Position numbers and translations under genes: made by a program
NCBI GenBank assembly: GCA_030834695.1
Contig: JAUQXK010000145.1
Location: 1 to 64,000 of the forward strand
Source: Desulfobacterales bacterium
Lineage (GTDB): Bacteria > Desulfobacterota > Desulfobacteria > Desulfobacterales > SpSt-501
Direction: 5' to 3'
DNA: 64,000 nucleotides
Part shown: positions 1-64,000 of the stretch, piece after piece
Layout: every line of letters starts with the position of its first letter
Position numbering within the stretch: the stretch's first letter is position 1
Notes under the pieces: generated by a model
The model's input: the letters and a program-made list of their open reading frames with translations, nothing else
What the model was told of the DNA's origin: nothing
The model's database searches: none

Positions 1-189
1 GGACAGCCCCGGAGGACCGATGCCCACGCAGCCGTCAATCGTCTCTGCCTGCGCGCGGTTCCTCTAGACGGCTTGGGGGCGTGGCAGGGTCACCTGAAAA
101 ATGGGTTGCGGCGCGCTGCAGCCGAAAACCCGCCCCGCCGAACCTCAGCCCAAGTTGAATCTGTTTACTGGCCGGAGCAATACATATAA
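1..189 (+). CDS. C-terminal fragment of an unidentified protein (partial, 5' end outside window)
   Basis: Frame 1 is open from the first base to a TAA at 187-189 and gives 62 residues with strongly GC-biased third positions, as in the surrounding genes. The segment TDAHAAV followed by a VPL is faintly reminiscent of the C-terminal strand of SurE nucleotidases (pattern D..AV...S.TPL), but the key residues do not match well enough to name it. Frame 2 also stops early, at base 67, and is a poorer candidate. It could equally be chance open frame. Confidence 0.3.
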   Translation, partial: GQPRRTDAHAAVNRLCLRAVPLDGLGAWQGHLKNGLRRAAAENPPRRTSAQVESVYWPEQYI

Positions 190-231
190 CGCGCAGCCGA
201 ATCCGATTCAAGGTTTCGGGAAAGGATGGGC

Positions 232-259
232 TAAAGTCCGGCCGGCAACGCACCGATAC
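232..259 (+). promoter_or_regulatory. candidate sigma-28 (FliA-type) promoter for the HDOD gene
   Basis: TAAAGTCC at 232-239 and ACCGATAC at 252-259 resemble the FliA boxes TAAAGTTT and GCCGATAA, matching 6 of 8 bases in each box. The spacer is 12 bases, one longer than the usual 11. It lies about 60 bases before the chosen GTG start. The link to motility regulation is an inference from this match alone. Confidence 0.3.
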
Positions 260-325
260 TATATAGATGAAGGCGGGGGTTCCCGTCGGGCGCCGGTGCC
301 AACTCACTCAGGAAAACTCTCCATC

Positions 326-1174
326 GTGGACAAGGATAACCTCAGCCGAATCATGCGCCAGGTGAAGTCGTTTCCGGGGATGCCGACCACGGCGGCCAAG
401 CTCCTGCCGTTGCTTAGGGATCCGGATTCCAGCATCGCCCGGATCGAAGATCTCATCAAGTACGACCCCGGCCTGACGGCGAACCTGCTCAAGCTCACCA
501 ATTCGGCTTACTTCGGGCTGCCCTCGCGGATCAGTTCGGTGCGCCAGGCCATCCTGCTGTTGGGACGAAAGCGGCTGCTGCAGCTCGTCACCACCATGTG
601 CATGAGCGGCCTGATGAAAAAATCGGTGCCGGGCTACGACCTGCCCCAGGGCGGACTCTGGCGGCATTCGGTTGCCGTCGCCGTTGCGGCCGACCGGCTG
701 GTTCAATCCTTGAAAATCACCCGGGCCGACGAAGTTTTCACCGCCGCCCTGCTGCACGACATCGGCAAGATGATTCTCGGGGATTATGTCCAGGAGGATC
801 TGAAAAGCATCCAGGAAATGGCCGTCAAGGGGATCTCCTTCGAGGTGGCGGAGTACATGGTCCTGGGGACGAACCACGCGGACATCGGAGCGCGGATCTT
901 AAAAAGCTGGTCCATGCCCGAGGAGTTGGTCCACGCTGTGGCGTGGCATCATGACCCCGACCAATGCCAGGAGAACTGCCGGCTCAGCGACCTGGTCCAT
1001 GTGGCCAACATCGCCGTACGCGGCATCGATTGGGATAAGCGCACCGACGATTCCTATCCGGAAGCCTCCACCAAGGTCCTCGACCGGCTCGGGCTCGACC
1101 CGAGCGGCATCGCCGCCCTGGCCGAACAGACCGTGCAGGAAATGGCCAAGTTGACGGATATCCTGAACGGATAA
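326..1174 (+). CDS. HDOD domain signal-transduction protein
   Basis: The 282-residue product is a single HDOD domain, a family related to HD phosphohydrolases and linked to cyclic nucleotide signalling, chemotaxis and stress responses, usually with no shown enzyme activity. Visible signatures are the N-terminal FPGMPTTAAKLLPLL helix, the repeated helices of the domain, and an intact HD motif (LLHDIGK) with later HADIG and HH histidines, so metal binding is possible. I chose GTG at 326 because an AGGA lies 12 bases upstream and the domain begins 13 residues later. The frame is open back to an ATG at 101, but that extension is low-complexity and unlike the family. An ATG at 352 is the other alternative. 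It stands alone, facing the convergent radical SAM gene. Confidence 0.85.
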   Translation: MDKDNLSRIMRQVKSFPGMPTTAAKLLPLLRDPDSSIARIEDLIKYDPGLTANLLKLTNSAYFGLPSRISSVRQAILLLGRKRLLQLVTTMCMSGLMKKSVPGYDLPQGGLWRHSVAVAVAADRLVQSLKITRADEVFTAALLHDIGKMILGDYVQEDLKSIQEMAVKGISFEVAEYMVLGTNHADIGARILKSWSMPEELVHAVAWHHDPDQCQENCRLSDLVHVANIAVRGIDWDKRTDDSYPEASTKVLDRLGLDPSGIAALAEQTVQEMAKLTDILNG

Positions 1175-1260
1175 ACCGAGAGCATCCATCTATGGCTGCC
1201 GTCCGGCCGACCGCTTGCGGCCGGAGCCTCCGACGGGCAAGACCAGCCGGTTCCCAGCCT

Positions 1261-2847
1261 TTACAGATAATCTCGCCAGCGCCAGCGGATCCGGCCATGA
1301 TCCTGTTCACAGATCAGGTTTGCCTGCCGGGCGGCGGCCGTCAACGCATCCCGTATTGCAGCGGCGTTTCCGCCGGCCGTTGCTTGGACCCGTTCGATGA
1401 GGCAGCTCACGCCCGGGTCGGCACCCGCACCATTCCCCGGCGTCCATTCGCCCACTTGCTCGACGGTGCGTTTCATCATCAGATCGTACACGCAGACGAT
1501 TCGCTCCAGGTTGGTCAGCTGATGGGCTTCTTCGGCCGTGGCCTGGCCCCGTTGCATGCGATCCTTGATATCGCCGAGATATCGGTTGAAGCGGTCCTCC
1601 CATTCAACGGCGATCTCATCGAGCATTCTCCGGCTGACGGTGGCGGTCTCGACGACGGCCCGGTTGGCGTGATAATCCGCCCAGTCGGACGCCAGGATGC
1701 GAAGGCCCAGTTCGGCGGCGCGCTCTCGTACTTCCGTACCCGGGAAGGGAGCCAGGAAGTGGAAGCCGTAGATAAGCCCCTTGTCCCCCAGGCGTTTGCC
1801 GAAATCCAGGGTTTCGCGCAAGGTGCCCGGCGTTTCGCCGGGCAGCCCTAGAATGAATGAGGCGTACGGTGTCACGCCGGCCTTGGCGCACATATCGATC
1901 GCCGCTACGACCTGATCCAGGGTGATCCGCTTCCGTATGGTTTTGAGGATGCCGGAATTGGCGGATTCAATCCCAAAACTCACCGCCGTGCAGCCGGCGG
2001 CCTTCATTCGGCGCAGCAGATCTTCCGAAACCGTATCCACCCGGGCAAACGAGGTCCACTGGGTCTGAAGGCCGCGCTGCAGGACCTCGTCGCAGACAGC
2101 GGCACAGCGGCGATGGTCGGCGGTGAACAAGTCGTCGGCCAGATTGATCTGGTGAAACCCCAACCGCGCGATCTGTTCCATTTCGTCCACCACCCGGGCA
2201 GGGCTATGGAAGCGCACCCGGGCGCCGACCATGCGGCGGCCGACGCAGAAAATGCAGGCATGCGGGCAGCCTCGGGAGGTGGTCATGCTGATGGGCATGC
2301 CCAGCGCGCGGTAGCGGCCGAGCGGCAGCAAATGCCGGGCCGGCATGGGCAGGCCGTCCAGGTCGCGGATGAGGCTGCGTCGCGGCGCGAACCGCACGCC
2401 CTGCTCGGACCGGAACGCGATTCCCTTTACCACGTCGAGGCTTTTCCCGGCTTCGAGCGTATGGCAGAGTTCGACCAGTGTTTGTTCGCCCTCGCCCAGA
2501 ACCACCGCATCCAGAGCGGGGCATGTCTCCAAAGTCTCCCGGGCGCTGAAGGTGACATGCGGCCCACCCATGACGGTGGTGATTTCGGGAGCGAGGCGTT
2601 TCACGTCGCCGGCCAGCGCCAGCGCGCGGTCGACGTTCATCGTGACGGCGGTTAGGCCGACCAAGCCGGGTTGGAATTCTTCAAGTACGTGAGCGAGCAC
2701 CGCTTCGCTGTATGGATAAACCACCAGGTCGAGCACGCGCACTTCGGCGCCCGCCGCCTGCAACGCCGCGGCAAGATAGGCCAACCCCAGCGGAGGGGAG
2801 GGGGTTTCCGATATGGGGTAGAACGGGTTGATGAGGAGGACGCGCAT
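1261..2847 (-). CDS. B12-binding domain radical SAM protein
   Basis: This 528-residue protein has an N-terminal cobalamin-binding Rossmann domain (residues 1-140, beginning MRVLLINPFYP and containing VMGGPH and LGEGE) followed by a radical SAM domain. The [4Fe-4S] cysteines are in CPHACIFC, at about residues 194, 198 and 201, preceded by TTSRG. This is the class B architecture found in methyltransferases and ring- or lipid-modifying enzymes such as HpnP, HpnJ and BchE. The substrate cannot be read from the sequence. The start at 2847 fits the conserved first strand. A frame extension to 2883 encodes a repetitive GPIGPK stretch derived from an intergenic repeat and is unlikely to be translated. 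It is separated from fhs by a terminator. Confidence 0.88.
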   Translation of the reverse strand: MRVLLINPFYPISETPSPPLGLAYLAAALQAAGAEVRVLDLVVYPYSEAVLAHVLEEFQPGLVGLTAVTMNVDRALALAGDVKRLAPEITTVMGGPHVTFSARETLETCPALDAVVLGEGEQTLVELCHTLEAGKSLDVVKGIAFRSEQGVRFAPRRSLIRDLDGLPMPARHLLPLGRYRALGMPISMTTSRGCPHACIFCVGRRMVGARVRFHSPARVVDEMEQIARLGFHQINLADDLFTADHRRCAAVCDEVLQRGLQTQWTSFARVDTVSEDLLRRMKAAGCTAVSFGIESANSGILKTIRKRITLDQVVAAIDMCAKAGVTPYASFILGLPGETPGTLRETLDFGKRLGDKGLIYGFHFLAPFPGTEVRERAAELGLRILASDWADYHANRAVVETATVSRRMLDEIAVEWEDRFNRYLGDIKDRMQRGQATAEEAHQLTNLERIVCVYDLMMKRTVEQVGEWTPGNGAGADPGVSCLIERVQATAGGNAAAIRDALTAAARQANLICEQDHGRIRWRWRDYL

Positions 2848-2890
2848 GGGTCTTACAGATCTTTTAGGTCCTATAGGACCCATAGGACCA
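2848..2890. repeat. palindromic repeat with GGTCCTAT words
   Basis: The stretch just upstream of the radical SAM start holds a perfect 14-base palindrome, GGTCCTATAGGACC, next to further copies of the same word and an AGATCT palindrome. It resembles the other word-built intergenic repeats in this window (near 10.8, 33.0, 39.2 and 60.45 kb). No function is visible. It may affect transcription between fhs and the radical SAM gene. Confidence 0.45.
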
Positions 2891-2927
2891 ATTTGAAAAG
2901 AATGGGGCCTGATGTCTCAGGCCCCAT
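2890..2927 (-). terminator. rho-independent terminator after fhs
   Basis: A perfect 11-base-pair stem (2902-2912 with 2917-2927) closes on the 4-base loop TGTC. On the minus strand it is followed by a T-rich tract (TTCTTTTCAAATT). It sits 33 bases past the fhs stop codon and would end fhs transcription before the downstream radical SAM gene. Confidence 0.75.
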
Positions 2928-2959
2928 GGGCAATTTCTAAAAATGCGGCGGTGCTTGGT

Positions 2960-4723
2960 TTAGAACAGCCCGGACACCGCGCCCGTCTTCACGTCCACGT
3001 CGATGCGGCGGAACGCGGGGTTGGAGCTCGTGCCCGGCATCAGGCTGATGGTGCCGGCGCAGGGGCAGAGGAACTTGGCGCCCGAGTAGATCAAGACATC
3101 GCGGATGGGCAGGGTCCAACCTTTGGGCACGCCCTTGATGACCGGGTCGTGGCTGAGCGAAAGGTGGGTCTTGACCATCATGGTGGCGAAGTCTGCGTAC
3201 TTGGGGTCGGCTTCCAGCATCTTGGCCTTGGCCTCGGCATCCGGGGTCCAGGAAACGCCGTCGGCTCCGTAGACCTCCTTGGCGATCAAGGCGACGCGCT
3301 CGCGCAGTTTCATTTCGAGCGGGTAGAGGAACTTGAAGTCGCCCTTTTCGTTGCAGGCGTCGATGACCGCGTCGGCCAGTTCAAGCGCCCCTTCGCCCCC
3401 CTTCAGCCAATGCTGGGACTCGGCGCAGCGCGCGCCGGCCGCTTCCGCAGCCTTCTTGACCGCTTTCACTTCGGCGTCGGTGTCGGTGTAAAAACGGTTG
3501 ACGCAGACCACCGGATTTATGCCGGACTTGCGGATGACGTTGATCAAATGGACCATGTTGGCACAGCCCTTCTCCACCAGGGCGAGGTTCTCCTTGGTGT
3601 ACTCCTCGGGCAGGGCCTTGCCGGCCACCACCTTGGGTCCGCCGCCGTGCATCTTGAGGGCGCGGATGGTGGCGGTGAGCACCGACACGTGGGGTTTGAG
3701 GCCGCTGTTGCGGCACTTCACGTTCCAGAATTTCTCGAAGCCGATGTCGGCGGCAAATCCCGATTCGGTCACGTGGTAGTCGAACATCTTCAGGCCGATG
3801 CGGTCGGCGATGATGGAGGACTGGCCGACGGCGATGTTGGCGAAGGGACCGGCGTGCACCAGGCAGGGCTGGTATTCGGCAGTGCTCATGAGCGTCGGGT
3901 TGATGGTGTTGCGCATGAACGCGGTCATGGCATTGCCGACCTCGAGGTCGCCCGTGGTGACCGGCTTGCCGCTTTTGTCGAAGGCGACCGTTATTTGGTT
4001 CAGGCGATTCTTGAGATCGGCCAGGTCCTTAATGATCGAGAGGATGGCCATGCACTCGGAGCCGACGGCGATGCCGAACTTGGACTGCATCATATACCCG
4101 TCCTGGCGGCCGCCGATGCCGATGATGATGTTGCGCAGCGACTGGGCGCAGAAGTCGATGATCCACCCCATCTCGACCCGCGTGGGATCGATGTCGAGCC
4201 GCCGCATTCCGGTCAGCCGCTGGAGCTGCTCGTCGTTGTAGTTGCGCTCGTGCTGCATGCGCGAGGTCATGGCCACCATGGCCAGGTTGTGCGCGTTCAT
4301 GATGTCGTTGATGTCGCCGGTCAGGCCCAGGGAAAACTCGGTCATGGGGATCAAAAGTGCGTTGCCGCCGCCGGCGGCCGTGCCCTTGACGTTCATGGTG
4401 GGCCCGCCGGAGGGCTGCCGCAGGGCGCCGCCCACGTTCTTGCCGCGTTTGCCGAGGCCTTCCATCAGGCCGACCGACGTGGTGCTCTTGCCTTCGCCCA
4501 GGGGTGTGGGCGTGATGGCCGTCACCTCGATGTACTTTCCGTCGGGCTTGTCCTTGAGGCGCTCGATGATCTTGAGGAAGTCCATCTTGGCCAGTCGGCC
4601 CATGGGAAGCATTTCCTCTTTCTGCAGGCCCAGCTTTTCGCACCATTGCTCGGGGGTGGGCATCTTCTTTTCGGCGGCTTCCGAAATCTGCCAGTCGGCC
4701 ATCTTCGTCGCATCGTACGGCAT
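2960..4723 (-). CDS. fhs: formate-tetrahydrofolate ligase
   Basis: The enzyme joins formate to tetrahydrofolate using ATP to give 10-formyl-THF. It is the entry step of the methyl branch of the Wood-Ljungdahl pathway, which complete-oxidising sulfate reducers run in reverse. At 587 residues it is close to the family norm of about 560, with a short N-terminal extension. Family hallmarks are visible: the P-loop TPLGEGKST, the LRQPSGGP and [10 protein letters not shown] segments, [11 protein letters not shown], and the C-terminal [17 protein letters not shown]. The start is fixed by a strong GGAGG about ten bases upstream. It is a single-gene unit with its own terminator. Confidence 0.97.
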
Positions 4724-4906
4724 CGTTTTGATCCTCCTTCTTTATTCGGTTTTGGGTTATGGATTGAGCTGTGAAAGGGTTCCCCACAGAACGGTCTGCA
4801 TCACCGGCGGCCTCTGGCCGGCCGGCTCAGCGGCGAAAACCCGTCGCGGCACCAGGAATAGATGGCGTAGGGCTATTATCATTCGGGGCTGCCTTTATCA
4901 AGAGAA

Positions 4907-6886
4907 TTATTGGGCCGGTTCGGGCCCAGCCGCGGGCTGCAACTGGTGCAGGCGATAATAGAATCCCCGGCCGGCCATGAGCTCGGAATGGGTGCCGGAT
5001 TCGATGATCCGCCCCCGGTTCATCACCAGAATGCGATCGGCGCTGCGCACCGTGGACAGGCGGTGAGCGACCACCAGGGCCGTGCGGTGACGCATCAGCC
5101 GTTCCAGGGCCTGCTGGATGCGCCGCTCCGTCTCGGAGTCGATGAAGGAGGTGGCCTCATCGAGAAGGATCAGCTGCGGGTCGCGCGCAAACGCCCGCGC
5201 GATGGCGATCAATTGGCGCTCGCCGCTGGACAGCGCGCCGCCGCCTTCGCCGAGCGGGGTGTCGAGCCCCTGCGGCAGCCGCGTCACCAAATGCTCCAGA
5301 TCGGCGGCGGCGATGATGTCCAGCGTCCGGGCGGGGCTCGGGTCCGGGAGGCCCTCGAAGATGTTCTCGCGGAGGGTGCCCGAAAACAGGAATGGGTCCT
5401 GCATGACGAGCGCCATGCGCTCACGGAAGAGGGCGCTCGGCATCGCGCGCAGGTCCTGCGCGTTGATCAGCACCCGTCCGGCTGTCGGGTCGTAGAGCCT
5501 CGGGATGAGATTGATCAGGGAGGTCTTGCCGGCGCCGGTCGGGCCGACCACCGCCATGGTCTCCCCGCGTCGCAGGCGGAAGGACACTCCGCGCAGGACG
5601 GGTTCGCCCGGCAGGTAGGCGAAATCGACCGCTTCGAAGCGCAACTCCTCGATCGACGCCAGGGCCGCGGCGCTCCCGCCGGACGGCGTCGGGGGCTGCG
5701 GCAGGGCGGTGGTGGTGTCCAGCACCAGAAAGATGCGCTCGGCCGACGCCATGGCGTTTTGCAGGATGTTGTATTTTTCGGCGAGGTCACGGAGCGGCCG
5801 GAAAAACATGCGGATGTAGGAAATGAACGCCACCAGAGCCCCCAGGCTGAGGCTTTCGTCCAGGACCCGCCCGCCGCCATACCAGACGATGAGGGCCACG
5901 GCCGCCAGCGCCAGGGCCTCGATCAGGGGCATGAACAGCGCCAGCACCCGGATCTGCTCCATGCCGGAGAGGTAGTTCGCGTGGTTGAGCCGCTCGAAGC
6001 GCCGCTGGTTGGCCGCCTCCTGGCGGAAGAGCTGGATCACCCGCATGCCGCCGATGGTCTCGGCAAAGCGGGTGTTGATTTCGGCGACCTGCACCCGCAG
6101 GGTGCGGAAGATGGCCCGGGCGCGCCGGGAAAACCGGATGGACGCGAGCGCCACCGCCGGCAGCACGGCGAAGGCCACCAGCGCCAGTTTCCAGTTCAGC
6201 GCCAGCATCACGGCCGTGATCCCGCCCAGCAGGACCAGGTCCTTGAAGACGAAGGAGATGAACGAGGTGAACAGTTCGTACATGTTCTGCACATCGCTGG
6301 TCGCGCGGGTCACCAGCCGTCCCACCGGGTTGCGGGTGAAGAACTCCAGCGCCAGACCCTGGATGTGCCCGTAGAGCCGCAGGCGCAGGTCGTGCATGAT
6401 CCGCTGCCCGGTGATTTCCATGACGACCGACTGGCCGAAATTGAGCAGGAAATCGAGGACCACCAAGATGAGGAAAAGCCCGGTCACGAGGGCCAGGCCC
6501 TGCGCATCGCCGCGCCGCAGGTGTGCGAGCTCTTCCGGATCGAGGCGGGCGAGCGCGTCGTAAGGGATGCGGGCGACGGACCCCTCGATCCGAGCCTCGG
6601 GAAAGCGGTCCTGGACGATGGCGGCGTCGAGCGGATCGCTCAGATCGACCGACAGGGTTCTCTGGCCGGCGGCCGGCTCCGCCAGGGGTACGATGTAGCG
6701 GTCGATCGCCTCCTTGGTGAGGTAGGGCAGGGCCACGTCCAGCAAGGTGATCAGGATCACCAAGCCGATCGACCAACCGAGCATCCGGCGATGCGGGCGG
6801 GTGAAGGGGTAAAGCCGCCGCAGGAGCCTGACGTCGTAAGGCTTCCCCAGCCGGGTTTCCTCGAAATAGTCCTGCTCAGGCCGCAT
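4907..6886 (-). CDS. ABC exporter half-transporter with canonical ATPase site (MdlB/BmrD-like)
   Basis: This 659-residue protein joins a six-helix ABC exporter membrane domain (about residues 35-370) to an ATPase domain. Walker A is GPTGAGKT, the Q-loop is VMQDPF, the signature is LSSGERQ, Walker B is LILLDEAT with the catalytic glutamate, and the H-loop is VAHRLSTV. The LSSGE signature and intact glutamate match the MdlB side of heterodimeric exporters. An unusual insertion of roughly 60 residues, including a VDLSDPLDAA segment, lies between the first two membrane helices and should face outside. The gene overlaps the end of the partner gene by 11 bases, so the two are translationally coupled. 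Lipid or drug export is likely. The substrate is unknown. Confidence 0.9.
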   Translation of the reverse strand: MRPEQDYFEETRLGKPYDVRLLRRLYPFTRPHRRMLGWSIGLVILITLLDVALPYLTKEAIDRYIVPLAEPAAGQRTLSVDLSDPLDAAIVQDRFPEARIEGSVARIPYDALARLDPEELAHLRRGDAQGLALVTGLFLILVVLDFLLNFGQSVVMEITGQRIMHDLRLRLYGHIQGLALEFFTRNPVGRLVTRATSDVQNMYELFTSFISFVFKDLVLLGGITAVMLALNWKLALVAFAVLPAVALASIRFSRRARAIFRTLRVQVAEINTRFAETIGGMRVIQLFRQEAANQRRFERLNHANYLSGMEQIRVLALFMPLIEALALAAVALIVWYGGGRVLDESLSLGALVAFISYIRMFFRPLRDLAEKYNILQNAMASAERIFLVLDTTTALPQPPTPSGGSAAALASIEELRFEAVDFAYLPGEPVLRGVSFRLRRGETMAVVGPTGAGKTSLINLIPRLYDPTAGRVLINAQDLRAMPSALFRERMALVMQDPFLFSGTLRENIFEGLPDPSPARTLDIIAAADLEHLVTRLPQGLDTPLGEGGGALSSGERQLIAIARAFARDPQLILLDEATSFIDSETERRIQQALERLMRHRTALVVAHRLSTVRSADRILVMNRGRIIESGTHSELMAGRGFYYRLHQLQPAAGPEPAQ

Positions 6887-8621
6887 CGCGCCCCTCTTCG
6901 ATTTCCTGGAGACGGTAGGTCCGCGCGTAATAGCCGCTGACGTCCATCAACCGGGAATGGCTGCCCGCAGCGGTGAGCCGGCCGCGTTCGAGGACGACGA
7001 TTCGATCGGCGAAAGCGAGGGCTGAAATCCGGTGAGAGGCGATCAAAATCGTCCGCCGGCCGGCCAACCGGCGCAGGGTCTGGGCGATCGCCTCACCGGT
7101 TTCAAAATCCACCTGGCTGATGGGATCATCCAGAAGCAGGATGGGGGCGTCGGCCAGCAGGCAGCGGGCCAGCGCCACCCGCTGCTTCTGGCCGCCGGAG
7201 AGCATCACCCCTTTTTCACCGACCACGGTGTCGAAGCCCTGTGCAAACCCGTAAACGGTATCGAGCAGAGCGGCGGCACGGGCCGCCTCGACGAGCCGTT
7301 GTTCGGAAACGTCCGGGCCGCCGAAGGTGATGTTTTCCCGGATGGTGCCGGCAAACAGGAAGGACTCCTGGGGCATGCAGGCGATGGCCGCGCGCAACTG
7401 CTCGATGCGCAGACGGCGGACATCGCATCCGTCCACGCGGATGCCGCCGGCCATGGGATCGTAGAGCCGGGGGATCAGGTTGAGCAGGGTGGTCTTGCCG
7501 CTGCCGGGGGGGCCGACGATGCCGAGCACCGATCCGGCGTCAACCCGCAGGTCGATATCCGCCAGGGCCGGGGTGCTGCTATCCGGATAAGCGAAAGCGA
7601 CCCCCTCGAAGACGATTTCTCCGCGCGGCGCCTCCAGGGACCGGGCGTCGGTTGCGTCCTGGATGGCGGGTCGGGTTTCCAAGATGGCGTTGACGCGGTC
7701 CAGCGATGCCCGGCCTCTCTGGATCAGATTGGTCACCCAGCCCAGTGCCATCATCGGCCAGGTGAGCAGGGCCAGGTAGCTGATGAAGGCGACAAAATCC
7801 CCCGGGGTGATGGTGAACCGGATGACCAGGCGCCCTCCGAAAAAAAGCACCAGCGCCATGCTCAGATTGGTCAGCAGCAGCATCATCGGGAAAAATGCCC
7901 CGGTGATTCTCACCAGCTGCAGATTTTCGTCCAGGTAGGCCGCCGAGGCCGCTCGCACGCGGGCGGTTTCCAGGGTCTGACGGTTGTGGGCCTTGATCAG
8001 GCGGATGCCGGCCAGCCGTTCCCGGATGGCTTCCGTCAGGTCCGCAAAGGAGGCCTGCACCGTCTGGTAGCGCCGGTGCATCCTGCGACTGAAGAAGCGC
8101 GCGCTGACGGCGATCAGCGGCATCGGGACCAGGACCAGTCCGGTCAGGGTCGGGTTGATATAGGCCATGAACCCGATGGCGGCGGCGCCCATGACCACCG
8201 CGTCGTTCAGGGCCACCAATCCCATGCCGGCGGCCATGCGCACCTGTTGAATGTCGTTGGTGGCGTGGGCCATCAGGTCTCCGGTGCGCGTCCGATCGAA
8301 ATAACCGGTGGAAAGCGTCTGCAGATGGCTGAAGAGACGGTTGCGCAGTCCTTCCTCCACGCGCCGGGACGTACCCAGCAGGCACAGGCGCCAGACGTAG
8401 CGAAAGACCCCGATCAGAACCGCGATGCCTGCGACGGCGCCGGCGTAAAGGCCCAATGCTCCGGCCGAGACGCTCATGGCCGTGAGGTCGTCGACGGCCC
8501 ACTTGATGATCCGCGGGACGACCAGCTGCAGCCCGTCGACCACGATCAGGCTCAGCAGGCCGATGCAGATCTTGAATCGGTTCTCCGCGAAATACGGTTT
8601 GATAATCGATAGTGGGGACAT
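6876..8621 (-). CDS. ABC exporter half-transporter with degenerate ATPase site (MdlA/BmrC-like)
   Basis: The first gene of a two-gene exporter operon, 581 residues, with a six-helix membrane domain and an ATPase domain. Walker A is GPPGSGKT, the Q-loop is MPQESF, the signature is LSGGQKQ and the H-loop is ASHRIS. Walker B reads ILLLDDP, so the catalytic glutamate is aspartate. That substitution is typical of the degenerate half in heterodimeric exporters such as MdlA and TM287, which supports pairing with the downstream gene. I chose ATG 8621, where the protein begins MSPLSIIKPYF; the frame is open to 8699, but that extension overlaps the divergent promoter. No clear Shine-Dalgarno sequence is seen. 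Confidence 0.9.
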   Translation of the reverse strand: MSPLSIIKPYFAENRFKICIGLLSLIVVDGLQLVVPRIIKWAVDDLTAMSVSAGALGLYAGAVAGIAVLIGVFRYVWRLCLLGTSRRVEEGLRNRLFSHLQTLSTGYFDRTRTGDLMAHATNDIQQVRMAAGMGLVALNDAVVMGAAAIGFMAYINPTLTGLVLVPMPLIAVSARFFSRRMHRRYQTVQASFADLTEAIRERLAGIRLIKAHNRQTLETARVRAASAAYLDENLQLVRITGAFFPMMLLLTNLSMALVLFFGGRLVIRFTITPGDFVAFISYLALLTWPMMALGWVTNLIQRGRASLDRVNAILETRPAIQDATDARSLEAPRGEIVFEGVAFAYPDSSTPALADIDLRVDAGSVLGIVGPPGSGKTTLLNLIPRLYDPMAGGIRVDGCDVRRLRIEQLRAAIACMPQESFLFAGTIRENITFGGPDVSEQRLVEAARAAALLDTVYGFAQGFDTVVGEKGVMLSGGQKQRVALARCLLADAPILLLDDPISQVDFETGEAIAQTLRRLAGRRTILIASHRISALAFADRIVVLERGRLTAAGSHSRLMDVSGYYARTYRLQEIEEGRDAA

Positions 8622-8725
8622 GGAAAGGCCGTGCGATCGTCCAATTCGGAATGCCTGTTCGAATAACACATGGAACCATGCCGGGCAACGGGAATCCAAG
8701 GGTCGGCCGCCGTTTTTTTGTTTCG

Positions 8726-8754
8726 TTGACTTTGACGGCGCCGGTTGCTATTCT
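8726..8754 (+). promoter_or_regulatory. sigma-70 promoter placing the transcript start on the ATG of the RNB gene
   Basis: The -35 box TTGACT (8726-8731) and the -10 box TATTCT (8749-8754) are separated by exactly 17 bases. Transcription starting seven bases after the -10 box would begin at 8761, the A of the start codon of the next gene, so the mRNA would have no leader. The missing Shine-Dalgarno sequence agrees with this. Confidence 0.6.
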
Positions 8755-8760
8755 TGCACA

Positions 8761-10758
8761 ATGGAACTCGGGAATATTGTTGAATATATCGATCGGCAGC
8801 GCATCCTTTGCGCCGTGGTTTTGGAGATCAAAAACCAGCGGCTGAGACTGCTGACTGAAAATAACAAGGAGGTCAACCTCTCCGCCGGACGCCTCCTGCA
8901 CCGCGACAACGCACGCATCGACCCTGCGATCGGGAGAACCCGAATGGTCGACACGCTCAAGGCGGTCGCCCACAAGCGCAAAGCGCTGATCCCGAAGGTC
9001 ACCATTCGAGAGCTGTGGGAAGTATTGAATTCCGAGCAGCAATGGATCGACGTGGAGACCATGACGGCATTCTGCTTTCCCGACGCTCCGAACGGCGACC
9101 ACCGCTCGGCGGTGGTCCGGGCGCTGTTTGACGACCGCCTCTACTTCCGGTTCAATCCGGACCGGTTTTTTCCCAATTCCGAGGAGCAGGTCGAGCGCAT
9201 TTCAGCGCAGCGGGAGGCGGAGGCTCGGCGGAAGCGCGTCATCGAGGACGGTGGCCAATGGCTGCGCCGGGTTTTGGCTAACAACGGACGGGCGGGATCC
9301 GATAACGCTGAACAGGGCTGCGACGAATATCTGTCCGTCCTCAAATCCTACTACCTCTTCGAAAAGGAAAGCCCGGATTGCAGCCTGGCGTGCGGCATGT
9401 TGGAGCGCGCGGGTCTGGACGGAGCGGCCGACCTGTTTCCCGTTCTGGTCCAGCAGGGTGTGTTCACCGAAACAGAGAATATCGACCTGCTGCGTTTTGA
9501 CGTGCCGGTCGAGTTTTCGCCCGAGGTGCAGGCCCGGGCCGAGGCCCTGGCCGGTCTGGGCCAGATCGACCTTGCGGACAACCGCCGGCGCGACTTGACC
9601 CATCTCAACCTGTTCACCATCGACGGCCAATCCACCCTGGACTTCGACGACGCGCTGAGCCTTGAGACCACCCCCGAAGGGATTTGCCTCGGGATTCACA
9701 TCGTGGACGTCGCCCATTTCGTGCAGAAGGGCGGACCGGTGGATCTGGAAGCCCAGCAACGCGGCAGCTCCATCTACATGGCCGACCAGAAGGTTTCAAT
9801 GCTGCCGACGAGCCTGGCCGAAGGTCTGTGCAGCTTGAAGGCCGGAGCGATCCGGCCGGCCATCAGCACCATGATCGATTTGACCGCCGACCTGGATATT
9901 CTGAGGTATCGTCTTTTTCCCAGCTGCGTACAGGTCAAGGACCAGCGTACCTATTTTGATGTGAACCTGGCCGCGGACCAGGATCCAAAAGTCATGCAGC
10001 TGCGCAGCATCGCACGCAAGTTCCGCGAGAGCCGGCTGGCGGCCGGTGCGGTCCACATCTCCGTTCCGGAGATCAACCTCTGGATCGGAGACACCGGCGA
10101 GGTCAACCTCAACCGGGTGAACCGGGAGAGTCCGGGGAGAATGCTGGTGGCGGAGATCATGATCATGGCCAATTGGCTCATGGCCCGATTTCTCGCCGAA
10201 CACCGCATGCCGGCGGTGTTTCGTTCCCAGCCCGATCCGCGCGAACGGCTTTACCGCGGAGAGGAGGGAAGCCTTTTTCAACACTGGATGCAGCGCCGCC
10301 TCCTGAATCGTTTCGTGCTGGGCCACGCGCCGGAAAAGCACTCTGGGTTGGGATTGAACGCTTACGTGACGGCGACCTCTCCGATCCGCAAATACTTCGA
10401 CCTGGTTACGCAGCGGCAGGTGCGGGCCGCACTCGGCCTTGAGGAGCCATACTCGACCGAGGACATCGACGCCATTATTCAGACGCTGGAGTCGCCCATG
10501 AGCCATGTGGCCCGACTTCAGGCCGGCCGCCAGCGTTATTGGCTCTTGAAATATCTTGAGCAGCGGGTCGGGCAAAAGGCGGAAGCGATTGTCTTGGTGC
10601 GGCGCCGGAACAGTTATCAGGTGCTGCTGACCGACTATATGCTGGAATGCGATCTGGCGATCACCGGCTTCAGCGATCTCAAACCCGAGGATCTCGTCCA
10701 GATCACCCTGCAGAAGGTCGACGCGCGCAGAGACTCTATCGCGATCACGATCGGATAG
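8761..10758 (+). CDS. RNB-domain 3'-5' exoribonuclease (RNase II/R family)
   Basis: A 665-residue RNase II-family protein that should degrade single-stranded RNA from the 3' end. The central RNB domain (about residues 280-570) holds the Mg-binding aspartates in FTIDGQSTLDFDDALS, the conserved GIHIVDVAHFV, and the substrate-channel segment YVTATSPIRKYFDLV. The N-terminal 200 residues do not show the clear cold-shock domains of RNase R, and the C-terminal part after 590 is a short S1-like segment. The family resembles the RNB proteins of deltaproteobacteria and cyanobacteria more than E. coli RNase II or R. The start at 8761 is set by the promoter and by domain alignment. Upstream codons overlap the divergent ABC gene. 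The mRNA appears leaderless. Confidence 0.88.
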   Translation: MELGNIVEYIDRQRILCAVVLEIKNQRLRLLTENNKEVNLSAGRLLHRDNARIDPAIGRTRMVDTLKAVAHKRKALIPKVTIRELWEVLNSEQQWIDVETMTAFCFPDAPNGDHRSAVVRALFDDRLYFRFNPDRFFPNSEEQVERISAQREAEARRKRVIEDGGQWLRRVLANNGRAGSDNAEQGCDEYLSVLKSYYLFEKESPDCSLACGMLERAGLDGAADLFPVLVQQGVFTETENIDLLRFDVPVEFSPEVQARAEALAGLGQIDLADNRRRDLTHLNLFTIDGQSTLDFDDALSLETTPEGICLGIHIVDVAHFVQKGGPVDLEAQQRGSSIYMADQKVSMLPTSLAEGLCSLKAGAIRPAISTMIDLTADLDILRYRLFPSCVQVKDQRTYFDVNLAADQDPKVMQLRSIARKFRESRLAAGAVHISVPEINLWIGDTGEVNLNRVNRESPGRMLVAEIMIMANWLMARFLAEHRMPAVFRSQPDPRERLYRGEEGSLFQHWMQRRLLNRFVLGHAPEKHSGLGLNAYVTATSPIRKYFDLVTQRQVRAALGLEEPYSTEDIDAIIQTLESPMSHVARLQAGRQRYWLLKYLEQRVGQKAEAIVLVRRRNSYQVLLTDYMLECDLAITGFSDLKPEDLVQITLQKVDARRDSIAITIG

Positions 10759-10762
10759 GGGG

Positions 10763-10855
10763 CATGGAGCATGGGGCAGCGGGCATAGGGGAAAAACGGC
10801 CTTAGAGCATACTTGTTCCCTTTGCCCTCTACGCGTTGCCCTGTGCTTTTTTATT
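10763..10855. repeat. imperfect inverted repeat built of GGGCA words, possible bidirectional terminator
   Basis: Between two convergent genes, the left part carries GCATGGGGCAGCGGGCATA and the right part carries the approximate reverse complement (CCCTTTGCCC, GTTGCCCTGTGC), with 23-base arms and several mismatches. A run of six T follows the right arm on the plus strand. Very similar words recur at 60.44-60.50 kb. It probably ends transcription of the RNB gene. Confidence 0.5.
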
Positions 10856-11330
10856 TCACGCAGATGACTCGCCCGCCCGTGATGCGTTGCAGCTCTTGAG
10901 GGGTCAGATGGAAGACCGCCGTTGGAGATCCAGCGGCCGCCCATATGCAGGAATATGGCAGCAGGTCTTCATCGATGAATACGGCCAGCGGGTGGGGATG
11001 GCCAACCGGCGGGACTCCCCCGATGGCATAACCTGTCTTCGCGCGTACGAAATCGGCATCCGCTTTCCGGGCGGGCTCGCCGATCAGTTGGGCCAAGGCG
11101 GCCTCGTTGACCCGATTGGCGCCGCTGGTGATCACGAGGATGGCCTGCTGGCTTGCGGAACCTTTGAATACAAGCGACTTGGCGATTTGTCCCACCTCGC
11201 AGCCGACCGCCCTGGCGGCGTCTTCGGCGCTGCGGGTCGTCTGCTCCATCTCTTGCACGCGTTGCTTCAACCCCAGCCCGTCCAGGACTTCCTGAACCCG
11301 GCGGGCATTCGGGCTCGTTAAATTTGTCAT
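10851..11330 (-). CDS. YbaK/EbsC-family aminoacyl-tRNA deacylase
   Basis: This 159-residue protein is a single YbaK/ProX domain. The family hydrolyses mischarged tRNAs, for example Cys-tRNA(Pro), acting in trans in the cytoplasm. Visible family features are KSLVFKG with the conserved lysine, the ITSGANRVNE strand, and the GYAIGGVPPVGH loop followed by VFIDEDLL. The start at 11330 has a good Shine-Dalgarno sequence (AGGCGAGG). The frame is open upstream to 11363 without family similarity. Substrate specificity cannot be told apart within the family from the sequence alone. It diverges from the TetR gene and shares an AT-rich intergenic region with it. Confidence 0.88.
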   Translation of the reverse strand: MTNLTSPNARRVQEVLDGLGLKQRVQEMEQTTRSAEDAARAVGCEVGQIAKSLVFKGSASQQAILVITSGANRVNEAALAQLIGEPARKADADFVRAKTGYAIGGVPPVGHPHPLAVFIDEDLLPYSCIWAAAGSPTAVFHLTPQELQRITGGRVICVK

Positions 11331-11445
11331 TTCCTCGCCTTTGCAATGACTGTTCGAGAGCAAACAGGAAAGATTGCACTTGACTAAATATGAAACAGTT
11401 AATAAAAGTTGTTTTGATCAATAAATATTATTCAGGGTGACGCAC

Positions 11446-12096
11446 ATGGGGATTCAGGAACGCAAAGAGCGTGAAAAAGAACGCCGTCGGCAACAGATCA
11501 TGGTCGCCGCCAAAAGGGTATTCTCGGAGAAGGGCTTCAGCAAGGCCACGATGGAAGACATCGCCCAGGAGGCCGAACTCAGCCCCGGCACCCTTTATCT
11601 CTATTTCAAAAACAAGGAAGAGCTTTATGCCTCGCTTTCACTGCGCATCCTGCAGTACCTGCTGCTGCGCATCGAGCATGTCAACGCTCTGAAACCGGCC
11701 GGCCCGGATGAAAAGCTCAAGGCTCTCATGGAGGCCATGCACGACGTCTATGAGTTCGACCCGCTGATTATTATAAACATGTTCCACCTGCAGTCGAGCG
11801 ACACGCTGAAAAACCTGACTCCCCAGCTGCTGGATGAGATCAAGGACCTCATCGGCAAATCCATGGGATCGATCGTAAAGATCTTCCGGGATGGGGTAGC
11901 GAAGGGGTTGTTCATCGACCGCCATCCGGTCGCCCTGGCGGACACGTTCTGGTCCTTGTTTTCGGGTGTGATCCTGTGGATGACCAGCAAGAAGATGATC
12001 AGCGAGGGCAAGGACCACATCAAAGAGACGCTCGTGCTCGCTTTCGACCTTTTCTACCAGGGAATTCAAGTGAAAGCGACGGACGGCTCGGATTGA
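11446..12096 (+). CDS. TetR-family transcriptional regulator
   Basis: A 216-residue repressor-type regulator. The N-terminal helix-turn-helix (about residues 15-60) is typical: AAKRVFSEKGFSKATMEDIA, then ELSPGTLYLYFKNKEELY. The C-terminal ligand domain is not assignable to a known effector. ATG 11446 is preceded by AGGG eight bases upstream; a GTG nine bases earlier is possible. The 115-base AT-rich upstream region contains a TTGACT at 11380-11385 with a weak -10 near 11402, and a spaced AAACA/TGTTT inverted pair that could be an operator. Control of itself and of the divergent ybaK-type gene is likely, but not demonstrated. It ends 15 bases before the convergent HAD-AIR synthase gene. Confidence 0.9.
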   Translation: MGIQERKEREKERRRQQIMVAAKRVFSEKGFSKATMEDIAQEAELSPGTLYLYFKNKEELYASLSLRILQYLLLRIEHVNALKPAGPDEKLKALMEAMHDVYEFDPLIIINMFHLQSSDTLKNLTPQLLDEIKDLIGKSMGSIVKIFRDGVAKGLFIDRHPVALADTFWSLFSGVILWMTSKKMISEGKDHIKETLVLAFDLFYQGIQVKATDGSD

Positions 12097-12111
12097 GTTC
12101 CCTCCTCGGTT

Positions 12112-13740
12112 TCACGACCGCCGCTCTCCAGCAAAAAGCCGTGCGATTTCATCCACTTCAAACGACCGCCAGCGGGCCGGCCGCCCATTTTTAAAAGCCC
12201 GAACGCCGCGGCCGCGCGCCGCCACCTCGCCGATCACCGCCACGCGGATGCCCTTGCGCTGCAACTGCGCCTTCAGACGGCCCGAGTTCCTCGGCCGGCA
12301 GCAGATCAGCAGGCTGCCCGATCCGATCAATCCGAGGGGATCGAACCGGAGCAGGCGGCTGAGCGTGCGGGTTTCCGGGAAGATCGGGATGCGGTCCACG
12401 TTCACCCGTAATTCGAAGCCGCCGGCCGAGCTCAGCTCCTCCAGGGCGGTGGCGACGCCGCCTTCGGTCACATCGTGCATGGCACTGGTGCCTTCGACGG
12501 CGGCGATAGCGGCCTCCGGCAGGATACTGATGCAGTCTAGGAAATCGCGGCAGGATTGAATCGCGCCTGCGGTCATGCCCAAGGCCTTGAGCTTTCGCCC
12601 GAACTCGCGGGCGATAATGGCGGTGCCTTCCACGGCCACGGCTTTGGTCAGCAGGATGCAGTCGCCGGAGCGCATGCGGCGCTTGTCGATCAGGTCGCGG
12701 CGGCGGACGGTGCCGGCCATCATGCCGGAGACCACCGGGCGGCGGACGGCATCGGTGATCTCGGTATGGCCACCGCACAGGGTGATGCCCCAACGGCGCG
12801 TCAATTCCTTCAGCTCGCGGACCACGCACCAGATGGTGGACGGCGTGCTGCCGGGCGGGAACAGGAGCGTCGTCAACAGCCAGCGGGGGGCGGCTCCGGC
12901 CGTCGCAATATCGTTGGCATTGACCAGCACCGCATACTGCCCGATCGCATCGGTGGCGAAGGTGATGGGATCGGATTTCAAGACCAGCACTTCTTCCTGG
13001 GTTACATCCACGGCGGCGATGTCTTCGCCGACCCCCGGGTTGATGAGCAGGGACGGGTCTTCGAATTTAAACTCGGCGAGGAATTCCTTCAGCAGATCGT
13101 TGGGGAGCTTACCGGAGGGAAGCGCCATCCCCATTCGCAGGATGTTCGTCACCCGGCTGATGTCGCTGATTTGAAAGTGGGCAGGCGGTGGAATCCCGGG
13201 TTGCGAAGGTCCATTGGATACCAAGACCGTGACGGCTCCGGCCGCGGCGGCCCGGTCCAGCAGCGCGCACTCGGCAGATACCACCAGGACCTCTCGGACC
13301 GGGACGTGCATGGTCTTCGCAGCCATCCGGAACGGATTTCGGCCGCGACCGATGGAAAGAAGCTCTTCCCGCAAAATGAACGGACCGACAGCTCCTCCCA
13401 GCGGCGGCCGCACGCGCTTGAAAAACCGATCGACCGCCTTGCGCCCGTACCGACTCAAGACCGCTGCCGAAAGGCTCTTGGAACGCAGGGCGGCGAATAG
13501 GGGCCTTGCGGCCGGGTGCAGCCGCCATTCAGCTGCCGCCGCCAGCTCCCGGCGATCCAATTCGCCCCATGCCGGACGCCGGCGTGACGCCTTTTTTAAG
13601 CCCTGGATGAAATCGGGCAACGAGACGTCGCCCGGGCCGGCAATGGCCGATTGGCGTAGCCGCTCATCCGGACATGCGAGCGTCCCCTCCAAATGGAACA
13701 AAACAGCTGAAATGCGAAACGGCTTGTTCGTCATCATCAT
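12112..13740 (-). CDS. HAD-like domain fused to AIR synthase (HypE/SelD/ThiL-type) domain
   Basis: A 542-residue two-domain protein. Residues 1-200 resemble a HAD phosphatase, but motif I reads AVLFHLEGTLA, so the nucleophile aspartate is histidine and the second acid is glutamate; codon CAT at the nucleophile is clear in the DNA. Later HAD-like elements are VLVVSAE and VTVLVSNG. Residues 215-540 are an AIR synthase-type domain (ATP-binding GVGEDIAAVDV, ITLCGGHTEIT, HDVTEGGVATALEEL), most like HypE-type and archaeal AIRS proteins, without the C-terminal cysteine tail of HypE. It probably binds or transfers a phosphate group. Substrate is unknown. The start is chosen among three consecutive ATGs; 13752 is also possible. 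No hyp gene is adjacent. Confidence 0.75.
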   Translation of the reverse strand: MMMTNKPFRISAVLFHLEGTLACPDERLRQSAIAGPGDVSLPDFIQGLKKASRRRPAWGELDRRELAAAAEWRLHPAARPLFAALRSKSLSAAVLSRYGRKAVDRFFKRVRPPLGGAVGPFILREELLSIGRGRNPFRMAAKTMHVPVREVLVVSAECALLDRAAAAGAVTVLVSNGPSQPGIPPPAHFQISDISRVTNILRMGMALPSGKLPNDLLKEFLAEFKFEDPSLLINPGVGEDIAAVDVTQEEVLVLKSDPITFATDAIGQYAVLVNANDIATAGAAPRWLLTTLLFPPGSTPSTIWCVVRELKELTRRWGITLCGGHTEITDAVRRPVVSGMMAGTVRRRDLIDKRRMRSGDCILLTKAVAVEGTAIIAREFGRKLKALGMTAGAIQSCRDFLDCISILPEAAIAAVEGTSAMHDVTEGGVATALEELSSAGGFELRVNVDRIPIFPETRTLSRLLRFDPLGLIGSGSLLICCRPRNSGRLKAQLQRKGIRVAVIGEVAARGRGVRAFKNGRPARWRSFEVDEIARLFAGERRS

Positions 13741-13861
13741 GTGATCGCCCATCCGCTCGCTTTTATGCCACTGCCCCTCGGATCGATCAAGCACTAAAAA
13801 GGGATCGGGGTGGTCGATTTCCGCTCAAACCGCCCGCCTCGCTTTCAGCCGTCACCGGGTT

Positions 13862-13890
13862 TTGACAAGTATAGATTTCGCCGATATGGT
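13862..13890 (+). promoter_or_regulatory. near-consensus sigma-70 promoter, almost leaderless
   Basis: A perfect TTGACA -35 (13862-13867), a 17-base spacer and the -10 box TATGGT (13885-13890) predict a start near 13896-13897. That is only five or six bases before the ATG of the following radical SAM gene, which has no Shine-Dalgarno sequence. Confidence 0.65.
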
Positions 13891-13901
13891 CTTCTATCGT
13901 A

Positions 13902-15581
13902 ATGAAAATTCTACTGATCTATCCGTATTTTCTCGATCAACGGCTGAGCATGGACGACATTCAATCCCCGCCGATGGGGGTTTTCTACGTGGCGGCCGCA
14001 TTGAAGGCGCACGGCTACGATGTGGAGGTGCTGAACTGGCACGACCGCGAGATCCCGCCGGAGCGCATTGAATGCGCGTTGCGGGAGAAGCGGCCGCAGG
14101 TGATCGGGTTTTCCATTCTGCACGCCAACCGCTGGGGAGGGATCGAGATCGCCCGCATCGCCAAGCGAATCGATTCCGCGGTCACGATCGTCTTCGGCGG
14201 GGTGGGGGCCACCCATCTCTGGGAGCATTTTCTGCAGCACTTCCCGGAAGTCGATTTCATCGTTCTTGGGGAAGGGGAAAACACCTTCCTGAACCTGGTG
14301 GACCGACTCGCCGGGAGCGCATCCGTCGATTGGGCCTCCATCGCGGGGATCGGTTTTAGAAAGGACGGCCGGCCCTTCCGGACGGTTGCAGCGGAGCCCG
14401 TCCGCGATCTGGACGCGCTGCCCATGCCGGCCGACTACTTCGATTTTGCGCATCTGTCTCTGACCCGCGGCTGCGGGTCGGACTGCCGTTTCTGCGGGTC
14501 TCCCGACTTCTGGGGGCGTCGGGTCCGGTATCACTCGGCGGACTACTTCGTGGAACAGCTTGCGGCGTTGCAGGGGAGAGGCCGCCGCTTCTTTTTTGTG
14601 AGCGACGACACGTTTACCTTGAACCGGCGTCGGGTGATCGACGTCTGCCGCCAGATCATCCAGCGCCGGCTCGGCATCCAGTGGGCCGCCATTTCGCGCG
14701 TCGATGCCGTGGACGAGGAGATGCTGGCCTGGATGCGCCGGGCGGGCTGCACCCAGATCAGCTACGGGGTGGAGAGCGGCTCGGCCGAGGTCCGCCGGCG
14801 GCTGAACAAGAGGATCGACGATCGGCAGATCATCGAGGCCTTTGCACGGACCCATCGTTTCGGCATCATGGCCCGGGCTTATTTCATATACGGCTGTCCC
14901 GGCGAGAGCTTTACAACCATCCAGGACACCATCGATCTGATGCAGATCATTAAACCGCTCGCCGCCGTTTTTTACATCCTCGACCTTTTCCCGGGAACGG
15001 CGCTGTACGAGGATTTCAAGCGCCGCCGCCATGTGACCGACGCCATCTGGCTGAAGCGGGTCGAGGATATCATGTACTTCGAAACCGACCCGGGCCTTTC
15101 CGCCGATCGGGTCATCGAGTTCGGCCGGATGCTTCGGGAAAGCTTCTACGGCAGCCTGACCGGGTTTGTGCAGGCCCTCGCCCCGATCGATCAGCCCGAT
15201 TTCTACCCGCTGCATGCCGATTTTTTCTCGCGGCTGGCCATGACCTTCGACCAGGGCGACTATGCGCGGATCGATGCCATTCCGGGCAAGCCGCAGCTGG
15301 CGGAAGCCCTTTATCGGCGGGCATTGTCCTACCACCCCGATGCGCGCGCTTACCTGGGGCTCGGGATTCTGAACCAAAAGGCCGGCCGCCATACCGCTGC
15401 CGCGGACTTTCTGACTACCGGGCTGTCGCATTTCCCGGAAGATGAGCCGTTGCGGGCATGCCTGGCGGTGAGCCTGATGAATCTGGGCCAGTATCAAGAA
15501 GCGCTGGGCTTGCTCGAACGCTGTCCGAACCAGCCGCAGGCGCAACAGCTGGCCACGGCATGCCGGCAGGCAATGACGTGA
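13902..15581 (+). CDS. B12-binding radical SAM protein with TPR-like C-terminus
   Basis: The 559-residue protein begins with a cobalamin-binding domain (MKILLIYPYFLDQ, IVFGGVGATHLW, VLGEGENTF), followed by a radical SAM domain with the cysteines in LTRGCGSDCRFCGSPDFWG at about residues 190-205. Later elements YGVESGS and YGCPGES are typical of the superfamily. The last 100 residues (from about 455) form TPR-like helical repeats, for example EALYRRALSYHPDARAYLGLG, which suggests a protein partner. The reaction is unknown. ATG 13902 is the only sensible start and lies almost on the predicted transcription start. It is a second, distant paralogue of the radical SAM protein at 1.3-2.8 kb. Confidence 0.87.
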   Translation: MKILLIYPYFLDQRLSMDDIQSPPMGVFYVAAALKAHGYDVEVLNWHDREIPPERIECALREKRPQVIGFSILHANRWGGIEIARIAKRIDSAVTIVFGGVGATHLWEHFLQHFPEVDFIVLGEGENTFLNLVDRLAGSASVDWASIAGIGFRKDGRPFRTVAAEPVRDLDALPMPADYFDFAHLSLTRGCGSDCRFCGSPDFWGRRVRYHSADYFVEQLAALQGRGRRFFFVSDDTFTLNRRRVIDVCRQIIQRRLGIQWAAISRVDAVDEEMLAWMRRAGCTQISYGVESGSAEVRRRLNKRIDDRQIIEAFARTHRFGIMARAYFIYGCPGESFTTIQDTIDLMQIIKPLAAVFYILDLFPGTALYEDFKRRRHVTDAIWLKRVEDIMYFETDPGLSADRVIEFGRMLRESFYGSLTGFVQALAPIDQPDFYPLHADFFSRLAMTFDQGDYARIDAIPGKPQLAEALYRRALSYHPDARAYLGLGILNQKAGRHTAAADFLTTGLSHFPEDEPLRACLAVSLMNLGQYQEALGLLERCPNQPQAQQLATACRQAMT

Positions 15582-15799
15582 GGGGAAAAGGAGAAGGAGA
15601 TGGCTGCTCGATAGAAGCGATGGCCAACGGCCGCCACTTCGGATCATGCGTCCATCGGTCGTTGCACGGCCCCTGAAGCTGTGGTATTCAAAAAAAATCT
15701 ACGATTTTCCAATCCAGCTTTGGCTCGGAGGTCCGCCGGCGGACGACCCGCATTTTTGCGCCGGACCCTTACCCCCCGAGAAAGGATCGCGTTCAGTCA

Positions 15800-17170
15800 A
15801 TGAGCTCACTAAAAGCATCCAACGGCGTCGTGGACGCCATATGGAAACTGCTGGCATCGATCCAACTGACGATCGTCCTGCTGATGTCGCTGGCGGGAAC
15901 GTCCATCATCGGGACCCTCATCCCACAGAACAGTGAACCGGCCGCGTATGTGGCCGCCTTCGGCGAGACCCTCTTTCGTTTCTTCTCCGTGCTGGGCCTC
16001 TTCGACATGTATCATTCCTGGTGGTTCCAGATCCTGATCGTGCTTCTGGCCGCCAACGTCGTCGTGTGTTCGGCGGACCGCCTGTCGGCCGGCCGCCGGA
16101 TCCTGTTCGTACGCCAACCCGCGTATCAGGCCGCCCGGTTCCGAAGTCTTCCGGATCGCGAGGCGTTCACCGAGGAACGCGGGCCGGAGATTCTGCGGGC
16201 CCTCTACGAGCCGTATGTTTCCAGGAAGGCGCGCGCCGTCCACATTGAGACGACCGAAGATGGGTTTCGGATGTTCGGTGAAAATGGTCGCTGGACGCGC
16301 TTCGGGGTCTATGCGGTGCATCTGAGCGTGGTGCTGTTGCTGATTGGCGGGTTGATCGGCTCCATTTTCGGATTTGACGGGTTCGTTACCATCCCGGAAG
16401 GCGATACCGTTCAGCAAATCTCGCTGCGCAGCACCGGCGAGCGGCTGCGCCTGCCGTTTGCCATCCGTTGCGACGACTTTGATGTGAGTTTTTATGAAAC
16501 CGGCGCACCCAAGGAATTCCGGTCCAGTCTGACGCTGCTCGAAAACGGCCGGCCGGTGCTTCAAAAAGAGATCATCGTCAACGACCCGCTGCGCTATCAG
16601 GGCATCAGCATCTTCCAGTCGAGTTACGGGACGGTACCGTCGCGGGAAGCGGTTTTGAGCTTCACCAGCCGTGGCACGGGCATGGTGTATACCCAAGAGA
16701 TGAAGGTCGGGCAGGAGGCGCACCTCCCCGAAAATCTGGGAACCTTTGTGCTGGCCGAGCTGCGGCATCAGACGCAGTTCAAAGGACATCCGGTCGGGGA
16801 CGCATTCATCGGGCGGCTGACGACGCCGGACGGCACCGCGCAGGAGGTGGTGCTGCCGATCCGATTCCCGACCTTCGACCGCATGCGGCGGGGGGAGGTC
16901 GTCATCGCGGTCGACCAGTTCAAGGAAAAGCATTACACCGGTCTGCAGGTAAACAAAGACCCGGGAGTGGACGTGGTCTACAGCGGTTTTATCTTGATGA
17001 TCCTGGGCTGCTATGTGACCTTTTTCCGCTCCCACCAGCAGGTATGCGTCGAGGCCGTGCGCAAAGGCTCCGGGGCGCTGGTGACGATCTATGGCACGGC
17101 CAACAAAAACAAGGCGTCCATGCAGCGTCGGATTCAGCGGCTGGCTATCGCCCTCAAAGAAATGAAATAA
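15800..17170 (+). CDS. resB: ResB/Ccs1-like cytochrome c biogenesis protein
   Basis: A 456-residue membrane protein of system II cytochrome c maturation, which with CcsA/CcsB carries heme across the membrane and attaches it to apocytochromes. Membrane helices are visible near residues 18-38 (SIQLTIVLLMSLAGTSIIGTL), 70-90, 170-190 (LSVVLLLIGGLIGSIFGF) and 395-415. A large periplasmic domain lies between the third and fourth helices, containing RYQGISIFQSSYG, a ResB hallmark. AAAGGA lies about 15 bases before ATG 15800. It is followed by ccsB across a 204-base gap holding a repeat. Proximity to the multiheme qrcA fits its role. Confidence 0.9.
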   Translation: MSSLKASNGVVDAIWKLLASIQLTIVLLMSLAGTSIIGTLIPQNSEPAAYVAAFGETLFRFFSVLGLFDMYHSWWFQILIVLLAANVVVCSADRLSAGRRILFVRQPAYQAARFRSLPDREAFTEERGPEILRALYEPYVSRKARAVHIETTEDGFRMFGENGRWTRFGVYAVHLSVVLLLIGGLIGSIFGFDGFVTIPEGDTVQQISLRSTGERLRLPFAIRCDDFDVSFYETGAPKEFRSSLTLLENGRPVLQKEIIVNDPLRYQGISIFQSSYGTVPSREAVLSFTSRGTGMVYTQEMKVGQEAHLPENLGTFVLAELRHQTQFKGHPVGDAFIGRLTTPDGTAQEVVLPIRFPTFDRMRRGEVVIAVDQFKEKHYTGLQVNKDPGVDVVYSGFILMILGCYVTFFRSHQQVCVEAVRKGSGALVTIYGTANKNKASMQRRIQRLAIALKEMK

Positions 17171-17230
17171 CTTTCATCGGCATTGCCGTGAATTAGCCTT
17201 ATCAATCGTCTCGTAATTGTTTTTTACATT

Positions 17231-17313
17231 GTCATTCCGGCGGTCCCTTAGCCGGAATCCATTGAAGTCAGATAAGAGTGGCTTTCTGGATGCCGGTTCA
17301 TGTCCGGCATGAC
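17231..17313. repeat. small dispersed-type palindromic repeat with two hairpins
   Basis: The 83-base element has outer arms GTCATTCCGG and CCGGCATGAC (one mismatch when paired). Inside are two hairpins: TTCCGGC with GCCGGAA, and TGCCGG with CCGGCA. This layout is that of the GTCATTCCGG-type intergenic repeats common in deltaproteobacterial genomes. It lies between resB and ccsB. No second copy is present in this window. Confidence 0.7.
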
Positions 17314-17374
17314 GGTACCATTTCGGAAAGACTAATAAGAGACCAAACATCCAAAATCCAATCAGGATCATACC

Positions 17375-18220
17375 ATGACCAGTTCCGTGCTTCTTTCCGC
17401 CACGACATTTATTTACGGCATAGCCGGTTTCCTTTATTGCTTTGCGTGGGTTTTCAAGAAGCCCGGCGCCGGCCGCCTGGCCAGCTGGGTGACGCTCGGC
17501 GGCCTGGCCGGCAACACCGCCGGCTTCATTCTGCGCTGGGTGGAATCCTACCGGATGGGCTTCGGCCACGCCCCCCTGTCCAATCTTTACGAATCGCTGA
17601 TCTTTTTCGCGTGGACCATCGCCTTAATATACCTGTTCATCGAGTGGCGCTATCAGAACCGGGTCATCGGCGCGTTTTCGGCTCCCCTGGCCTTCCTGAC
17701 CATGGCCTACGCCTCGCTGTCTCCCAACATCAGCGATCGCATTCAGCCGCTCATTCCCGCCCTCAAGAGCAACTGGCTGATCGCCCACGTGATCACGTGT
17801 TTCATCGGTTACGGCGCCTTTGCGGTGGCGTTCGGCGTCAGCATCATGTACCTGCTCAAATCCCGTCGCGGCGAAGGCGAGGGCGGGCTGGTCGGCCGCT
17901 TTCCGCCGACCGCGGTGCTGGACGAGCTGACGCATCAACTGGGGATGTTCGGTTTTCTCTTCTTGTCCGCCGGCATCATTACCGGTGCGGTATGGGCCAA
18001 TTCCGCCTGGGGCCGTTACTGGGGGTGGGACCCCAAGGAAACGTGGTCGCTCATCACCTGGTTTATCTATGCCACCCTGCTGCATGCCAGGATGATGAGG
18101 GGCTGGCGCGGCCGGCGGATTGCCTGGCTGTCCATCGTCGGTTTCGGTGCCGTTCTGTTCACGTATTTCGGCGTGAACCTTTTGCCGGGGCTGCATAGCT
18201 ACCAGTCCATGGGTCAATGA
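17375..18220 (+). CDS. ccsB: CcsA/CcsB-type heme handling protein, c-type cytochrome biogenesis
   Basis: A 281-residue polytopic membrane protein, the partner of ResB in system II cytochrome c maturation. The tryptophan-rich heme-handling segment WGRYWGWDPKETWSL is clear at about residue 210, and conserved histidines flank it (HAPLSN near residue 66 and HARMMR near residue 237). About eight membrane helices can be seen. An AGGA eight bases upstream supports ATG 17375. It precedes the qrc operon by 156 bases and probably serves heme attachment to QrcA and other cytochromes. Confidence 0.93.
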   Translation: MTSSVLLSATTFIYGIAGFLYCFAWVFKKPGAGRLASWVTLGGLAGNTAGFILRWVESYRMGFGHAPLSNLYESLIFFAWTIALIYLFIEWRYQNRVIGAFSAPLAFLTMAYASLSPNISDRIQPLIPALKSNWLIAHVITCFIGYGAFAVAFGVSIMYLLKSRRGEGEGGLVGRFPPTAVLDELTHQLGMFGFLFLSAGIITGAVWANSAWGRYWGWDPKETWSLITWFIYATLLHARMMRGWRGRRIAWLSIVGFGAVLFTYFGVNLLPGLHSYQSMGQ

Positions 18221-18227
18221 TTTTTCC

Positions 18228-18257
18228 TTGACAACTTAGAAGGGGATAATGTACAGA
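18228..18257 (+). promoter_or_regulatory. possible promoter of the qrc operon
   Basis: A perfect TTGACA lies at 18228-18233, eight bases after the ccsB stop. The best -10 at usable spacing is TACAGA (18252-18257, 18 bases away), which is weak. The leader to qrcA would be about 110 bases. Confidence 0.35.
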
Positions 18258-18376
18258 ACCGGCCTAAATTCCACAGCATCCAGGCCCGTGCGGCAGGCTT
18301 TTATTGCGAGTTCCGAGGGTCGGCCGACATATATGCCAAGGCGGCCTTAAAACCATTTCAGCGCAACGGAGTGCCC

Positions 18377-19048
18377 ATGGAAGAACCGAAAGCGAACGTC
18401 ACATCGTCAGGATCTGAGCATGGCGAAAAAGAGGATGGGGCCGGCGGGCCGATCATCCTCTTTTTCATTTTGGGCCTGATCGCGAGCCTGCTCATCGGGT
18501 GGGTGGCTTTCCCGCCGCTGCTTTACTCCCAGAAGAAACAGCCCATTGATTTCAACCACGCCCTCCACAACGGGCTCGTCGACAACGGCTGTGAAAGTTG
18601 TCATTTCTTCCGCGAGGACGGCACTTACTCCGGCGTTCCGAAGCTGGCCCAGTGCATCGAGTGCCATGAAGAGCCCAACGGCGAGGATCCGGAAGAGGTC
18701 AAGTTCGTGGAGGAATACGTGAAGAATGAGCGCGAGGTCCCCTGGCTGGTGTATTCCCGACAGCCGGCCTGCGTCTTTTTCTCCCACGCCGCGCATGTAA
18801 AGAACGCCCAAATGAAATGCGAAAGCTGCCATGGACCCATCGGCGAGTCCGAGAGCCTCAAACCCTATCAGCAAAACCGGATCACGGGATACAGTCGTGA
18901 CATCTGGGGCGAGAATATCCTCGGGGTCAAGCGCCATTCTTGGGACCGCATGAAGATGGACGACTGCGCGGAATGCCATGCGGCGTCCGGCTTCAGCGGC
19001 GGCAGCGTACAGACTGAGAAAGACGGCTGCCTGGTCTGCCACAAGTGA
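18377..19048 (+). CDS. qrcA: Qrc complex multiheme cytochrome c subunit QrcA
   Basis: QrcA accepts electrons from periplasmic type I cytochrome c3 and passes them to the Qrc menaquinone reductase of sulfate reducers. The 223-residue protein has a cytoplasmic tail, one N-terminal membrane anchor (IILFFILGLIASLLIGWVAF), and a periplasmic domain with five CxxCH heme motifs: CESCH, CIECH, CESCH, CAECH and CLVCH. Six hemes are reported for the Desulfovibrio complex, so one site appears to be missing or non-canonical. The segment CVFFSHAAH supplies likely axial histidines. ATG 18377 follows GGAG by five bases; the frame also contains a GTG at 18371. It is the first gene of qrcABCD. Confidence 0.92.
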   Translation: MEEPKANVTSSGSEHGEKEDGAGGPIILFFILGLIASLLIGWVAFPPLLYSQKKQPIDFNHALHNGLVDNGCESCHFFREDGTYSGVPKLAQCIECHEEPNGEDPEEVKFVEEYVKNEREVPWLVYSRQPACVFFSHAAHVKNAQMKCESCHGPIGESESLKPYQQNRITGYSRDIWGENILGVKRHSWDRMKMDDCAECHAASGFSGGSVQTEKDGCLVCHK

Positions 19049-19133
19049 TCCGGGATGTTGGACGCGACGGCCCCGGGGCAACCGCGACCGGGCGGATGAT
19101 ATCAAACCGTTTGAAGCGCGAGGGGAAAGTTAG

Positions 19134-21338
19134 ATGAAAGTCGACCGCAGAAGTTTTTTGTCATTTGTCATCGGCGGTGCGGCCGGTACGGCGCTCACCC
19201 CGCTGCCCTGGAAGCTGACCGACGACCTTTCGATCTGGTCTCAGAACTGGCCCTGGACGCCGGTCCCCCCGCGAGGGGAAACGACGTATGTGGCATCCAC
19301 CTGCACCCTGTGCCCCGGCGGGTGCGGCATCAGCGTGCGCAAAGTCGACGATCGGGTCGTTAAAGTCGAAGGCCTTAAGGGGCACCCGGTCAACGACGGC
19401 GGGATCTGCCCGCTGGGGCTTGCTGGCGCCCAGCTGCTTTACAGTCCGACCCGCGTTCGTGCGCCGTTGAAGAAAGTCAACGGCAGCTGGCGCGAAATTT
19501 CATGGGATACCGCCATCCAGGAAATCGCAGACAAGCTCAAGGAACTGCGTGGAAAAGGTCAGCCGCAGAGCGTCGCCTGGGTTTCCGACACCGACCGCGG
19601 CACCGTCGCCGAACTGAGCAAGCGCTTTCTGACGGTCTATGGTTCTCCGAATTTCATCCGAACGCCGTCCATTCAGGATTCCTACGAACTGGTCCTGTAC
19701 CTGACTCAGGGACAGCGCGCCATGGCCGGCTTCGACCTGGCGAATGCAACCTACGTATTGAGCTTCGGCAGCGGGATCATCGAGGGCTGGGGGGCTCCGC
19801 CGCATCTGTTCCGCGCCAAGAGCGCCATGCAGCAGAAGGGCGGCAAGATCAGCCAATTGGAAGGGAGGCTTTCCAAAACAGCCGCCAAGGCCGACCAGTT
19901 CATCCCCCTCAAGCCCGGCACCGAGGGCGCTCTGGCGCTGGGGTTGGTTCATGTTATCCTCAAGGAAGGGCTCTACCGCAAGGACATTGTCCAGAACCAC
20001 TCGGCCGGATCGGATGCCCTCAAAAAGATCGCCGGCGACGACTTCGCGCCGGACGCCGTTTCCAAAGCCACCGGCGTGGACGCCAAGACCATCGTCGATC
20101 TGGCCAAGGCCTTTGCCGGTGCAAAAAAGCCGCTCGCCGTCTGCGGGCGGGGCAACGGGCGGCAGGAGGCCGGCAACGCACAGGAGTTTCTGGCAGTCCA
20201 TTTCCTGAACGCACTGATGGGCAGCGTCAACACGGCGGGCGGCGTCTTCGCCGTTCCAGAGCCCGACTACGTCGATTGGCCGGAGCCCGAAATGGACGCG
20301 GCCGCCTCTGCGGGCATGCAGCAGGCTCGGTTGGACGGCGCCGGGGGCAAGGACTTTCCGCTGTCGCGCTATCTGCTGAACCGCCTGCCGGAAGCGCTCG
20401 GCGCCGGGGCATCCTCGCCCGTCCAGGTGCTGTTCGTGAACCAGGCCAACCCGGTCTTCAGCCTGATGGACACGGCCAGGGTGGAAAAAAGCCTGAAGAA
20501 GATTCCGCTGATCGTCAGTTTCTCCGCCTTCATGGATGAGACGGCCGCGCTGGCCCATTACATTCTGCCGAACCACGTCTATCTGGAGCGGTTTGAGGAC
20601 GTGCCGGCCGCCCAGGGATTTCCCAAGCCTTTCATCGGGCTGGCGAAACCGGTCGTAGCCCCCCTTTTCAAAACCCGGCACACCGGCGATGCGGTGATCC
20701 AACTGGCGAAAGCGGTCGGCGGCAACGTCGCGTCGGCCTTCGGCTGGGACAGCTATGAGGCCTGCCTGAAGGAGAGTCTCGGGGACAAATGGGACGCGCT
20801 CAAGGAGGATGGCTACTGGGTCGACGCGAAATTCAGCCCGGCCGCCTTTGAAACCAAGAGCAAGAAATTCGAGTTCGCCAATGCCGACATCGCCCTGCTG
20901 CCGGCCTATGCGGCGCTCAAGGCCCCCGGCGACGACAAAACCTTCCCGCTGACGCTTATCCCCTTCGATACGCTGCGGCTCGCGAGCGGCCCCATCGGTG
21001 CGCCGCCTTTTTTGGTCAAGTCCCTGGAAGAGACCCTCCTCCAAAAGAATGACGGGCTCGTAGAGATCAACCCCGCCGATGCCCAGAAGCTCGGCCTTGC
21101 CGACGGCGCCGACGCCGTCCTGAGCACGCCGAAGGGCACCGCCCGAGTCAAAGTGGCCCTGTCGGAGGGCATCATGCCGGGCCTGGTGGCCATGGTGCGG
21201 GGGCTGGGCCACACCGCCTACGACCGGTTTTTGGCCGGCAAAGGGGTCAACATCAACAGCCTCATGAGTTCCGTGGAGGCTCCGGGGACCGGCTTCGAGG
21301 CCGCCTGGGGCGTCCGCGCCCAGTTGACGAAGGCATGA
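19134..21338 (+). CDS. qrcB: Qrc complex molybdopterin oxidoreductase-like subunit QrcB
   Basis: This 734-residue periplasmic subunit belongs to the molybdopterin oxidoreductase family, although QrcB of characterised complexes carries no molybdenum and serves as a scaffold and electron conduit. A twin-arginine signal (DRRSFLSF) opens the protein. An iron-sulfur motif follows (CTLCPGGC, then GICPLG), consistent with one [4Fe-4S] cluster. The C-terminal part has the dinucleotide-binding barrel typical of the family (residues about 600-734). A GAGGGGAAAG Shine-Dalgarno sequence supports the start. It lies 85 bases after qrcA and 48 before qrcC. Confidence 0.95.
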   Translation: MKVDRRSFLSFVIGGAAGTALTPLPWKLTDDLSIWSQNWPWTPVPPRGETTYVASTCTLCPGGCGISVRKVDDRVVKVEGLKGHPVNDGGICPLGLAGAQLLYSPTRVRAPLKKVNGSWREISWDTAIQEIADKLKELRGKGQPQSVAWVSDTDRGTVAELSKRFLTVYGSPNFIRTPSIQDSYELVLYLTQGQRAMAGFDLANATYVLSFGSGIIEGWGAPPHLFRAKSAMQQKGGKISQLEGRLSKTAAKADQFIPLKPGTEGALALGLVHVILKEGLYRKDIVQNHSAGSDALKKIAGDDFAPDAVSKATGVDAKTIVDLAKAFAGAKKPLAVCGRGNGRQEAGNAQEFLAVHFLNALMGSVNTAGGVFAVPEPDYVDWPEPEMDAAASAGMQQARLDGAGGKDFPLSRYLLNRLPEALGAGASSPVQVLFVNQANPVFSLMDTARVEKSLKKIPLIVSFSAFMDETAALAHYILPNHVYLERFEDVPAAQGFPKPFIGLAKPVVAPLFKTRHTGDAVIQLAKAVGGNVASAFGWDSYEACLKESLGDKWDALKEDGYWVDAKFSPAAFETKSKKFEFANADIALLPAYAALKAPGDDKTFPLTLIPFDTLRLASGPIGAPPFLVKSLEETLLQKNDGLVEINPADAQKLGLADGADAVLSTPKGTARVKVALSEGIMPGLVAMVRGLGHTAYDRFLAGKGVNINSLMSSVEAPGTGFEAAWGVRAQLTKA

Positions 21339-21386
21339 TTTTACGAGACGACCGATCTGAACTATCTGCCAATTAAGGGTGTTCGA

Positions 21387-22172
21387 ATGGATCAGCCAAA
21401 CAACAAGCGATTCGGAATGGTCATCGATCTGGACAAATGCACGGGCTGCGGGGCCTGCATGGTGGCCTGCATGGCCGAAAACAACGTGCCGTTCCGCGAA
21501 GACGACACGGACAAACTGCTGAGCATCGCCTGGATGCGGGTCTATCGGCTCAAAAACGGAAAATCGTTCCCGCAGGCCGAGGAGTGCTTTCTGCCCCGCC
21601 CCTGCCAGCACTGTGAAGGGCACCACGGCCATTCGCCTTGTGTTTCGGTATGCCCCGCGACGGCCACGGACTACGATATGCAAACCGGCATCGTCAGCCA
21701 GGTCCCCACGCGTTGCTTCGGCTGCCGATACTGCATGGCCGCCTGCCCCTATCATGTGCGTCAGTTCAATTGGTGGGATCCGGTCTGGCCGGACGGGATG
21801 GAGCGGTCCTTGAACCCGGACGTTTCCGTGCGTATGCGCGGCATCGTCGAGAAGTGCAGCTTCTGCTACCACCGCTATCAGCGCGCCCTCGACAAGGCCT
21901 ACGCCGAGGGCCGCAGGGATCTGAAGGAGCACGAGTACCAGACCGCCTGCACCCAGGCCTGCCCGGCGGGGGCGATTACGTTCGGCGACTTGAACAACCC
22001 CGCGCACGCTGTTCACAAGCTGGCCCAGCCGGACATGGCCCATGAGGGCCAGTCCCGCAACCCCAAGGCCTTCCGGCTGCTGGAGCGCCTGGGCACCAAC
22101 ACCAAGATATACTACCTGTCCAGCAAGGAATGGGTGCGCAAGGCGGGAGACACCGCTGTTCAGAAGGCCTGA
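21387..22172 (+). CDS. qrcC: Qrc complex iron-sulfur subunit QrcC
   Basis: A 261-residue periplasmic iron-sulfur protein of the NrfC/PsrB kind that wires QrcA and QrcB to the quinone-binding subunit. Cysteine groups are visible at CTGCGACMVAC, CQHC with CVSVCP, CFGCRYCMAACP, and CSFC with CTQACPAG, enough for four clusters. There is no export signal of its own, so co-export with the Tat substrate QrcB is likely, as in related complexes. AAGGGTG lies before the ATG. It is followed by qrcD after 60 bases. Confidence 0.95.
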   Translation: MDQPNNKRFGMVIDLDKCTGCGACMVACMAENNVPFREDDTDKLLSIAWMRVYRLKNGKSFPQAEECFLPRPCQHCEGHHGHSPCVSVCPATATDYDMQTGIVSQVPTRCFGCRYCMAACPYHVRQFNWWDPVWPDGMERSLNPDVSVRMRGIVEKCSFCYHRYQRALDKAYAEGRRDLKEHEYQTACTQACPAGAITFGDLNNPAHAVHKLAQPDMAHEGQSRNPKAFRLLERLGTNTKIYYLSSKEWVRKAGDTAVQKA

Positions 22173-22232
22173 CCGCCCACCAGCGGACGTTCGGATGCGT
22201 AGACAACCAAAACCGGTAAAGAGGTAGGAAAT

Positions 22233-23486
22233 ATGGATTCGGCTTTGATTCCCAAAGGGGTGAAACGCTGCCCGATCGGACAGTTCGCCGTTTTCATCGC
22301 CGTTGTCGGCGCCGTCCTGCTGTGGGGTGTCGTGGCGATGTTCCTGTGCTACATCAAGGGGCTCAACCAGACCAACATGAACAATGCCTACGGCTTTGCA
22401 CTTTGGATCTGGGCGGACCTGGCCGTGATCGCCCTGGGCGGCGGGGCTTTTTTCACGGGACTCCTGCGCTACATCATCGGCAAGGACGAACTCAAGAATA
22501 TTATCAACTATGCGGTGCTGATCGGGTTCGTCTGTTACAGCTCGGCCCTGCTGATCCTGGCGATCGATGTGGGCCAGCCGCTGCGGGCCTGGTTTATCTT
22601 CTGGCACGCCAACGTGCATTCGATGCTGACCGAAGTGGCCTTCTGCCTGACCTGTTACTTCGGGGTGCTGACCATCGAGTACATCCCGCTCATCCTGGAA
22701 AACCGCCAACTCGACAAGGTGCCCTTCTGCCACCATCTCAGCCACAACATGCACGGCATCATGGCGGTGTTCGCCGCCACCGGCGCCTTCCTGTCCTTTT
22801 TCCACCAGGGGTCCCTGGGCGGGGTGACCGGCGTGTTGTTCGGGCGGCCGTTCGGTTACCGCACGGGGATCGGCATCTGGCCCTGGACCTTTTTCCTTTA
22901 CACGTGGTCTGCAGCGGCCTGCGGCCCTTGCTTCACGATTTTCATCACGCGGATCACCGAGGCAGCCACTCGCAAGAAGCTGGTGAAGGATAATGTGATC
23001 GACTTGCTCGCCAAGATTGCCGGATGGATGCTCCTGACGTACATCGTCGCCAAAATCATCGACACCTGGTATTGGGCCGCCGTGACGGCGCCGTCCATGG
23101 GGCTGACGCTGATGGATTTCTACTCCAACAACCCGGGTTCGGCCTACGGACTTTGGATCCTGATCGCGGAAGTCGGTATCTGCGGCGTGCTGCCGGCGAT
23201 CATGCTGGTATCGGGCTCGGTGCGCCGCAGCCCGGCTCTGCTTTTCATCGCCGTGACCTTGGCGGTTATCGGCGCCTGTTTGAACCGCTGGGTCATGGTG
23301 CTGCAGACCCAGGCGGTACCGGTGCTCAGCTTCGAGAGCTGGTTTACCTACTTCCCGAGCTGGCAGGAAATCGCTACGACCATTCTGCCGGTCGCCTATG
23401 GCGTCATTCTGATCGCACTGTCCTATCGCTACCTGCCGATTTTTCCCCAGGAGCAGGAGCTGAATCCGATTGAGGGAGGCAAGTAA
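22233..23486 (+). CDS. qrcD: Qrc complex NrfD-like membrane subunit QrcD
   Basis: A 417-residue NrfD/PsrC-family membrane protein with about ten helices, which binds menaquinone at the periplasmic side and completes the Qrc electron path. Visible family segments include FGLYALWIW-like FALWIWADLAVIALGGGAFF near residue 50 and the histidine-rich FCHHLSHNMHG around residue 165. A GAGGTAGG Shine-Dalgarno sequence precedes the ATG. The last base of its stop codon is the first base of the next gene's ATG (TAATG), so translation of the two is coupled. Confidence 0.94.
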   Translation: MDSALIPKGVKRCPIGQFAVFIAVVGAVLLWGVVAMFLCYIKGLNQTNMNNAYGFALWIWADLAVIALGGGAFFTGLLRYIIGKDELKNIINYAVLIGFVCYSSALLILAIDVGQPLRAWFIFWHANVHSMLTEVAFCLTCYFGVLTIEYIPLILENRQLDKVPFCHHLSHNMHGIMAVFAATGAFLSFFHQGSLGGVTGVLFGRPFGYRTGIGIWPWTFFLYTWSAAACGPCFTIFITRITEAATRKKLVKDNVIDLLAKIAGWMLLTYIVAKIIDTWYWAAVTAPSMGLTLMDFYSNNPGSAYGLWILIAEVGICGVLPAIMLVSGSVRRSPALLFIAVTLAVIGACLNRWVMVLQTQAVPVLSFESWFTYFPSWQEIATTILPVAYGVILIALSYRYLPIFPQEQELNPIEGGK

Positions 23487-23656
23487 TGTTTCCGTTCAGC
23501 TTTGAATGGGTTTGGGATATGGGGCACATGGTCTTCCACGGTGGGCTGTGGTACGCACTGTCCATTCTCGGCATGGGAGTGACCTATTGCATCATCAAGG
23601 CGGTTTACGACACCGCCAAGGGCCAGGGCGGCCATCACGGCCACGGGCAACACTAA
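23486..23656 (+). CDS. 56-residue single-helix membrane protein closing the qrc operon
   Basis: Too short for ordinary gene calling, this frame starts at an ATG sharing one base with the qrcD stop and is preceded by an ideal GGGAGGC Shine-Dalgarno sequence inside qrcD. The product starts MFPFSFEWVWDMGHMVFHGG, has one hydrophobic helix (LWYALSILGMGVTYCIIKAVY), and ends in a histidine-rich tail (GGHHGHGQH). The operon terminator lies 25 bases after its stop, so it is the last gene of the qrc transcript. A structural or assembly role in Qrc is inferred from position. I do not recognise a named family. Confidence 0.8.
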   Translation: MFPFSFEWVWDMGHMVFHGGLWYALSILGMGVTYCIIKAVYDTAKGQGGHHGHGQH

Positions 23657-23680
23657 TTCGCACAGCGCACCAACCCCAAG

Positions 23681-23720
23681 GCGCTCCTCCTGCGGACTTT
23701 AGCGGGGGAGCGCTTTATTG
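23681..23720 (+). terminator. rho-independent terminator of the qrc operon
   Basis: A 10-base-pair GC stem (GCGCTCCTCC at 23681-23690 with GGGGGAGCGC at 23704-23713, one G-T pair) is followed by TTTATTGTTT. It ends the qrc transcript after the small membrane protein gene. Confidence 0.85.
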
Positions 23721-23791
23721 TTTCGGGGATTGGGTATATAGGAATCTGGTAAAAAAAAACACCCGAACCCATTCAATACCCAGATACCCAA

Positions 23792-25042
23792 ATGGACAAA
23801 ATCGTCATCCAAGGCGGTCGGCGGCTGGAGGGTACCGTACGCATCAGCGGATCGAAAAACGCTGCCCTGCCGATACTATTCTCGGCCCTTCTCACCGAAG
23901 GGATCAATACCTATTCGAACGTTCCCAGGCTGAGGGACATCGACAGCACCCTGCTTCTGCTTTCCCGGCTTGGCGTGCGGGTGGACGCCGGCGGAAGTTC
24001 CATCCGGATCGACGCCGGCGGGCTCGCCTGCCACGAAGCCCCATACGATCTGGTACGCAAAATGCGGGCCTCCGTGCTGGTCCTGGGGCCGCTGATCGCC
24101 CGGTTGAAGCGCGCACGGGTGTCGCTGCCCGGAGGCTGCGCGATCGGCGCACGTCCAATCAATCTGCACCTGAAAGGACTGGCCGCACTGGGGGCCGAGA
24201 TCGCACTTGAACACGGGTATGTCACGGCATCCGCCAAGCGGTTGAAGGGGGCGGAGATCTATTTTGACATTGTCACCGTCACCGGAACGGAGAACATCCT
24301 AATGGCGGCGGCCCTGGCCGAAGGCACCACGGTGCTGCGCAACGCCGCGCGCGAACCGGAGGTGGTGGCCCTGGCCGATGTTCTCAACCGCATGGGGGCG
24401 GATATCACCGGCGCCGGAACCCCGGAGATCACCATCCGCGGCGTGGACTCGCTCCGGCCGATTTCGGCTGAAATCATTCCGGACCGGATCGAAACCGGAA
24501 CCTTTCTGGTGGCAGCCGCCCTCACGGCCGGCCGTGTCACCATCACCCACTGTGAGCCGCAGCACGTGGGCGCCACTCTGGACAAACTCCGGGAAGCCGG
24601 AGCGCGGATCGAAGTCCAGGATCAGACCCTCACCATCACCGGGCCCGAGCGCATCGCCAGCGTCGACTTCAAGACCCAGCCCTATCCCGGATTTGCGACC
24701 GACATGCAGGCGCAGTTCATGGTGTTGATGAGCGTCGCCGACGGGGTCAGCGTCATCTCCGAGAGCATTTTCGAGAACCGCTTCATCCATGTGAGCGAGC
24801 TGCGGCGATTGGGGGCCGACATCCGGGTATCCGGAAACACCGCCACGGTCAGGGGCGTGCCGCGCCTCTCGGGCGCCCCGGTGATGGCGACCGACCTGCG
24901 CGCCAGCGCCTGTCTGGTACTGGCCGGTCTGGTGGCCGACAACACCACCGAGGTGCACCGCGTCTATCACCTGGACCGCGGCTACGAGTCGCTGGAGGAC
25001 AAGTTCGCCGCGTTGGGCGCGTGCATCCGTCGGGTCAAGTGA
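23792..25042 (+). CDS. murA: UDP-N-acetylglucosamine 1-carboxyvinyltransferase
   Basis: MurA transfers enolpyruvate from PEP to UDP-GlcNAc, the first committed step of peptidoglycan synthesis. The 416-residue protein matches the family length. The fosfomycin-target cysteine is present in [13 protein letters not shown] (about residue 115), so the enzyme should be of the sensitive type. Other landmarks are [25 protein letters not shown], and the C-terminal [14 protein letters not shown]. No Shine-Dalgarno sequence is seen before ATG 23792; the upstream 60 bases are a GGGTAT/ATACCC inverted word repeat with a run of nine A. Confidence 0.96.
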
Positions 25043-25163
25043 CGGCAACGCTGAAAGCCCGATTTCGGCGTTGCGCCTTGTCTCGCCGTCGCTGCGGCGT
25101 ACCTTGAGCACGACTCACTCTGATCGATTGGCGCGCCTTGAACTTGGGCTTTGAGCGTTGCCG
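25043..25163. repeat. 121-base inverted-repeat element between murA and comEC
   Basis: An 18-base left arm at 25043-25060 (starting CGGCAACGCT) pairs with 25146-25163 (ending AGCGTTGCCG) with one mismatch. The inside also carries a nested GGCAACGC/GCGTTGC pair and two copies of GCGCCTTG. The architecture resembles a small non-coding palindromic element of the kind dispersed in related genomes. No second copy is visible here. It spans the area where the comEC frame first opens. Confidence 0.55.
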
Positions 25164-25224
25164 TCCAACGGGAACATTTTTTCGCGTTTTTGACGGAAAA
25201 AGTGAAATTGGCGGGCCAAGACAG

Positions 25225-27834
25225 GTGGAAGCGTCCGGGATCGTACAGGCTGAAAGATTCTACCGCCGCCCGGTCATTCCGCTGACCGTCGCTTTCATGG
25301 TGGGCATCGCCCTGGGCGCGGAGGCCCCCGGGTACAGCTTCTGGGCACTGGCGCTTTTCTTGGCGTGCGGCTTCGGCACGGCGCGTTGCCTGGCCCGGCG
25401 CCAGCCGGCCGCGGTTCATCCGCTGCTGCTGTTCATGGCCGTCGGCTACCTCTCCCTGCAGGCCTGGGTCGATCCGCGTTTTCCGGCAAACCACGTGAGC
25501 TGTTTTGTTGATTCCGGTCCCTGGCGAATCGTCGGCGTGGTGGATGCCCGACCGTTGGAATTTGAAAGCCGGACTCAGTTCGTGCTGCGGGCCGAGCGCC
25601 TCCAAAGCGGCGCGGAAGTCCAGACGGTGACCGGCCTTCTGCGCGTTACGGCGACTGGAGAGACCGTCGTCGTGCACCAAGGAGACCGCGTCGCGCTGCA
25701 CGGACGGATCCGTTCCATCCGCAACTTCAACAACCCCGGAGGATTTGATTTCAAGCGGAGCATGGCCTACCGGGAGATCTGGGCCAGCGCCACCGTCAAG
25801 GGAGCGGAACTGGACCTGCTCGAAAAGCAGGTTGAATCCGGCATGTTGGGAGCGATCGACCGGATGCGCTCCACCATTGCCGGGCTGATTGATCAGGCGG
25901 GCCTGGGGCCGGAGGCAGAGGTGCTCAAGGCCCTTGTGATGGGCGACCAGTCGGGGATTGCGCCGGGCATCCGCCTGGCGTTCACGCGCACCGGAACCAG
26001 CCACATTTTGGCGATTTCCGGTTTGCATATCACGATCGTCGCCTCCATTGCCTTCGCGCTGTTCCGCTGGTTCTTGGGCTGGATACCCATCATGCTCAGA
26101 CAGGCATGGACGCACAAAGGCGCTGCCCTGCTGACGTTGGCGCCGATCACCCTTTATGCCCTCATCGCCGGTTTTTCACCCTCCACTCAGCGCTCCCTCA
26201 TTATGGTCGCGGTGTTCCTGACGGCGTTTTTAGCGGAGCGCGAAACCGACCTTCTAAATACGTTGGCACTGGCGGCCCTGGCCATTTTATGTGTTCAGCC
26301 GGCAGCCCTCTTTTCCGTTTCGTTTCAACTCTCGTTCGCAGCCGTGTTGTCCATTGTCTGGGTGTTTGAACGCATGCAGTTGAGGCGTTCGGCCGCTCCG
26401 TCCGATTTCGATGGGCGGATTGTGCAAATTCGGCGCAGCCTGCTGACATTCTTCGGAGTCTCTCTGGCCGCAACTTGGGGGACCTTGCCGCTGGGGGTGC
26501 ACTATTTCAATAACGTGTCCTTCGTCGGCCTGCTGGCGAACTGTATCGCCATCCCGCTGATGGGGTACTTCGCCGTTGCGGCAGGGTTGCTGGGCACGCT
26601 GCTCGCGGCGCTCAGCACTCCAACGGCGGTGGTATGTTATCAGATCGGTGGTCTGGTAGTTTCTCAATCCATGGTGATCATGGAATGGATGGCGCAGTGG
26701 CCTTACGCCGCGGGGCGGACGGTGAGTCTCTCCATTTTGGAGATCATCCTGTTTTACCTGGTGAGCTGGGCCGCGTTCCATCTTTTCACCGGCCGAAGCC
26801 GCACCATATCGAGTTCGAACACCCTCGTAAACGCCAGCCCCGCATGCGATCCGAGAGCGGTGCCGCCGGCACCAAGATGGCCGGGTTGCAAGCGGTTTCA
26901 AGCGATTCAACGCGCCGTCCGGAGCCGGAATGCGGTGTGGGCCGTTTTGATCTTGAGCCTGACCGCTGCAGGTTTGGATGCGGGCTGTTGGGTTTACCAG
27001 CGCTTCTGGCGGCAGGATCTGCGCGTGACCATGATCGACGTGGGGCAGGGCAGCGCTGTGCTGATAGAGTTTCCCGGCGGCGGCACCGCCCTGGTGGATG
27101 GCGGCGGTTTTGCAGATTCGGCGGCATTCGATGTCGGGGGACGCGTGGTGGCGCCTCTGCTGTGGCACCGGAAAATCGCCACCATCGACACCTTGATCCT
27201 GACGCATCCCAACAGCGACCACGTGAACGGCCTGGTCTTCGTCGCCGACAACTTCCAGGTGCGGGCATTATGGACGAACGGCGAGTCCAGGCCGATTGCT
27301 GGGTATGAGGCCTTGATGCAAACGGCGGCCCGGCGCGGGATTGCGGTGCCCGATTTTGCCGAGATTCCACGAGAATCGATGGCCTGGGGGGCGCGGGTGG
27401 AGGTGATGTATCCGCCGGTCGATTTCCTACAACGCCGACAAATCGAGCGCTGGCGCCGGAACGAGAATAACAACAGTTTGGTAATTCGAGTCTCTTTGGG
27501 AGATGTTTCGGTCCTGATACCGGGAGATATCATGCGGCCGGCGGAAGAAGATCTGGTTGCCACGGCCGGCAACCGGATAAAGAGCACCGTTCTCATTGCA
27601 CCGCATCACGGCAGCCGATCGTCCAGCTCGGAGGTGTTTCTCGGCGCGACGGCACCGGCAGCGGTGCTCGTATCAAGCTCCGGCCGCTCCGGCGGCGGCA
27701 TGCCGCACCCACAGGTCCTGGAGCGCTTTGAAAGGCAGGGGGTTCGGGTCTATCGCACGGACCGTAACGGTGCCATCCATCTGGCGACCGACGGGCGACA
27801 GCTATCCATAACCTCGTTCATGGGCTCCAACTGA
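25225..27834 (+). CDS. comEC: ComEC/Rec2 DNA uptake channel protein
   Basis: An 869-residue polytopic protein of natural transformation, which passes single-stranded DNA through the inner membrane. After two or three N-terminal helices comes the OB-like DUF4131 region (RIVGVVDARPLE, GLLRVTA), then the competence core with conserved LAISGLHITIVA and about eight helices. A C-terminal metallo-beta-lactamase domain starts near residue 605 (MIDVGQGSAVLIEF, LTHPNSDHVNG, APHHGSR). GTG 25225 is chosen since the earlier frame, back to a TTG at 25138, lies over the inverted repeat. Certainty about the start is low. A single copy is not proof of competence. Confidence 0.9.
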   Translation: MEASGIVQAERFYRRPVIPLTVAFMVGIALGAEAPGYSFWALALFLACGFGTARCLARRQPAAVHPLLLFMAVGYLSLQAWVDPRFPANHVSCFVDSGPWRIVGVVDARPLEFESRTQFVLRAERLQSGAEVQTVTGLLRVTATGETVVVHQGDRVALHGRIRSIRNFNNPGGFDFKRSMAYREIWASATVKGAELDLLEKQVESGMLGAIDRMRSTIAGLIDQAGLGPEAEVLKALVMGDQSGIAPGIRLAFTRTGTSHILAISGLHITIVASIAFALFRWFLGWIPIMLRQAWTHKGAALLTLAPITLYALIAGFSPSTQRSLIMVAVFLTAFLAERETDLLNTLALAALAILCVQPAALFSVSFQLSFAAVLSIVWVFERMQLRRSAAPSDFDGRIVQIRRSLLTFFGVSLAATWGTLPLGVHYFNNVSFVGLLANCIAIPLMGYFAVAAGLLGTLLAALSTPTAVVCYQIGGLVVSQSMVIMEWMAQWPYAAGRTVSLSILEIILFYLVSWAAFHLFTGRSRTISSSNTLVNASPACDPRAVPPAPRWPGCKRFQAIQRAVRSRNAVWAVLILSLTAAGLDAGCWVYQRFWRQDLRVTMIDVGQGSAVLIEFPGGGTALVDGGGFADSAAFDVGGRVVAPLLWHRKIATIDTLILTHPNSDHVNGLVFVADNFQVRALWTNGESRPIAGYEALMQTAARRGIAVPDFAEIPRESMAWGARVEVMYPPVDFLQRRQIERWRRNENNNSLVIRVSLGDVSVLIPGDIMRPAEEDLVATAGNRIKSTVLIAPHHGSRSSSSEVFLGATAPAAVLVSSSGRSGGGMPHPQVLERFERQGVRVYRTDRNGAIHLATDGRQLSITSFMGSN

Positions 27835-27870
27835 AATCGAACGTGCCGAATCGGGGCACGCCCCCTCCCC

Positions 27871-27909
27871 AAAAAAAAAGACGGCCCGAGGCAATGCCCC
27901 GGGCCGTCT
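27871..27909 (-). terminator. rho-independent terminator of the outer-membrane barrel gene
   Basis: A 10-base-pair stem (AGACGGCCCG with CGGGCCGTCT) is followed on the minus strand by nine T. It sits 17 bases past the porin stop codon and is a textbook terminator for that gene. Confidence 0.92.
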
Positions 27910-27926
27910 GATACAAGCCATTGATT

Positions 27927-29021
27927 TTAAAAGCTGATCTGCCACTTGGCACCGGCATACCACTGATAGCCCTCGTCATTGCCGGCAGCGTCGTCCATCT
28001 TGTCGTAGTAGCCGATTTCGGGAACGACAAAGACTCCCGGAGCCAGGGTGATGGCTGCCTGGCCGTAAACGACCCACATTTCGTCGTTGTCCGAGCCTGG
28101 GCTATCCGGGTCGTCGTTGCGGTAGCCCGCCCCCACCTCAAAGGTCAGAGAACTGGTTGCCTTCCATCCGAGGATCAATTCGCCCATCCAGGTGGTGGCG
28201 TCGTTGATGTCGTCCGTGCCCTGCAGGCTGGCCGACGAGCTGGTCGGAGCGGTAACGACGGAACCCTGCCAGTTGGCGTTCTGCCAGTTTTGGCCGTAGG
28301 AAACCTGCCCGGCGATGTAAAACGCGCCGATGTTGATGATGCTGTCGACGCCCAGGGCGTAGGACAGGATGTCGAGATCGTCGGTGAGGATGCTGGAGCC
28401 TCTGTCAACCTTGAAATATTGGATGCCGCCGAAGGGCCGGATGTCGAAGTTGGCGAGCTTCAGCAGATAAGACGCCTCGACCTTGGGCAGGTTCCAATCC
28501 ACGTCGCTGCCGGCCGGCGCGATGCCGCCCGTGGTGTTCAAGGCGTTGGTGATGAACGAAATGTTGAAGTCGCCGATCGTCAGGCCGATCTGGCCCGGCC
28601 GCCGGGTGTAGAACTCGCCGGAGCCCTCGAGTCCGTCATCAGCGTTGAACACCTGGTTGGAGATGAGCCGTTCGGCCGCAGAGTAGTCCTTTCCAACCTT
28701 CAGCGACATTTTTTCGGCGAAGTTCCACACGCCGTAGGCGCGGCGGGTGCCGACATCGACGTCGCTGCCGTCGGTGCCTTTTACCGCAAGCTCGATGTAG
28801 CCGGAGACTTTATCCGCTTTTACGCGCGCCCCCACTCTAGAGTTGGTCTGGAAGTTCCACTGCAGGCCCCAATCGTCGCTCTCGCCGTTGACGGTGGCAT
28901 CGCCGAAATCGTCGTACACATAAAAAGTGGCCACGCGTGCATTACCGAAGAAGGACCAATCGGCGGCCATGGCCGGGGCGGCTACAAGTATTAGGGCTGC
29001 AATCGCTATGCATTTCTTCAT
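27927..29021 (-). CDS. outer-membrane beta-barrel protein (porin-like)
   Basis: A 364-residue exported protein. A Sec signal peptide is evident (MKKCIAIAALILVAAPAMA, cleavage before ADW). The mature part alternates polar and hydrophobic residues in strands with aromatic girdles (ASYLLKLANFDIRPFGGIQYF) and ends in phenylalanine (AGAKWQISF), the signal for outer-membrane insertion. It resembles deltaproteobacterial porin-type barrels, but the transported solute is unknown. The start at 29021 is fixed by a GAGGAGAG Shine-Dalgarno sequence; a nearby upstream in-frame ATG is part of that site. A strong terminator and single-gene arrangement suggest high expression. Confidence 0.85.
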   Translation of the reverse strand: MKKCIAIAALILVAAPAMAADWSFFGNARVATFYVYDDFGDATVNGESDDWGLQWNFQTNSRVGARVKADKVSGYIELAVKGTDGSDVDVGTRRAYGVWNFAEKMSLKVGKDYSAAERLISNQVFNADDGLEGSGEFYTRRPGQIGLTIGDFNISFITNALNTTGGIAPAGSDVDWNLPKVEASYLLKLANFDIRPFGGIQYFKVDRGSSILTDDLDILSYALGVDSIINIGAFYIAGQVSYGQNWQNANWQGSVVTAPTSSSASLQGTDDINDATTWMGELILGWKATSSLTFEVGAGYRNDDPDSPGSDNDEMWVVYGQAAITLAPGVFVVPEIGYYDKMDDAAGNDEGYQWYAGAKWQISF

Positions 29022-29543
29022 CGGTTCTCTCCTCATTGCTTGAAGGTTCGTAGAATCCAGGTAATCTGCATCGATAGCCGGCAGCCTTGTTTCACCTCCT
29101 TCCTATTGTTATACCCGGTGTTGACCCATTACCATGATACGCACTTAGGCTTGAAGCCGCAGGCACCCCTCGATTGCGGATGGGGCATTTCAAGCCACTT
29201 CCTGCAGAGGGGCCGCCTTTTTCGCATCCCTTTTAAAAATGCGCCGGCGATTGGCCACCATAACCCCTGCTCTCAGCATGAATTCATAATCTCCGAAAGG
29301 GTGTTATTGCACACGAATAAGGAAGGTGCTAAACAAGCACGCTTCGTGTCTGTTTAATCAACTTAACCAAAAAGACTATCTCTTAATACGATTTAATTCT
29401 ATAGGGTCAATCCTGTATTTTCCGCCGCTTGAGAGGTGGGCGGGCGTGAGACCTTCGGGATCATGTGGTTGCCGTCGAGCGCCGATGATCCGCAATGCGC
29501 CTCGGCCCATCGATAGAGGGATAGAAATAGAAAGGATCGCAGC
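29022..29543. other. 522-base intergenic region upstream of the porin gene
   Basis: No convincing gene is seen here. The part from 29230 to 29420 is AT-richer than its surroundings. A GGATCAT/ATGATCC pair (29458-29464 with 29485-29491) could form a stem before the small membrane protein gene at 29544. It should contain the porin promoter and a long 5' leader, but I found no near-consensus boxes and no known riboswitch pattern. Confidence 0.5.
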
Positions 29544-29870
29544 ATGGCCACCAAAATGCCGAATTCAGTTGCGGCAAGGGTAATGGCATGGCTGGCCCTT
29601 GCGCTAATTCATTTCGGCCTGAGCCAGTTGATCTTACCGGCGACCGCGGCTTTGACGAGGCATTCGACCGGCGTCTTGGAAGGGCCCGGTCTGCCGGTAA
29701 CTTTGCTGGTACGCCTTACCAAACTGCTCCATTTTCCGTTGGTGACGCTGGCTCTCTATCCGCGGGAGTGGTTCCCTGGGAATTGGGTCTATCTGCCCAT
29801 GGCGGCCAATAGCCTGATCTGGGCTTTCGGAATTTGCCTGCTGCTCAGGCTGTATCGGAAAAAGCCTTGA
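29544..29870 (+). CDS. small two-helix membrane protein, hypothetical
   Basis: A 108-residue protein with an AAAGGA Shine-Dalgarno sequence seven bases before its ATG. Two hydrophobic segments are visible (VMAWLALALIHFGLSQLIL and LPMAANSLIWAFGICLLLRLY) around a short polar loop with FPLVTLALYPREWFPGNW, and the end is basic (YRKKP). I do not recognise a family. It converges on the CBS protein gene, ending 23 bases from it. Codon use resembles the neighbours, which favours a real gene. Confidence 0.6.
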   Translation: MATKMPNSVAARVMAWLALALIHFGLSQLILPATAALTRHSTGVLEGPGLPVTLLVRLTKLLHFPLVTLALYPREWFPGNWVYLPMAANSLIWAFGICLLLRLYRKKP

Positions 29871-29893
29871 AGGCTTGGAGGTTTGAGAAGATG

Positions 29894-30499
29894 TCAATCG
29901 ATCGCGGCCAGCACGTTGAAGCCCACTTTTGTGAGGGCCTTCTTGATGACGGCCGTGTTGCAGGCGGCCAGCCGGAAATGGTACACGCGCTTGCGCGCCT
30001 TTTCCAGCGTCATGATGACGTTGATGACGTCGCCGCCGTTGTCGCTGATGATTTGGAGTACCTGCTTGAGGGATTCGGGCTCTTTGCCGGCAGCCACATC
30101 CAGGCGCGAAGTGGAAGAAAGCATGCCCATCATGTCGATGAAGGCACGCAGCATGTCGGTCTCGGTGATGATGCCGACCAGCCGGCCGTTTTTGGTCACC
30201 GGAAGGCCACCGATCTTATGCTTATAAATGATCTGAGCCGCCGTTTCGATATCGTCCTCCGGCGCGACGGTAAACGGGTCGGTGATGATCAGGTCTTTCA
30301 GATCGACGTCGCCCAGCATGGAGGGAATGAGGCCCTGCTTTAGATCGGCCAGTGTGACCAGGCCCTCCAGCTTGCGGCCCTTGGACACCACCGGCAGGTG
30401 GCGGATGTGGTTGGCCTTCATCAATTCGATCGCATCGCTGATGGAAGCGTGGGCGGTGATGGCGATGGGATTGGGGATCATCAAATCGCGGATCTTCAT
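29894..30499 (-). CDS. tandem CBS-domain protein with C-terminal ACT-like domain
   Basis: A 201-residue cytoplasmic sensor-type protein. Two CBS motifs (MKIRDLMIPNPIAITAHASI and LKDLIITDPFTVAPEDDIE, each followed by HLPVV or GLPVT) form a Bateman module for adenine nucleotides. Residues 130-201 look like an ACT-type fold (LKQVLQIISDNGGDVINVIM), the layout of AcuB-like proteins. The long upstream frame (to 31111) overlaps ahbD and is spurious; ATG 30499 starts the first CBS unit. It follows ahbD by 184 bases in the same direction, so it may be co-transcribed, but a separate role is as likely. Confidence 0.88.
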   Translation of the reverse strand: MKIRDLMIPNPIAITAHASISDAIELMKANHIRHLPVVSKGRKLEGLVTLADLKQGLIPSMLGDVDLKDLIITDPFTVAPEDDIETAAQIIYKHKIGGLPVTKNGRLVGIITETDMLRAFIDMMGMLSSTSRLDVAAGKEPESLKQVLQIISDNGGDVINVIMTLEKARKRVYHFRLAACNTAVIKKALTKVGFNVLAAID

Positions 30500-30683
30500 C
30501 TCGCACCCCTGATGACGTCGGGAGACGCCTAATCGCTGTATTGCGCTGAAATTCTCATTACATCGGATTTGTTTCGTTTGGCAACAGAAAAAGGAAAGCG
30601 TACCGCAGCGGACCGCGTCTGGTCGCCAGAGCACATGCCGAACGGGCTTCTCGCCCGGCCTGTAGCAGGTGAGAAGGCCGCTT

Positions 30684-31775
30684 TCAGCAGGCCCGATGAG
30701 GGACATGGCTGCAGAGCGGCTCTTCGGCCAAGTAGTCGCCGGTGGCCTCGAAGGCCCGTGCGCGGCAGCCGCCGCAGACCCGTTTGAACTCGCATTGGCC
30801 GCATTTGCCGTCCAGGCGGTCATAATCCCGCAGGGCCCTGAAAACCTCCGCATGTTGCCAGATGTGGGCGAAGGAGGCCTGCCGAACGTTTCCGCAGAGG
30901 GTGGAGAGGAACCCGCAGGGCTGGACGTCGCCGATATGAGAGACGAAGCAGAAGCCGATACCGCCGAGGCATCCGCGGGTGACGGCATCGAGGCCGTGGG
31001 TCTGGAATGACACGGGTTTGCCCTCTTGGGCGGAACGCTGCCGAAGAATGCGGTAGTAGTGCGGGGCGCAAGTGGCCTTAAGCTCCAGAGAGGTCTTGCC
31101 GCGCTGGTCATAGAACCAGTTCAAGGTGCGCTCGTACTCCTCGGCGGTGATCGCCTGGTCGACGATGTATTTTCCACGGCCGGTGGGAACCAGCAGAAAG
31201 ATGTGGTGCGCGACGGCCCCGAGGTCGGCCGCCAACTTCTGGATTTTCGGAATTTGGTCGAGATTGAACTGGGTGACGGTGGTGTTGATCTGAAAGGGGA
31301 TGCCGGCCTGTTTGATGAGTTCGATACCGCGCAGGGCGCCGTCAAAGGCGCCCTGCACCTTGCGGAATTCGTCGTGCGCGTCTGCGCTGGCGCCGTCCAA
31401 GCTGATGCTCAGCCGCTGGATGCCCGCTTCGGCCAGCCGGCGGGCGGTGTCCTCCGTGATCAGGGTGCCGTTGGGTGCCATCACCATGCGCAGGCCCAGG
31501 CGTGTCCCGTAATGCGCCAGGTCGAAGATGTCCGGCCGCAGCAACGGCTCGCCGCCCGTGAGGATCACGATCGGCTTGCCCAGCTCGGCGATCTGGTCGA
31601 GCAGGCGGAAGCCTTCCGGGGTGTCGAGTTCGCCGGCGTAGGGGCCGAGCGTCGCCGATGCCCGGCAATGAACGCAGGACAGATTGCAGTTGCGGGTGGT
31701 CTCCCAGGCTACCAGACGCAGGGCTGAGTTTTCTCCTGTCCTGTGGGGGGCGCGATTTGAATGGGGGTGCGTCAT
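30684..31775 (-). CDS. ahbD: heme b synthase AhbD (radical SAM)
   Basis: AhbD converts iron-coproporphyrin III to heme b by two oxidative decarboxylations, the last step of the siroheme-dependent heme pathway of sulfate reducers and archaea. The 363-residue protein has the radical SAM cysteines in TTRNCNLSCVHCRA (about residues 31-38) and a C-terminal SPASM-type domain with CLGGIGFC, QPCGFL, CGQCEFKRVCGGC. Together with hemB and ahbC in the same stretch, assignment is firm, though AhbC and AhbD are similar and I separate them by N-terminal signature. No Shine-Dalgarno sequence is evident before ATG 31775. Confidence 0.9.
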   Translation of the reverse strand: MTHPHSNRAPHRTGENSALRLVAWETTRNCNLSCVHCRASATLGPYAGELDTPEGFRLLDQIAELGKPIVILTGGEPLLRPDIFDLAHYGTRLGLRMVMAPNGTLITEDTARRLAEAGIQRLSISLDGASADAHDEFRKVQGAFDGALRGIELIKQAGIPFQINTTVTQFNLDQIPKIQKLAADLGAVAHHIFLLVPTGRGKYIVDQAITAEEYERTLNWFYDQRGKTSLELKATCAPHYYRILRQRSAQEGKPVSFQTHGLDAVTRGCLGGIGFCFVSHIGDVQPCGFLSTLCGNVRQASFAHIWQHAEVFRALRDYDRLDGKCGQCEFKRVCGGCRARAFEATGDYLAEEPLCSHVPHRAC

Positions 31776-31918
31776 TGTCCGATGTGAAATGCGTCAGAAT
31801 AAAGGTTGGCCCGGCAGCCCGTGCACCCGTTGGCCCGGGAAAAAACGTCCGAAGAAAAAGGCCTGGGACGCCGTTCTACCGGCCCACGAGCAAACGGCTC
31901 CACGGGCCAAAGATAACG

Positions 31919-32896
31919 TCATTTCGTTCCGAGCAGCCGCGCCGCATCCACGGCGAAATACGTCAGGATCATGTCCGCTCCGGCCCGCTTGATCGCCGTG
32001 AGGGTTTCCATCATGACCCGCGGGCCGTCCAGCCAGCCCATCTGCTCGGCCGCCTTGATCATGGAGAACTCGCCGCTGACGTTATAGGCGGCCACCGGCA
32101 AGTCGAATTCCTGGCGCACCCGGTAGATGATATCCAGGTAGGGCAAGGCCGGTTTCACCATGATGATGTCGGCCCCCTCCTCGACGTCCAAGGTGACTTC
32201 GCGGATCGCTTCCAGGGCATTGGCCGGGTCCATCTGATACGTGCGGCGGTCGCCGAATTTCGGAGCGGAATCGGCTGCGGCGCGGAAGGGGCCGTAATAG
32301 GCTGAACAGTATTTGGCCGAATAGGCCATGATCGGAACATGGCTGAAGTTGTTTTCATCGAGTGCTTCCCGAATCTCCGCAACCCGCCCGTCCATCATGT
32401 CGGAAGGTGCCACCATGTCGGCTCCGGCTTTGGCGTGCGACAGCGCGGTCCGGGCGATCAGGTCCAGCGAGGCGTCGTTATCGATGCAGCCGTCTTCCAC
32501 GCAGCCGCAGTGTCCGTGGTCGGTGTACTGGCACAGACACACATCGGTGATCACGGCCAGGTCCGGCAGGGCGTCCTTCAGGGTTCGGGTGGCACGTTGG
32601 ACAATGCCATCGTCGGCATAGGCCGAGGTCGCCAGCGGGTCCTTGCGATCCGGCACCCCGAAGAGAATCACGGCCGGGACCCCGAGCTGATGGGCGTCGC
32701 GTGCGGTCTTCACCAGGTTGTCGACCGAGAGCTGGAAATGCCCGGGCATGGAGGCGATCGGGTTCCGGATGTTCTTGCCGCCGATAGCGAACAGCGGCAG
32801 GATCAGATCGTCCGCCGTCAGGGCGGTTTCGCGGATCATGCGGCGAAAAGCGTCGTTCTGGCGCATCCGGCGGGGGCGATAGTCGGGAAATAACAT
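31919..32896 (-). CDS. hemB: delta-aminolevulinic acid dehydratase (porphobilinogen synthase)
   Basis: HemB condenses two 5-aminolevulinate molecules into porphobilinogen, feeding siroheme, heme and B12. The 325-residue protein has the zinc-type cysteine cluster DVCLCQYTDHGHCG, and both Schiff-base lysines in AYSAKYCSAYYGPFR and IIMVKPALPYLD. AAGGA lies eight bases before ATG 32896. It is placed between ahbC and ahbD, as in Desulfovibrio-type heme clusters. Confidence 0.97.
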   Translation of the reverse strand: MLFPDYRPRRMRQNDAFRRMIRETALTADDLILPLFAIGGKNIRNPIASMPGHFQLSVDNLVKTARDAHQLGVPAVILFGVPDRKDPLATSAYADDGIVQRATRTLKDALPDLAVITDVCLCQYTDHGHCGCVEDGCIDNDASLDLIARTALSHAKAGADMVAPSDMMDGRVAEIREALDENNFSHVPIMAYSAKYCSAYYGPFRAAADSAPKFGDRRTYQMDPANALEAIREVTLDVEEGADIIMVKPALPYLDIIYRVRQEFDLPVAAYNVSGEFSMIKAAEQMGWLDGPRVMMETLTAIKRAGADMILTYFAVDAARLLGTK

Positions 32897-32949
32897 TGTT
32901 TGTCCTTGTCTTGCAAAGGTTTGATCGTTTTTGTTATACCAGAATTTAA

Positions 32950-33057
32950 GCGGTGATCGAAGGTTTCGTTTAAGGTTTAAAGCGAAAAGTCTAAAGTTAA
33001 GGCCCAGAACATCAGCTTATCTGCCTTCCACCTTAAACTCTAAAAACTCTAAACCTG
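32950..33057. repeat. imperfect inverted repeat of TTTAAAG/CTCTAAAC words
   Basis: GGTTTAAAGCGAAAAGTCTAA followed by AGTTAAGG on the left faces CCTTAAACTCTAAAAACTCT then AAACC on the right, an approximate inverted repeat across the ahbC-hemB gap. The right arm includes the TAG stop codon of ahbC. Similar word-built repeats recur at other gene ends in this window. Confidence 0.45.
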
Positions 33058-34260
33058 TTCACAATTTACCGGCGTATGCGTCAGCGCGATTTCCTCGTCG
33101 GTGAGGTAGCAGGCCGGATCCGGCGCCCAGACATCCCCGCTGACGGCCTCGGCCCGCACACGGAAATTCCCCGCACAGACGTCCAACCAGCAGCAGTCCG
33201 CGCAGCGCCCCTTCACGTGCTTTTTCTTCTCCTTCAACTGGCGCATGAATGGGTTGGACGTGTCCATCCAGATCTCTGAAAACGGGCGCTCCCTCACGTT
33301 GCCGAAACTGTAATGCCGCCAGAACTGGTCGGCGTGCACGGCACCGTCCCAACTCACGCAGCCGATGCCGCGGCCGGAATTGTTGCCCTCGTTCCACTTC
33401 AGCAATTCCAGCACCTCCTTGGCGCGCGTGGGATCTTCCCTGAGCATCCGCAGGTAGAGATAGGGCCCGTCGGCGTGGTTGTCGACCGTGAGCACTTCCT
33501 TGGGTTTGCCCTGGTCGTGCAGCCGCCGGGTACGATCCATGATGAGGTCCAGGGTCCGGCGGGTTTCCTCCGGACTCAAGTCTTCCTTAATCAGCTCCGA
33601 TCCCCGCCCGGCGTAAACCAGGTGATAGAAGCATACCCGTGGTATGTCCATTGCCTCAATGAGGTCGAAGATGCCGGGGATCTCCTGGACATTGAAGCGG
33701 TTGATGGTGAACCGCAGGCCGACCTTGATGCCGGCCGCCTGGCAGTTGCGGATGCCGTCTATGGCAGCGCGGAAGGCCCCGGGCACCGCCCGGAAGCGGT
33801 CGTTCACCTCCTGCATGCCGTCCAGGCTGATCCCCACGTAGGACAGCCCGATGTCCTTCAATGTTCGGGCGACGGCCGCGGTGATCAAGGTGCCGTTGGT
33901 GGAAATGACGGCGCGCATGCCCTTGCCGACCGCATAGGCGGCGAGCTCCGGCAGGTCCCTGCGGGCCAGCGGCTCACCGCCGGAAAAGAGCACCACCGGA
34001 ACGCCGAATGCGGCCAGATCGTCGAGCAGGGCCCGGCCCTGTTCGGTGGTGAGCTCGTCCGCACCGGCCTCCTCCTGGGCGTGGGCGTAGCAGTGCACGC
34101 AGCGTAGGTTGCAGCGACGGGTCACGTTCCACACGACCACCGGCTTCTTATCAGCCGAGAATTGCAGGAGATGGGACGGCAGCTGGGAGGAGTGGCGTCC
34201 GTAGCGCAGGGCATCGGACGGCTCGACCGTACCGCAGTATAGTTTGGAAATTCCGATCAT
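33049..34260 (-). CDS. ahbC: 12,18-didecarboxysiroheme deacetylase AhbC (radical SAM)
   Basis: AhbC removes acetate side chains from 12,18-didecarboxysiroheme to give iron-coproporphyrin III. The 403-residue protein has the characteristic N-terminus (MIGISKLYCGTVEPSDALRY), the radical SAM motif CNLRCVHCYA near residue 51, and a SPASM-type C-terminus (CVSWDGAVHADQFWRHYSFG, CADCCWLDVCAGNF). ATG 34260 follows AAGGATG and lies three bases after the stop of the ClpX-like gene, so both are one operon. AhbA and AhbB are not in the window. Confidence 0.93.
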   Translation of the reverse strand: MIGISKLYCGTVEPSDALRYGRHSSQLPSHLLQFSADKKPVVVWNVTRRCNLRCVHCYAHAQEEAGADELTTEQGRALLDDLAAFGVPVVLFSGGEPLARRDLPELAAYAVGKGMRAVISTNGTLITAAVARTLKDIGLSYVGISLDGMQEVNDRFRAVPGAFRAAIDGIRNCQAAGIKVGLRFTINRFNVQEIPGIFDLIEAMDIPRVCFYHLVYAGRGSELIKEDLSPEETRRTLDLIMDRTRRLHDQGKPKEVLTVDNHADGPYLYLRMLREDPTRAKEVLELLKWNEGNNSGRGIGCVSWDGAVHADQFWRHYSFGNVRERPFSEIWMDTSNPFMRQLKEKKKHVKGRCADCCWLDVCAGNFRVRAEAVSGDVWAPDPACYLTDEEIALTHTPVNCEQV

Positions 34261-34263
34261 GGC

Positions 34264-36012
34264 TCATCCTTGAGCGGGTGCGGCGGCGATCATCGCGCGG
34301 ATGTATTCCTCGGGGTTGAGAAGGGCGTTGCGGCTGATGAAGAAGCGGTTGCGCCCCGTCTTTTCCCGAACCAGCTTCAGACCGTGTTCAAAATGGGCGT
34401 TCAAACGCGAATAGACGTCCTTGAGTTCGAAGGCCGATTCCACGATCATTTCCATAAGAAAGTCGATGGCATCTTCTTCGAGCACCATGTTGATGTCGTG
34501 GTTTTTGAAAAAGTACAGCTCGGTGTTCTTGATCTCGTCGTAACAGCTCTTGATCTGCCGGACGGCGCTGCTGGTATCGAGCACATGTTTGGCGTAGTAG
34601 CTCGCCACGATGTCGATGCGGGCAGGGGTCATGGTGAAGTTGAATTTTTCGGAAAGCCCCTTGCGGTTGGCCTGCAGATAATCCCTGATGGAAGCTTTTT
34701 CCTCATCCGCCAGGCGCTCGAAGGTTTTGCGCCAGGCGGGGTCGTCGGGTGTCGACCGCATGCGTTGCAGCAACCCGCGAGGGTCGGCCAGGGCTTCCAG
34801 CGTGACACCGAACTGTTTTACGGCAGAGGAGGGCAGCGCCCGCTCGAAATCCAGCAGCGCCCGTTCGATGACGCTGACGAGCCCGCGGGCGCCGGTGTTT
34901 TCCTCGAAGGCCAGCTCGGCCATCCGGCGCAGAAACGCATCCTCGAACTTGACTTGGATACCGTAGGCGCTGAAGTCGAGTTTCTTGCCGAGAACGATCG
35001 GGTTGTTCGGATTCTTGAGGATCTGATAAAGGTCTTCCTGCCCGAGTGGGTCGAAGACCGCCTTGACCGGAATTCTGCCGACGAACTCGCTCTCGAACCC
35101 GAACTCGATCAAGTCTTCGGCCTTGACGTGCTTCAGGATGTCGACTTCTTCCCGGGCGTTGGCGATGCGGGCTCCGAACCCGATCCCCTGCCGGCTGAGG
35201 CGCCGCTGGATGATCGGGACCAGGTCGTTGAAAGCGCCGCTCATGATGAACAGCACATTTTTGGTGTTCACCGCTACCCGTTCGCGCTTTCCGGTTTTGC
35301 GGAAGCGTTCGATTTCCTGCATCATCGAAATCGGGTCGTGGGGCACTTTCAGGTCGACCTCGGTTTCCTCCATCGGTTTGAGCAACGCCCGTTGAACTCC
35401 CGTGCGGGAGACGTCGGCACCGATCAGGTTTTTTGCGGAGGCGATTTTGTCGATCTCGTCGATGTAAATAATTCCGTGCTGAGCCAGCTCAATGTCGTCG
35501 TTGGCTTCGCGCACGAGGTCTCGCACCAGATCCTCCACGTCGCCGCCGACATAACCGGTTTCGCTGAACTTGGTGGCATCCCCTTTCACAAACGGCACCC
35601 CTAGTTTGGCGGCAATGAGCTTAATGATATACGTCTTGCCGACGCCGGTCGGCCCGATCATGAGAACGTTGTTCTTAATCCCCCCCGTCATCTCTTCGAG
35701 GCCCATTGGCTCTTCCTGGGCTCGGCGAATTCGATTGAAGTGGGTGCAGATCTTGGTGGCGAGAATGGCTTTGGCCGGATCCTGTTTCACGACGTACTGG
35801 TCCAGATAGGCGATCAAGTCCTCCGGTTTCAGGTTGAATACGATCTTCTTTTTCTCACGGGACGTCTCTTTGGGTTTGCCGGTGATTGCCTCCTGGGTCA
35901 AAACCATCGGGGACAACAGCTTCACATGGCCGCCGAACTTCTTGGACAGAAACTCGCCGATTTCCTTCTCAAGTTCTTTGGGATCTGGGATTTTTTCGTT
36001 ACGCGTGTTCAT
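34264..36012 (-). CDS. ClpX-like AAA+ unfoldase lacking the zinc domain, with C-terminal extension
   Basis: A 582-residue ClpX relative. The AAA+ core shows Walker A GPTGVGKT (about 120-127), pore loop GYVGGD (153-158), Walker B IIYIDEID (181-188), and sensor 2 GARGL (374-378). The ClpP-binding IGF tripeptide is kept (277-279), so docking to ClpP is plausible. The N-terminal four-cysteine zinc domain of true ClpX is absent. About 160 residues follow the point where ClpX normally ends, helical and charged, with no recognised motif. It heads the operon with ahbC, three bases away. Many Desulfobacterota carry such a second ClpX; its substrates are unknown. Confidence 0.85.
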   Translation of the reverse strand: MNTRNEKIPDPKELEKEIGEFLSKKFGGHVKLLSPMVLTQEAITGKPKETSREKKKIVFNLKPEDLIAYLDQYVVKQDPAKAILATKICTHFNRIRRAQEEPMGLEEMTGGIKNNVLMIGPTGVGKTYIIKLIAAKLGVPFVKGDATKFSETGYVGGDVEDLVRDLVREANDDIELAQHGIIYIDEIDKIASAKNLIGADVSRTGVQRALLKPMEETEVDLKVPHDPISMMQEIERFRKTGKRERVAVNTKNVLFIMSGAFNDLVPIIQRRLSRQGIGFGARIANAREEVDILKHVKAEDLIEFGFESEFVGRIPVKAVFDPLGQEDLYQILKNPNNPIVLGKKLDFSAYGIQVKFEDAFLRRMAELAFEENTGARGLVSVIERALLDFERALPSSAVKQFGVTLEALADPRGLLQRMRSTPDDPAWRKTFERLADEEKASIRDYLQANRKGLSEKFNFTMTPARIDIVASYYAKHVLDTSSAVRQIKSCYDEIKNTELYFFKNHDINMVLEEDAIDFLMEMIVESAFELKDVYSRLNAHFEHGLKLVREKTGRNRFFISRNALLNPEEYIRAMIAAAPAQG

Positions 36013-36225
36013 GGTCGCAAACTATAACCATAGCCCTCTTAAAATGCAACCGCTCCAGCCCCGTACCAGACCGGTTCAGAGCCGGCTGGATCCGGACCGA
36101 CATAAAAGCCGCATTGATTTACAGCGCTTGCGTTCTTTGAAGGAGTCCCTCCAGGCGGGCGAGGCTGCAGTTGACGTTCGCATGGAAGGAAATGCAGGCA
36201 GGCACCCAAAAAACCTTCGCACCTC

Positions 36226-36465
36226 TTAATCTTGATCGTCAAGAGGGGTTTCGCGATCACGACAGCTTTGGCAAAATTTCCGGGGAACGCCTCTTCCGAT
36301 CCAGCGCATCTTCGTGACGTGCATTTTCCCACAGCCAGGACAGATACACTCGATCTTCGATTTCCCCAAACCCTTAGGTCCGGGCGCTTCATCAAACTCG
36401 TGATCGGCGTCCTCTAAAGGTTCTTTTTCGTGTTTTGGAAAAATGTCTATCTTATGCCTTGGCAT
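36226..36465 (-). CDS. small zinc-ribbon protein, hypothetical
   Basis: A 79-residue cytoplasmic protein with a charged N-terminal half and two cysteine pairs, CICPGCGKMHV and KFCQSC, arranged like a zinc ribbon or rubredoxin-type knuckle. TGGAG precedes the ATG. It could bind nucleic acid or protein. No family name is recognised. It lies alone in an AT-rich stretch between the ClpX-like gene and the exported-protein pair. Confidence 0.65.
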   Translation of the reverse strand: MPRHKIDIFPKHEKEPLEDADHEFDEAPGPKGLGKSKIECICPGCGKMHVTKMRWIGRGVPRKFCQSCRDRETPLDDQD

Positions 36466-36596
36466 CCGGAAACTCCAGCACTCATTAAACTTAATGTAAT
36501 CTAATCATATTTTAATAAGAATCAACCGGTTGGGTTTTTTGAAGGAACCGCGGAAAATTTAACTATTTTATCAGCACACTTAGCCCCTGAACAACC
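36466..36596. other. AT-rich intergenic spacer
   Basis: 131 bases, clearly AT-richer than the rest of the window, between the zinc-ribbon gene and the exported-protein pair. It probably holds the zinc-ribbon gene's promoter, but no box pair at proper spacing is convincing. It contains ACCGGTT and a run of six T on the plus strand. Confidence 0.4.
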
Positions 36597-36914
36597 TCAC
36601 TCGCACTTGACCTCTTCCTTAAATTCGTCGTGCTTGGCCTCCAGTTTCACCCTGCACGGGCCGTCCCGGTATTCCTTTTTCCACTCGCCATGCCACCGTG
36701 CACCCACCCCGTCCTTGCACTTGATCTCCCTCTTGAACTCCCCGCGCTTGGATTCGGTTTTCACTTGGCATGGCCCATCCCAGTAGTCTTCCCGGTAGTC
36801 GCCATGCCACCATCGCCCCTTTCCGCTCTGCTCTTTCCAAGCATCGCCACGCACAGATGTTGCGATTCCAATGCCGAAGACTATCAAGATTCCGACGATA
36901 AGCCACGATCTCAT
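36597..36914 (-). CDS. exported protein with two cysteine-bearing repeats, hypothetical
   Basis: A 105-residue protein with an N-terminal signal segment (MRSWLIVGILIVFGIGIATSV). The mature part consists of two copies of a roughly 35-residue unit: WHGDYREDYWDGPCQVK with EFKREIKC, and WHGEWKKEYRDGPCRVK with EFKEEVKC. Each repeat has two cysteines, which would probably pair in the periplasm. The first mature residues DAWKEQSGKG resemble DGWKDENGKRG in the upstream neighbour. AAGGTGA lies before the ATG, and the gene follows the histidine-rich gene by nine bases, so it is the second gene of a two-gene operon. Function is unknown. Confidence 0.7.
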   Translation of the reverse strand: MRSWLIVGILIVFGIGIATSVRGDAWKEQSGKGRWWHGDYREDYWDGPCQVKTESKRGEFKREIKCKDGVGARWHGEWKKEYRDGPCRVKLEAKHDEFKEEVKCE

Positions 36915-36923
36915 GCCATCACC

Positions 36924-37253
36924 TTAGCGGCCACTCAAGCCGAAACTGAACGCCGAGCCTGCATCCGCTGCCGACATTCCGAAGAAGAACCTACTCGGCG
37001 CCGGGGCCACATATCGAACCGGTTCCGGGTAATAGTGGCGCTCGACAACGACCGGCCGATAATGATGCGTGACATAAACCGGCCGGGGAGGAGCGTAATG
37101 GTGATAATGATGATACTCCCTGTGTTTGTAGTGACCATCGGCATGGCCACGCTTTCCGTTTTCATCCTTCCAGCCATCAGCCATTGAAACACCGGTGCCA
37201 ATGAAGATCATAAAAGCTGTAATTGCGAATAGTTTTAAAAAGTTGATTTTCAT
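36924..37253 (-). CDS. exported histidine/tyrosine-rich protein, hypothetical
   Basis: A 109-residue protein with a Sec signal peptide (cleavage near SMADG) followed by DGWKDENGKRG, a histidine-rich stretch (HADGHYKHREYHHYHHY), a proline-valine-tyrosine linker (PRPVYVTHHYRPVVVERHYY) and a glycine/serine C-terminus. A strong GGAGG precedes the ATG. The histidine cluster suggests metal binding in the periplasm. It is the first gene of a pair with the two-repeat protein. Confidence 0.72.
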   Translation of the reverse strand: MKINFLKLFAITAFMIFIGTGVSMADGWKDENGKRGHADGHYKHREYHHYHHYAPPRPVYVTHHYRPVVVERHYYPEPVRYVAPAPSRFFFGMSAADAGSAFSFGLSGR

Positions 37254-37407
37254 GGTGTCCTCCTGCTCTCGTTGATTTTACCCCGGTTAGACGGGACAGA
37301 AGACAGGAGGGTTTACATCTGGTCTTCAGAGGGGATGAAGTCTTGCGGCACAAATCGCAGCGGCCGGCGCATAGATGGATGGAATCGGAAAATCCATGAT
37401 TTCTCCA

Positions 37408-37830
37408 TCAGGGGTTGGGCTCACCGGCAACCGTCCAATAGATATTCACATCCCGTTTCCCCCACCATCGCGCTGCCTTGACGTCGGTACCCATGTATAT
37501 GTCAATTCGCTTTTTCCACTTCGGAGGCATCCGGTCCAGGACGACATACTCGTTGCGGAGCCCATCGATTATGACCGTTGTCCCCCGAGTCAGGCCAAGA
37601 GATACCAGATCGGCAGACACGGCCACCGCGTTCATGCCCGGTATGATCTTGTCACCCCAGGCTCCGACGCTGGGGTTCCCCGGTCCCTGCTTCGGAAGCG
37701 AATTGAACGCCGTTGCCGTTACAAGAAGGGTTTGCTGCTTTTCCTGCGGTGATGTCTGGAGGGCTGAGCAAGAAGATAGACTCAGAGTGGCGCAAAGAAA
37801 AAATGCAATAACGAATAGGCGCGAAGACAT
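37408..37830 (-). CDS. 3D-domain lipoprotein (double-psi beta-barrel, RlpA/MltA-like)
   Basis: A 140-residue lipoprotein. The signal segment ends in a lipobox (LSLSSC, Cys at residue 21). The mature part is a 3D domain: VTATAFNS, then GAWGDKIIPGMNAVAVSADLV, the aspartates of VLDRMP and RIDIYMGTD, and ending WGKRDVNIYW. 3D domains occur in peptidoglycan-acting lytic transglycosylases and RlpA-type proteins, where two or three aspartates form the active site. The protein is a bare domain and its enzyme activity is unproved. It lies downstream of tRNA-Leu, separated by a long hairpin. Confidence 0.85.
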   Translation of the reverse strand: MSSRLFVIAFFLCATLSLSSCSALQTSPQEKQQTLLVTATAFNSLPKQGPGNPSVGAWGDKIIPGMNAVAVSADLVSLGLTRGTTVIIDGLRNEYVVLDRMPPKWKKRIDIYMGTDVKAARWWGKRDVNIYWTVAGEPNP

Positions 37831-37852
37831 GCGGGTTCGTCCATAAATGAAG

Positions 37853-37889
37853 CATGAAGGGTTCCAGTGGTCTCCTGGAACCCTTCATG
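37853..37889 (-). terminator. 15-base-pair perfect hairpin after tRNA-Leu
   Basis: Bases 37853-37867 pair perfectly with 37875-37889 around a 7-base loop. It begins 12 bases beyond the 3' end of tRNA-Leu on the minus strand. The T-run is poor (ATGCTTCATTT), so it may act as a processing or weak termination structure. Confidence 0.6.
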
Positions 37890-37901
37890 ATACCTCACAG
37901 A

Positions 37902-37987
37902 TGGTGCCCAAGGCCGGACTTGAACCGGCACGGGTCTCCCCACTACCCCCTCAAGATAGCGTGTCTACCAGGTTCCACCACTTGGGC
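37902..37987 (-). tRNA. tRNA-Leu (anticodon GAG), CCA encoded
   Basis: The minus strand folds as a class II tRNA: acceptor GCCCAAG with CTTGGGC, discriminator A and encoded CCA. The D-loop holds TGGTAGA and the T-loop GGTTCAAGTCC. The anticodon stem CTATC/GGTAG encloses TTGAGGG with anticodon GAG, which reads CUC/CUU leucine codons. A long variable arm is present. It lies between secG and the lipoprotein gene and may be transcribed from the glycolytic operon. Confidence 0.97.
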
Positions 37988-38012
37988 AAAAAGACTTCGA
38001 TTCATGTTCGCG

Positions 38013-38360
38013 CTACTGGGATTTGGCCGGTGCGTCGGGTTGGGATTCGGGAGCGGCCGGCGCCGGTGCGGCGTCCGGGGCTTTGGTTTCGACGGCGCCC
38101 GGCACTTCGGTGACGATCGAGCTCGACGGCCGCTGGCTCGTCAGGTAGGCCAGCGCCAGCGACGTCAGCATGAATACGATGGCGGCCACCGTCGTCGCCT
38201 TGCTCAAAAACGTGGAAGCCCCGCTGGTGCCGAAAAGCGTGTTGCTGGCGCCTCCCCCAAAGGCCGCGCCGATGTCGGCTCCCTTTCCGGTCTGCAGGAG
38301 CACGATCATGATGAGCGCGACACACACCACCACATGAATGATTACCAGTAAGACTGTCAT
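38013..38360 (-). CDS. secG: preprotein translocase subunit SecG
   Basis: SecG is the accessory membrane subunit of SecYEG that speeds protein export. The 115-residue protein has the two expected helices (VLLVIIHVVVCVALIMIVLLQ and VAAIVFMLTSLALAYL) and the typical GKGADIGAAFGGGASNTLFG loop between them. It has an alanine- and proline-rich C-terminal tail. It follows tpiA by 28 bases, the usual tpiA-secG order, and precedes tRNA-Leu by 25 bases. Confidence 0.95.
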   Translation of the reverse strand: MTVLLVIIHVVVCVALIMIVLLQTGKGADIGAAFGGGASNTLFGTSGASTFLSKATTVAAIVFMLTSLALAYLTSQRPSSSIVTEVPGAVETKAPDAAPAPAAPESQPDAPAKSQ

Positions 38361-38388
38361 AGGCCGGCTTTCGCCACCTCGCTGCTTG

Positions 38389-39141
38389 TCATTTGAATTT
38401 TACGATGCTGCTGAATGAATCCGGCTTCAGACTGGCACCCCCCACCAAGGCGCCGTCGATATCGGCCATGGCCATGAGCTCGGAGATATTTTCCGGCTTG
38501 ACGCTGCCGCCGTAAAGTATCCGCATTGCACTGGCCAGCGGCGAACCGAGCAACCGCGCGACTTGCGATCGGATGAACCGGTGGGCTTCCTGGGCTTGAC
38601 CGACGGTTGCGGTTTTACCCGTGCCGATGGCCCATACCGGCTCGTAAGCGATCACCAGTAAAGCCAACTCATCTGCAATCAAACCTTCTAAACCATTCTG
38701 GATCTGTTTGTCAAGAATCGGAAAGGTTTGGCCGGCCTCGCGTTCCTTTTCCGTCTCCCCGACACACACCACCGGGGCGAGTCCGGCCTGCACCGCCGCT
38801 CGGAGCTTACGGCGAACGGTTTCATCGGTTTCCCCGAAGTACTGCCGGCGTTCGGAGTGGCCGATGATGACGTAACGGCAGCCGCAGGCAACCAGCATGC
38901 GGGGTGCGACCTGGCCGGTATAGGCCCCTTCGGCCTCCCAGAACAAGTCTTGAGCACCCAGCGCAACAGATGTCGACTTCAATGCGCCGGCGACGGTCTC
39001 CAGCGCCGGGAAAGCCGGCGCGATCATGATGTCCCGATCGTTGACCCCATCAACCAGCGGGGCCAATTGGCGGACAAAATCAAGCCCCTCCGCGGGGGTC
39101 TTGTACATTTTCCAGTTGCCGGCGATCAGCGGTCTGCGCAA
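38389..39141 (-). CDS. tpiA: triosephosphate isomerase
   Basis: TpiA interconverts dihydroxyacetone phosphate and glyceraldehyde-3-phosphate. The 250-residue protein has all hallmarks: AGNWKMYKT with Asn and Lys, the electrophilic histidine in IIGHSERR, and the catalytic glutamate in [16 protein letters not shown], and GGSVKPEN near the end. It starts with TTG (39141), a rare start decided by a strong AAGGAG about nine bases upstream and the absence of an ATG before the first strand. It follows gap by 127 bases, a spacer holding a perfect 13-base inverted repeat. Confidence 0.95.
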
Positions 39142-39198
39142 GGTATGCGTCTCCTTTCTGAGAGATTGCGTAGCATATGGCTCGGCGCCATCGATCCG

Positions 39199-39263
39199 GC
39201 GGTGTTTGGGTGGTCGGGAGATGGTTTTAACAATAACAAAATACCGAAATACCCAAACACCGC
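39199..39263. repeat. 13-base perfect inverted repeat between gap and tpiA
   Basis: GCGGTGTTTGGGT (39199-39211) is the exact reverse complement of 39251-39263, with a 39-base AT-richer loop. No T-run follows on the minus strand, so it is not a simple terminator. An RNA hairpin could adjust the gap-to-tpiA ratio or stabilise the gap 3' end. Confidence 0.55.
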
Positions 39264-39268
39264 TGTTG

Positions 39269-40273
39269 CTAAAGCTGCTCGCCGATCATTGCGGCGAGAT
39301 CCACCATGCGGGTGGAATATCCGGTTTCGTTGTCGTACCAGGACAGTACTTTGACCATCTCGTCGATCACATAGGTGGTTGGCGCGTCGACGATCGATGA
39401 CAGCGCACAGCCGTTAAAATCCGAGGATACCAGCGGGGCTTCGCTGTACCCGAGGATGCCCTTGAGAACGTCTTCGGAGGCCTGCTTCAAAGCGGCGTTG
39501 ATCTCGGAGACGGTGACGCCGCTCTTGTCGATGGCGACGACCAGATCGACCAGCGATACGTTCGGAGTGGGCACGCGAACCGCCAGTCCATTCAGCTTTC
39601 CGGCCAGTTCCGGCAAGACCAGTCCGACGGCTTTGGCGGCGCCGGTGGTGGTGGGAACCATGGAGAGTGCAGCGGAGCGAGCGCGGCGCAGGTCCTTGTG
39701 CGGAAAATCGAGCAGCCGCTGGTCCCCGGTATAGGAGTGAATGGTCGTCATGAGGCCCCGTTTAATTTTGAAGTTTTCATGCAGGACTTTCGCCACCGGC
39801 GCCAAACAGTTGGTGGTGCAGGAGGCGTTGGAGATGATATGGTGCTGCTTCGGCTCGTACCGGTGGGAGTTCACGCCCATGACGATCGTGATGTCCGGGT
39901 TGGTCGCCGGCGCGGAGATGATGACTTTGCGGGCGCCCGCGGTGAGGTGCTTGGCGGCGTCCTCGCGCTTGGTGAACAGACCGGTGCACTCCGCGACAAT
40001 GTCCACTCCCAGGGACTTCCAGTCGATTTTTTCGGGATCCCGCACCGAGCGGATGGCCACTGGCTGTCCGCCGACTTCTATGGTGTCGCTTTTCGCGGAA
40101 ACCGGGACATCCATCGCGCCGTGAACCGAATCGTATTTCAGCAAATGCGCCATGGTTTCGGCGTTCGTGAGATCGTTGATGGCGATCACCTGGATTTTCG
40201 GGTTCTTCGCCGCCGCCCGGAACAACAGGCGTCCAATTCTGCCAAATCCGTTGATGCCGATCTTGACTGCCAT
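39269..40273 (-). CDS. gap: glyceraldehyde-3-phosphate dehydrogenase, type I
   Basis: GAPDH oxidises glyceraldehyde-3-phosphate with NAD and phosphate, or runs in reverse in gluconeogenesis. The 334-residue product has the NAD-binding INGFGRIGR, the active-site cysteine in SNASCTTNCLAP, the VPTTTGAAKAVG segment, and the C-terminal SWYDNETGYS. ATG 40273 has a very good GGAGGG Shine-Dalgarno sequence lying inside the end of the rimI frame, so independent initiation is expected even though the two frames are continuous. Confidence 0.95.
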   Translation of the reverse strand: MAVKIGINGFGRIGRLLFRAAAKNPKIQVIAINDLTNAETMAHLLKYDSVHGAMDVPVSAKSDTIEVGGQPVAIRSVRDPEKIDWKSLGVDIVAECTGLFTKREDAAKHLTAGARKVIISAPATNPDITIVMGVNSHRYEPKQHHIISNASCTTNCLAPVAKVLHENFKIKRGLMTTIHSYTGDQRLLDFPHKDLRRARSAALSMVPTTTGAAKAVGLVLPELAGKLNGLAVRVPTPNVSLVDLVVAIDKSGVTVSEINAALKQASEDVLKGILGYSEAPLVSSDFNGCALSSIVDAPTTYVIDEMVKVLSWYDNETGYSTRMVDLAAMIGEQL

Positions 40274-40744
40274 ACACCCTCCTTCGATTAACGTTCGTTT
40301 CAGAATAAGCGCATCCTCGTGACGATCGGAATAATATCCGCGGCGCGTCCCGGCCGTACGGAACCCAAATTTTCGATACAACTCGATGGCCTCGGCGTTG
40401 GAGGGCCGCGCTTCAAGAACGGCCGTCGACAGCCCTTCGGCGCGCGCGGCGCTCAAACACTCGGCGACCAGCCGGGTGCCGATGCCCTGGCGTCGCCACA
40501 TCGGGTCTACCGCGATCCGAAAAATCTGCACCTCTTCCGCGATGAAGCGAAAAAAAATGTAACCGACGATCCGCTTTTCTCCCGAAGCCGCCTCCGCCCA
40601 AGCCACCCGATTGTCCGCCGCGGGGACGCACAACTCGCCCTCGAACGACAACCGGCCCCAGGGCCAGTCGAAGCAACGGCTTTCGAGAGCCACCAGCGCT
40701 TCAATGTCTGCCAGCGTGGCGCGGTTGAGTTTCCATCCCGCCAC
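39269..40744 (-). CDS. rimI: RimI-like N-acetyltransferase reading frame open into gap (possible RimI-GAPDH fusion)
   Basis: Residues 1-157 (DNA 40274-40744) are a complete GNAT acetyltransferase of the RimI type, which acetylates the N-terminal alanine of ribosomal protein S18. Seen are EVQIFRIAVDPMWRRQGIGT (acetyl-CoA loop) and EARPSNAEAIELYRKFGF. RimI normally ends near EDALIL, but here no stop occurs: the frame continues KRTLIEGGC and then into the GAPDH ATG. A TAA lies out of frame at the junction, so a single-base insertion or deletion could have created the fusion. Start is GTG 40744, two bases after the EIIA stop, with GGAG upstream. Ribosomes could make both a 491-residue fusion and free GAPDH. 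Confidence 0.75.
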   Translation of the reverse strand: MAGWKLNRATLADIEALVALESRCFDWPWGRLSFEGELCVPAADNRVAWAEAASGEKRIVGYIFFRFIAEEVQIFRIAVDPMWRRQGIGTRLVAECLSAARAEGLSTAVLEARPSNAEAIELYRKFGFRTAGTRRGYYSDRHEDALILKRTLIEGGCMAVKIGINGFGRIGRLLFRAAAKNPKIQVIAINDLTNAETMAHLLKYDSVHGAMDVPVSAKSDTIEVGGQPVAIRSVRDPEKIDWKSLGVDIVAECTGLFTKREDAAKHLTAGARKVIISAPATNPDITIVMGVNSHRYEPKQHHIISNASCTTNCLAPVAKVLHENFKIKRGLMTTIHSYTGDQRLLDFPHKDLRRARSAALSMVPTTTGAAKAVGLVLPELAGKLNGLAVRVPTPNVSLVDLVVAIDKSGVTVSEINAALKQASEDVLKGILGYSEAPLVSSDFNGCALSSIVDAPTTYVIDEMVKVLSWYDNETGYSTRMVDLAAMIGEQL

Positions 40745-40746
40745 CC

Positions 40747-41160
40747 TCAGCTCCGTTTGTTACCCTTCAGAATGCCGCTGGCCAGGGTGATGCTCTTTTT
40801 GCCAAAGGCCTCCAGGGTTGCAGCCAGCTGTCCCAGCGTCATCCGGCCGCGGTTGTCCAAGGCATGGACCAGGATCGGCAGGTTGGCCCCCGAAAGGACT
40901 TCAACGCGTCCCTCTTCCAGAAAGGAGTAGCTGATGTTGGACGGCGTGCCTCCGAACATATCCGTCAGAATCAGCACGCCGTCATCATGGGCGACTTTTT
41001 TGATACCGGCCGCCACCCGCTCCCGCAGCCGGTCCACGTTTTGATTGAGGTCGATAGAGACGGAAACCACTCCGGGCGGGCGGCTGCCCAGGATGAACTC
41101 CGCCGCATCGACGAGGGCTTCGCCCAGTTGGCTGTGAGTGACGATGAGGATTCCGATCAT
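40747..41160 (-). CDS. PTS mannose-family EIIA component (regulatory type)
   Basis: A 137-residue EIIA(Man)-type domain. The phosphorylatable histidine is in ILIVTHSQLGEAL (His9), and MFGGTPSN is the conserved second motif. No EIIB, EIIC or EIID sugar permease is nearby, so it probably acts in a regulatory phosphorelay with PtsN and RapZ neighbours. GGAAGGACA precedes ATG 41160. It follows rapZ by 39 bases and precedes rimI by two. Confidence 0.92.
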   Translation of the reverse strand: MIGILIVTHSQLGEALVDAAEFILGSRPPGVVSVSIDLNQNVDRLRERVAAGIKKVAHDDGVLILTDMFGGTPSNISYSFLEEGRVEVLSGANLPILVHALDNRGRMTLGQLAATLEAFGKKSITLASGILKGNKRS

Positions 41161-41199
41161 AAATGTCCTTCCAACACCCCGCTTGCACGGCCGCTCGGT

Positions 41200-42069
41200 C
41201 TATTGCGGTTGGTGGATATCCCGGTGAATCAGCTCGACTCGATTGCGGCCTGCGGCGATATGGTCGTAAAAGACTCGGGCCATCACGACCGATCGATGCC
41301 GGCCCCCGGTGCAGCCGACAGCAATGCTGAGTTGGGTCTTGCCTTCTTTTTCGTACAACGGAAGCAAAAAATCGATCAGGTCGGTGTACTTTGCGATCAG
41401 CGCCGCCGCATCGGGCGTTTTCAGAACAAACTCTCGAATCTCGGTATCCTCCCCGTCCAACGCTTTCAACTCCGGAACAAAAAAGGGGTTCATCAGGAAG
41501 CGTACATCGACCACCAAGTCGGCTTCCGGCGGCAGGCCGTACTTGAAACCGAACGAAATGACGTGCACCTGCAGGGGTTCCAATGCGCGCTGCTCGGCCA
41601 CGATGCCGACCACCTTCTGTTTGAGTTCATGGACGTTGAAAGGGGTGGAGTCAATCACATGGTCGGCGGCGGCACGAAGGGCCCGGAGCAGCTGCCGTTC
41701 GAGACGGATCCCCGCCAGGAGGCCCTGGCCCCTGGCCAGCGGATGCTGGCGGCGCGTGGCGCTGAAACGTTGGACCAGCACCTGCTCGCCGGCTTCCAGG
41801 AACATGAGTTCGAATCGAAACCCCTGTGCCCGCATGGCCGTCATGACCCGGTCGTAACTGGCAATGAACCCCTTCTCCCGCAGGTCCATGCCGAACGCGA
41901 TGCCGGCGGCCTCCGATCCGTTGGGGGACGGCAGTTCCATGAAGCTCGGCAACAGTGCCACCGGCATGTTGTCGACGCAGAAGAAGCCGGCGTCCTCCAA
42001 TGCCGCGAGAGCGGTACTTTTTCCGGAGCCCGACAGCCCGGTGACGATGAGAAGGGGTAGATGGTCCAC
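41200..42069 (-). CDS. rapZ: RNase adapter RapZ / nucleotide-binding protein
   Basis: RapZ-family P-loop proteins guide small-RNA decay in E. coli and in other groups act as nucleotide- or UDP-GlcNAc-linked regulators. The 289-residue protein has Walker A in VTGLSGSGKST, the DLREKGF region, and the C-terminal domain with VGCTGGRHRSVVMA. Start is GTG (42069) giving MDHLPLL; the Shine-Dalgarno sequence is weak. Its place after rpoN-hpf-ptsN is the classic rpoN cluster. The E. coli targets GlmY, GlmZ are not expected here, so the exact role is unclear. Confidence 0.95.
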   Translation of the reverse strand: MDHLPLLIVTGLSGSGKSTALAALEDAGFFCVDNMPVALLPSFMELPSPNGSEAAGIAFGMDLREKGFIASYDRVMTAMRAQGFRFELMFLEAGEQVLVQRFSATRRQHPLARGQGLLAGIRLERQLLRALRAAADHVIDSTPFNVHELKQKVVGIVAEQRALEPLQVHVISFGFKYGLPPEADLVVDVRFLMNPFFVPELKALDGEDTEIREFVLKTPDAAALIAKYTDLIDFLLPLYEKEGKTQLSIAVGCTGGRHRSVVMARVFYDHIAAGRNRVELIHRDIHQPQ

Positions 42070-42091
42070 GTCCGGTCGCCGCAGGTGACGA

Positions 42092-42556
42092 TTAAAACTC
42101 CTCGTCCTCCTCCTTGATGACGCCGTAGATCTGCTCTCGGCTGGTAGCCTGCAGCAGCCGCTCCTTGAACGGTTCGTTCTTAAGGATTCGTGAAATGCGG
42201 GCCAGCAGCTTCAGGTGGAGGCCGGTGGAGTTCTCCGGGGTGACGAGCAGAAAAAAAAGACGCGTCGGCGCGCCGTCCAGCGATTCGAAATCCACCCCCT
42301 TTCGACTCAGGCCGAACCCGATCATCAGCTGGTCCAAATTCGGGAGTTTGCCGTGTGGGATGCCGATGCCTCCGCCGATGCCGGTGCTGCCCAGGCGTTC
42401 CCGCTCCAGCAGGACCCGAACCAGTGCGGCCGGGTCAACCTGGGCCAACTGCGCAACGGGTGCGGATAGCTCTTCGAGCACCTCCTTCTTGGTTTGAGAT
42501 TTTAACTCCGGAAGGATGGCTTCCGGTTGCAGCACATCGAGGATTTTCATGGTCAT
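42092..42556 (-). CDS. ptsN: PTS nitrogen-regulatory EIIA (PtsN)
   Basis: A 154-residue EIIA(Ntr) of the fructose/mannitol EIIA fold, acting in the nitrogen PTS to regulate potassium, nitrogen and sigma-54-linked processes. The phosphorylated histidine is in GIGIPHGKLPN (about residue 68). LFFLLVTPENS and HLKLLARISRIL are family strands. It follows hpf within the rpoN cluster by 72 bases. Confidence 0.94.
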   Translation of the reverse strand: MTMKILDVLQPEAILPELKSQTKKEVLEELSAPVAQLAQVDPAALVRVLLERERLGSTGIGGGIGIPHGKLPNLDQLMIGFGLSRKGVDFESLDGAPTRLFFLLVTPENSTGLHLKLLARISRILKNEPFKERLLQATSREQIYGVIKEEDEEF

Positions 42557-42628
42557 TTCGCCTGCAACGCACCGGTTGCCAGAGATGAGTGCCTTTAACC
42601 GAGCGGCGGCCGCAGCAACCGCGACCGT

Positions 42629-43162
42629 TCAGCTTCGGGGTTGAATGAGACCGTAATGCCCGTCCTTGCGGCGATAGAGTACATTGATCTGCGAGGATCG
42701 GGCGTTGGTAAACACCAGAAACCCCTGATCGGTCAAATCCATTTGCAGCACCGCTTCCTCGATGTCCATCGGCTTATAGTCGATGCTTTCGACCTTGATT
42801 TGCGGGGCGGGGTCTTCCTCCGTCATCCGAGACCCCTCTTCACGGATGGTCCGGGTTTGGCCCTTGGCACTGGAGCGACGTTCACGGATTTTCTGTTTGC
42901 TGCGTTTGAGTTGCTTTTCAAGTTTGTCGAGCACCATGTCGATAGCCGAGTACATGTCACCGGTTTCATCTTTACCGTTGATATTGATTCGGTCGCCGGT
43001 GATGTTGACCTCGGCGATGTGCCGGTGTTTTTCGACGATCAACACGACGCCGGCCTCTGCCGGGTTGTCGAGCAGTTTGTCGAACCGGTTCAGCTTCTCG
43101 GTCACGTACGACTTAAGATGTTCGGAGGGATCCAGATTCTTGAAGGTCACCGATGTCTGCAT
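42629..43162 (-). CDS. hpf: ribosome hibernation promoting factor, long form
   Basis: A 177-residue long-type HPF that dimerises ribosomes in stationary phase. The N-terminal domain (1-100, VTFKNLDPSEHLKSYVTEKL) binds the decoding region. The C-terminal dimerisation domain (about 120-177) shows KVESIDYKPMDIEEAVLQMDL and ends in FRRKDG-like YRRKDGHYGLIQP. AAGGAGG lies eight bases before the start and right after the rpoN stop, so the genes are coupled. Confidence 0.95.
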   Translation of the reverse strand: MQTSVTFKNLDPSEHLKSYVTEKLNRFDKLLDNPAEAGVVLIVEKHRHIAEVNITGDRININGKDETGDMYSAIDMVLDKLEKQLKRSKQKIRERRSSAKGQTRTIREEGSRMTEEDPAPQIKVESIDYKPMDIEEAVLQMDLTDQGFLVFTNARSSQINVLYRRKDGHYGLIQPRS

Positions 43163-43175
43163 AGAGAAGACCTCC

Positions 43176-44621
43176 TTAAATTTCCTTGCGCTTGTTGGAG
43201 GGTAGCACCCTCATCATTTCACGGTATTTGGCGACGGTTCGGCGAGCAATTTGGATGTTTTCGCGTTTAAGCATCTGGGCGATCTTGTCGTCGCTGTGGG
43301 GTCGCTTGGGGTCCTCGGCCGCAATCAACTGCCGGATTTTTTCCATGACGCTGGCGGACGCGATGGCGCCGCCCTCATCGCGTTTGATCGAACTGTTGAA
43401 GAAATACTTCAGCTCAAAAATACCCTGTGGCGTATACGCATATTTGTTGGTGGTGACACGGCTGATCGTGGATTCGTGCATGCCGATATCCTGGGCAACG
43501 TCTCTCAGAACCATCGGTTTCAGGTGGGCAATGCCGTTTTCAAAAAACTCGCGCTGATAGCGCAGGATGCTCTCCATGACGCGGTAGATTGTCTTCTGGC
43601 GCTGGTGGATGCTTTTGATCAACCAGGCGGCCGAGCGCACCCGATCCTGAATGTAATCCTCGGCCTCTCCGCCGACGCGCCGGCCGCGGCCTACGGAACG
43701 TCTGAAAAGCGAGTTCACACGCAGCTTGGGCATGCCGTCGTCGTTCAGCACAATGGCGAAATCGTTTTCCATCTTGTAGACGTAGATGTCGGGAATGATA
43801 TACTGCGGATTGTCGTCGCTGAACTGCCTTCCCGGCCGCGGCTCCATGGCCCTGATGATGGCCACGGCCGACACGACCTCCTCCATGCTGATCTTAAGCG
43901 CTTTGCAAACGGCCTTGTAATTCTTCTTCTCCAGGTTGGGCAGATGCTCGGAGATAATGTCGGTGATGATCGAGCGGTCAAACCCCAGATAGCGGGCCTG
44001 GATCAGCAAGCACTCTCTCAGATCTCGCGCGCACACTCCGATCGGGTCAAACGTCTGCAACAGAGACAGGATTGCAGCAACCCGCTCGGGCTCAGCGGCG
44101 CCGGTCGATGCGATTTCCTCCACCGACACCTGGAGATAGCCATCCTTGTTCAGGTTTCCGATGATCAGGCTGGCAATGCCTTCGTCCTCGCGACTCGGCT
44201 TGGTCATGAGGAACTGCCACAGCAGGTGGTCGTTCAGGGACTCCTTGCGCGTGATGAACGCCTCATACTTGGGCGCTTCACGATCCTCGGTTTCCACCGG
44301 CACGCGCGAGGGGGTGCTGAAATCATCCAGAAAGCCGCTCCAGTCGAATTCCTCGCGGCCCTTGCTGTCTGCGGCGGCGACCTCCGGGGAGGCCTGGGTT
44401 TCATTCAGCGACGTTTCCCCCTCTGCAAAGGATTCTCCGGTCGGATCTTCTCCCGGACCCTCGGCCACTTCTTCCAAAGCGGGGTTTTCTTCCAGCTCGC
44501 GGTGGATGGTGTCCATCAGCTCAAGGCGGGAGAGCTGCAGTAGCTTGATCGCCATCTGCAACTGCGGCGTCATGATCAGCTGCTGGGTGAGCTTCAGCTG
44601 TTGTCTTAGTTCCAGCGCCAT
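43176..44621 (-). CDS. rpoN: RNA polymerase sigma-54 factor
   Basis: RpoN recognises -24/-12 promoters and needs AAA+ activators. The 481-residue protein begins with the glutamine-rich region I (ALELRQQLKLTQQLIMTPQLQMAIKLLQLS), has an acidic region II with ENPALEE, and ends with the RpoN box ARRTVAKYREMM preceded by the helix-turn-helix DVAQDIGMHESTISRVT. The start at 44621 fits region I; the open frame upstream to 44678 overlaps lptB. One base separates its ATG from the lptB stop (TGACATG), so translation is coupled. Confidence 0.97.
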   Translation of the reverse strand: MALELRQQLKLTQQLIMTPQLQMAIKLLQLSRLELMDTIHRELEENPALEEVAEGPGEDPTGESFAEGETSLNETQASPEVAAADSKGREEFDWSGFLDDFSTPSRVPVETEDREAPKYEAFITRKESLNDHLLWQFLMTKPSREDEGIASLIIGNLNKDGYLQVSVEEIASTGAAEPERVAAILSLLQTFDPIGVCARDLRECLLIQARYLGFDRSIITDIISEHLPNLEKKNYKAVCKALKISMEEVVSAVAIIRAMEPRPGRQFSDDNPQYIIPDIYVYKMENDFAIVLNDDGMPKLRVNSLFRRSVGRGRRVGGEAEDYIQDRVRSAAWLIKSIHQRQKTIYRVMESILRYQREFFENGIAHLKPMVLRDVAQDIGMHESTISRVTTNKYAYTPQGIFELKYFFNSSIKRDEGGAIASASVMEKIRQLIAAEDPKRPHSDDKIAQMLKRENIQIARRTVAKYREMMRVLPSNKRKEI

Positions 44622-44622
44622 G

Positions 44623-45345
44623 TCAGAGCCTGAAGTCGTCTCCCAGATAGGAACGGCAAACCGCTTCGCTGCATACAATGGACTGCGGTGTGCCGGATTC
44701 GATCACCTTCCCGTCAACCATGATATACGCCTTGTCGCAGACGCCCAGCGTCTCGCGCACATTGTGATCCGAAATCAGTATTCCGATCCCCCTTTGTTTG
44801 AGGTGGCCGATGATCGCCTTGATATCGGCCACCGCCAGAGGGTCGATCCCTGCAAACGGCTCATCCAGAAGCATGAACGCCGGGTTGGTCGACAGCGCTC
44901 GGGTTATTTCCAAACGCCGCTTTTCACCACCGGAAAGCACGTTGGCCATCTGGTCGGACAGGTGGCGGATGCCCAGTTCCTCCAAGAGTTGATCCGCGCG
45001 CTGGTACCGTTCCTCCCGCGATAACGGCTGGAGCTCCAGAATGGCCAAAATGTTCTTGCGAACCGATAGCTTGCGGAAGACCGAGGTTTCCTGCGGCAGG
45101 TATCCCACGCCGCGCCGGGCACGAACGTGCATAGGGTAGCCTGTGATATCTTCCTCGTCAAGGAATATGTGCCCTCCATCCGGCTTGACCAAGCCGATGG
45201 CCATATAAAAAGTCGTCGTCTTTCCGGCACCGTTCGGTCCCAGCAATCCGGCGACCTCGCCGCTGTTTACATCGAGGCTGACGCCGTTGACGACTTGGCG
45301 GCCGCCATAGGTCTTAATCAGATCCACGGTACGCAGGACGGTCAT
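44623..45345 (-). CDS. lptB: LPS export ABC transporter ATP-binding protein LptB
   Basis: LptB powers lipopolysaccharide extraction by LptFG. The 240-residue ATPase has Walker A GPNGAGKTT, the Q-loop YLPQETSVF typical of LptB, signature LSGGEKRR, Walker B FMLLDEPFAG, and the H-loop ISDHNVRET. The start at 45345 has GGAAGGG upstream; the frame is open to 45444 without similarity. Gene order lptA-lptB-rpoN is conserved widely. Confidence 0.97.
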   Translation of the reverse strand: MTVLRTVDLIKTYGGRQVVNGVSLDVNSGEVAGLLGPNGAGKTTTFYMAIGLVKPDGGHIFLDEEDITGYPMHVRARRGVGYLPQETSVFRKLSVRKNILAILELQPLSREERYQRADQLLEELGIRHLSDQMANVLSGGEKRRLEITRALSTNPAFMLLDEPFAGIDPLAVADIKAIIGHLKQRGIGILISDHNVRETLGVCDKAYIMVDGKVIESGTPQSIVCSEAVCRSYLGDDFRL

Positions 45346-45515
45346 TATCCCTTCCGAACCATCTGTGTCACCCAACGAAAACGTTCCCTCGCCTGCGACC
45401 GATTGAACCCCATCACGATCGGGTCGTCCTCTCGATTCCTTCAAGCAGTTATCTTAGTGGGTCTGTTGGAAAAATGCAACCATGCACCGGGCGGCCCTGA
45501 CCCGGCCTCGGATGG

Positions 45516-46085
45516 TTACGGCCCGGCTCCCGGCAAGAAGATGACCCGGACCCGCGCGGCGGACAGCCGGTCAGGTGCCTGGGTTGAGCCGCGTCGCGGC
45601 GCAGCTGCCTGCCCGCCCGATGGCGAGACTTCGGCAGCGGGCGATGGGTCCAGCCAGATCCCCCCGGTATCGGGCTCATAAACCGCCTGCTCGGCGTCGG
45701 CCGTCAGCGTGTCGGTCTGGATCCGCACGCTGCCTCGGGCCGTCATGCGGGAGATTTCCTTGGCGGAGATCGTTCCGGCAATCCGATTCTGGCCGATGGA
45801 ACCTTGCTGAAACTGGATCGTCAGGCGGTCGGCGGTGATCGTGTATCCGTCGCCGTCCACACGCACCGCGCCGCTGAATTCAGCCGTGTCGGCTTCCATT
45901 TCAGCCACCAGCTGCTCGGACTGGATGCGCACCGGATTTTTGAGCCCGGCTTCGGCCGGGCTCCCGGGGTCCGACGCCCCACCGGAGATCGCCGCCCACC
46001 AGAACGCAGCAAGCGTGGCCCCGGCGAGCCGGACAGCAGCGAATCGCTTAGGGCGTTTCGTTTGGAACCAACGTTCCGCGGACAT
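45516..46085 (-). CDS. lptA: LPS transport periplasmic protein LptA
   Basis: A 189-residue OstA-like protein that bridges LptC and LptD for lipopolysaccharide transport. An N-terminal signal segment (VRLAGATLAAFWWAAISGG) is followed by the beta-jellyroll repeat with typical strands: PVRIQSEQLVAEMEADTAEF, GAVRVDGDGYTITADRLTIQF, EISRMTARGSVRIQTDTLTA. AGAGG precedes the ATG, which lies 38 bases inside lptC. A C-terminal tail rich in proline and serine (PSPAAEVSPSGGQ) is unusual. The gap to lptB is 170 bases. Confidence 0.85.
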   Translation of the reverse strand: MSAERWFQTKRPKRFAAVRLAGATLAAFWWAAISGGASDPGSPAEAGLKNPVRIQSEQLVAEMEADTAEFSGAVRVDGDGYTITADRLTIQFQQGSIGQNRIAGTISAKEISRMTARGSVRIQTDTLTADAEQAVYEPDTGGIWLDPSPAAEVSPSGGQAAAPRRGSTQAPDRLSAARVRVIFLPGAGP

Positions 46086-46632
46086 GGCCTCTCATCACCA
46101 GGCGGTTGGCTTTCAGGTCCATCGTCAAGGAGTCCGCCGTCAAGTCACCGGCTTGTCCATTGATCTTCACCGGGTCATCGGATGCAATGAGCCGGGATTC
46201 ATGCGAATAGGTCATTTTCTCGGTCTCCAATCGATAGGCGTCGTTGTAAATCACGACGTTTCCATGCGCCTCCATGTCGTGGGAGTCCGTCATCACCGTT
46301 CCGTGGCGGGCGGTGAGATACACCTTCTGATCGTCGCGGGTGAAAAACGTAACGAAAAGGTCGGTCAGCAGCACCTTTTTCTCCGCCAGGCGATACTGTC
46401 CCGTGGCGGCATCCAGGCTCCATTCGGTACGCCCATCCCGGGTGGCCGACTGGTGAACGCGCTCAACTACCACCATTTCCAACCCGGTGTTGGAGGACAC
46501 CGCCAGCTCCGGCAACGGAGAAAGCCGGCGATACCCCCAATAAGCCGCTGCCGCGATGCCGACCGCCACGAAAAATACGATCAGGACAATCGGTTTCAAG
46601 AATCGTTGGGAGATGTGCAGGGATCCCGTCAT
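46048..46632 (-). CDS. lptC: LPS export system protein LptC
   Basis: A 194-residue bitopic inner-membrane protein that receives lipopolysaccharide from LptBFG and passes it to LptA. One membrane helix is seen (LKPIVLIVFFVAVGIAAAAYW), then the periplasmic jellyroll with GQYRLAEKKVLLTDLFVTFF and SHDMEAHGNVVIYND. ATG 46632 is preferred; a TTG-initiated frame from 46695 would add 21 residues. It is the first gene seen in this operon; the region up to the divergent peptidase gene (about 160 bases) should hold its promoter. Confidence 0.82.
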   Translation of the reverse strand: MTGSLHISQRFLKPIVLIVFFVAVGIAAAAYWGYRRLSPLPELAVSSNTGLEMVVVERVHQSATRDGRTEWSLDAATGQYRLAEKKVLLTDLFVTFFTRDDQKVYLTARHGTVMTDSHDMEAHGNVVIYNDAYRLETEKMTYSHESRLIASDDPVKINGQAGDLTADSLTMDLKANRLVMRGHVRGTLVPNETP

Positions 46633-46790
46633 GCTGCCCGTGAACTCATTTTGCTCCGCTTCGGGAGCGACCTCGAATCTACAAAGATGAATCAATGGGG
46701 GAGCAACTACCTTCCATGCTTAGAAAAGTCAAGCGCAGTTGACTATCATTCGGCGGCTTGGTAATAAGAAATGTTTATTTTTCAGCCCAT

Positions 46791-48212
46791 ATGGATCGAA
46801 GGATGGCAGGCGTGGAAAAGGCGCGAAAGATGGGAGGAAACTGGTTGTTGCGTTTGGCGGCCACCATCGGTTTGGCTCTGGCGGTCGTCATCGTCTGGTG
46901 GGTCGCCCTGCGGCTGGAGGGGGAGCCTCCGCTGGTCCAATGGGAAGTGAAATCGCCTCTCTATTTGGGTAAATCAGCAGAATTGCCGTTGACGGTGGCC
47001 GATCCCAAAAGCGGCCTGCGCCGGCTTCATGTCGTGCTGAGCAAAGACGGCAAGGACCTTGTGCTGGCCGACATCGCGTTTCCCACCTCCGGTGTGCTGG
47101 GGCTGGAAAAAACGCGGCGGGAAACGACCCGCATAAAAATCGATCCGGGCGCCATGGGGCTTACCGACGGCAAAGCGTCACTGCGGATGGCTCTTTGGGA
47201 CCATTCGTGGCGCAACTGGTGGCACGGCAATCTCACCGACCTGCAAACGGAAGTCGTCATCGATACGCGTCCGCCGGCGATCGAAAACCTGACCCCGCAG
47301 AATTATGTCAATCAGGGCGGGGCCGGGCTGGCGATCTACCGGCTCTCCGAATCCTGCCCGACCAGCGGGGTGCGGGCGGGCGGCCACTTTTTCCCGGGTT
47401 TCAGCGGCTATTACCCTGACAAGGCCGTCCATATCGCCTTTTTCGGCATGAGCCATCTGCAGGGGTCGGGCGCCGAGATCGTGCTGGAGGCCCAGGATGC
47501 GGCTGGAAACAGCAGCCGCACGCGGTGGCCTTATCATTTCCGCAAAAAAGCATTCAAAAAAGACGCCCTCCAGGTCAGCGACGGTTTTATCAACCAAATA
47601 TTGCCGGAGTTTCAGGCGTTGCTGCCTGCCAGGCCGAACGCATCCTTGAAGGATCGGTTTCTTTTCATCAATCGCGACCTGCGCCAGGCGAACTATGAGC
47701 AGATCGTCGCGGCCATCGGCAAGACCGAAAACGCCATGCTCTGGAAGGGGCCGTTTCTGAGGCTTCCCAATTCCGCGCCGCGCGCCGGATTTGCCGATCA
47801 CCGCACCTATCTCTACGAGGGGAAGGAAATCGATCAGCAGGATCACCTGGGCGTAGACCTGGCCTCGCTCGCCCGCTCGCCGGTTCCAGCGGCCAACAGC
47901 GGGTTGGTGGCCTTCACCGGGTTCATCGGCATTTACGGTCAGACGGTCATCGTGGACCACGGGTTCGGCCTTTTCAGCATGTATTCCCACCTGAGCCAGA
48001 TCGCGGTGAAGGCGGGCGAACGTGTGGCCAAAGAGGCGATTCTCGGCCACACCGGCAGCACCGGGCTGGCCGCCGGCGACCACCTGCATTTCAGCATCCT
48101 GGTTCATCACCTGTTCGTGGATCCCATCGAATGGTGGGACCCCCACTGGATCCAGGACAACGTGATGCTCAAGCTCGACTCCGTCAAAAGTACTTCTGGC
48201 CAGGCAGGATGA
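46791..48212 (+). CDS. M23-family peptidoglycan endopeptidase-like membrane protein
   Basis: A 473-residue protein with a short cytoplasmic tail, one membrane helix (LLRLAATIGLALAVVIVWWVAL), a 280-residue periplasmic beta-rich region, and a C-terminal LytM/M23 domain. The zinc ligands HLGVD and HLHF are present, as is the GQTVIVDHG strand, so it may be an active D,D- or glycyl endopeptidase or an amidase activator. The start is uncertain: ATG 46791 lacks a clear Shine-Dalgarno sequence, ATG 46803 and ATG 46830 are alternatives. It overlaps no neighbour and is coupled to the DUF39 gene (TGACATG). Confidence 0.85.
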   Translation: MDRRMAGVEKARKMGGNWLLRLAATIGLALAVVIVWWVALRLEGEPPLVQWEVKSPLYLGKSAELPLTVADPKSGLRRLHVVLSKDGKDLVLADIAFPTSGVLGLEKTRRETTRIKIDPGAMGLTDGKASLRMALWDHSWRNWWHGNLTDLQTEVVIDTRPPAIENLTPQNYVNQGGAGLAIYRLSESCPTSGVRAGGHFFPGFSGYYPDKAVHIAFFGMSHLQGSGAEIVLEAQDAAGNSSRTRWPYHFRKKAFKKDALQVSDGFINQILPEFQALLPARPNASLKDRFLFINRDLRQANYEQIVAAIGKTENAMLWKGPFLRLPNSAPRAGFADHRTYLYEGKEIDQQDHLGVDLASLARSPVPAANSGLVAFTGFIGIYGQTVIVDHGFGLFSMYSHLSQIAVKAGERVAKEAILGHTGSTGLAAGDHLHFSILVHHLFVDPIEWWDPHWIQDNVMLKLDSVKSTSGQAG

Positions 48213-48213
48213 C

Positions 48214-49383
48214 ATGAAGAAGCCCCGGATTACGAAAACCGTTCAGGAGATCAACGCCAGAATCCAATCCGGCGACGTCGTGGTCGTCACCGCCGAGGAG
48301 ATCATCGATATCGTGAAGACCGAGGGGCCGGCGGAAGCGGCCCGGCGCGTGGATGTGGTCACCACCGGCACCTTCGCGCCCATGTGCTCCTCAGGCGCAT
48401 TCATCAACTTCGGCCACTCGACGCCGCCGATCAAGGCCTCCCGGGTCTGGCTCAATCGGGTACCGGCCTATGCCGGGTTGGCTGCGGTCGATTGCTATAT
48501 CGGCGCGACCGAGCCGGCCGATGACGACCCGCTGAACAAAGTCTACCCCGGGGAGTTCCGCTACGGAGGCGGGCACGTCATCCAGGATCTGTTGGACGGC
48601 AGGCCGGTGCACCTGGTTGCCGAAGGTTACGGGACGGACTGTTACCCCAACCGCCGCGTGGAAAAAGAGCTCACCCTGCGCGCGCTGCCCCAGGCGACCC
48701 TGTGCAACCCCCGCAACGGGTATCAAAACTACAATTGCGCGGTGAACCTCTCGAACCGCACCGTATACACCTACATGGGAACGCTCAAACCGGGAGCCGG
48801 CAACGCCAATTATTGCTCCGCCGGCCAGCTGAGCCCGCTTTTCAACGATCCATATTATCGGACCATCGGGCTTGGAACCCGCATTTTTTTAGGCGGCGGG
48901 GTCGGGTATGTGACCTGGCACGGCACCCAGCACAACCCGGCGGTGAAGCGCACCGCCAAGGGAATTCCGGTTCGAGCGGCCGGAACCCTATGGGTGATGG
49001 GCGATTTGAAGCAGATGAACTCGAACGACCTGGTGGGCGTCGGCATTCAAGGCTACGGATGCTCGCTGGCGGTGGGGCTTGGAATCCCCATTCCGCTCCT
49101 CAGCGAGGAGATCGCCGCCTTCACCGCAATTTCGGACGACGAAATTTTCACCCAGATTGTCGATTACGGGCAGGACTATCCAACTGGAGCGGTCAAAAGC
49201 CTCGGGCAGGTGAGTTATGCGGAACTCAAGAGCGGCGTCATCCGCTTCCAGGGCAAATCGGTTCCGACCGTCCCGCTGTCCAGCATCATTAAAGCGCGTG
49301 AGATCGCCGAAACGTTGAAGAGCTGGATCCGGCAGGGCCGGTTCCTCTTGGGCGAACCCCAATTCACCTTGCCGGCCACGTGA
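48214..49383 (+). CDS. homocysteine biosynthesis protein (DUF39, MA1821-like)
   Basis: The family, studied in methanogens and proposed in sulfate reducers, makes homocysteine from aspartate semialdehyde and sulfide without O-acetyl- or O-succinylhomoserine. The 389-residue protein is a nearly pure DUF39 domain: KTVQEINARIQSGDVVVVTA, TTGTFAPMCSSGAFINFGHS, and GGGVGYVTWHGTQHNP. The candidate nucleophile cysteine is in APMCSSG or YGCSLAVG. The partner NIL-ferredoxin protein (MA1822-like) is not visible here. AGGATG precedes the ATG. Its stop overlaps the thpR start (GTGA). Confidence 0.9.
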   Translation: MKKPRITKTVQEINARIQSGDVVVVTAEEIIDIVKTEGPAEAARRVDVVTTGTFAPMCSSGAFINFGHSTPPIKASRVWLNRVPAYAGLAAVDCYIGATEPADDDPLNKVYPGEFRYGGGHVIQDLLDGRPVHLVAEGYGTDCYPNRRVEKELTLRALPQATLCNPRNGYQNYNCAVNLSNRTVYTYMGTLKPGAGNANYCSAGQLSPLFNDPYYRTIGLGTRIFLGGGVGYVTWHGTQHNPAVKRTAKGIPVRAAGTLWVMGDLKQMNSNDLVGVGIQGYGCSLAVGLGIPIPLLSEEIAAFTAISDDEIFTQIVDYGQDYPTGAVKSLGQVSYAELKSGVIRFQGKSVPTVPLSSIIKAREIAETLKSWIRQGRFLLGEPQFTLPAT

Positions 49384-49973
49384 ACGTGAAACAGCGTGTG
49401 CCCGGCATCCTGCGCACCTTCGTGGCCGCGGAACTTCCGGCAGACCTTCTGAAGGCCCTCGCGGCCGTTCAAGCGGAACTCGGCCAGCGCGGGCTGCGGG
49501 CTCGTTGGACCCGCCCGGGGAGCCTGCATCTGACGCTGAAATTTCTGGGCGATATTTCAGCGGATCGGGTGCCAATCGTGGCGGCGGCCCTGCGCACCGC
49601 GGCGGCCGAACACGACGCCTTCAAGCTCACGGCCGCGGGCGTCGGCGTGTTTCCGGGACTGCGACGGCCGCGGGTCCTCTGGGCCGGGCTCTCAGGGGCC
49701 ACCGCTGCATTGGAGCGGCTGCAGCGGGGGTTGGACGACCAACTCCATGCCGCGGGATTCCCGCGCGAGGCGCGTGATTTTCACGGGCACCTGACACTCG
49801 GACGCTTTGGGGAGACGCCGGGCGGCGAGGTCGCCGAGGTATTGCCCGCCTATGCAGCGAAGTGCTTCGGGAGCTTTGAGGTACGGGAGGTGGTCTTGTT
49901 CCAGAGCGATCTGCAGCCCCGGGGGGCGGTGTACACGGAACTGGCCAGGGCCCCCTTGATGGGAGTAATATAG
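49380..49973 (+). CDS. thpR: RNA 2',3'-cyclic phosphodiesterase
   Basis: A 197-residue 2H phosphoesterase that opens 2',3'-cyclic phosphate ends of RNA (formerly 2'-5' RNA ligase). Both catalytic HxTx motifs are present: SLHLTLKFLGD near residue 45 and HGHLTLGRF near residue 137. The GTG start overlaps the DUF39 stop by three bases. A second GTG two codons later is an alternative. Cellular role in this organism is unknown. Confidence 0.9.
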   Translation: MNVKQRVPGILRTFVAAELPADLLKALAAVQAELGQRGLRARWTRPGSLHLTLKFLGDISADRVPIVAAALRTAAAEHDAFKLTAAGVGVFPGLRRPRVLWAGLSGATAALERLQRGLDDQLHAAGFPREARDFHGHLTLGRFGETPGGEVAEVLPAYAAKCFGSFEVREVVLFQSDLQPRGAVYTELARAPLMGVI

Positions 49974-50040
49974 GCTCGGCACGGGGTGGGACGATCCGGG
50001 GTTGATTCCGAATTTGCTGCGCCATCTGCCATTAGGGAAT

Positions 50041-50068
50041 CCGGATTGCCTTTCTATTGCACCGGATT
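50041..50068 (+). promoter_or_regulatory. tandem CCGGATT sites upstream of recA
   Basis: CCGGATT occurs at 50041-50047 and again at 50062-50068, a 21-base period that puts the two on the same DNA face. They lie 95-122 bases before recA, where a promoter or SOS operator is expected. The usual E. coli LexA box is absent. Weak -35 and -10 boxes (TTGCCT, TCAAAT) overlap the pair. Confidence 0.3.
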
Positions 50069-50162
50069 TCAAATCGATAGGACTTAAGACGGTATTCATG
50101 CGCACCGCGCCGGGAGGGGATGAGAATTGAACAACGCCAAGGGCAGGAAAAAGGAGGAGTCT

Positions 50163-51188
50163 ATGACGGTGTCCACCGACAAGCAGAAGGCGCTCGAGAA
50201 CGCGATGAGCCAGGTGGAGCGGCAGTTCGGCAAGGGGTCCATCATGAAGCTCGGCAGCCGGCCGATCGTGAGCGTTCCGGTCATTTCCACCAGTTCGCTG
50301 GCGCTCGACAAGGCGCTGGGCATCGGAGGGCTTCCGCGCGGCCGGGTGGTGGAGATCTTCGGACCGGAGGCTTCCGGGAAGACCACGCTGGCGCTGCATG
50401 CGGTGGCCGAGGCCCAAAAGCAGGAGGGCATCGCCGCCTTCATCGACGCCGAACACGCGCTGGACACCGTCTATGCCAAAAAGCTCGGCGTCAATTGCGA
50501 CGAGTTGCTCGTCTCGCAGCCCGATACCGGCGAGCAGGCCCTCGAAATCGCCGACATGCTGGTGCGCAGCGGCGCCATCGATGTTTTGGTGGTGGATTCG
50601 GTCGCGGCGCTGGTGCCGCGGGCGGAGATCGAAGGCGAGATGGGGGACGCCCACATGGGGCTGCAGGCGCGCTTGATGTCCCAGGCGCTGCGCAAACTCA
50701 CCGGCACCATCAGCAAGACCAACACCTGCGTCATCTTCATCAATCAGATGCGCATGAAAATCGGGGTCGTCTTCGGCAACCCCGAGACCACCACCGGCGG
50801 TAACGCGTTGAAATTCTATGCCTCGGTGCGCCTGGATATCCGCCGGACGAACACCCTCAAAGAGGGTCAGGATATCATCGGCAACCGCACCCGCGTACGG
50901 GTCGTCAAGAACAAGCTGGCACCGCCCTTCATGGAGGCCGAATTCGACGTCATTTACGGCGAAGGCATTTCACGCATCGGGGATCTGATCGACGCAGGGG
51001 CCGAGCAGGGCATCATCGAAAAAAGCGGCGCCTGGTACTCGTTCGGCGGAGAGCGCATCGGCCAGGGCCGGGAAAACGTTAAACGGTTCCTGACCGATCA
51101 TCCCGACATCTTCGAAACGATTTACGGCAAGACGCGCGAGGCGTTGGGGCTGGGGGCGAAAGGCAAGGACGCCCAGGGGGAGGAGTAA
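50163..51188 (+). CDS. recA: recombinase RecA
   Basis: RecA pairs single-stranded DNA with homologous duplex and triggers LexA cleavage. The 341-residue protein shows GPEASGKTT (Walker A), the [20 protein letters not shown] segment, the DNA-binding loop L2 with [11 protein letters not shown], and the [13 protein letters not shown] region. ATG 50163 follows an AAGGAGGAG Shine-Dalgarno sequence; a TTG-led extension to 50127 is unlikely. alaS follows four bases later, so the two are one operon, with no recX between. Confidence 0.98.
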
Positions 51189-51192
51189 TCGA

Positions 51193-53820
51193 ATGACCGG
51201 CAACGAAGCGCGCAGGACGTTTCTCGACTATTTCAAACAGCACGGCCATCAGGTGGTGCGCAGTTCATCGCTGGTCCCGCACGACGACCCGACCCTGTTG
51301 TTCATCAACGCGGGCATGGTGCAATTCAAGCGCGTGTTTTTGGGCGAGGAGAAGCGGGACTACGTGCGGGCCACGACCTCTCAGAAATGTGTACGGGCGG
51401 GCGGCAAGCACAACGACCTGGAGAACGTGGGGTACACCGCTCGGCATCACACGTTTTTCGAGATGCTGGGCAATTTTTCGTTCGGCGACTATTTCAAGGA
51501 GCGGGCGATCGTGTTCGCCTGGGATCTGCTCACCAACGGCTACCGGCTGCCGGCGGACAAACTCTACGCATCGATCTATCTCGATGACGAAGAGGCATAT
51601 GGGCTGTGGCGCAGCGCGGTGGGCCTGCCGGACCACCGCATCGTGCGCTTCGGGGAGAAGGACAACTTCTGGTCCATGGGCGACACCGGTCCCTGCGGTC
51701 CCTGCTCCGAAATCATCATCGATCGCGGCGACGCCTACGGCTGCCGGCGGCCGGAGTGCGCCGTCGGCTGTGACTGCGACCGGTTCCTGGAGATCTGGAA
51801 CCTGGTGTTCATGCAGTTCAACCGCGATGCGTCCGGTTCCATGACGCCGCTGCCCAAACCCAGCATCGATACCGGCATGGGCCTGGAACGCATCACCTCC
51901 GTCGTACAGAACGTCAACACCAATTTCGACACGGATCTCATCCGGCCCATCATCCGCCGCACCGAGGAGATGACCGGGACGGCGTTCGGCCAAAGCGAGG
52001 CCGCCGACGTCGCCATGAAGGTCATCGCGGACCACAGCCGCGCCGCGGTGTTCCTGATCGGCGACGGGATCCTGCCCTCCAACGAGGGCCGCGGCTATGT
52101 TTTGCGGCGCATCATGCGCCGCGCGATCCGCTACGGCCGTAACATCGGCTTGACTCGCCCCTTCCTGCACGAGACCGGCCGGGTGGTCTGCGACCTCATG
52201 CGGGCGGCCTACCCCGAGCTGAGCGAAGCCGAAGCCTTCATCACCAACGTCATCGTCAACGAGGAACAGCGGTTTCTGAATACCCTGGATACCGGGCTGA
52301 AGCAGCTGAACGAAACCCTGGCGGATCTCAAGGCGCGCGGTCAGACCGAAGTGCCGGGAACGGTCATCTTCAAGCTTTACGACACCTTCGGTTTCCCCGC
52401 GGACATCGTGCGCGACGTCGTGCGCGACGAACAGATGACTCTGGACATGGACGGCTTCGACCGCGAAATGGAAGGACAGCGGGCCAAGTCCCGCACCGTA
52501 GCGGCGTTCACCCGTATCGGCGATGCCTACAAGAGCCTTTCGGCGAGCGGGTTCAGACCCGAATTCACGGGGTACGACCTGCTGACGGGCGAGTCGCGAG
52601 CCGTGCTGCTGGTCGCCCATGATCAGGAGATTCTCGACGCCGTCGCCGACAGCGAGGTGTCCGTGGTCACCGAGCGCACCCCGTTCTATGCGGAGTCCGG
52701 CGGTCAGGTCGGCGACGTCGGGCGCATCATCGGGCCGGAGGGCGAAATGGTGGTGAACGCCACCCTGAAAGACCCGACCGGCCTGATCATCCACAAGGGC
52801 CGCCTGCGGTCCGGCCGCCTGCGCAAGGGCGATGTCCTGACGCTGCTGGTGGATGCCGCCGCTCGGGAGGCGACGGCACGCAACCACACCGCCACCCACC
52901 TCCTGCACGCGGCCCTGCGCGGCGTGCTGGGCGAGCATGTCAAACAAGCGGGTTCGCTGGTGGCGCCCGACCGGCTGCGCTTCGACTTCACGCATTTCTC
53001 CCCGGTCGACGCCGAAACCCTCGACCGCATCGAATCCCAGGTCAACCAGCGCATCCGGGCCAACGTGCCGACGCACGTCGCGGAGATGGCGGCGGAAGAG
53101 GCGTTCAAGAGCGGGGCCATGGCCCTTTTCGAAGAAAAATACGGAGACCGGGTGCGGGTGGTCTCCCTGGCGGACATCAGCAAGGAGCTATGCGGCGGCA
53201 CGCACACGGCCCGGACCGGCGACATCGGCTTGTTCAAGATCGTTTCCGAAAGCAGCGTGGCGGCCGGCGTGCGCCGAATCGAGGCGCTGACGGGGAATGC
53301 GGCGGTGGCGTTCGTTCAGACCATGGCCCGCAATCTGCTGGAGGCCGCCCATTTGCTTAAGGAGAAACCCGAGGCGCTGACGCAGCGCATCGCCAAAGTG
53401 GTTGCGGACGTGAAGGCCCTGGAACGGGAGATCGAGCAGTTGAAGGGGCGCCTGTCCTCGGCAGCGGTGGCGGATGCCGGCGCCGATGTTCTGGACCTGA
53501 ACGGCGTCGGCGTCTTGGTGAAGAAAGTCGCGGCCGATTCACCGGCCGCTCTGCGGGACCTGATGGACCGCTTCAAGGATCGGATCCAATCCGGCGTCGT
53601 GGTCCTAGGCAGCGCCAGCGACGCCAAGGTGATGCTGATTGCCGGAGTAACCAAAAACCTCACCGGCCGGTTCCATGCCGGCAACATCATCCAGCAGGCG
53701 GCCGCGTTGGTCGGCGGCCGTGGCGGCGGCCGCCCCGACATGGCTCAGGCCGGCGGCTCGCAGCCCGAGAACCTGGATGCGGCACTGGCCAAAGCGCTGG
53801 AGATCATTCGAAGCGGGTGA
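51193..53820 (+). CDS. alaS: alanine-tRNA ligase
   Basis: AlaRS charges tRNA(Ala) and hydrolyses mischarged Ser- or Gly-tRNA(Ala). The 875-residue protein has the class II catalytic core (FINAGMVQFKRVFLG, then MGDTGPCGPCSEI, GMGLERITSV), the editing domain with HTATHLLHAALR and CGGTH zinc ligands, and a C-terminal DHHA1 domain (GGRGGGRPDMAQAGG). GGGGAGGAG precedes the ATG, overlapping the end of recA. The gene ends 14 bases before the convergent dapB. Confidence 0.98.
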   Translation: MTGNEARRTFLDYFKQHGHQVVRSSSLVPHDDPTLLFINAGMVQFKRVFLGEEKRDYVRATTSQKCVRAGGKHNDLENVGYTARHHTFFEMLGNFSFGDYFKERAIVFAWDLLTNGYRLPADKLYASIYLDDEEAYGLWRSAVGLPDHRIVRFGEKDNFWSMGDTGPCGPCSEIIIDRGDAYGCRRPECAVGCDCDRFLEIWNLVFMQFNRDASGSMTPLPKPSIDTGMGLERITSVVQNVNTNFDTDLIRPIIRRTEEMTGTAFGQSEAADVAMKVIADHSRAAVFLIGDGILPSNEGRGYVLRRIMRRAIRYGRNIGLTRPFLHETGRVVCDLMRAAYPELSEAEAFITNVIVNEEQRFLNTLDTGLKQLNETLADLKARGQTEVPGTVIFKLYDTFGFPADIVRDVVRDEQMTLDMDGFDREMEGQRAKSRTVAAFTRIGDAYKSLSASGFRPEFTGYDLLTGESRAVLLVAHDQEILDAVADSEVSVVTERTPFYAESGGQVGDVGRIIGPEGEMVVNATLKDPTGLIIHKGRLRSGRLRKGDVLTLLVDAAAREATARNHTATHLLHAALRGVLGEHVKQAGSLVAPDRLRFDFTHFSPVDAETLDRIESQVNQRIRANVPTHVAEMAAEEAFKSGAMALFEEKYGDRVRVVSLADISKELCGGTHTARTGDIGLFKIVSESSVAAGVRRIEALTGNAAVAFVQTMARNLLEAAHLLKEKPEALTQRIAKVVADVKALEREIEQLKGRLSSAAVADAGADVLDLNGVGVLVKKVAADSPAALRDLMDRFKDRIQSGVVVLGSASDAKVMLIAGVTKNLTGRFHAGNIIQQAAALVGGRGGGRPDMAQAGGSQPENLDAALAKALEIIRSG

Positions 53821-53834
53821 GGCGTGCCGCCGGC

Positions 53835-54665
53835 TCACGTTCCCCTGAGCACGTCGATCATGGTGAAGACCCGGCCGCGTGCTCCGGCGGCGATTTTCCG
53901 GTCCAGATAGGCGAGCGCATCCAGGGTGCCGAGCGCGTAAATCTCCCGGCCGTTCACGTTGTGAGTGAACTCGAAGCGGACCGTGCCGTCCGCCGAAACC
54001 AGGGTGTAGGTGTGCCAGCCGTGGCCGCCGATGTGCTCATCGGGGATGCCCCAGTTGGCTTTCTGGGTCTGGGGGTCGCGTTCCATGCGGATCTGCTCGG
54101 CGCTGAAAGGAACCCCCAGACGGTTGAAGTAATGGACCATGGCCCGGGCGGTGCCGCTGGTGTCGGCCTTGCCCTGCTGGTGGCTTTCCCGGATGTCCAA
54201 GCGGTAGCCCTTGAACAGATCCGGAAAGGTCTGGGCCGCGAACTCCATCATGGCCTGGAAGCCGACGATCTGTTTGGCCATGTTGGGCGCGATCACGGCG
54301 GCGATGTCTGAACGGCGCACCGTGTCTTCCAGTTCCTGGCGGTTGCCGCCGGTGGTGCCCATCACGAACGGCAGACGGTGGCGGCAGTAGAATTCGGCAT
54401 TGGCGTTGACCGCGGTGGGATGGGTGTAGTCAACGCTCAGAAAAGAGCCATGCGTTCGCCGCAGCTCCGGCAGGGCCGCTTCGCGACCGTCGGGCTGCAG
54501 GAGACGTACGGCCGCATCCTCCACGCCCGCCTCCGTTTCCTGAATCTCCGATCCGGTGAACGAGCAGGGGATGAGCCTGAAACGCGGATCGGACAGTACG
54601 TGCCGCGCGACGACGCCGGCGACCTTGCCCGGCAGGCCGTTGACCATGACGGCAATGGATGGCAT
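53835..54665 (-). CDS. dapB: 4-hydroxy-tetrahydrodipicolinate reductase, plant-type
   Basis: DapB reduces hydroxy-tetrahydrodipicolinate with NAD(P)H in lysine and diaminopimelate synthesis. The 276-residue protein has the plant-type variant features: N-terminal IAVMVNGLPGKV in place of GAAGRMG, and the active-site segment IRESHQQGKADTSGTARA. VDYTHPTAVNAN and VMGTTGGNRQ are the substrate-proximal strands. A GGAGG precedes the ATG. It is followed by no operon partner; the next gene downstream is convergent. Confidence 0.9.
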   Translation of the reverse strand: MPSIAVMVNGLPGKVAGVVARHVLSDPRFRLIPCSFTGSEIQETEAGVEDAAVRLLQPDGREAALPELRRTHGSFLSVDYTHPTAVNANAEFYCRHRLPFVMGTTGGNRQELEDTVRRSDIAAVIAPNMAKQIVGFQAMMEFAAQTFPDLFKGYRLDIRESHQQGKADTSGTARAMVHYFNRLGVPFSAEQIRMERDPQTQKANWGIPDEHIGGHGWHTYTLVSADGTVRFEFTHNVNGREIYALGTLDALAYLDRKIAAGARGRVFTMIDVLRGT

Positions 54666-54696
54666 GGGAAATCCTCCTGGTTTGATGGGTTGGCGG

Positions 54697-56394
54697 CTAC
54701 TTCGGCGGACCGCTCAATTTTGCAGACGCCTGGGAAGCCCACCGCTGCAGCTTCGGAAATGCCGGTGGTTCAAAGCCCGCCAATCGGGTCTCAAGGCTGC
54801 GCAGGGCGGCCGGAATGTAACGGGCGAACTGCGTCTTGCCCTTCCGGGTCGATAGAAAGCCGTACGCCCCCAGAACCTGCAGGTTGCGCGCCAGTGCACA
54901 GTAGTCGAATTTACGGCGGAATCGCGCGGGATCGACCGGCCGACGCAGGGCCATGCGCCGGAGGGCGTATTCGATCAGGGCGTCCTGTTCATCCGGCGCC
55001 AGCTCGACGTACGGGTCGATCAGCAGCGCGGCCAGATCGTATTGCGGCGGGCCCAGCCGGCCGCCCTGGAAGTCGATGAAATAGAATCGCCCGCCTTTGA
55101 CCATGATGTTGCGCGACTGACAGTCGCGGTGCATGAACCCCGGTTCGCCGCCCTCCAGAGCACCGTCCGCGATGCGGTTGAATTCGTCGCTGAACGTATC
55201 GTCCACCGGCAGCCCGGCATAGCCGACCAGGAACGCGTCGCGGAAGTACCGGCATTCGCGCTCGAGGACGACCTCGCGGGTATAGGCCGGCGTCTGGAAG
55301 GTCCAGGCCGGGTCAAACCCCCGGGCGCCGTCGATCGCCATGCGGATGACCTCGTCGATCACGGTGCGGTAGGCGGCGAGGACCTGTCTGCGGTTCGACT
55401 GCGCCTGCACCAGGCTCTGGAGGCTGGTGTCCCCGAGGTCCTCCAGGAAGACCAGTCCCGCAAACGTATCGGCGAAATAAATGGCCGGAACCGGAACCTG
55501 CCGGTTCATCAAATGGCGGCCGATGGCCACGAATGCGTCCACTTCGGCGACCCCCGTCGCGTTGCGCAGGCCATGGTCCGCCAGAACCATTGACCCGCCT
55601 GCGCTTTTCCAGCGCGACCACTGTCGGTCGGAGCCGTCCCCCGCGATTCGCTCCACGTCGAATCCATCCGGCCTGCTTCCGGGACAGGTCCCTTGCCAGG
55701 CTTCCCGCGCCGATGCCTCGACCGCGGTTGACCGATAGCGCGCTTCGGTTCCCAGGTCCCGCCAGGCGCCCTGCCCCGGGGCGAAGGCGAGCACAGTTCG
55801 CCCGGCGGCAATCATCGCCCGGAAGGTGTCGATGCTGTTATGGAAGCCATGCTCCGGGATGAAATCGAGGACGACCGGGTCCAGGACCTGGATGCCGGTA
55901 AAGGTGCGTGCGCCGGCCGGCGCGTCGGCGCAAGAGCCTGCAAACGCGCGGACCCGTCCGTCCGGGCCCACTTCGACCTGGTTGAATTCCGGATCGTCGA
56001 CCAGAACCAACGTCGCCGCCGGCCGGCAGCGACGGTGAAATTCGTAGACGGTTCTCAGGTCGATCGTCGAATAAATGTCGGCGTTGATGACCATGAACGG
56101 CCGATGGTCCCAGAAATCGGCCCAATTCTTGATGGCTCCGCCGGTTCCCAGGATGGCGGGTTCGTGGCGCAGAACCACCGGAATGTCGTAGCGCCGAGAG
56201 GCAACGAATGCCTCGATCGGTTCCGGCAGATGATGGGTGTTGACGCCCACGGCTTCACAGCCGGCTTCCGTCAGGTTGCGGATGTGAATGTCCAGCAACG
56301 GCCGCCCGGCCAGCGTGAACAGGGCCTTGGGAGTGGTCAGCGTATGGGGCCGCAGCCGTGTGCCCAGGCCGGCTGCCAGGATAAGGGCTTTCAT
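54697..56394 (-). CDS. fused sugar-nucleotidyltransferase and APH-type sugar kinase (MurU-AmgK-like)
   Basis: A 565-residue two-domain protein. Residues 1-235 are a nucleotidyltransferase (KALILAAGLGTRLRPHT, TPKALFTLAG, GTGGAIKN, VINADI, DLGTEARY) like MurU, which makes UDP-MurNAc from MurNAc-1-phosphate. Residues 250-565 are an aminoglycoside-phosphotransferase-like kinase (VFLEDLGDTSLQ, FMHRDCQSRNIMV, YFIDFQGGRLGPPQYDLAALL) like AmgK, which phosphorylates MurNAc or GlcNAc at the anomeric position. In pseudomonads the two are separate adjacent genes; here they form one chain. ATG 56394 overlaps the plsB stop (ATGA). A NamZ-like muramidase gene lies 4 kb away on the same strand. Substrates are inferred from similarity. 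Confidence 0.82.
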   Translation of the reverse strand: MKALILAAGLGTRLRPHTLTTPKALFTLAGRPLLDIHIRNLTEAGCEAVGVNTHHLPEPIEAFVASRRYDIPVVLRHEPAILGTGGAIKNWADFWDHRPFMVINADIYSTIDLRTVYEFHRRCRPAATLVLVDDPEFNQVEVGPDGRVRAFAGSCADAPAGARTFTGIQVLDPVVLDFIPEHGFHNSIDTFRAMIAAGRTVLAFAPGQGAWRDLGTEARYRSTAVEASAREAWQGTCPGSRPDGFDVERIAGDGSDRQWSRWKSAGGSMVLADHGLRNATGVAEVDAFVAIGRHLMNRQVPVPAIYFADTFAGLVFLEDLGDTSLQSLVQAQSNRRQVLAAYRTVIDEVIRMAIDGARGFDPAWTFQTPAYTREVVLERECRYFRDAFLVGYAGLPVDDTFSDEFNRIADGALEGGEPGFMHRDCQSRNIMVKGGRFYFIDFQGGRLGPPQYDLAALLIDPYVELAPDEQDALIEYALRRMALRRPVDPARFRRKFDYCALARNLQVLGAYGFLSTRKGKTQFARYIPAALRSLETRLAGFEPPAFPKLQRWASQASAKLSGPPK

Positions 56395-59030
56395 GGCTTC
56401 AGACACCGCAAGGCGTTTTCGATGGCGCTCGCGCAGCGCTCCAACGCCTCGGCGCCCTCAGCGCCCCTGAAGGCCTGGCTCGAGAAGAATTCCAGGGCGT
56501 TTTCGTAGGCCACCTTGGACAGCGCTTCGCGCTGCCCAATCTCCTTGTGGCGGTACATCCGGCTGCCGTGAGAGGCAATCTTGCGGACCCGATCCTTGGT
56601 TTCTTCGGCCGCCGCCGGGCTGTGGCGGAGATAGCTGAGAACCACCCAATAGGATTCCAGAAACGTTTTCACAAACATCGCAAAGAGTCTCAGCTTGCGA
56701 AACCCGACGGCGGTGACATTGTAAGTGTCCGGCAGGCTGGGATGCGGAATCAGCACGGCTTCTTCGATCAAGCGGTTGAGCGCCGCCCGCAGATGAACTT
56801 CGGCCGGGGCGTCGGCGTCGAAGACGAATTCGTAGCGTAAGAGGTCCTGCAGGAATTCATAACGGGTGTGAAGATCGCAGGCTGAAAACTGAAAGGCATC
56901 CTCCTGCAGGATGGCCAGCGCCGTGAACGCGGTCGGAATGAAAAATGCCACGCACGTATTTTTGTAGTACTCCAAAAGCGGGCGTTTGGCTTCCCTGAGA
57001 AGGTAGCCGGCCGGATGATCGGCGTTCTGGAAATTCTCGTCGGCAAGCTCCAGGATCCGGCGCTGGGCATAGGATTCCAGAGCGTGGTGGGCGGCCCGGC
57101 GGTGGTCCAAGATCAGGGTGTCGGCCAGTTTCGCCCCGATGGCATAGAGGTGATTCATGTAGAGCTCTACGACCACCATGATCTCCTCACGGTCGAGGCG
57201 TTCGCGGCCGCTGTTCAGGATGGCGGCGGCGGTGAGGGCGTGCGGAGTGACGACGCTCACCTGGTTGATGGCATGGACGATGCGGTGGCCGAGGCCGCGG
57301 CAGAACATACCGAAATCCTTGAGGGGCATCGCTCCGAGAGATCCGCCGCCATGACCCGCCAGGTCGTTCACGGATATCGGCGCCGCAAATTGAAGGTAGA
57401 CCTTGCCGTAGCGCCGCTGCAGGAATTTGCGGGCCTTGATCACCTGCCAGATATTTTCCGGTTTCTTTTGCCCGCCCTCGATCTCGTGCAGGTAGGAGGT
57501 CTCCTCGAGCACGCGGTCGTAGCCGATGGACACTGGAACGAAAATCAAATCCCCGCAGGCGCCGTTTTTTTGAGCGGTCAACAGCATGGAGAGCAGCCCC
57601 AGCTTCGGCAGAAGCACCTTGCCGGTGCGGCTGCGGCCGCCTTCGATGAATTGCTCGATGGAGAAGCCTTCTTCGAGAACCTTGTGCACATACTCCGCGA
57701 AGGCCCGCGCATAGAGGACGGCGCCCTTGAAGGTCCGCCGGATGAAAAACGCACCTCCCCGGCGGAAGAGCGGGCCGATCGGCCAGAATGAAAGGTTTTT
57801 GCCGGCGGCGACCAGCGGGCAGGGCTGGTCGTGGTGATAGAGCACGTAGGACAGCAGCAGGTAGTCGACATGGCTTTTATGCGAGGGCACAAAAACGATC
57901 GGCCCCCGCAAGGCCATGCGTTTGACCGCCGCCAGCCCTTCTGTATCGAGCGCGACTCCGTCGAAAATGGTGCGGAAAATCCATCCGACAATGGCCGAGT
58001 AGAATCGGATCCAGTTGGGGTTCAGAGCCGCCGCGATTTCATCGATGTAATCGCCGGCCTTGGCGCGGACCTCTGCCAGCGGGAGCTGGTGGCTCTCGGC
58101 ATGGGCCTGCATAAACTGTTGGAAGCGCTCGCCGGTCAGGATGCTTTCTTTCAACTCGGCGCGCGACTTGAGCACCGGGCCAGTAATGCTCTGGCGGTGA
58201 CGGCTGATCTGGGCCAGAATCTCACCGCGCAGAATGGCCGCCTGATAATCGCTGCGATGGGCTGCAATCTCAGCGCGCGCCAGAAAGCGGCGCATATCGA
58301 TGGGCGGCGATAATTCGACGAATACGTTGCCCGGGTTCTTAAACAGAGACGTCAACAGCCGCAGCCGCCCCGGTTCATCCTCCGTGCCAAAGAGCATATC
58401 CATTAGCCTCAAGCGCGCCCGCCGGGGGTTTCGGCTGAAAAACATCAGTTGCGGAACGAGCAGGATCGGACGATCGATCCTCTTTTGAAGCGAGATCAGA
58501 AATTCAACCGGGTCGACGCGCGGCCGCCGAAAGCGATGCCAGAACCGTCGTTTTTCGATCAGGGTCAGAAACCCGGCCTGCCCCTGCAGCAGTTGGTTTT
58601 CCATGAAGCCGTTGGCCATCGGATCGGGCATCCGTCGGAGGTGCCAAAGACTGTCCGCGCACGCCAGCAGGATTCGGAGCATCCGCGCCAGCGGCTGCCA
58701 GACGAACAGTCGGCACCTGAGGCCGATCGTGGGGAACGGCAGGCCCATGGCGGCGTACCGTGTGTAGGCGAACAGAAAGGCGAAGGCGCATTGGAACCGC
58801 GTGGTGAAAACGACGATGGCGTCCGACGGAAGATCCCGCAACACGCCGGCCTGATGCGTTTCTAAACGGATTCCCGAATAAAAAAGCTTCAAAGCCAGCG
58901 ACATTAAGCGGCCCAAGCGGCTGGGCAGAACGTTCGGATAGTGGTGGCGGCTGCCTTGAAGGACTCGGTTCATCCACTTGCGGATAGCTCCGGTCGGAGG
59001 AGTCGGCGACTGATTTTCAGGCAGATCCAT
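56391..59030 (-). CDS. plsB: glycerol-3-phosphate acyltransferase PlsB
   Basis: PlsB acylates the 1-position of glycerol-3-phosphate at the inner membrane, starting phospholipid synthesis. The 879-residue protein is as long as the E. coli enzyme. The acyltransferase boxes are present: FVPSHKSHVDYLLLSY (HX4D), GGAFFIRRTFKG, FIEGGRSRTGK, and FVPVSIGYDRVLEE. The first residues are unlike E. coli. ATG 59030 (MDLPENQ) is chosen; the frame is open to an ATG at 59084, and neither has a good Shine-Dalgarno sequence. It is coupled to the MurU-AmgK-like gene. Confidence 0.93.
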   Translation of the reverse strand: MDLPENQSPTPPTGAIRKWMNRVLQGSRHHYPNVLPSRLGRLMSLALKLFYSGIRLETHQAGVLRDLPSDAIVVFTTRFQCAFAFLFAYTRYAAMGLPFPTIGLRCRLFVWQPLARMLRILLACADSLWHLRRMPDPMANGFMENQLLQGQAGFLTLIEKRRFWHRFRRPRVDPVEFLISLQKRIDRPILLVPQLMFFSRNPRRARLRLMDMLFGTEDEPGRLRLLTSLFKNPGNVFVELSPPIDMRRFLARAEIAAHRSDYQAAILRGEILAQISRHRQSITGPVLKSRAELKESILTGERFQQFMQAHAESHQLPLAEVRAKAGDYIDEIAAALNPNWIRFYSAIVGWIFRTIFDGVALDTEGLAAVKRMALRGPIVFVPSHKSHVDYLLLSYVLYHHDQPCPLVAAGKNLSFWPIGPLFRRGGAFFIRRTFKGAVLYARAFAEYVHKVLEEGFSIEQFIEGGRSRTGKVLLPKLGLLSMLLTAQKNGACGDLIFVPVSIGYDRVLEETSYLHEIEGGQKKPENIWQVIKARKFLQRRYGKVYLQFAAPISVNDLAGHGGGSLGAMPLKDFGMFCRGLGHRIVHAINQVSVVTPHALTAAAILNSGRERLDREEIMVVVELYMNHLYAIGAKLADTLILDHRRAAHHALESYAQRRILELADENFQNADHPAGYLLREAKRPLLEYYKNTCVAFFIPTAFTALAILQEDAFQFSACDLHTRYEFLQDLLRYEFVFDADAPAEVHLRAALNRLIEEAVLIPHPSLPDTYNVTAVGFRKLRLFAMFVKTFLESYWVVLSYLRHSPAAAEETKDRVRKIASHGSRMYRHKEIGQREALSKVAYENALEFFSSQAFRGAEGAEALERCASAIENALRCLKP

Positions 59031-59224
59031 GGTGTTTCGCTCGGAGGTTGAAGCAGGGCTTTGCCGACGATCGGCTTGCGCCATTGAGCGGCGACATGGC
59101 GATGGGTTTCCGTAACAGAGTCCTCCGATTTTTGCAACTTTCGCTGGGCGCTAACTCTCCGAAAGCGTTTCGTATCCTCGGATGCCGTCCGGTGGAAGCC
59201 GACGCGATGATTCGCAAATTGGCC

Positions 59225-59253
59225 TTGTCAGAGGCTCGGGGCTGTGTTATAAG
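59225..59253 (+). promoter_or_regulatory. sigma-70 promoter for the small membrane protein gene
   Basis: TTGTCA (59225-59230) and TATAAG (59248-59253) lie 17 bases apart, each with five of six consensus matches. The start near 59260 gives a leader of about 140 bases before ATG 59399, unusually long for such a small gene. Confidence 0.65.
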
Positions 59254-59398
59254 TGACAACATTGCTTTTTTTTAGTGCGGTCGGTTCAATCACCGCGTCG
59301 CACTCCGATCGAGTTTCCGCAAGCTTGCGATAAGAGGCATCGTCCATTTTTCACAAAAAATCACGTTTGGCACAAGCAGGAAAGGAGAAGACAGCGTT

Positions 59399-59686
59399 AT
59401 GAAAACTTTGATTGGCGGTGCGGTGGCGGCGGCGTTGGGCCTGATCGGCCTCGGTTTCTGGTGGAAAGAGTTTTTGATGGTCCTGGGTGGAACCATTCCG
59501 GCGGTTTTGCTTTTGGGCGGCGGCCTGGCGATTTATCTCGGTTTTGACGAAATGAAAGACACCTGGAAGAAAGACGAACCGGTCGCCTCTGCGGTGACGG
59601 CCGACGATCTGGAAAAGTACAAGAGCGAGATCTCCGATCTCAAGAGAGAGCTCGATGGCCTGAAAGCGGATAAAAAATCCGATTAG
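59399..59686 (+). CDS. small membrane protein with C-terminal coiled coil, hypothetical
   Basis: A 95-residue protein with an AAGGAGAAG Shine-Dalgarno sequence. Two hydrophobic segments (LIGGAVAAALGLIGLGFWW and FLMVLGGTIPAVLLLGGGLAIYLG) form a helical hairpin. The last 40 residues are charged and heptad-like (ADDLEKYKSEISDLKRELDGL), a probable coiled coil in the cytoplasm. No family name is recognised. It is transcribed alone from a strong-looking promoter and ends at a hairpin terminator, so steady expression is likely. Confidence 0.75.
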   Translation: MKTLIGGAVAAALGLIGLGFWWKEFLMVLGGTIPAVLLLGGGLAIYLGFDEMKDTWKKDEPVASAVTADDLEKYKSEISDLKRELDGLKADKKSD

Positions 59687-59699
59687 CGTCAACCGCCAT

Positions 59700-59735
59700 C
59701 GGAGCCCGGCGTTCCGCCTTTGCCGCCGGGCTCCG
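59700..59735. terminator. hairpin between convergent genes
   Basis: An 11-base-pair perfect GC stem (CGGAGCCCGGC with GCCGGGCTCCG) occupies almost the entire gap between the small membrane protein gene and the rnhA-like gene. The T-tract is weak (GTTATCTG). It probably serves the plus-strand gene, and possibly both. Confidence 0.65.
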
Positions 59736-60419
59736 TTATCTGCCTGCCTGCCGAATGGCCGATGTGGCCAATTCATCGGCGCGTTCGTTGTCCACCACCC
59801 CGCGGTGCCCCCGTACCTTAACCAGCTTCAAATCATCAAACGCCGCCATCTGCTTGCGAATGGCGCTGATAATCTCGGTGTTCTTCTTGGGCTTCCAGTT
59901 CAGGCTGAGGACTCCGAGCGCATAGCTGCTGTCGGTGTAAACGCGGACGGGAAACCGCCGGTTTCGCACGGCGGCCAGTCCTTTCTGAATCGCCAACAAC
60001 TCGGCGATGTTGTTCGTGGCTTCTCCGATGTACTCCGAGATCTCCCTGCGATGTGAACCGCACTGCAGCACCACACCGATCCCGGCCGGCCCCGGATTCC
60101 CGGAGGAGGCTCCGTCCGTATGGATGTGCACGATTCGGTCCGCGGGCGGATCGCTCGGCGGCTTCGCGCACTCGGCGGAGTGATTCATCGGCGCTTGCGG
60201 CGCCTCTGCCGGCGCCTCCTCCAGGCATCTCAGGTCATGGCGCTTGACCCGGTATTCGTGAGGTTGATCCAACTGGTACTTGATGCGGACGCGGCCATCT
60301 GTCTGGAGCAGGCGGCCCTCGGCGTCCGCTTCCACCCAGACCTTATTCTTCTTGAAGTGCATCCGGATCCAGGCGGTGCCCGTGGAGTCGGTGGCGTACA
60401 TGGAAGATTTTGGGTTCAT
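59736..60419 (-). CDS. ribonuclease HI with N-terminal extension
   Basis: RNase HI cuts the RNA strand of RNA-DNA hybrids. The catalytic domain (residues about 95-225) has all four acidic residues: HTDGASSGNPG, NNIAELLAI, VYTDSSYALG, and DNERADELA, plus RGHRG. The N-terminal 90 residues form a separate region (TAWIRMHFKKNKVWVEADA) of no known family, followed by a proline-rich linker. It is not the caulimovirus-type domain often fused to RNase H. GAGGCAC precedes ATG 60419. Confidence 0.88.
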   Translation of the reverse strand: MNPKSSMYATDSTGTAWIRMHFKKNKVWVEADAEGRLLQTDGRVRIKYQLDQPHEYRVKRHDLRCLEEAPAEAPQAPMNHSAECAKPPSDPPADRIVHIHTDGASSGNPGPAGIGVVLQCGSHRREISEYIGEATNNIAELLAIQKGLAAVRNRRFPVRVYTDSSYALGVLSLNWKPKKNTEIISAIRKQMAAFDDLKLVKVRGHRGVVDNERADELATSAIRQAGR

Positions 60420-60435
60420 GTGCCTCTAAAGGGTT

Positions 60436-60503
60436 TGGCAGAGAGCATAGAGCATGGGGCAAAAGGCAAAAAAAGGGCAGTTAACCCTATGCGCTTTGCC
60501 CCC
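60436..60503. repeat. word-built imperfect inverted repeat (GAGCATGGGGCAAA)
   Basis: AGAGCATAGAGCATGGGGCA on the left faces CCCTATGCGCTTTGCCCCCT on the right, an imperfect inverted repeat after namZ and upstream of rnhA. It shares the words GAGCATGGGGCA and CTTTGCCC with the repeat at 10.76-10.86 kb. Confidence 0.5.
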
Positions 60504-61679
60504 TTAGGGATACAGGTGATACTCCCGGCTCATTGCCTTGAATTCTTCGAGCTGAGCGTGCCAGGATGCCTCGATGTCCTCGATGGGTTCCAGGGTCTCC
60601 AAACGCTGTCGGATCGACGAATCGCCGATGAGCAGATCGATCGGCCATTTTTCGTATTCGTATTCGTACGGCGGCGGCCGCCATGCGAACGCCTGCGGGT
60701 GATGCCGGATGACCGCCTGCAGCAGGCGCAGGGTGGCGGCGTAGGGCGCATAACGCACCGGGTCGGTCACATGGATCTGGAATCCGGCGCAGCAGCGACC
60801 CTGCCACTTGTTCGAAGTCGGCTCAAAGGCCGCCGGGCGCAGAACCGCCCCGTCGATAGGGGCCTGGCGGAATTCGGCCGTCAGCCGGGACGGCTCGAGG
60901 AAGGGGGCGCCGAAGAGCTCGAACGGTTGAGTGGTGCCGCGCCCCTCGGACACGTTGGTGCCCTCCCACAAGACCTGTCCGGGGTAGACCATGGCCGCAG
61001 CCGGCGTCGGCAGATTGGGGGAAGGGGCCACCCAGGGCAGCCCGGTGTCGGTGAACAGCATTCGGCGTTGCCAGCCCGCCATGGGAACCACCTCGAGATC
61101 GCAACCGATGCCGAAGCGGGTGTTGAATAAGCGGGCCAACTCGCCGATGGTCAGGCCGTGGCGCATGGGGATGGGGAAACGGCCGACAAAAGAGCTAAAC
61201 GCGGGGTTCAGCAGGTTGCCCTCGACCGATTCTCCGCCCAAGGGGTTGGGGCGGTCGAGAACCACTATCTTCTTGCCGCCGTCGCGCGCGGTTTCCATGC
61301 AGTAGGACAACGTATAGATGAAGGTGTAGACCCGGGTGCCCGCATCCTGGAGATCGACCAGCAGAAGGTCGATGTCGTTGAACATTTCCGGACGCGGGAT
61401 ACGGGTGGCTCCATAGAGGCTGAAGACCGGGATGCCGAGGACCGGGTCGGTCATGTCCGCGGACTCGATCATGTTGTCCTGCTTTTCGGCAAAAAAGCCA
61501 TGCTGGGGTGAAAACAGAGCCCTCAGGGCGTCGGGGAAACGATGGTGCAGTCGATCGCGGGTGTGATGAAGGCCTCGATCGACCGAGGCCGGGTTGCACA
61601 GCAGGCCGAGGCGTTGTCCCTTGAACCAGCCCGGCGGATCGGCGAGCAGTCGTTCAAGTCCGGTGTGGACGAAACCCAT
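60504..61679 (-). CDS. NamZ-like exo-beta-N-acetylmuramidase (DUF1343, GH171)
   Basis: NamZ enzymes release MurNAc from the non-reducing end of peptidoglycan fragments. The 391-residue protein shows the family landmarks: LLCNPASVDRG, FSPQHGFFAEKQDN, LLLVDLQDAGTRVYTF, LDRPNPLGGE, SPNLPTPAAAMVYPG, and EGTNVSEGRGTTQPFE. No signal peptide is visible at the N-terminus (MGFVHTGLERLL), so a cytoplasmic role on imported fragments is suggested. The start lacks a clear Shine-Dalgarno sequence. Placed near the MurU-AmgK-like fusion, it fits a MurNAc salvage route, an inference. Confidence 0.88.
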   Translation of the reverse strand: MGFVHTGLERLLADPPGWFKGQRLGLLCNPASVDRGLHHTRDRLHHRFPDALRALFSPQHGFFAEKQDNMIESADMTDPVLGIPVFSLYGATRIPRPEMFNDIDLLLVDLQDAGTRVYTFIYTLSYCMETARDGGKKIVVLDRPNPLGGESVEGNLLNPAFSSFVGRFPIPMRHGLTIGELARLFNTRFGIGCDLEVVPMAGWQRRMLFTDTGLPWVAPSPNLPTPAAAMVYPGQVLWEGTNVSEGRGTTQPFELFGAPFLEPSRLTAEFRQAPIDGAVLRPAAFEPTSNKWQGRCCAGFQIHVTDPVRYAPYAATLRLLQAVIRHHPQAFAWRPPPYEYEYEKWPIDLLIGDSSIRQRLETLEPIEDIEASWHAQLEEFKAMSREYHLYP

Positions 61680-61848
61680 CGTTTGTTAACTTCCTTTCAG
61701 CCAATGGATTTAATCGGGTTCATTACGCCGCCAAAGTGTTTAATACGGCCATGCTACCCATCGGCGCTGCTACCGAAACCCCGCGGCGCCCGACCATGGC
61801 TTGTTAATCGTTTCACAATTTTTTTTCCAAGTAAGTTGGGTCATTATC

Positions 61849-61900
61849 TGTAGGAGCGGCTTTCCAGCCGCGACGATCGAGGCTGAAAGCCTCTCCCACA
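61849..61900. repeat. REP-like double hairpin (TGTAGGAGCGGCTTT type)
   Basis: The 52-base element starts TGTAGGAGCGGCTTT and ends AAAGCCTCTCCCACA, forming a long imperfect palindrome with inner hairpins GCGGCTttccAGCCGC and GAGGCTgaAAGCCTC. Such elements are REP sequences known in pseudomonads and seen in other proteobacteria. No RAYT transposase gene is in this window. Confidence 0.75.
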
Positions 61901-62029
61901 AAAAAACTTTCTTGTCGATAAAGTGGCGCCGCGCGCTATGGCTTGCTTAGCACAACCGCCCGCCGGGTGAAAGCCCTGCGCGCCGGGTGATCAGATGCAG
62001 CCAAGGTGGGCACAAGGCGGCCAAAGGTC

Positions 62030-62058
62030 TTGACAGCCCTACGATTAATCTCTAAAAA
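62030..62058 (+). promoter_or_regulatory. candidate sigma-70 promoter for the P-loop/KOR operon
   Basis: A perfect TTGACA (62030-62035) is followed after 17 bases by TAAAAA (62053-62058), predicting a start near 62065 and a leader of about 90 bases to GTG 62154. Confidence 0.5.
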
Positions 62059-62153
62059 GATTATTTGCTTTTTTCGAATCCCGTCGACCGGTGGGGTGCG
62101 TTTTGTTCCGGCACGATCCTGGTCTGAAAAGATGGAATCCCGGAGGCATTGGG

Positions 62154-62846
62154 GTGGGTCTGAGGCTGGAAGGCGTCGTCGTTCTGGTCGGCAGCTACGG
62201 CAGCGGCAAGTCCGAAGTCGCGGTCAACCTTGCCGTTCACCACCGCCAAGCGGGGATGAACGTCCGGATCGCGGACCTTGACTTGGTGAATCCTTACTTC
62301 CGATCGCGCGAAGCCGAGGTCCAGCTCACCGACCTCGGTATCGACGTCGTTCTCCCGCCCCGGCCGTACGTTCAATCGGAGTTGCCCGTACTGAGCCCGC
62401 GCGTGGCCGGACTGATCCGCCGGGCGGAGGGGCTGACCATTCTCGATGCCGGCGGAGACGCCGTCGGCGCCATGGTGCTTGCGGCGCTCGGGGATGCGTT
62501 TGCCGGGCATTCCTGCCAGGTGCTGCAGGTGATCAATCCGTTGCGGCCGGATACCAGCAGCGTGGCTGGCTGCGCTCGGATCCGACAACAGATCGAAGCG
62601 TCGGCCAAACTGGCGATCACGGGGCTGATCGGAAACGCCAACCTGATCGACGAGACCACTGCCCAGGTGATCACCGACGGCTATGCATTCACAAACCAGG
62701 TGGGTGCGGCCAGCGGCCTGCCGCTGGTGTTCGTGACGGCCGCCGAGGAGTTGTTGCCCCAGGTGGACCCGGCGCAGTTCGGCTGTCCGATTCTGACGAT
62801 CCGGCGCCAACTGGTTCCGCCCTGGAAGCGGGCGCGCAAGCTGTGA
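62154..62846 (+). CDS. P-loop ATPase (CbiA/MinD-like) upstream of 2-oxoacid:ferredoxin oxidoreductase
   Basis: A 230-residue ATPase of the SIMIBI class. Walker A GSYGSGKSEVAVNLA, followed by VRIADLDLVNPYF and LTILDAGGDAVG (Walker B region), fits deviant P-loop proteins such as ParA, MinD and CbiA. GTG 62154 has an ideal GGAGG seven bases upstream; the frame is open to 62091. It lies 14 bases before the ferredoxin-subunit gene, so it is the first gene of that operon. A maturation or assembly role for the oxidoreductase is an inference; databases often call these cobyrinic acid synthases. Confidence 0.8.
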   Translation: MGLRLEGVVVLVGSYGSGKSEVAVNLAVHHRQAGMNVRIADLDLVNPYFRSREAEVQLTDLGIDVVLPPRPYVQSELPVLSPRVAGLIRRAEGLTILDAGGDAVGAMVLAALGDAFAGHSCQVLQVINPLRPDTSSVAGCARIRQQIEASAKLAITGLIGNANLIDETTAQVITDGYAFTNQVGAASGLPLVFVTAAEELLPQVDPAQFGCPILTIRRQLVPPWKRARKL

Positions 62847-62860
62847 GGAGGAAGTGATCG

Positions 62861-63103
62861 ATGGCCTATGAGCATATAGTGGACGTTGAGCGGTGCAAGG
62901 GGTGCGGGTTGTGCGTGGGGGTGTGTCCGAAGGGGGTGCTGGAGATCAGCCGGGAGATGAACACCAAGGGTTATTTTCCGGTGGTTCAGGCGCGGGCCGA
63001 GGACTGCATATTTTGTGCGATCTGCTGCACGATGTGCCCGGACGTGGCGATTACGATCGAGGAGATTGCCGAGGCCGGGGGCACGGGCGCCGGGAGGAAG
63101 TAA
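62861..63103 (+). CDS. 2-oxoacid:ferredoxin oxidoreductase delta (ferredoxin) subunit
   Basis: An 80-residue 2[4Fe-4S] ferredoxin subunit. Two cluster motifs are visible: CKGCGLCVGVCP and CIFCAICCTMCP. It passes electrons from the thiamine-diphosphate core to ferredoxin. Such genes open the kor/vor operon. GAGGAGGAAG precedes the ATG, and TAA is followed one base later by the alpha-subunit ATG. Substrate (2-oxoglutarate, branched-chain, or other) cannot be decided from this subunit. Confidence 0.93.
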   Translation: MAYEHIVDVERCKGCGLCVGVCPKGVLEISREMNTKGYFPVVQARAEDCIFCAICCTMCPDVAITIEEIAEAGGTGAGRK

Positions 63104-63104
63104 G

Positions 63105-64000
63105 ATGGGCAAGGTGTTGATGAAGGGCAATGAGGCGATCGGCGAGGCGGCGATTCGGGCGGGGTGTTTGAACTATTTTGCCTATCCGATCACCCCGCAG
63201 TCGGAGGTGGCCGAGTATCTGTCCAAGCGGCTGCCGGAGGCGGGGGGTGTGTTTCTGCAGGGCGAGAGCGAGGTGGCCGTGTCGTACATGATTTTTGGTG
63301 CGGCGGCGTGCGGGGCGCGGGTGTTCACGACCTCCTCGAGTCCTGGGATCAGCCTGATGAGCGAGGGGCTCAGCTACATCACGGCGGCGGAGTGTCCGGC
63401 GGTGTTTGTGAACATCATGCGGGGCGGTCCGGGGCTGGGGGGGATTCTGCCCTCGCAGGCGGATTACTTTCAGTCGGTGAAGGGCGGGGGCCACGGGGAC
63501 TACCGGCTGTTGGTGCTGGCGCCGGCGAGCGTGCAGGAGGCGGTGGAGATGGTGATGGCGGCCTTTCCGCTGGCGGAGAAGTACCGCAACCCGGTGATGC
63601 TGCTGGGCGACGGGCTGATCGGGCAGATGATGGAGCCGGTGGAGTTTCCGGAGCATCTCAAGAGCGCGCCGTCGAACAAGGACGAGTGGGCCACCAACGG
63701 GATGGCCACCCGGCAGAGCCCGCGGCGGAACCTGGTCAAGACGCTGTATTTGGTGCCCGAGGAGTTGAACGCGCACAACTTGAAGCTGCGGGAGAAGTAT
63801 GCCCGCATGCAGCAGGAGGTGCGCTGGGAGGGCTACAACCTGCAGGGCGAGTACCGGCTGCTGATCGTCAGCTACGGCACGATGAGCCGGGTGTGCCGCA
63901 CGGTGATCGACAACTTCAAGGAGCAGGGCATCGAGATTGGGATGGTGCGGCCGCAGACGCTGTTTCCGTTTCCGCGGCAGGCCGTTCATGCGGCCGCCTG
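63105..64000 (+). CDS. 2-oxoacid:ferredoxin oxidoreductase alpha subunit (partial, runs off window end)
   Basis: The 298 visible residues begin MGKVLMKGNEAIGEAAIRAG and show the family's pyrimidine-binding domain: YPITPQSEVAEYLSKRLPE, ESEVAVSYMIFGAAACGARVFTTSSSPGISLM, and PSQADYFQ, then a domain II start (YRLLIVSYGTMSRV). The enzyme makes acyl-CoA and CO2 from a 2-oxoacid and reduced ferredoxin. It is closest to KorA/VorB. The beta and gamma subunit genes should follow outside the window. Codon use is strongly G-ending (GCG, GTG, GGG, CTG, GAG), more than in neighbouring genes. Confidence 0.93.
   Translation, partial: MGKVLMKGNEAIGEAAIRAGCLNYFAYPITPQSEVAEYLSKRLPEAGGVFLQGESEVAVSYMIFGAAACGARVFTTSSSPGISLMSEGLSYITAAECPAVFVNIMRGGPGLGGILPSQADYFQSVKGGGHGDYRLLVLAPASVQEAVEMVMAAFPLAEKYRNPVMLLGDGLIGQMMEPVEFPEHLKSAPSNKDEWATNGMATRQSPRRNLVKTLYLVPEELNAHNLKLREKYARMQQEVRWEGYNLQGEYRLLIVSYGTMSRVCRTVIDNFKEQGIEIGMVRPQTLFPFPRQAVHAAA

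Follow-up and report, generated by a model that had tools for sequence, protein, structure and literature searches.

The small gene that follows qrcD in the window, by which we mean the whole 64,000-nucleotide stretch of Desulfobacterales DNA analysed here, probably encodes an overlooked, single-helix fifth subunit ("QrcE") of the Qrc menaquinone reductase QrcABCD. Qrc is electrogenic and is a main route by which electrons of hydrogen and formate enter sulfate respiration. Our reading is built on comparisons of sequence across genomes, and what speaks most strongly for a functional tie is that the small gene stays with QrcD even where it lies outside the qrc operon.

At the window locus the small gene completes a full qrcABCD operon, whose four known subunits were identified with NCBIfam equivalog models, each scoring above its cut-off (Table 1). 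The small frame translates, as read directly from the window, to MFPFSFEWVWDMGHMVFHGGLWYALSILGMGVTYCIIKAVYDTAKGQGGHHGHGQH. It overlaps the gene before it by a single base, the last A of the qrcD stop codon TAA (23484-23486) serving as the first base of the small-gene ATG (TAATG). A first-pass annotation of this DNA had reported this shared base together with an ideal Shine-Dalgarno sequence, and both are plainly there. The operon terminator that it placed after the small gene also holds up: no shuffled sequence folds as well as the hairpin, and UUAUUGUUU stands 3' of it. A simple terminator scan passed over this hairpin because its loop is longer than the 8-nt limit of the scan.

Table 1. The qrc operon and its signals in the window.
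Feature	Position	Strand	Basis or remark
qrcA, membrane-anchored multiheme cytochrome c	18377..19048	+	NF041781, 259 bits, cut-off 180
qrcB, molybdopterin-oxidoreductase-like subunit	19134..21338	+	NF041783, 523 bits, cut-off 440
qrcC, iron-sulfur subunit	21387..22172	+	NF041782, 433 bits, cut-off 400
qrcD, NrfD-like integral membrane subunit	22233..23486	+	NF041784, 678 bits, cut-off 570
Shine-Dalgarno GGGAGG	23474..23479	+	6 nt 5' of the small-gene ATG; read directly
small single-helix protein gene (provisional name qrcE)	23486..23656	+	56 aa + TAA
probable operon terminator (hairpin and U-rich 3' tail)	23678..23716	+	-27.4 kcal/mol, z -3.5

Several other features of the locus were recorded in passing. 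Just 5' of qrcA lie a CcsB-type cytochrome c biogenesis gene (17375-18220; TIGR03144, 278 bits) and a membrane-protein open reading frame (15800-17170) that is ResB-like by position only and has no NCBIfam match; in D. multivorans, too, ccsAB is reported to adjoin qrcABCD (PMC5109826). QrcC of the window carries a His-rich segment, CEGHHGHSPC, between two cysteine motifs (21600-21650).

The small frame is a real gene, and its protein is under purifying selection. We assembled 80 independent qrcD loci from named genomes (QrcD 74-96% identical), nearly all of which belong to Desulfobacterales, uncultured or cultured, or are entered under no closer name than Deltaproteobacteria, and found an intact homologous small frame 3' of qrcD in 77, far more than chance would give. 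Elsewhere, one contig ends 28 nt past the match (L081); one copy, in a metagenome-assembled genome (MAG), is frameshifted (L051); and at L043 the gene was not found in the contig, which belongs to a 1.9-Mb MAG that may be incomplete. Comparison with its closest relatives gives the frame a dN/dS of 0.02-0.10, and over 4656 pairs pN/pS is 0.27 in the frame of the small gene, against 1.2 and 1.7 when the same DNA is read in the two shifted frames. An ATG start and a Shine-Dalgarno-like motif are each present in 106 of the 108 homologues. The first-pass annotation had offered the absence of frame conservation and synonymous bias in related genomes as grounds for abandoning the gene, and the loci show the opposite on both counts. 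As a separate observation, a palindromic, repeat-like intergenic stretch (TTTTTACG / CGCCTTGAA) lies 3' of qrcD at L043:6320-6450, where the small gene is missing, and the window holds a stretch resembling it at about 25045-25170, after an open reading frame that ends at 25042.

The distribution of the small protein follows that of QrcD almost without exception. We searched 395 Desulfobacterota genomes with the single small-protein sequence and then with a 40-member family profile, and ran the NCBIfam QrcD model over the same set. The profile matches are bimodal, with 79 genomes at E-values of 1e-27 to 7e-13 and the next match at 2.6e-3, and each of the 79 positive genomes holds exactly one copy. 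Eighty genomes hold true QrcD: 77 exceed the model cut-off, and three have split or partial genes (G004, G313 and G078). All 79 carriers of the small protein hold true QrcD, the small protein is present in 79 of the 80 QrcD genomes, and the profile search found it in none of the 315 genomes without QrcD. The Fisher p-value, about 1e-83, is not corrected for phylogeny and serves only to show how large the effect is. Furthermore, four families (f2, f26, f47 and f50) hold both states, and inside each the two proteins are concordant. The sole QrcD genome without the small protein (G002) is 66% complete and has a terminator directly after qrcD. Strong DsrP matches occur in 246 of the 395 genomes, which, set against 80 genomes with QrcD, leaves at least 166 with DsrP and neither QrcD nor the small protein. 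The small protein is not a marker of sulfite or sulfate reduction in general. Chiefly through this co-occurrence, the proposal of the first-pass annotation that the gene encodes an extra subunit or an assembly factor gains strong support.

Linkage to qrcD is a less constant feature than presence in the genome. In 41 genomes from 15 families, the window locus included, the small gene is found within 14-440 nt 3' of qrcD; in 38 of the 79, spread over ten families (f16, f20, f28, f47, f48, f50, f70, f77, f78 and f93), it lies away from qrcD. The TAATG overlap with the qrcD stop is limited to close relatives. Operon membership and translational coupling, the latter put forward in the first-pass annotation as a reason to expect an added Qrc component, are thus of local reach. 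A profile made from qrcD-linked copies only recovered all 20 unlinked copies tested, with E-values of 2e-22 to 2e-5 (Z = 100,000), and found no other match in their loci. By this non-circular check, linked and unlinked copies are, in their sequences, one family. The unlinked copies are equipped with a start of their own, and almost all carry C-terminal histidine; internal stop codons flagged in some of them are ordinary frame ends and no sign of recoding. When their neighbours were compared across families, no conserved respiratory partner emerged. One of these families (f50) looks Desulfovibrio-like, because hmcC is over the cut-off in two of its three genera and because QrcD model scores are highest there. 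The unlinked copy of the Desulfovibrio-like family sits between ksgA/rsmA-like and mutS2-like genes, identified by eye (L153-L156 and L166), an interval that forms a stable address outside any respiratory operon.

We know of no report of the small protein in a Qrc preparation. No Qrc structure was present in the copy of the PDB that was searched, and literature searches under the names QrcE (electrochemistry only) and DVU0696 returned nothing relevant. Qrc is described with four subunits, as the first-pass annotation had stated, with QrcC and the quinone site on the periplasmic side of the membrane and with a QrcD of ten helices and no cofactor (PMC13059093, PMC6303296). Its composition was judged from four bands on 10% SDS-PAGE (PMC13059093), and gels of this kind would not resolve a 6-kDa peptide. 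In the same 2026 study, a qrcABCD deletion in N. vulgaris was complemented by qrcABCD alone, with QrcD Strep-tagged (PMC13059093). If N. vulgaris carries the small gene in an unlinked position, as the Desulfovibrio-like family does, the host copy would still have been present in that complementation. Published work on Qrc would in this way have missed a 6-kDa peptide encoded elsewhere in the genome.

The main rival to a fifth subunit is a dedicated assembly or insertion factor, acting for instance in QrcD insertion or QrcCD maturation and absent from the mature complex. Co-occurrence alone does not separate the two, as a factor of this kind would give the same distribution; it would also explain why only four subunits have been reported (PMC13059093) and why 38 of 79 genomes encode the small protein away from qrcD. 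We nonetheless regard it as the less likely reading, if one to be taken seriously, since one-helix proteins of this size that go with just one respiratory complex usually remain part of it, as with subunit IIa of ba3 oxidase (PMC3128077) and TorE with TorC (PMC6134056), and since the gene in 41 genomes stands directly after qrcD with a strong Shine-Dalgarno sequence of its own. Counting against a fifth subunit are the locus and the genome without a detectable copy (L043 and G002), both from genomes that may be incomplete.

It is very unlikely that the small protein serves another constant companion of Qrc, such as a cytochrome c3/hydrogenase link or a supercomplex, and not Qrc itself. A supercomplex of Qrc with cytochrome c3 and hydrogenase, cited in PMC13059093, would offer such a partner, and the unlinked copies, with no conserved respiratory neighbour, could be accommodated. 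However, the gene to which the small gene is linked in 41 genomes is qrcD itself, sulfate reducers with DsrP and without Qrc have no small protein, and the protein is a membrane helix whereas cytochrome c3 and the hydrogenases concerned are soluble.

The anatomy of the protein suggests how a fifth Qrc subunit might be placed. AlphaFold2 predicts one helix over residues 12-48, in agreement with the single membrane helix noted in the first-pass annotation, with a core pLDDT above 90, a loose N-terminus and a disordered tail. Among family members the N side of the helix is acidic, and lysine plus arginine average 0.03 there versus 2.33 on the C side; from this difference we expect a periplasmic N-terminus and a cytoplasmic tail. 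All members share F17, while H14, G19, Y/W22, A24, G29 and G31 are strongly conserved, and the glycine and alanine positions make up a small-residue face suited to packing against another helix. We picture an acidic N-terminus (...FEWVWDMGH) that would lie on the periplasmic side near QrcC and the quinone site, a helix that would span the membrane once and pack on QrcD through G19, A24, G29 and G31 and the invariant F17, and a short, basic, His-ended tail that would reach into the cytoplasm. Placed in this way, the small protein would, as other one-helix respiratory subunits do, stabilise the membrane module and the interface of QrcC, QrcD and quinone while carrying no electrons itself. The contact with QrcD, the topology and the stabilising role are all deduced. 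A bolder extension, in which the protein belongs to the energy-conserving machinery itself, strikes us as unlikely. Its cytoplasmic His tail and its helix would then build or control the mouth of the path along which QrcD brings cytoplasmic protons to the quinone site on the periplasmic side; were this true, the electrogenicity of Qrc would depend on a subunit that no mechanistic model includes.

The histidines had also been suggested to bind heme or metal, and the addition of a redox centre (heme b) or metal site to Qrc would be a surprising outcome on the present data. In favour of it, 36 of 40 diverse members keep H14 where the helix begins, and the majority have at least one histidine at the C-terminus. 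Against this, H14 is tyrosine in the other 4 of 40, and the tail holds anything from 0 to 7 histidines with no fixed spacing; this variation makes a heme or a defined metal site unlikely, and the family lacks the invariant ligand residues of a b-heme or metal-binding protein. Furthermore, the tail is predicted to be cytoplasmic, away from the periplasmic redox chain, and QrcD is described without cofactors (PMC13059093). The weakest reading, a chance open frame after qrcD, could appeal to its short length and its lack of a match in family libraries, and is already refuted by the low dN/dS, by a synonymous bias specific to the frame and by the conservation of the protein across dozens of families with and without synteny.

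Current mutagenesis and modelling studies of the Qrc mechanism take the complex to have four subunits. The small protein is tied to QrcD as tightly as anything outside the operon can be, and as a fifth subunit it would need to be taken into account when Qrc structures are determined, when the complex is produced recombinantly in other hosts and when its dealings with quinone and protons are modelled.

In its sequence the small protein is a new family, akin in kind to the one-helix accessory subunits of respiratory enzymes. The window protein exceeds the curated cut-off of no Pfam or NCBIfam family, the 40 family members give only chance-level matches to both libraries, and a PDB search found no chain that resembles it. 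A close counterpart in outward form is HmcD of the Hmc complex, which is about 50 residues long with one predicted helix and is encoded directly after the NrfD-like hmcC with a strong Shine-Dalgarno sequence. Homology to HmcD was rejected (hhalign probability 0.3%, one aligned column), and the small-protein family is found only in QrcD genomes, whereas genus g77 has hmcC and no small protein. In two loci of that genus (L177 and L178, without QrcD), a different one-helix frame, of 41 residues, comes after a second HmcC-like gene that scores just below the family cut-off; small proteins encoded after NrfD-like subunits have thus turned up more than once, in sequence families that are not related. 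Subunit IIa of ba3-type cytochrome oxidase is likewise a single helix of 4-7 kDa that often goes unannotated, and, invisible on gels, it was overlooked for years in the purified enzyme (PMC3128077), although it belongs to another enzyme class and the two share no Pfam or PDB match. TorE/NapE proteins are also small membrane proteins, and they aid one respiratory system in that they anchor a partner and promote its oligomerisation (PMC6134056); membership in that family was rejected, as 0 of the 40 members scanned match its Pfam or NCBIfam models. Alternative complex III, which is related to Qrc, has in ActG an accessory subunit with one predicted helix (PMC5928083). Its accessory subunit ActH, which differs in being a soluble periplasmic helix bundle, had no annotation beyond that of a hypothetical protein, and only mass spectrometry brought it to light (PMC5928083).
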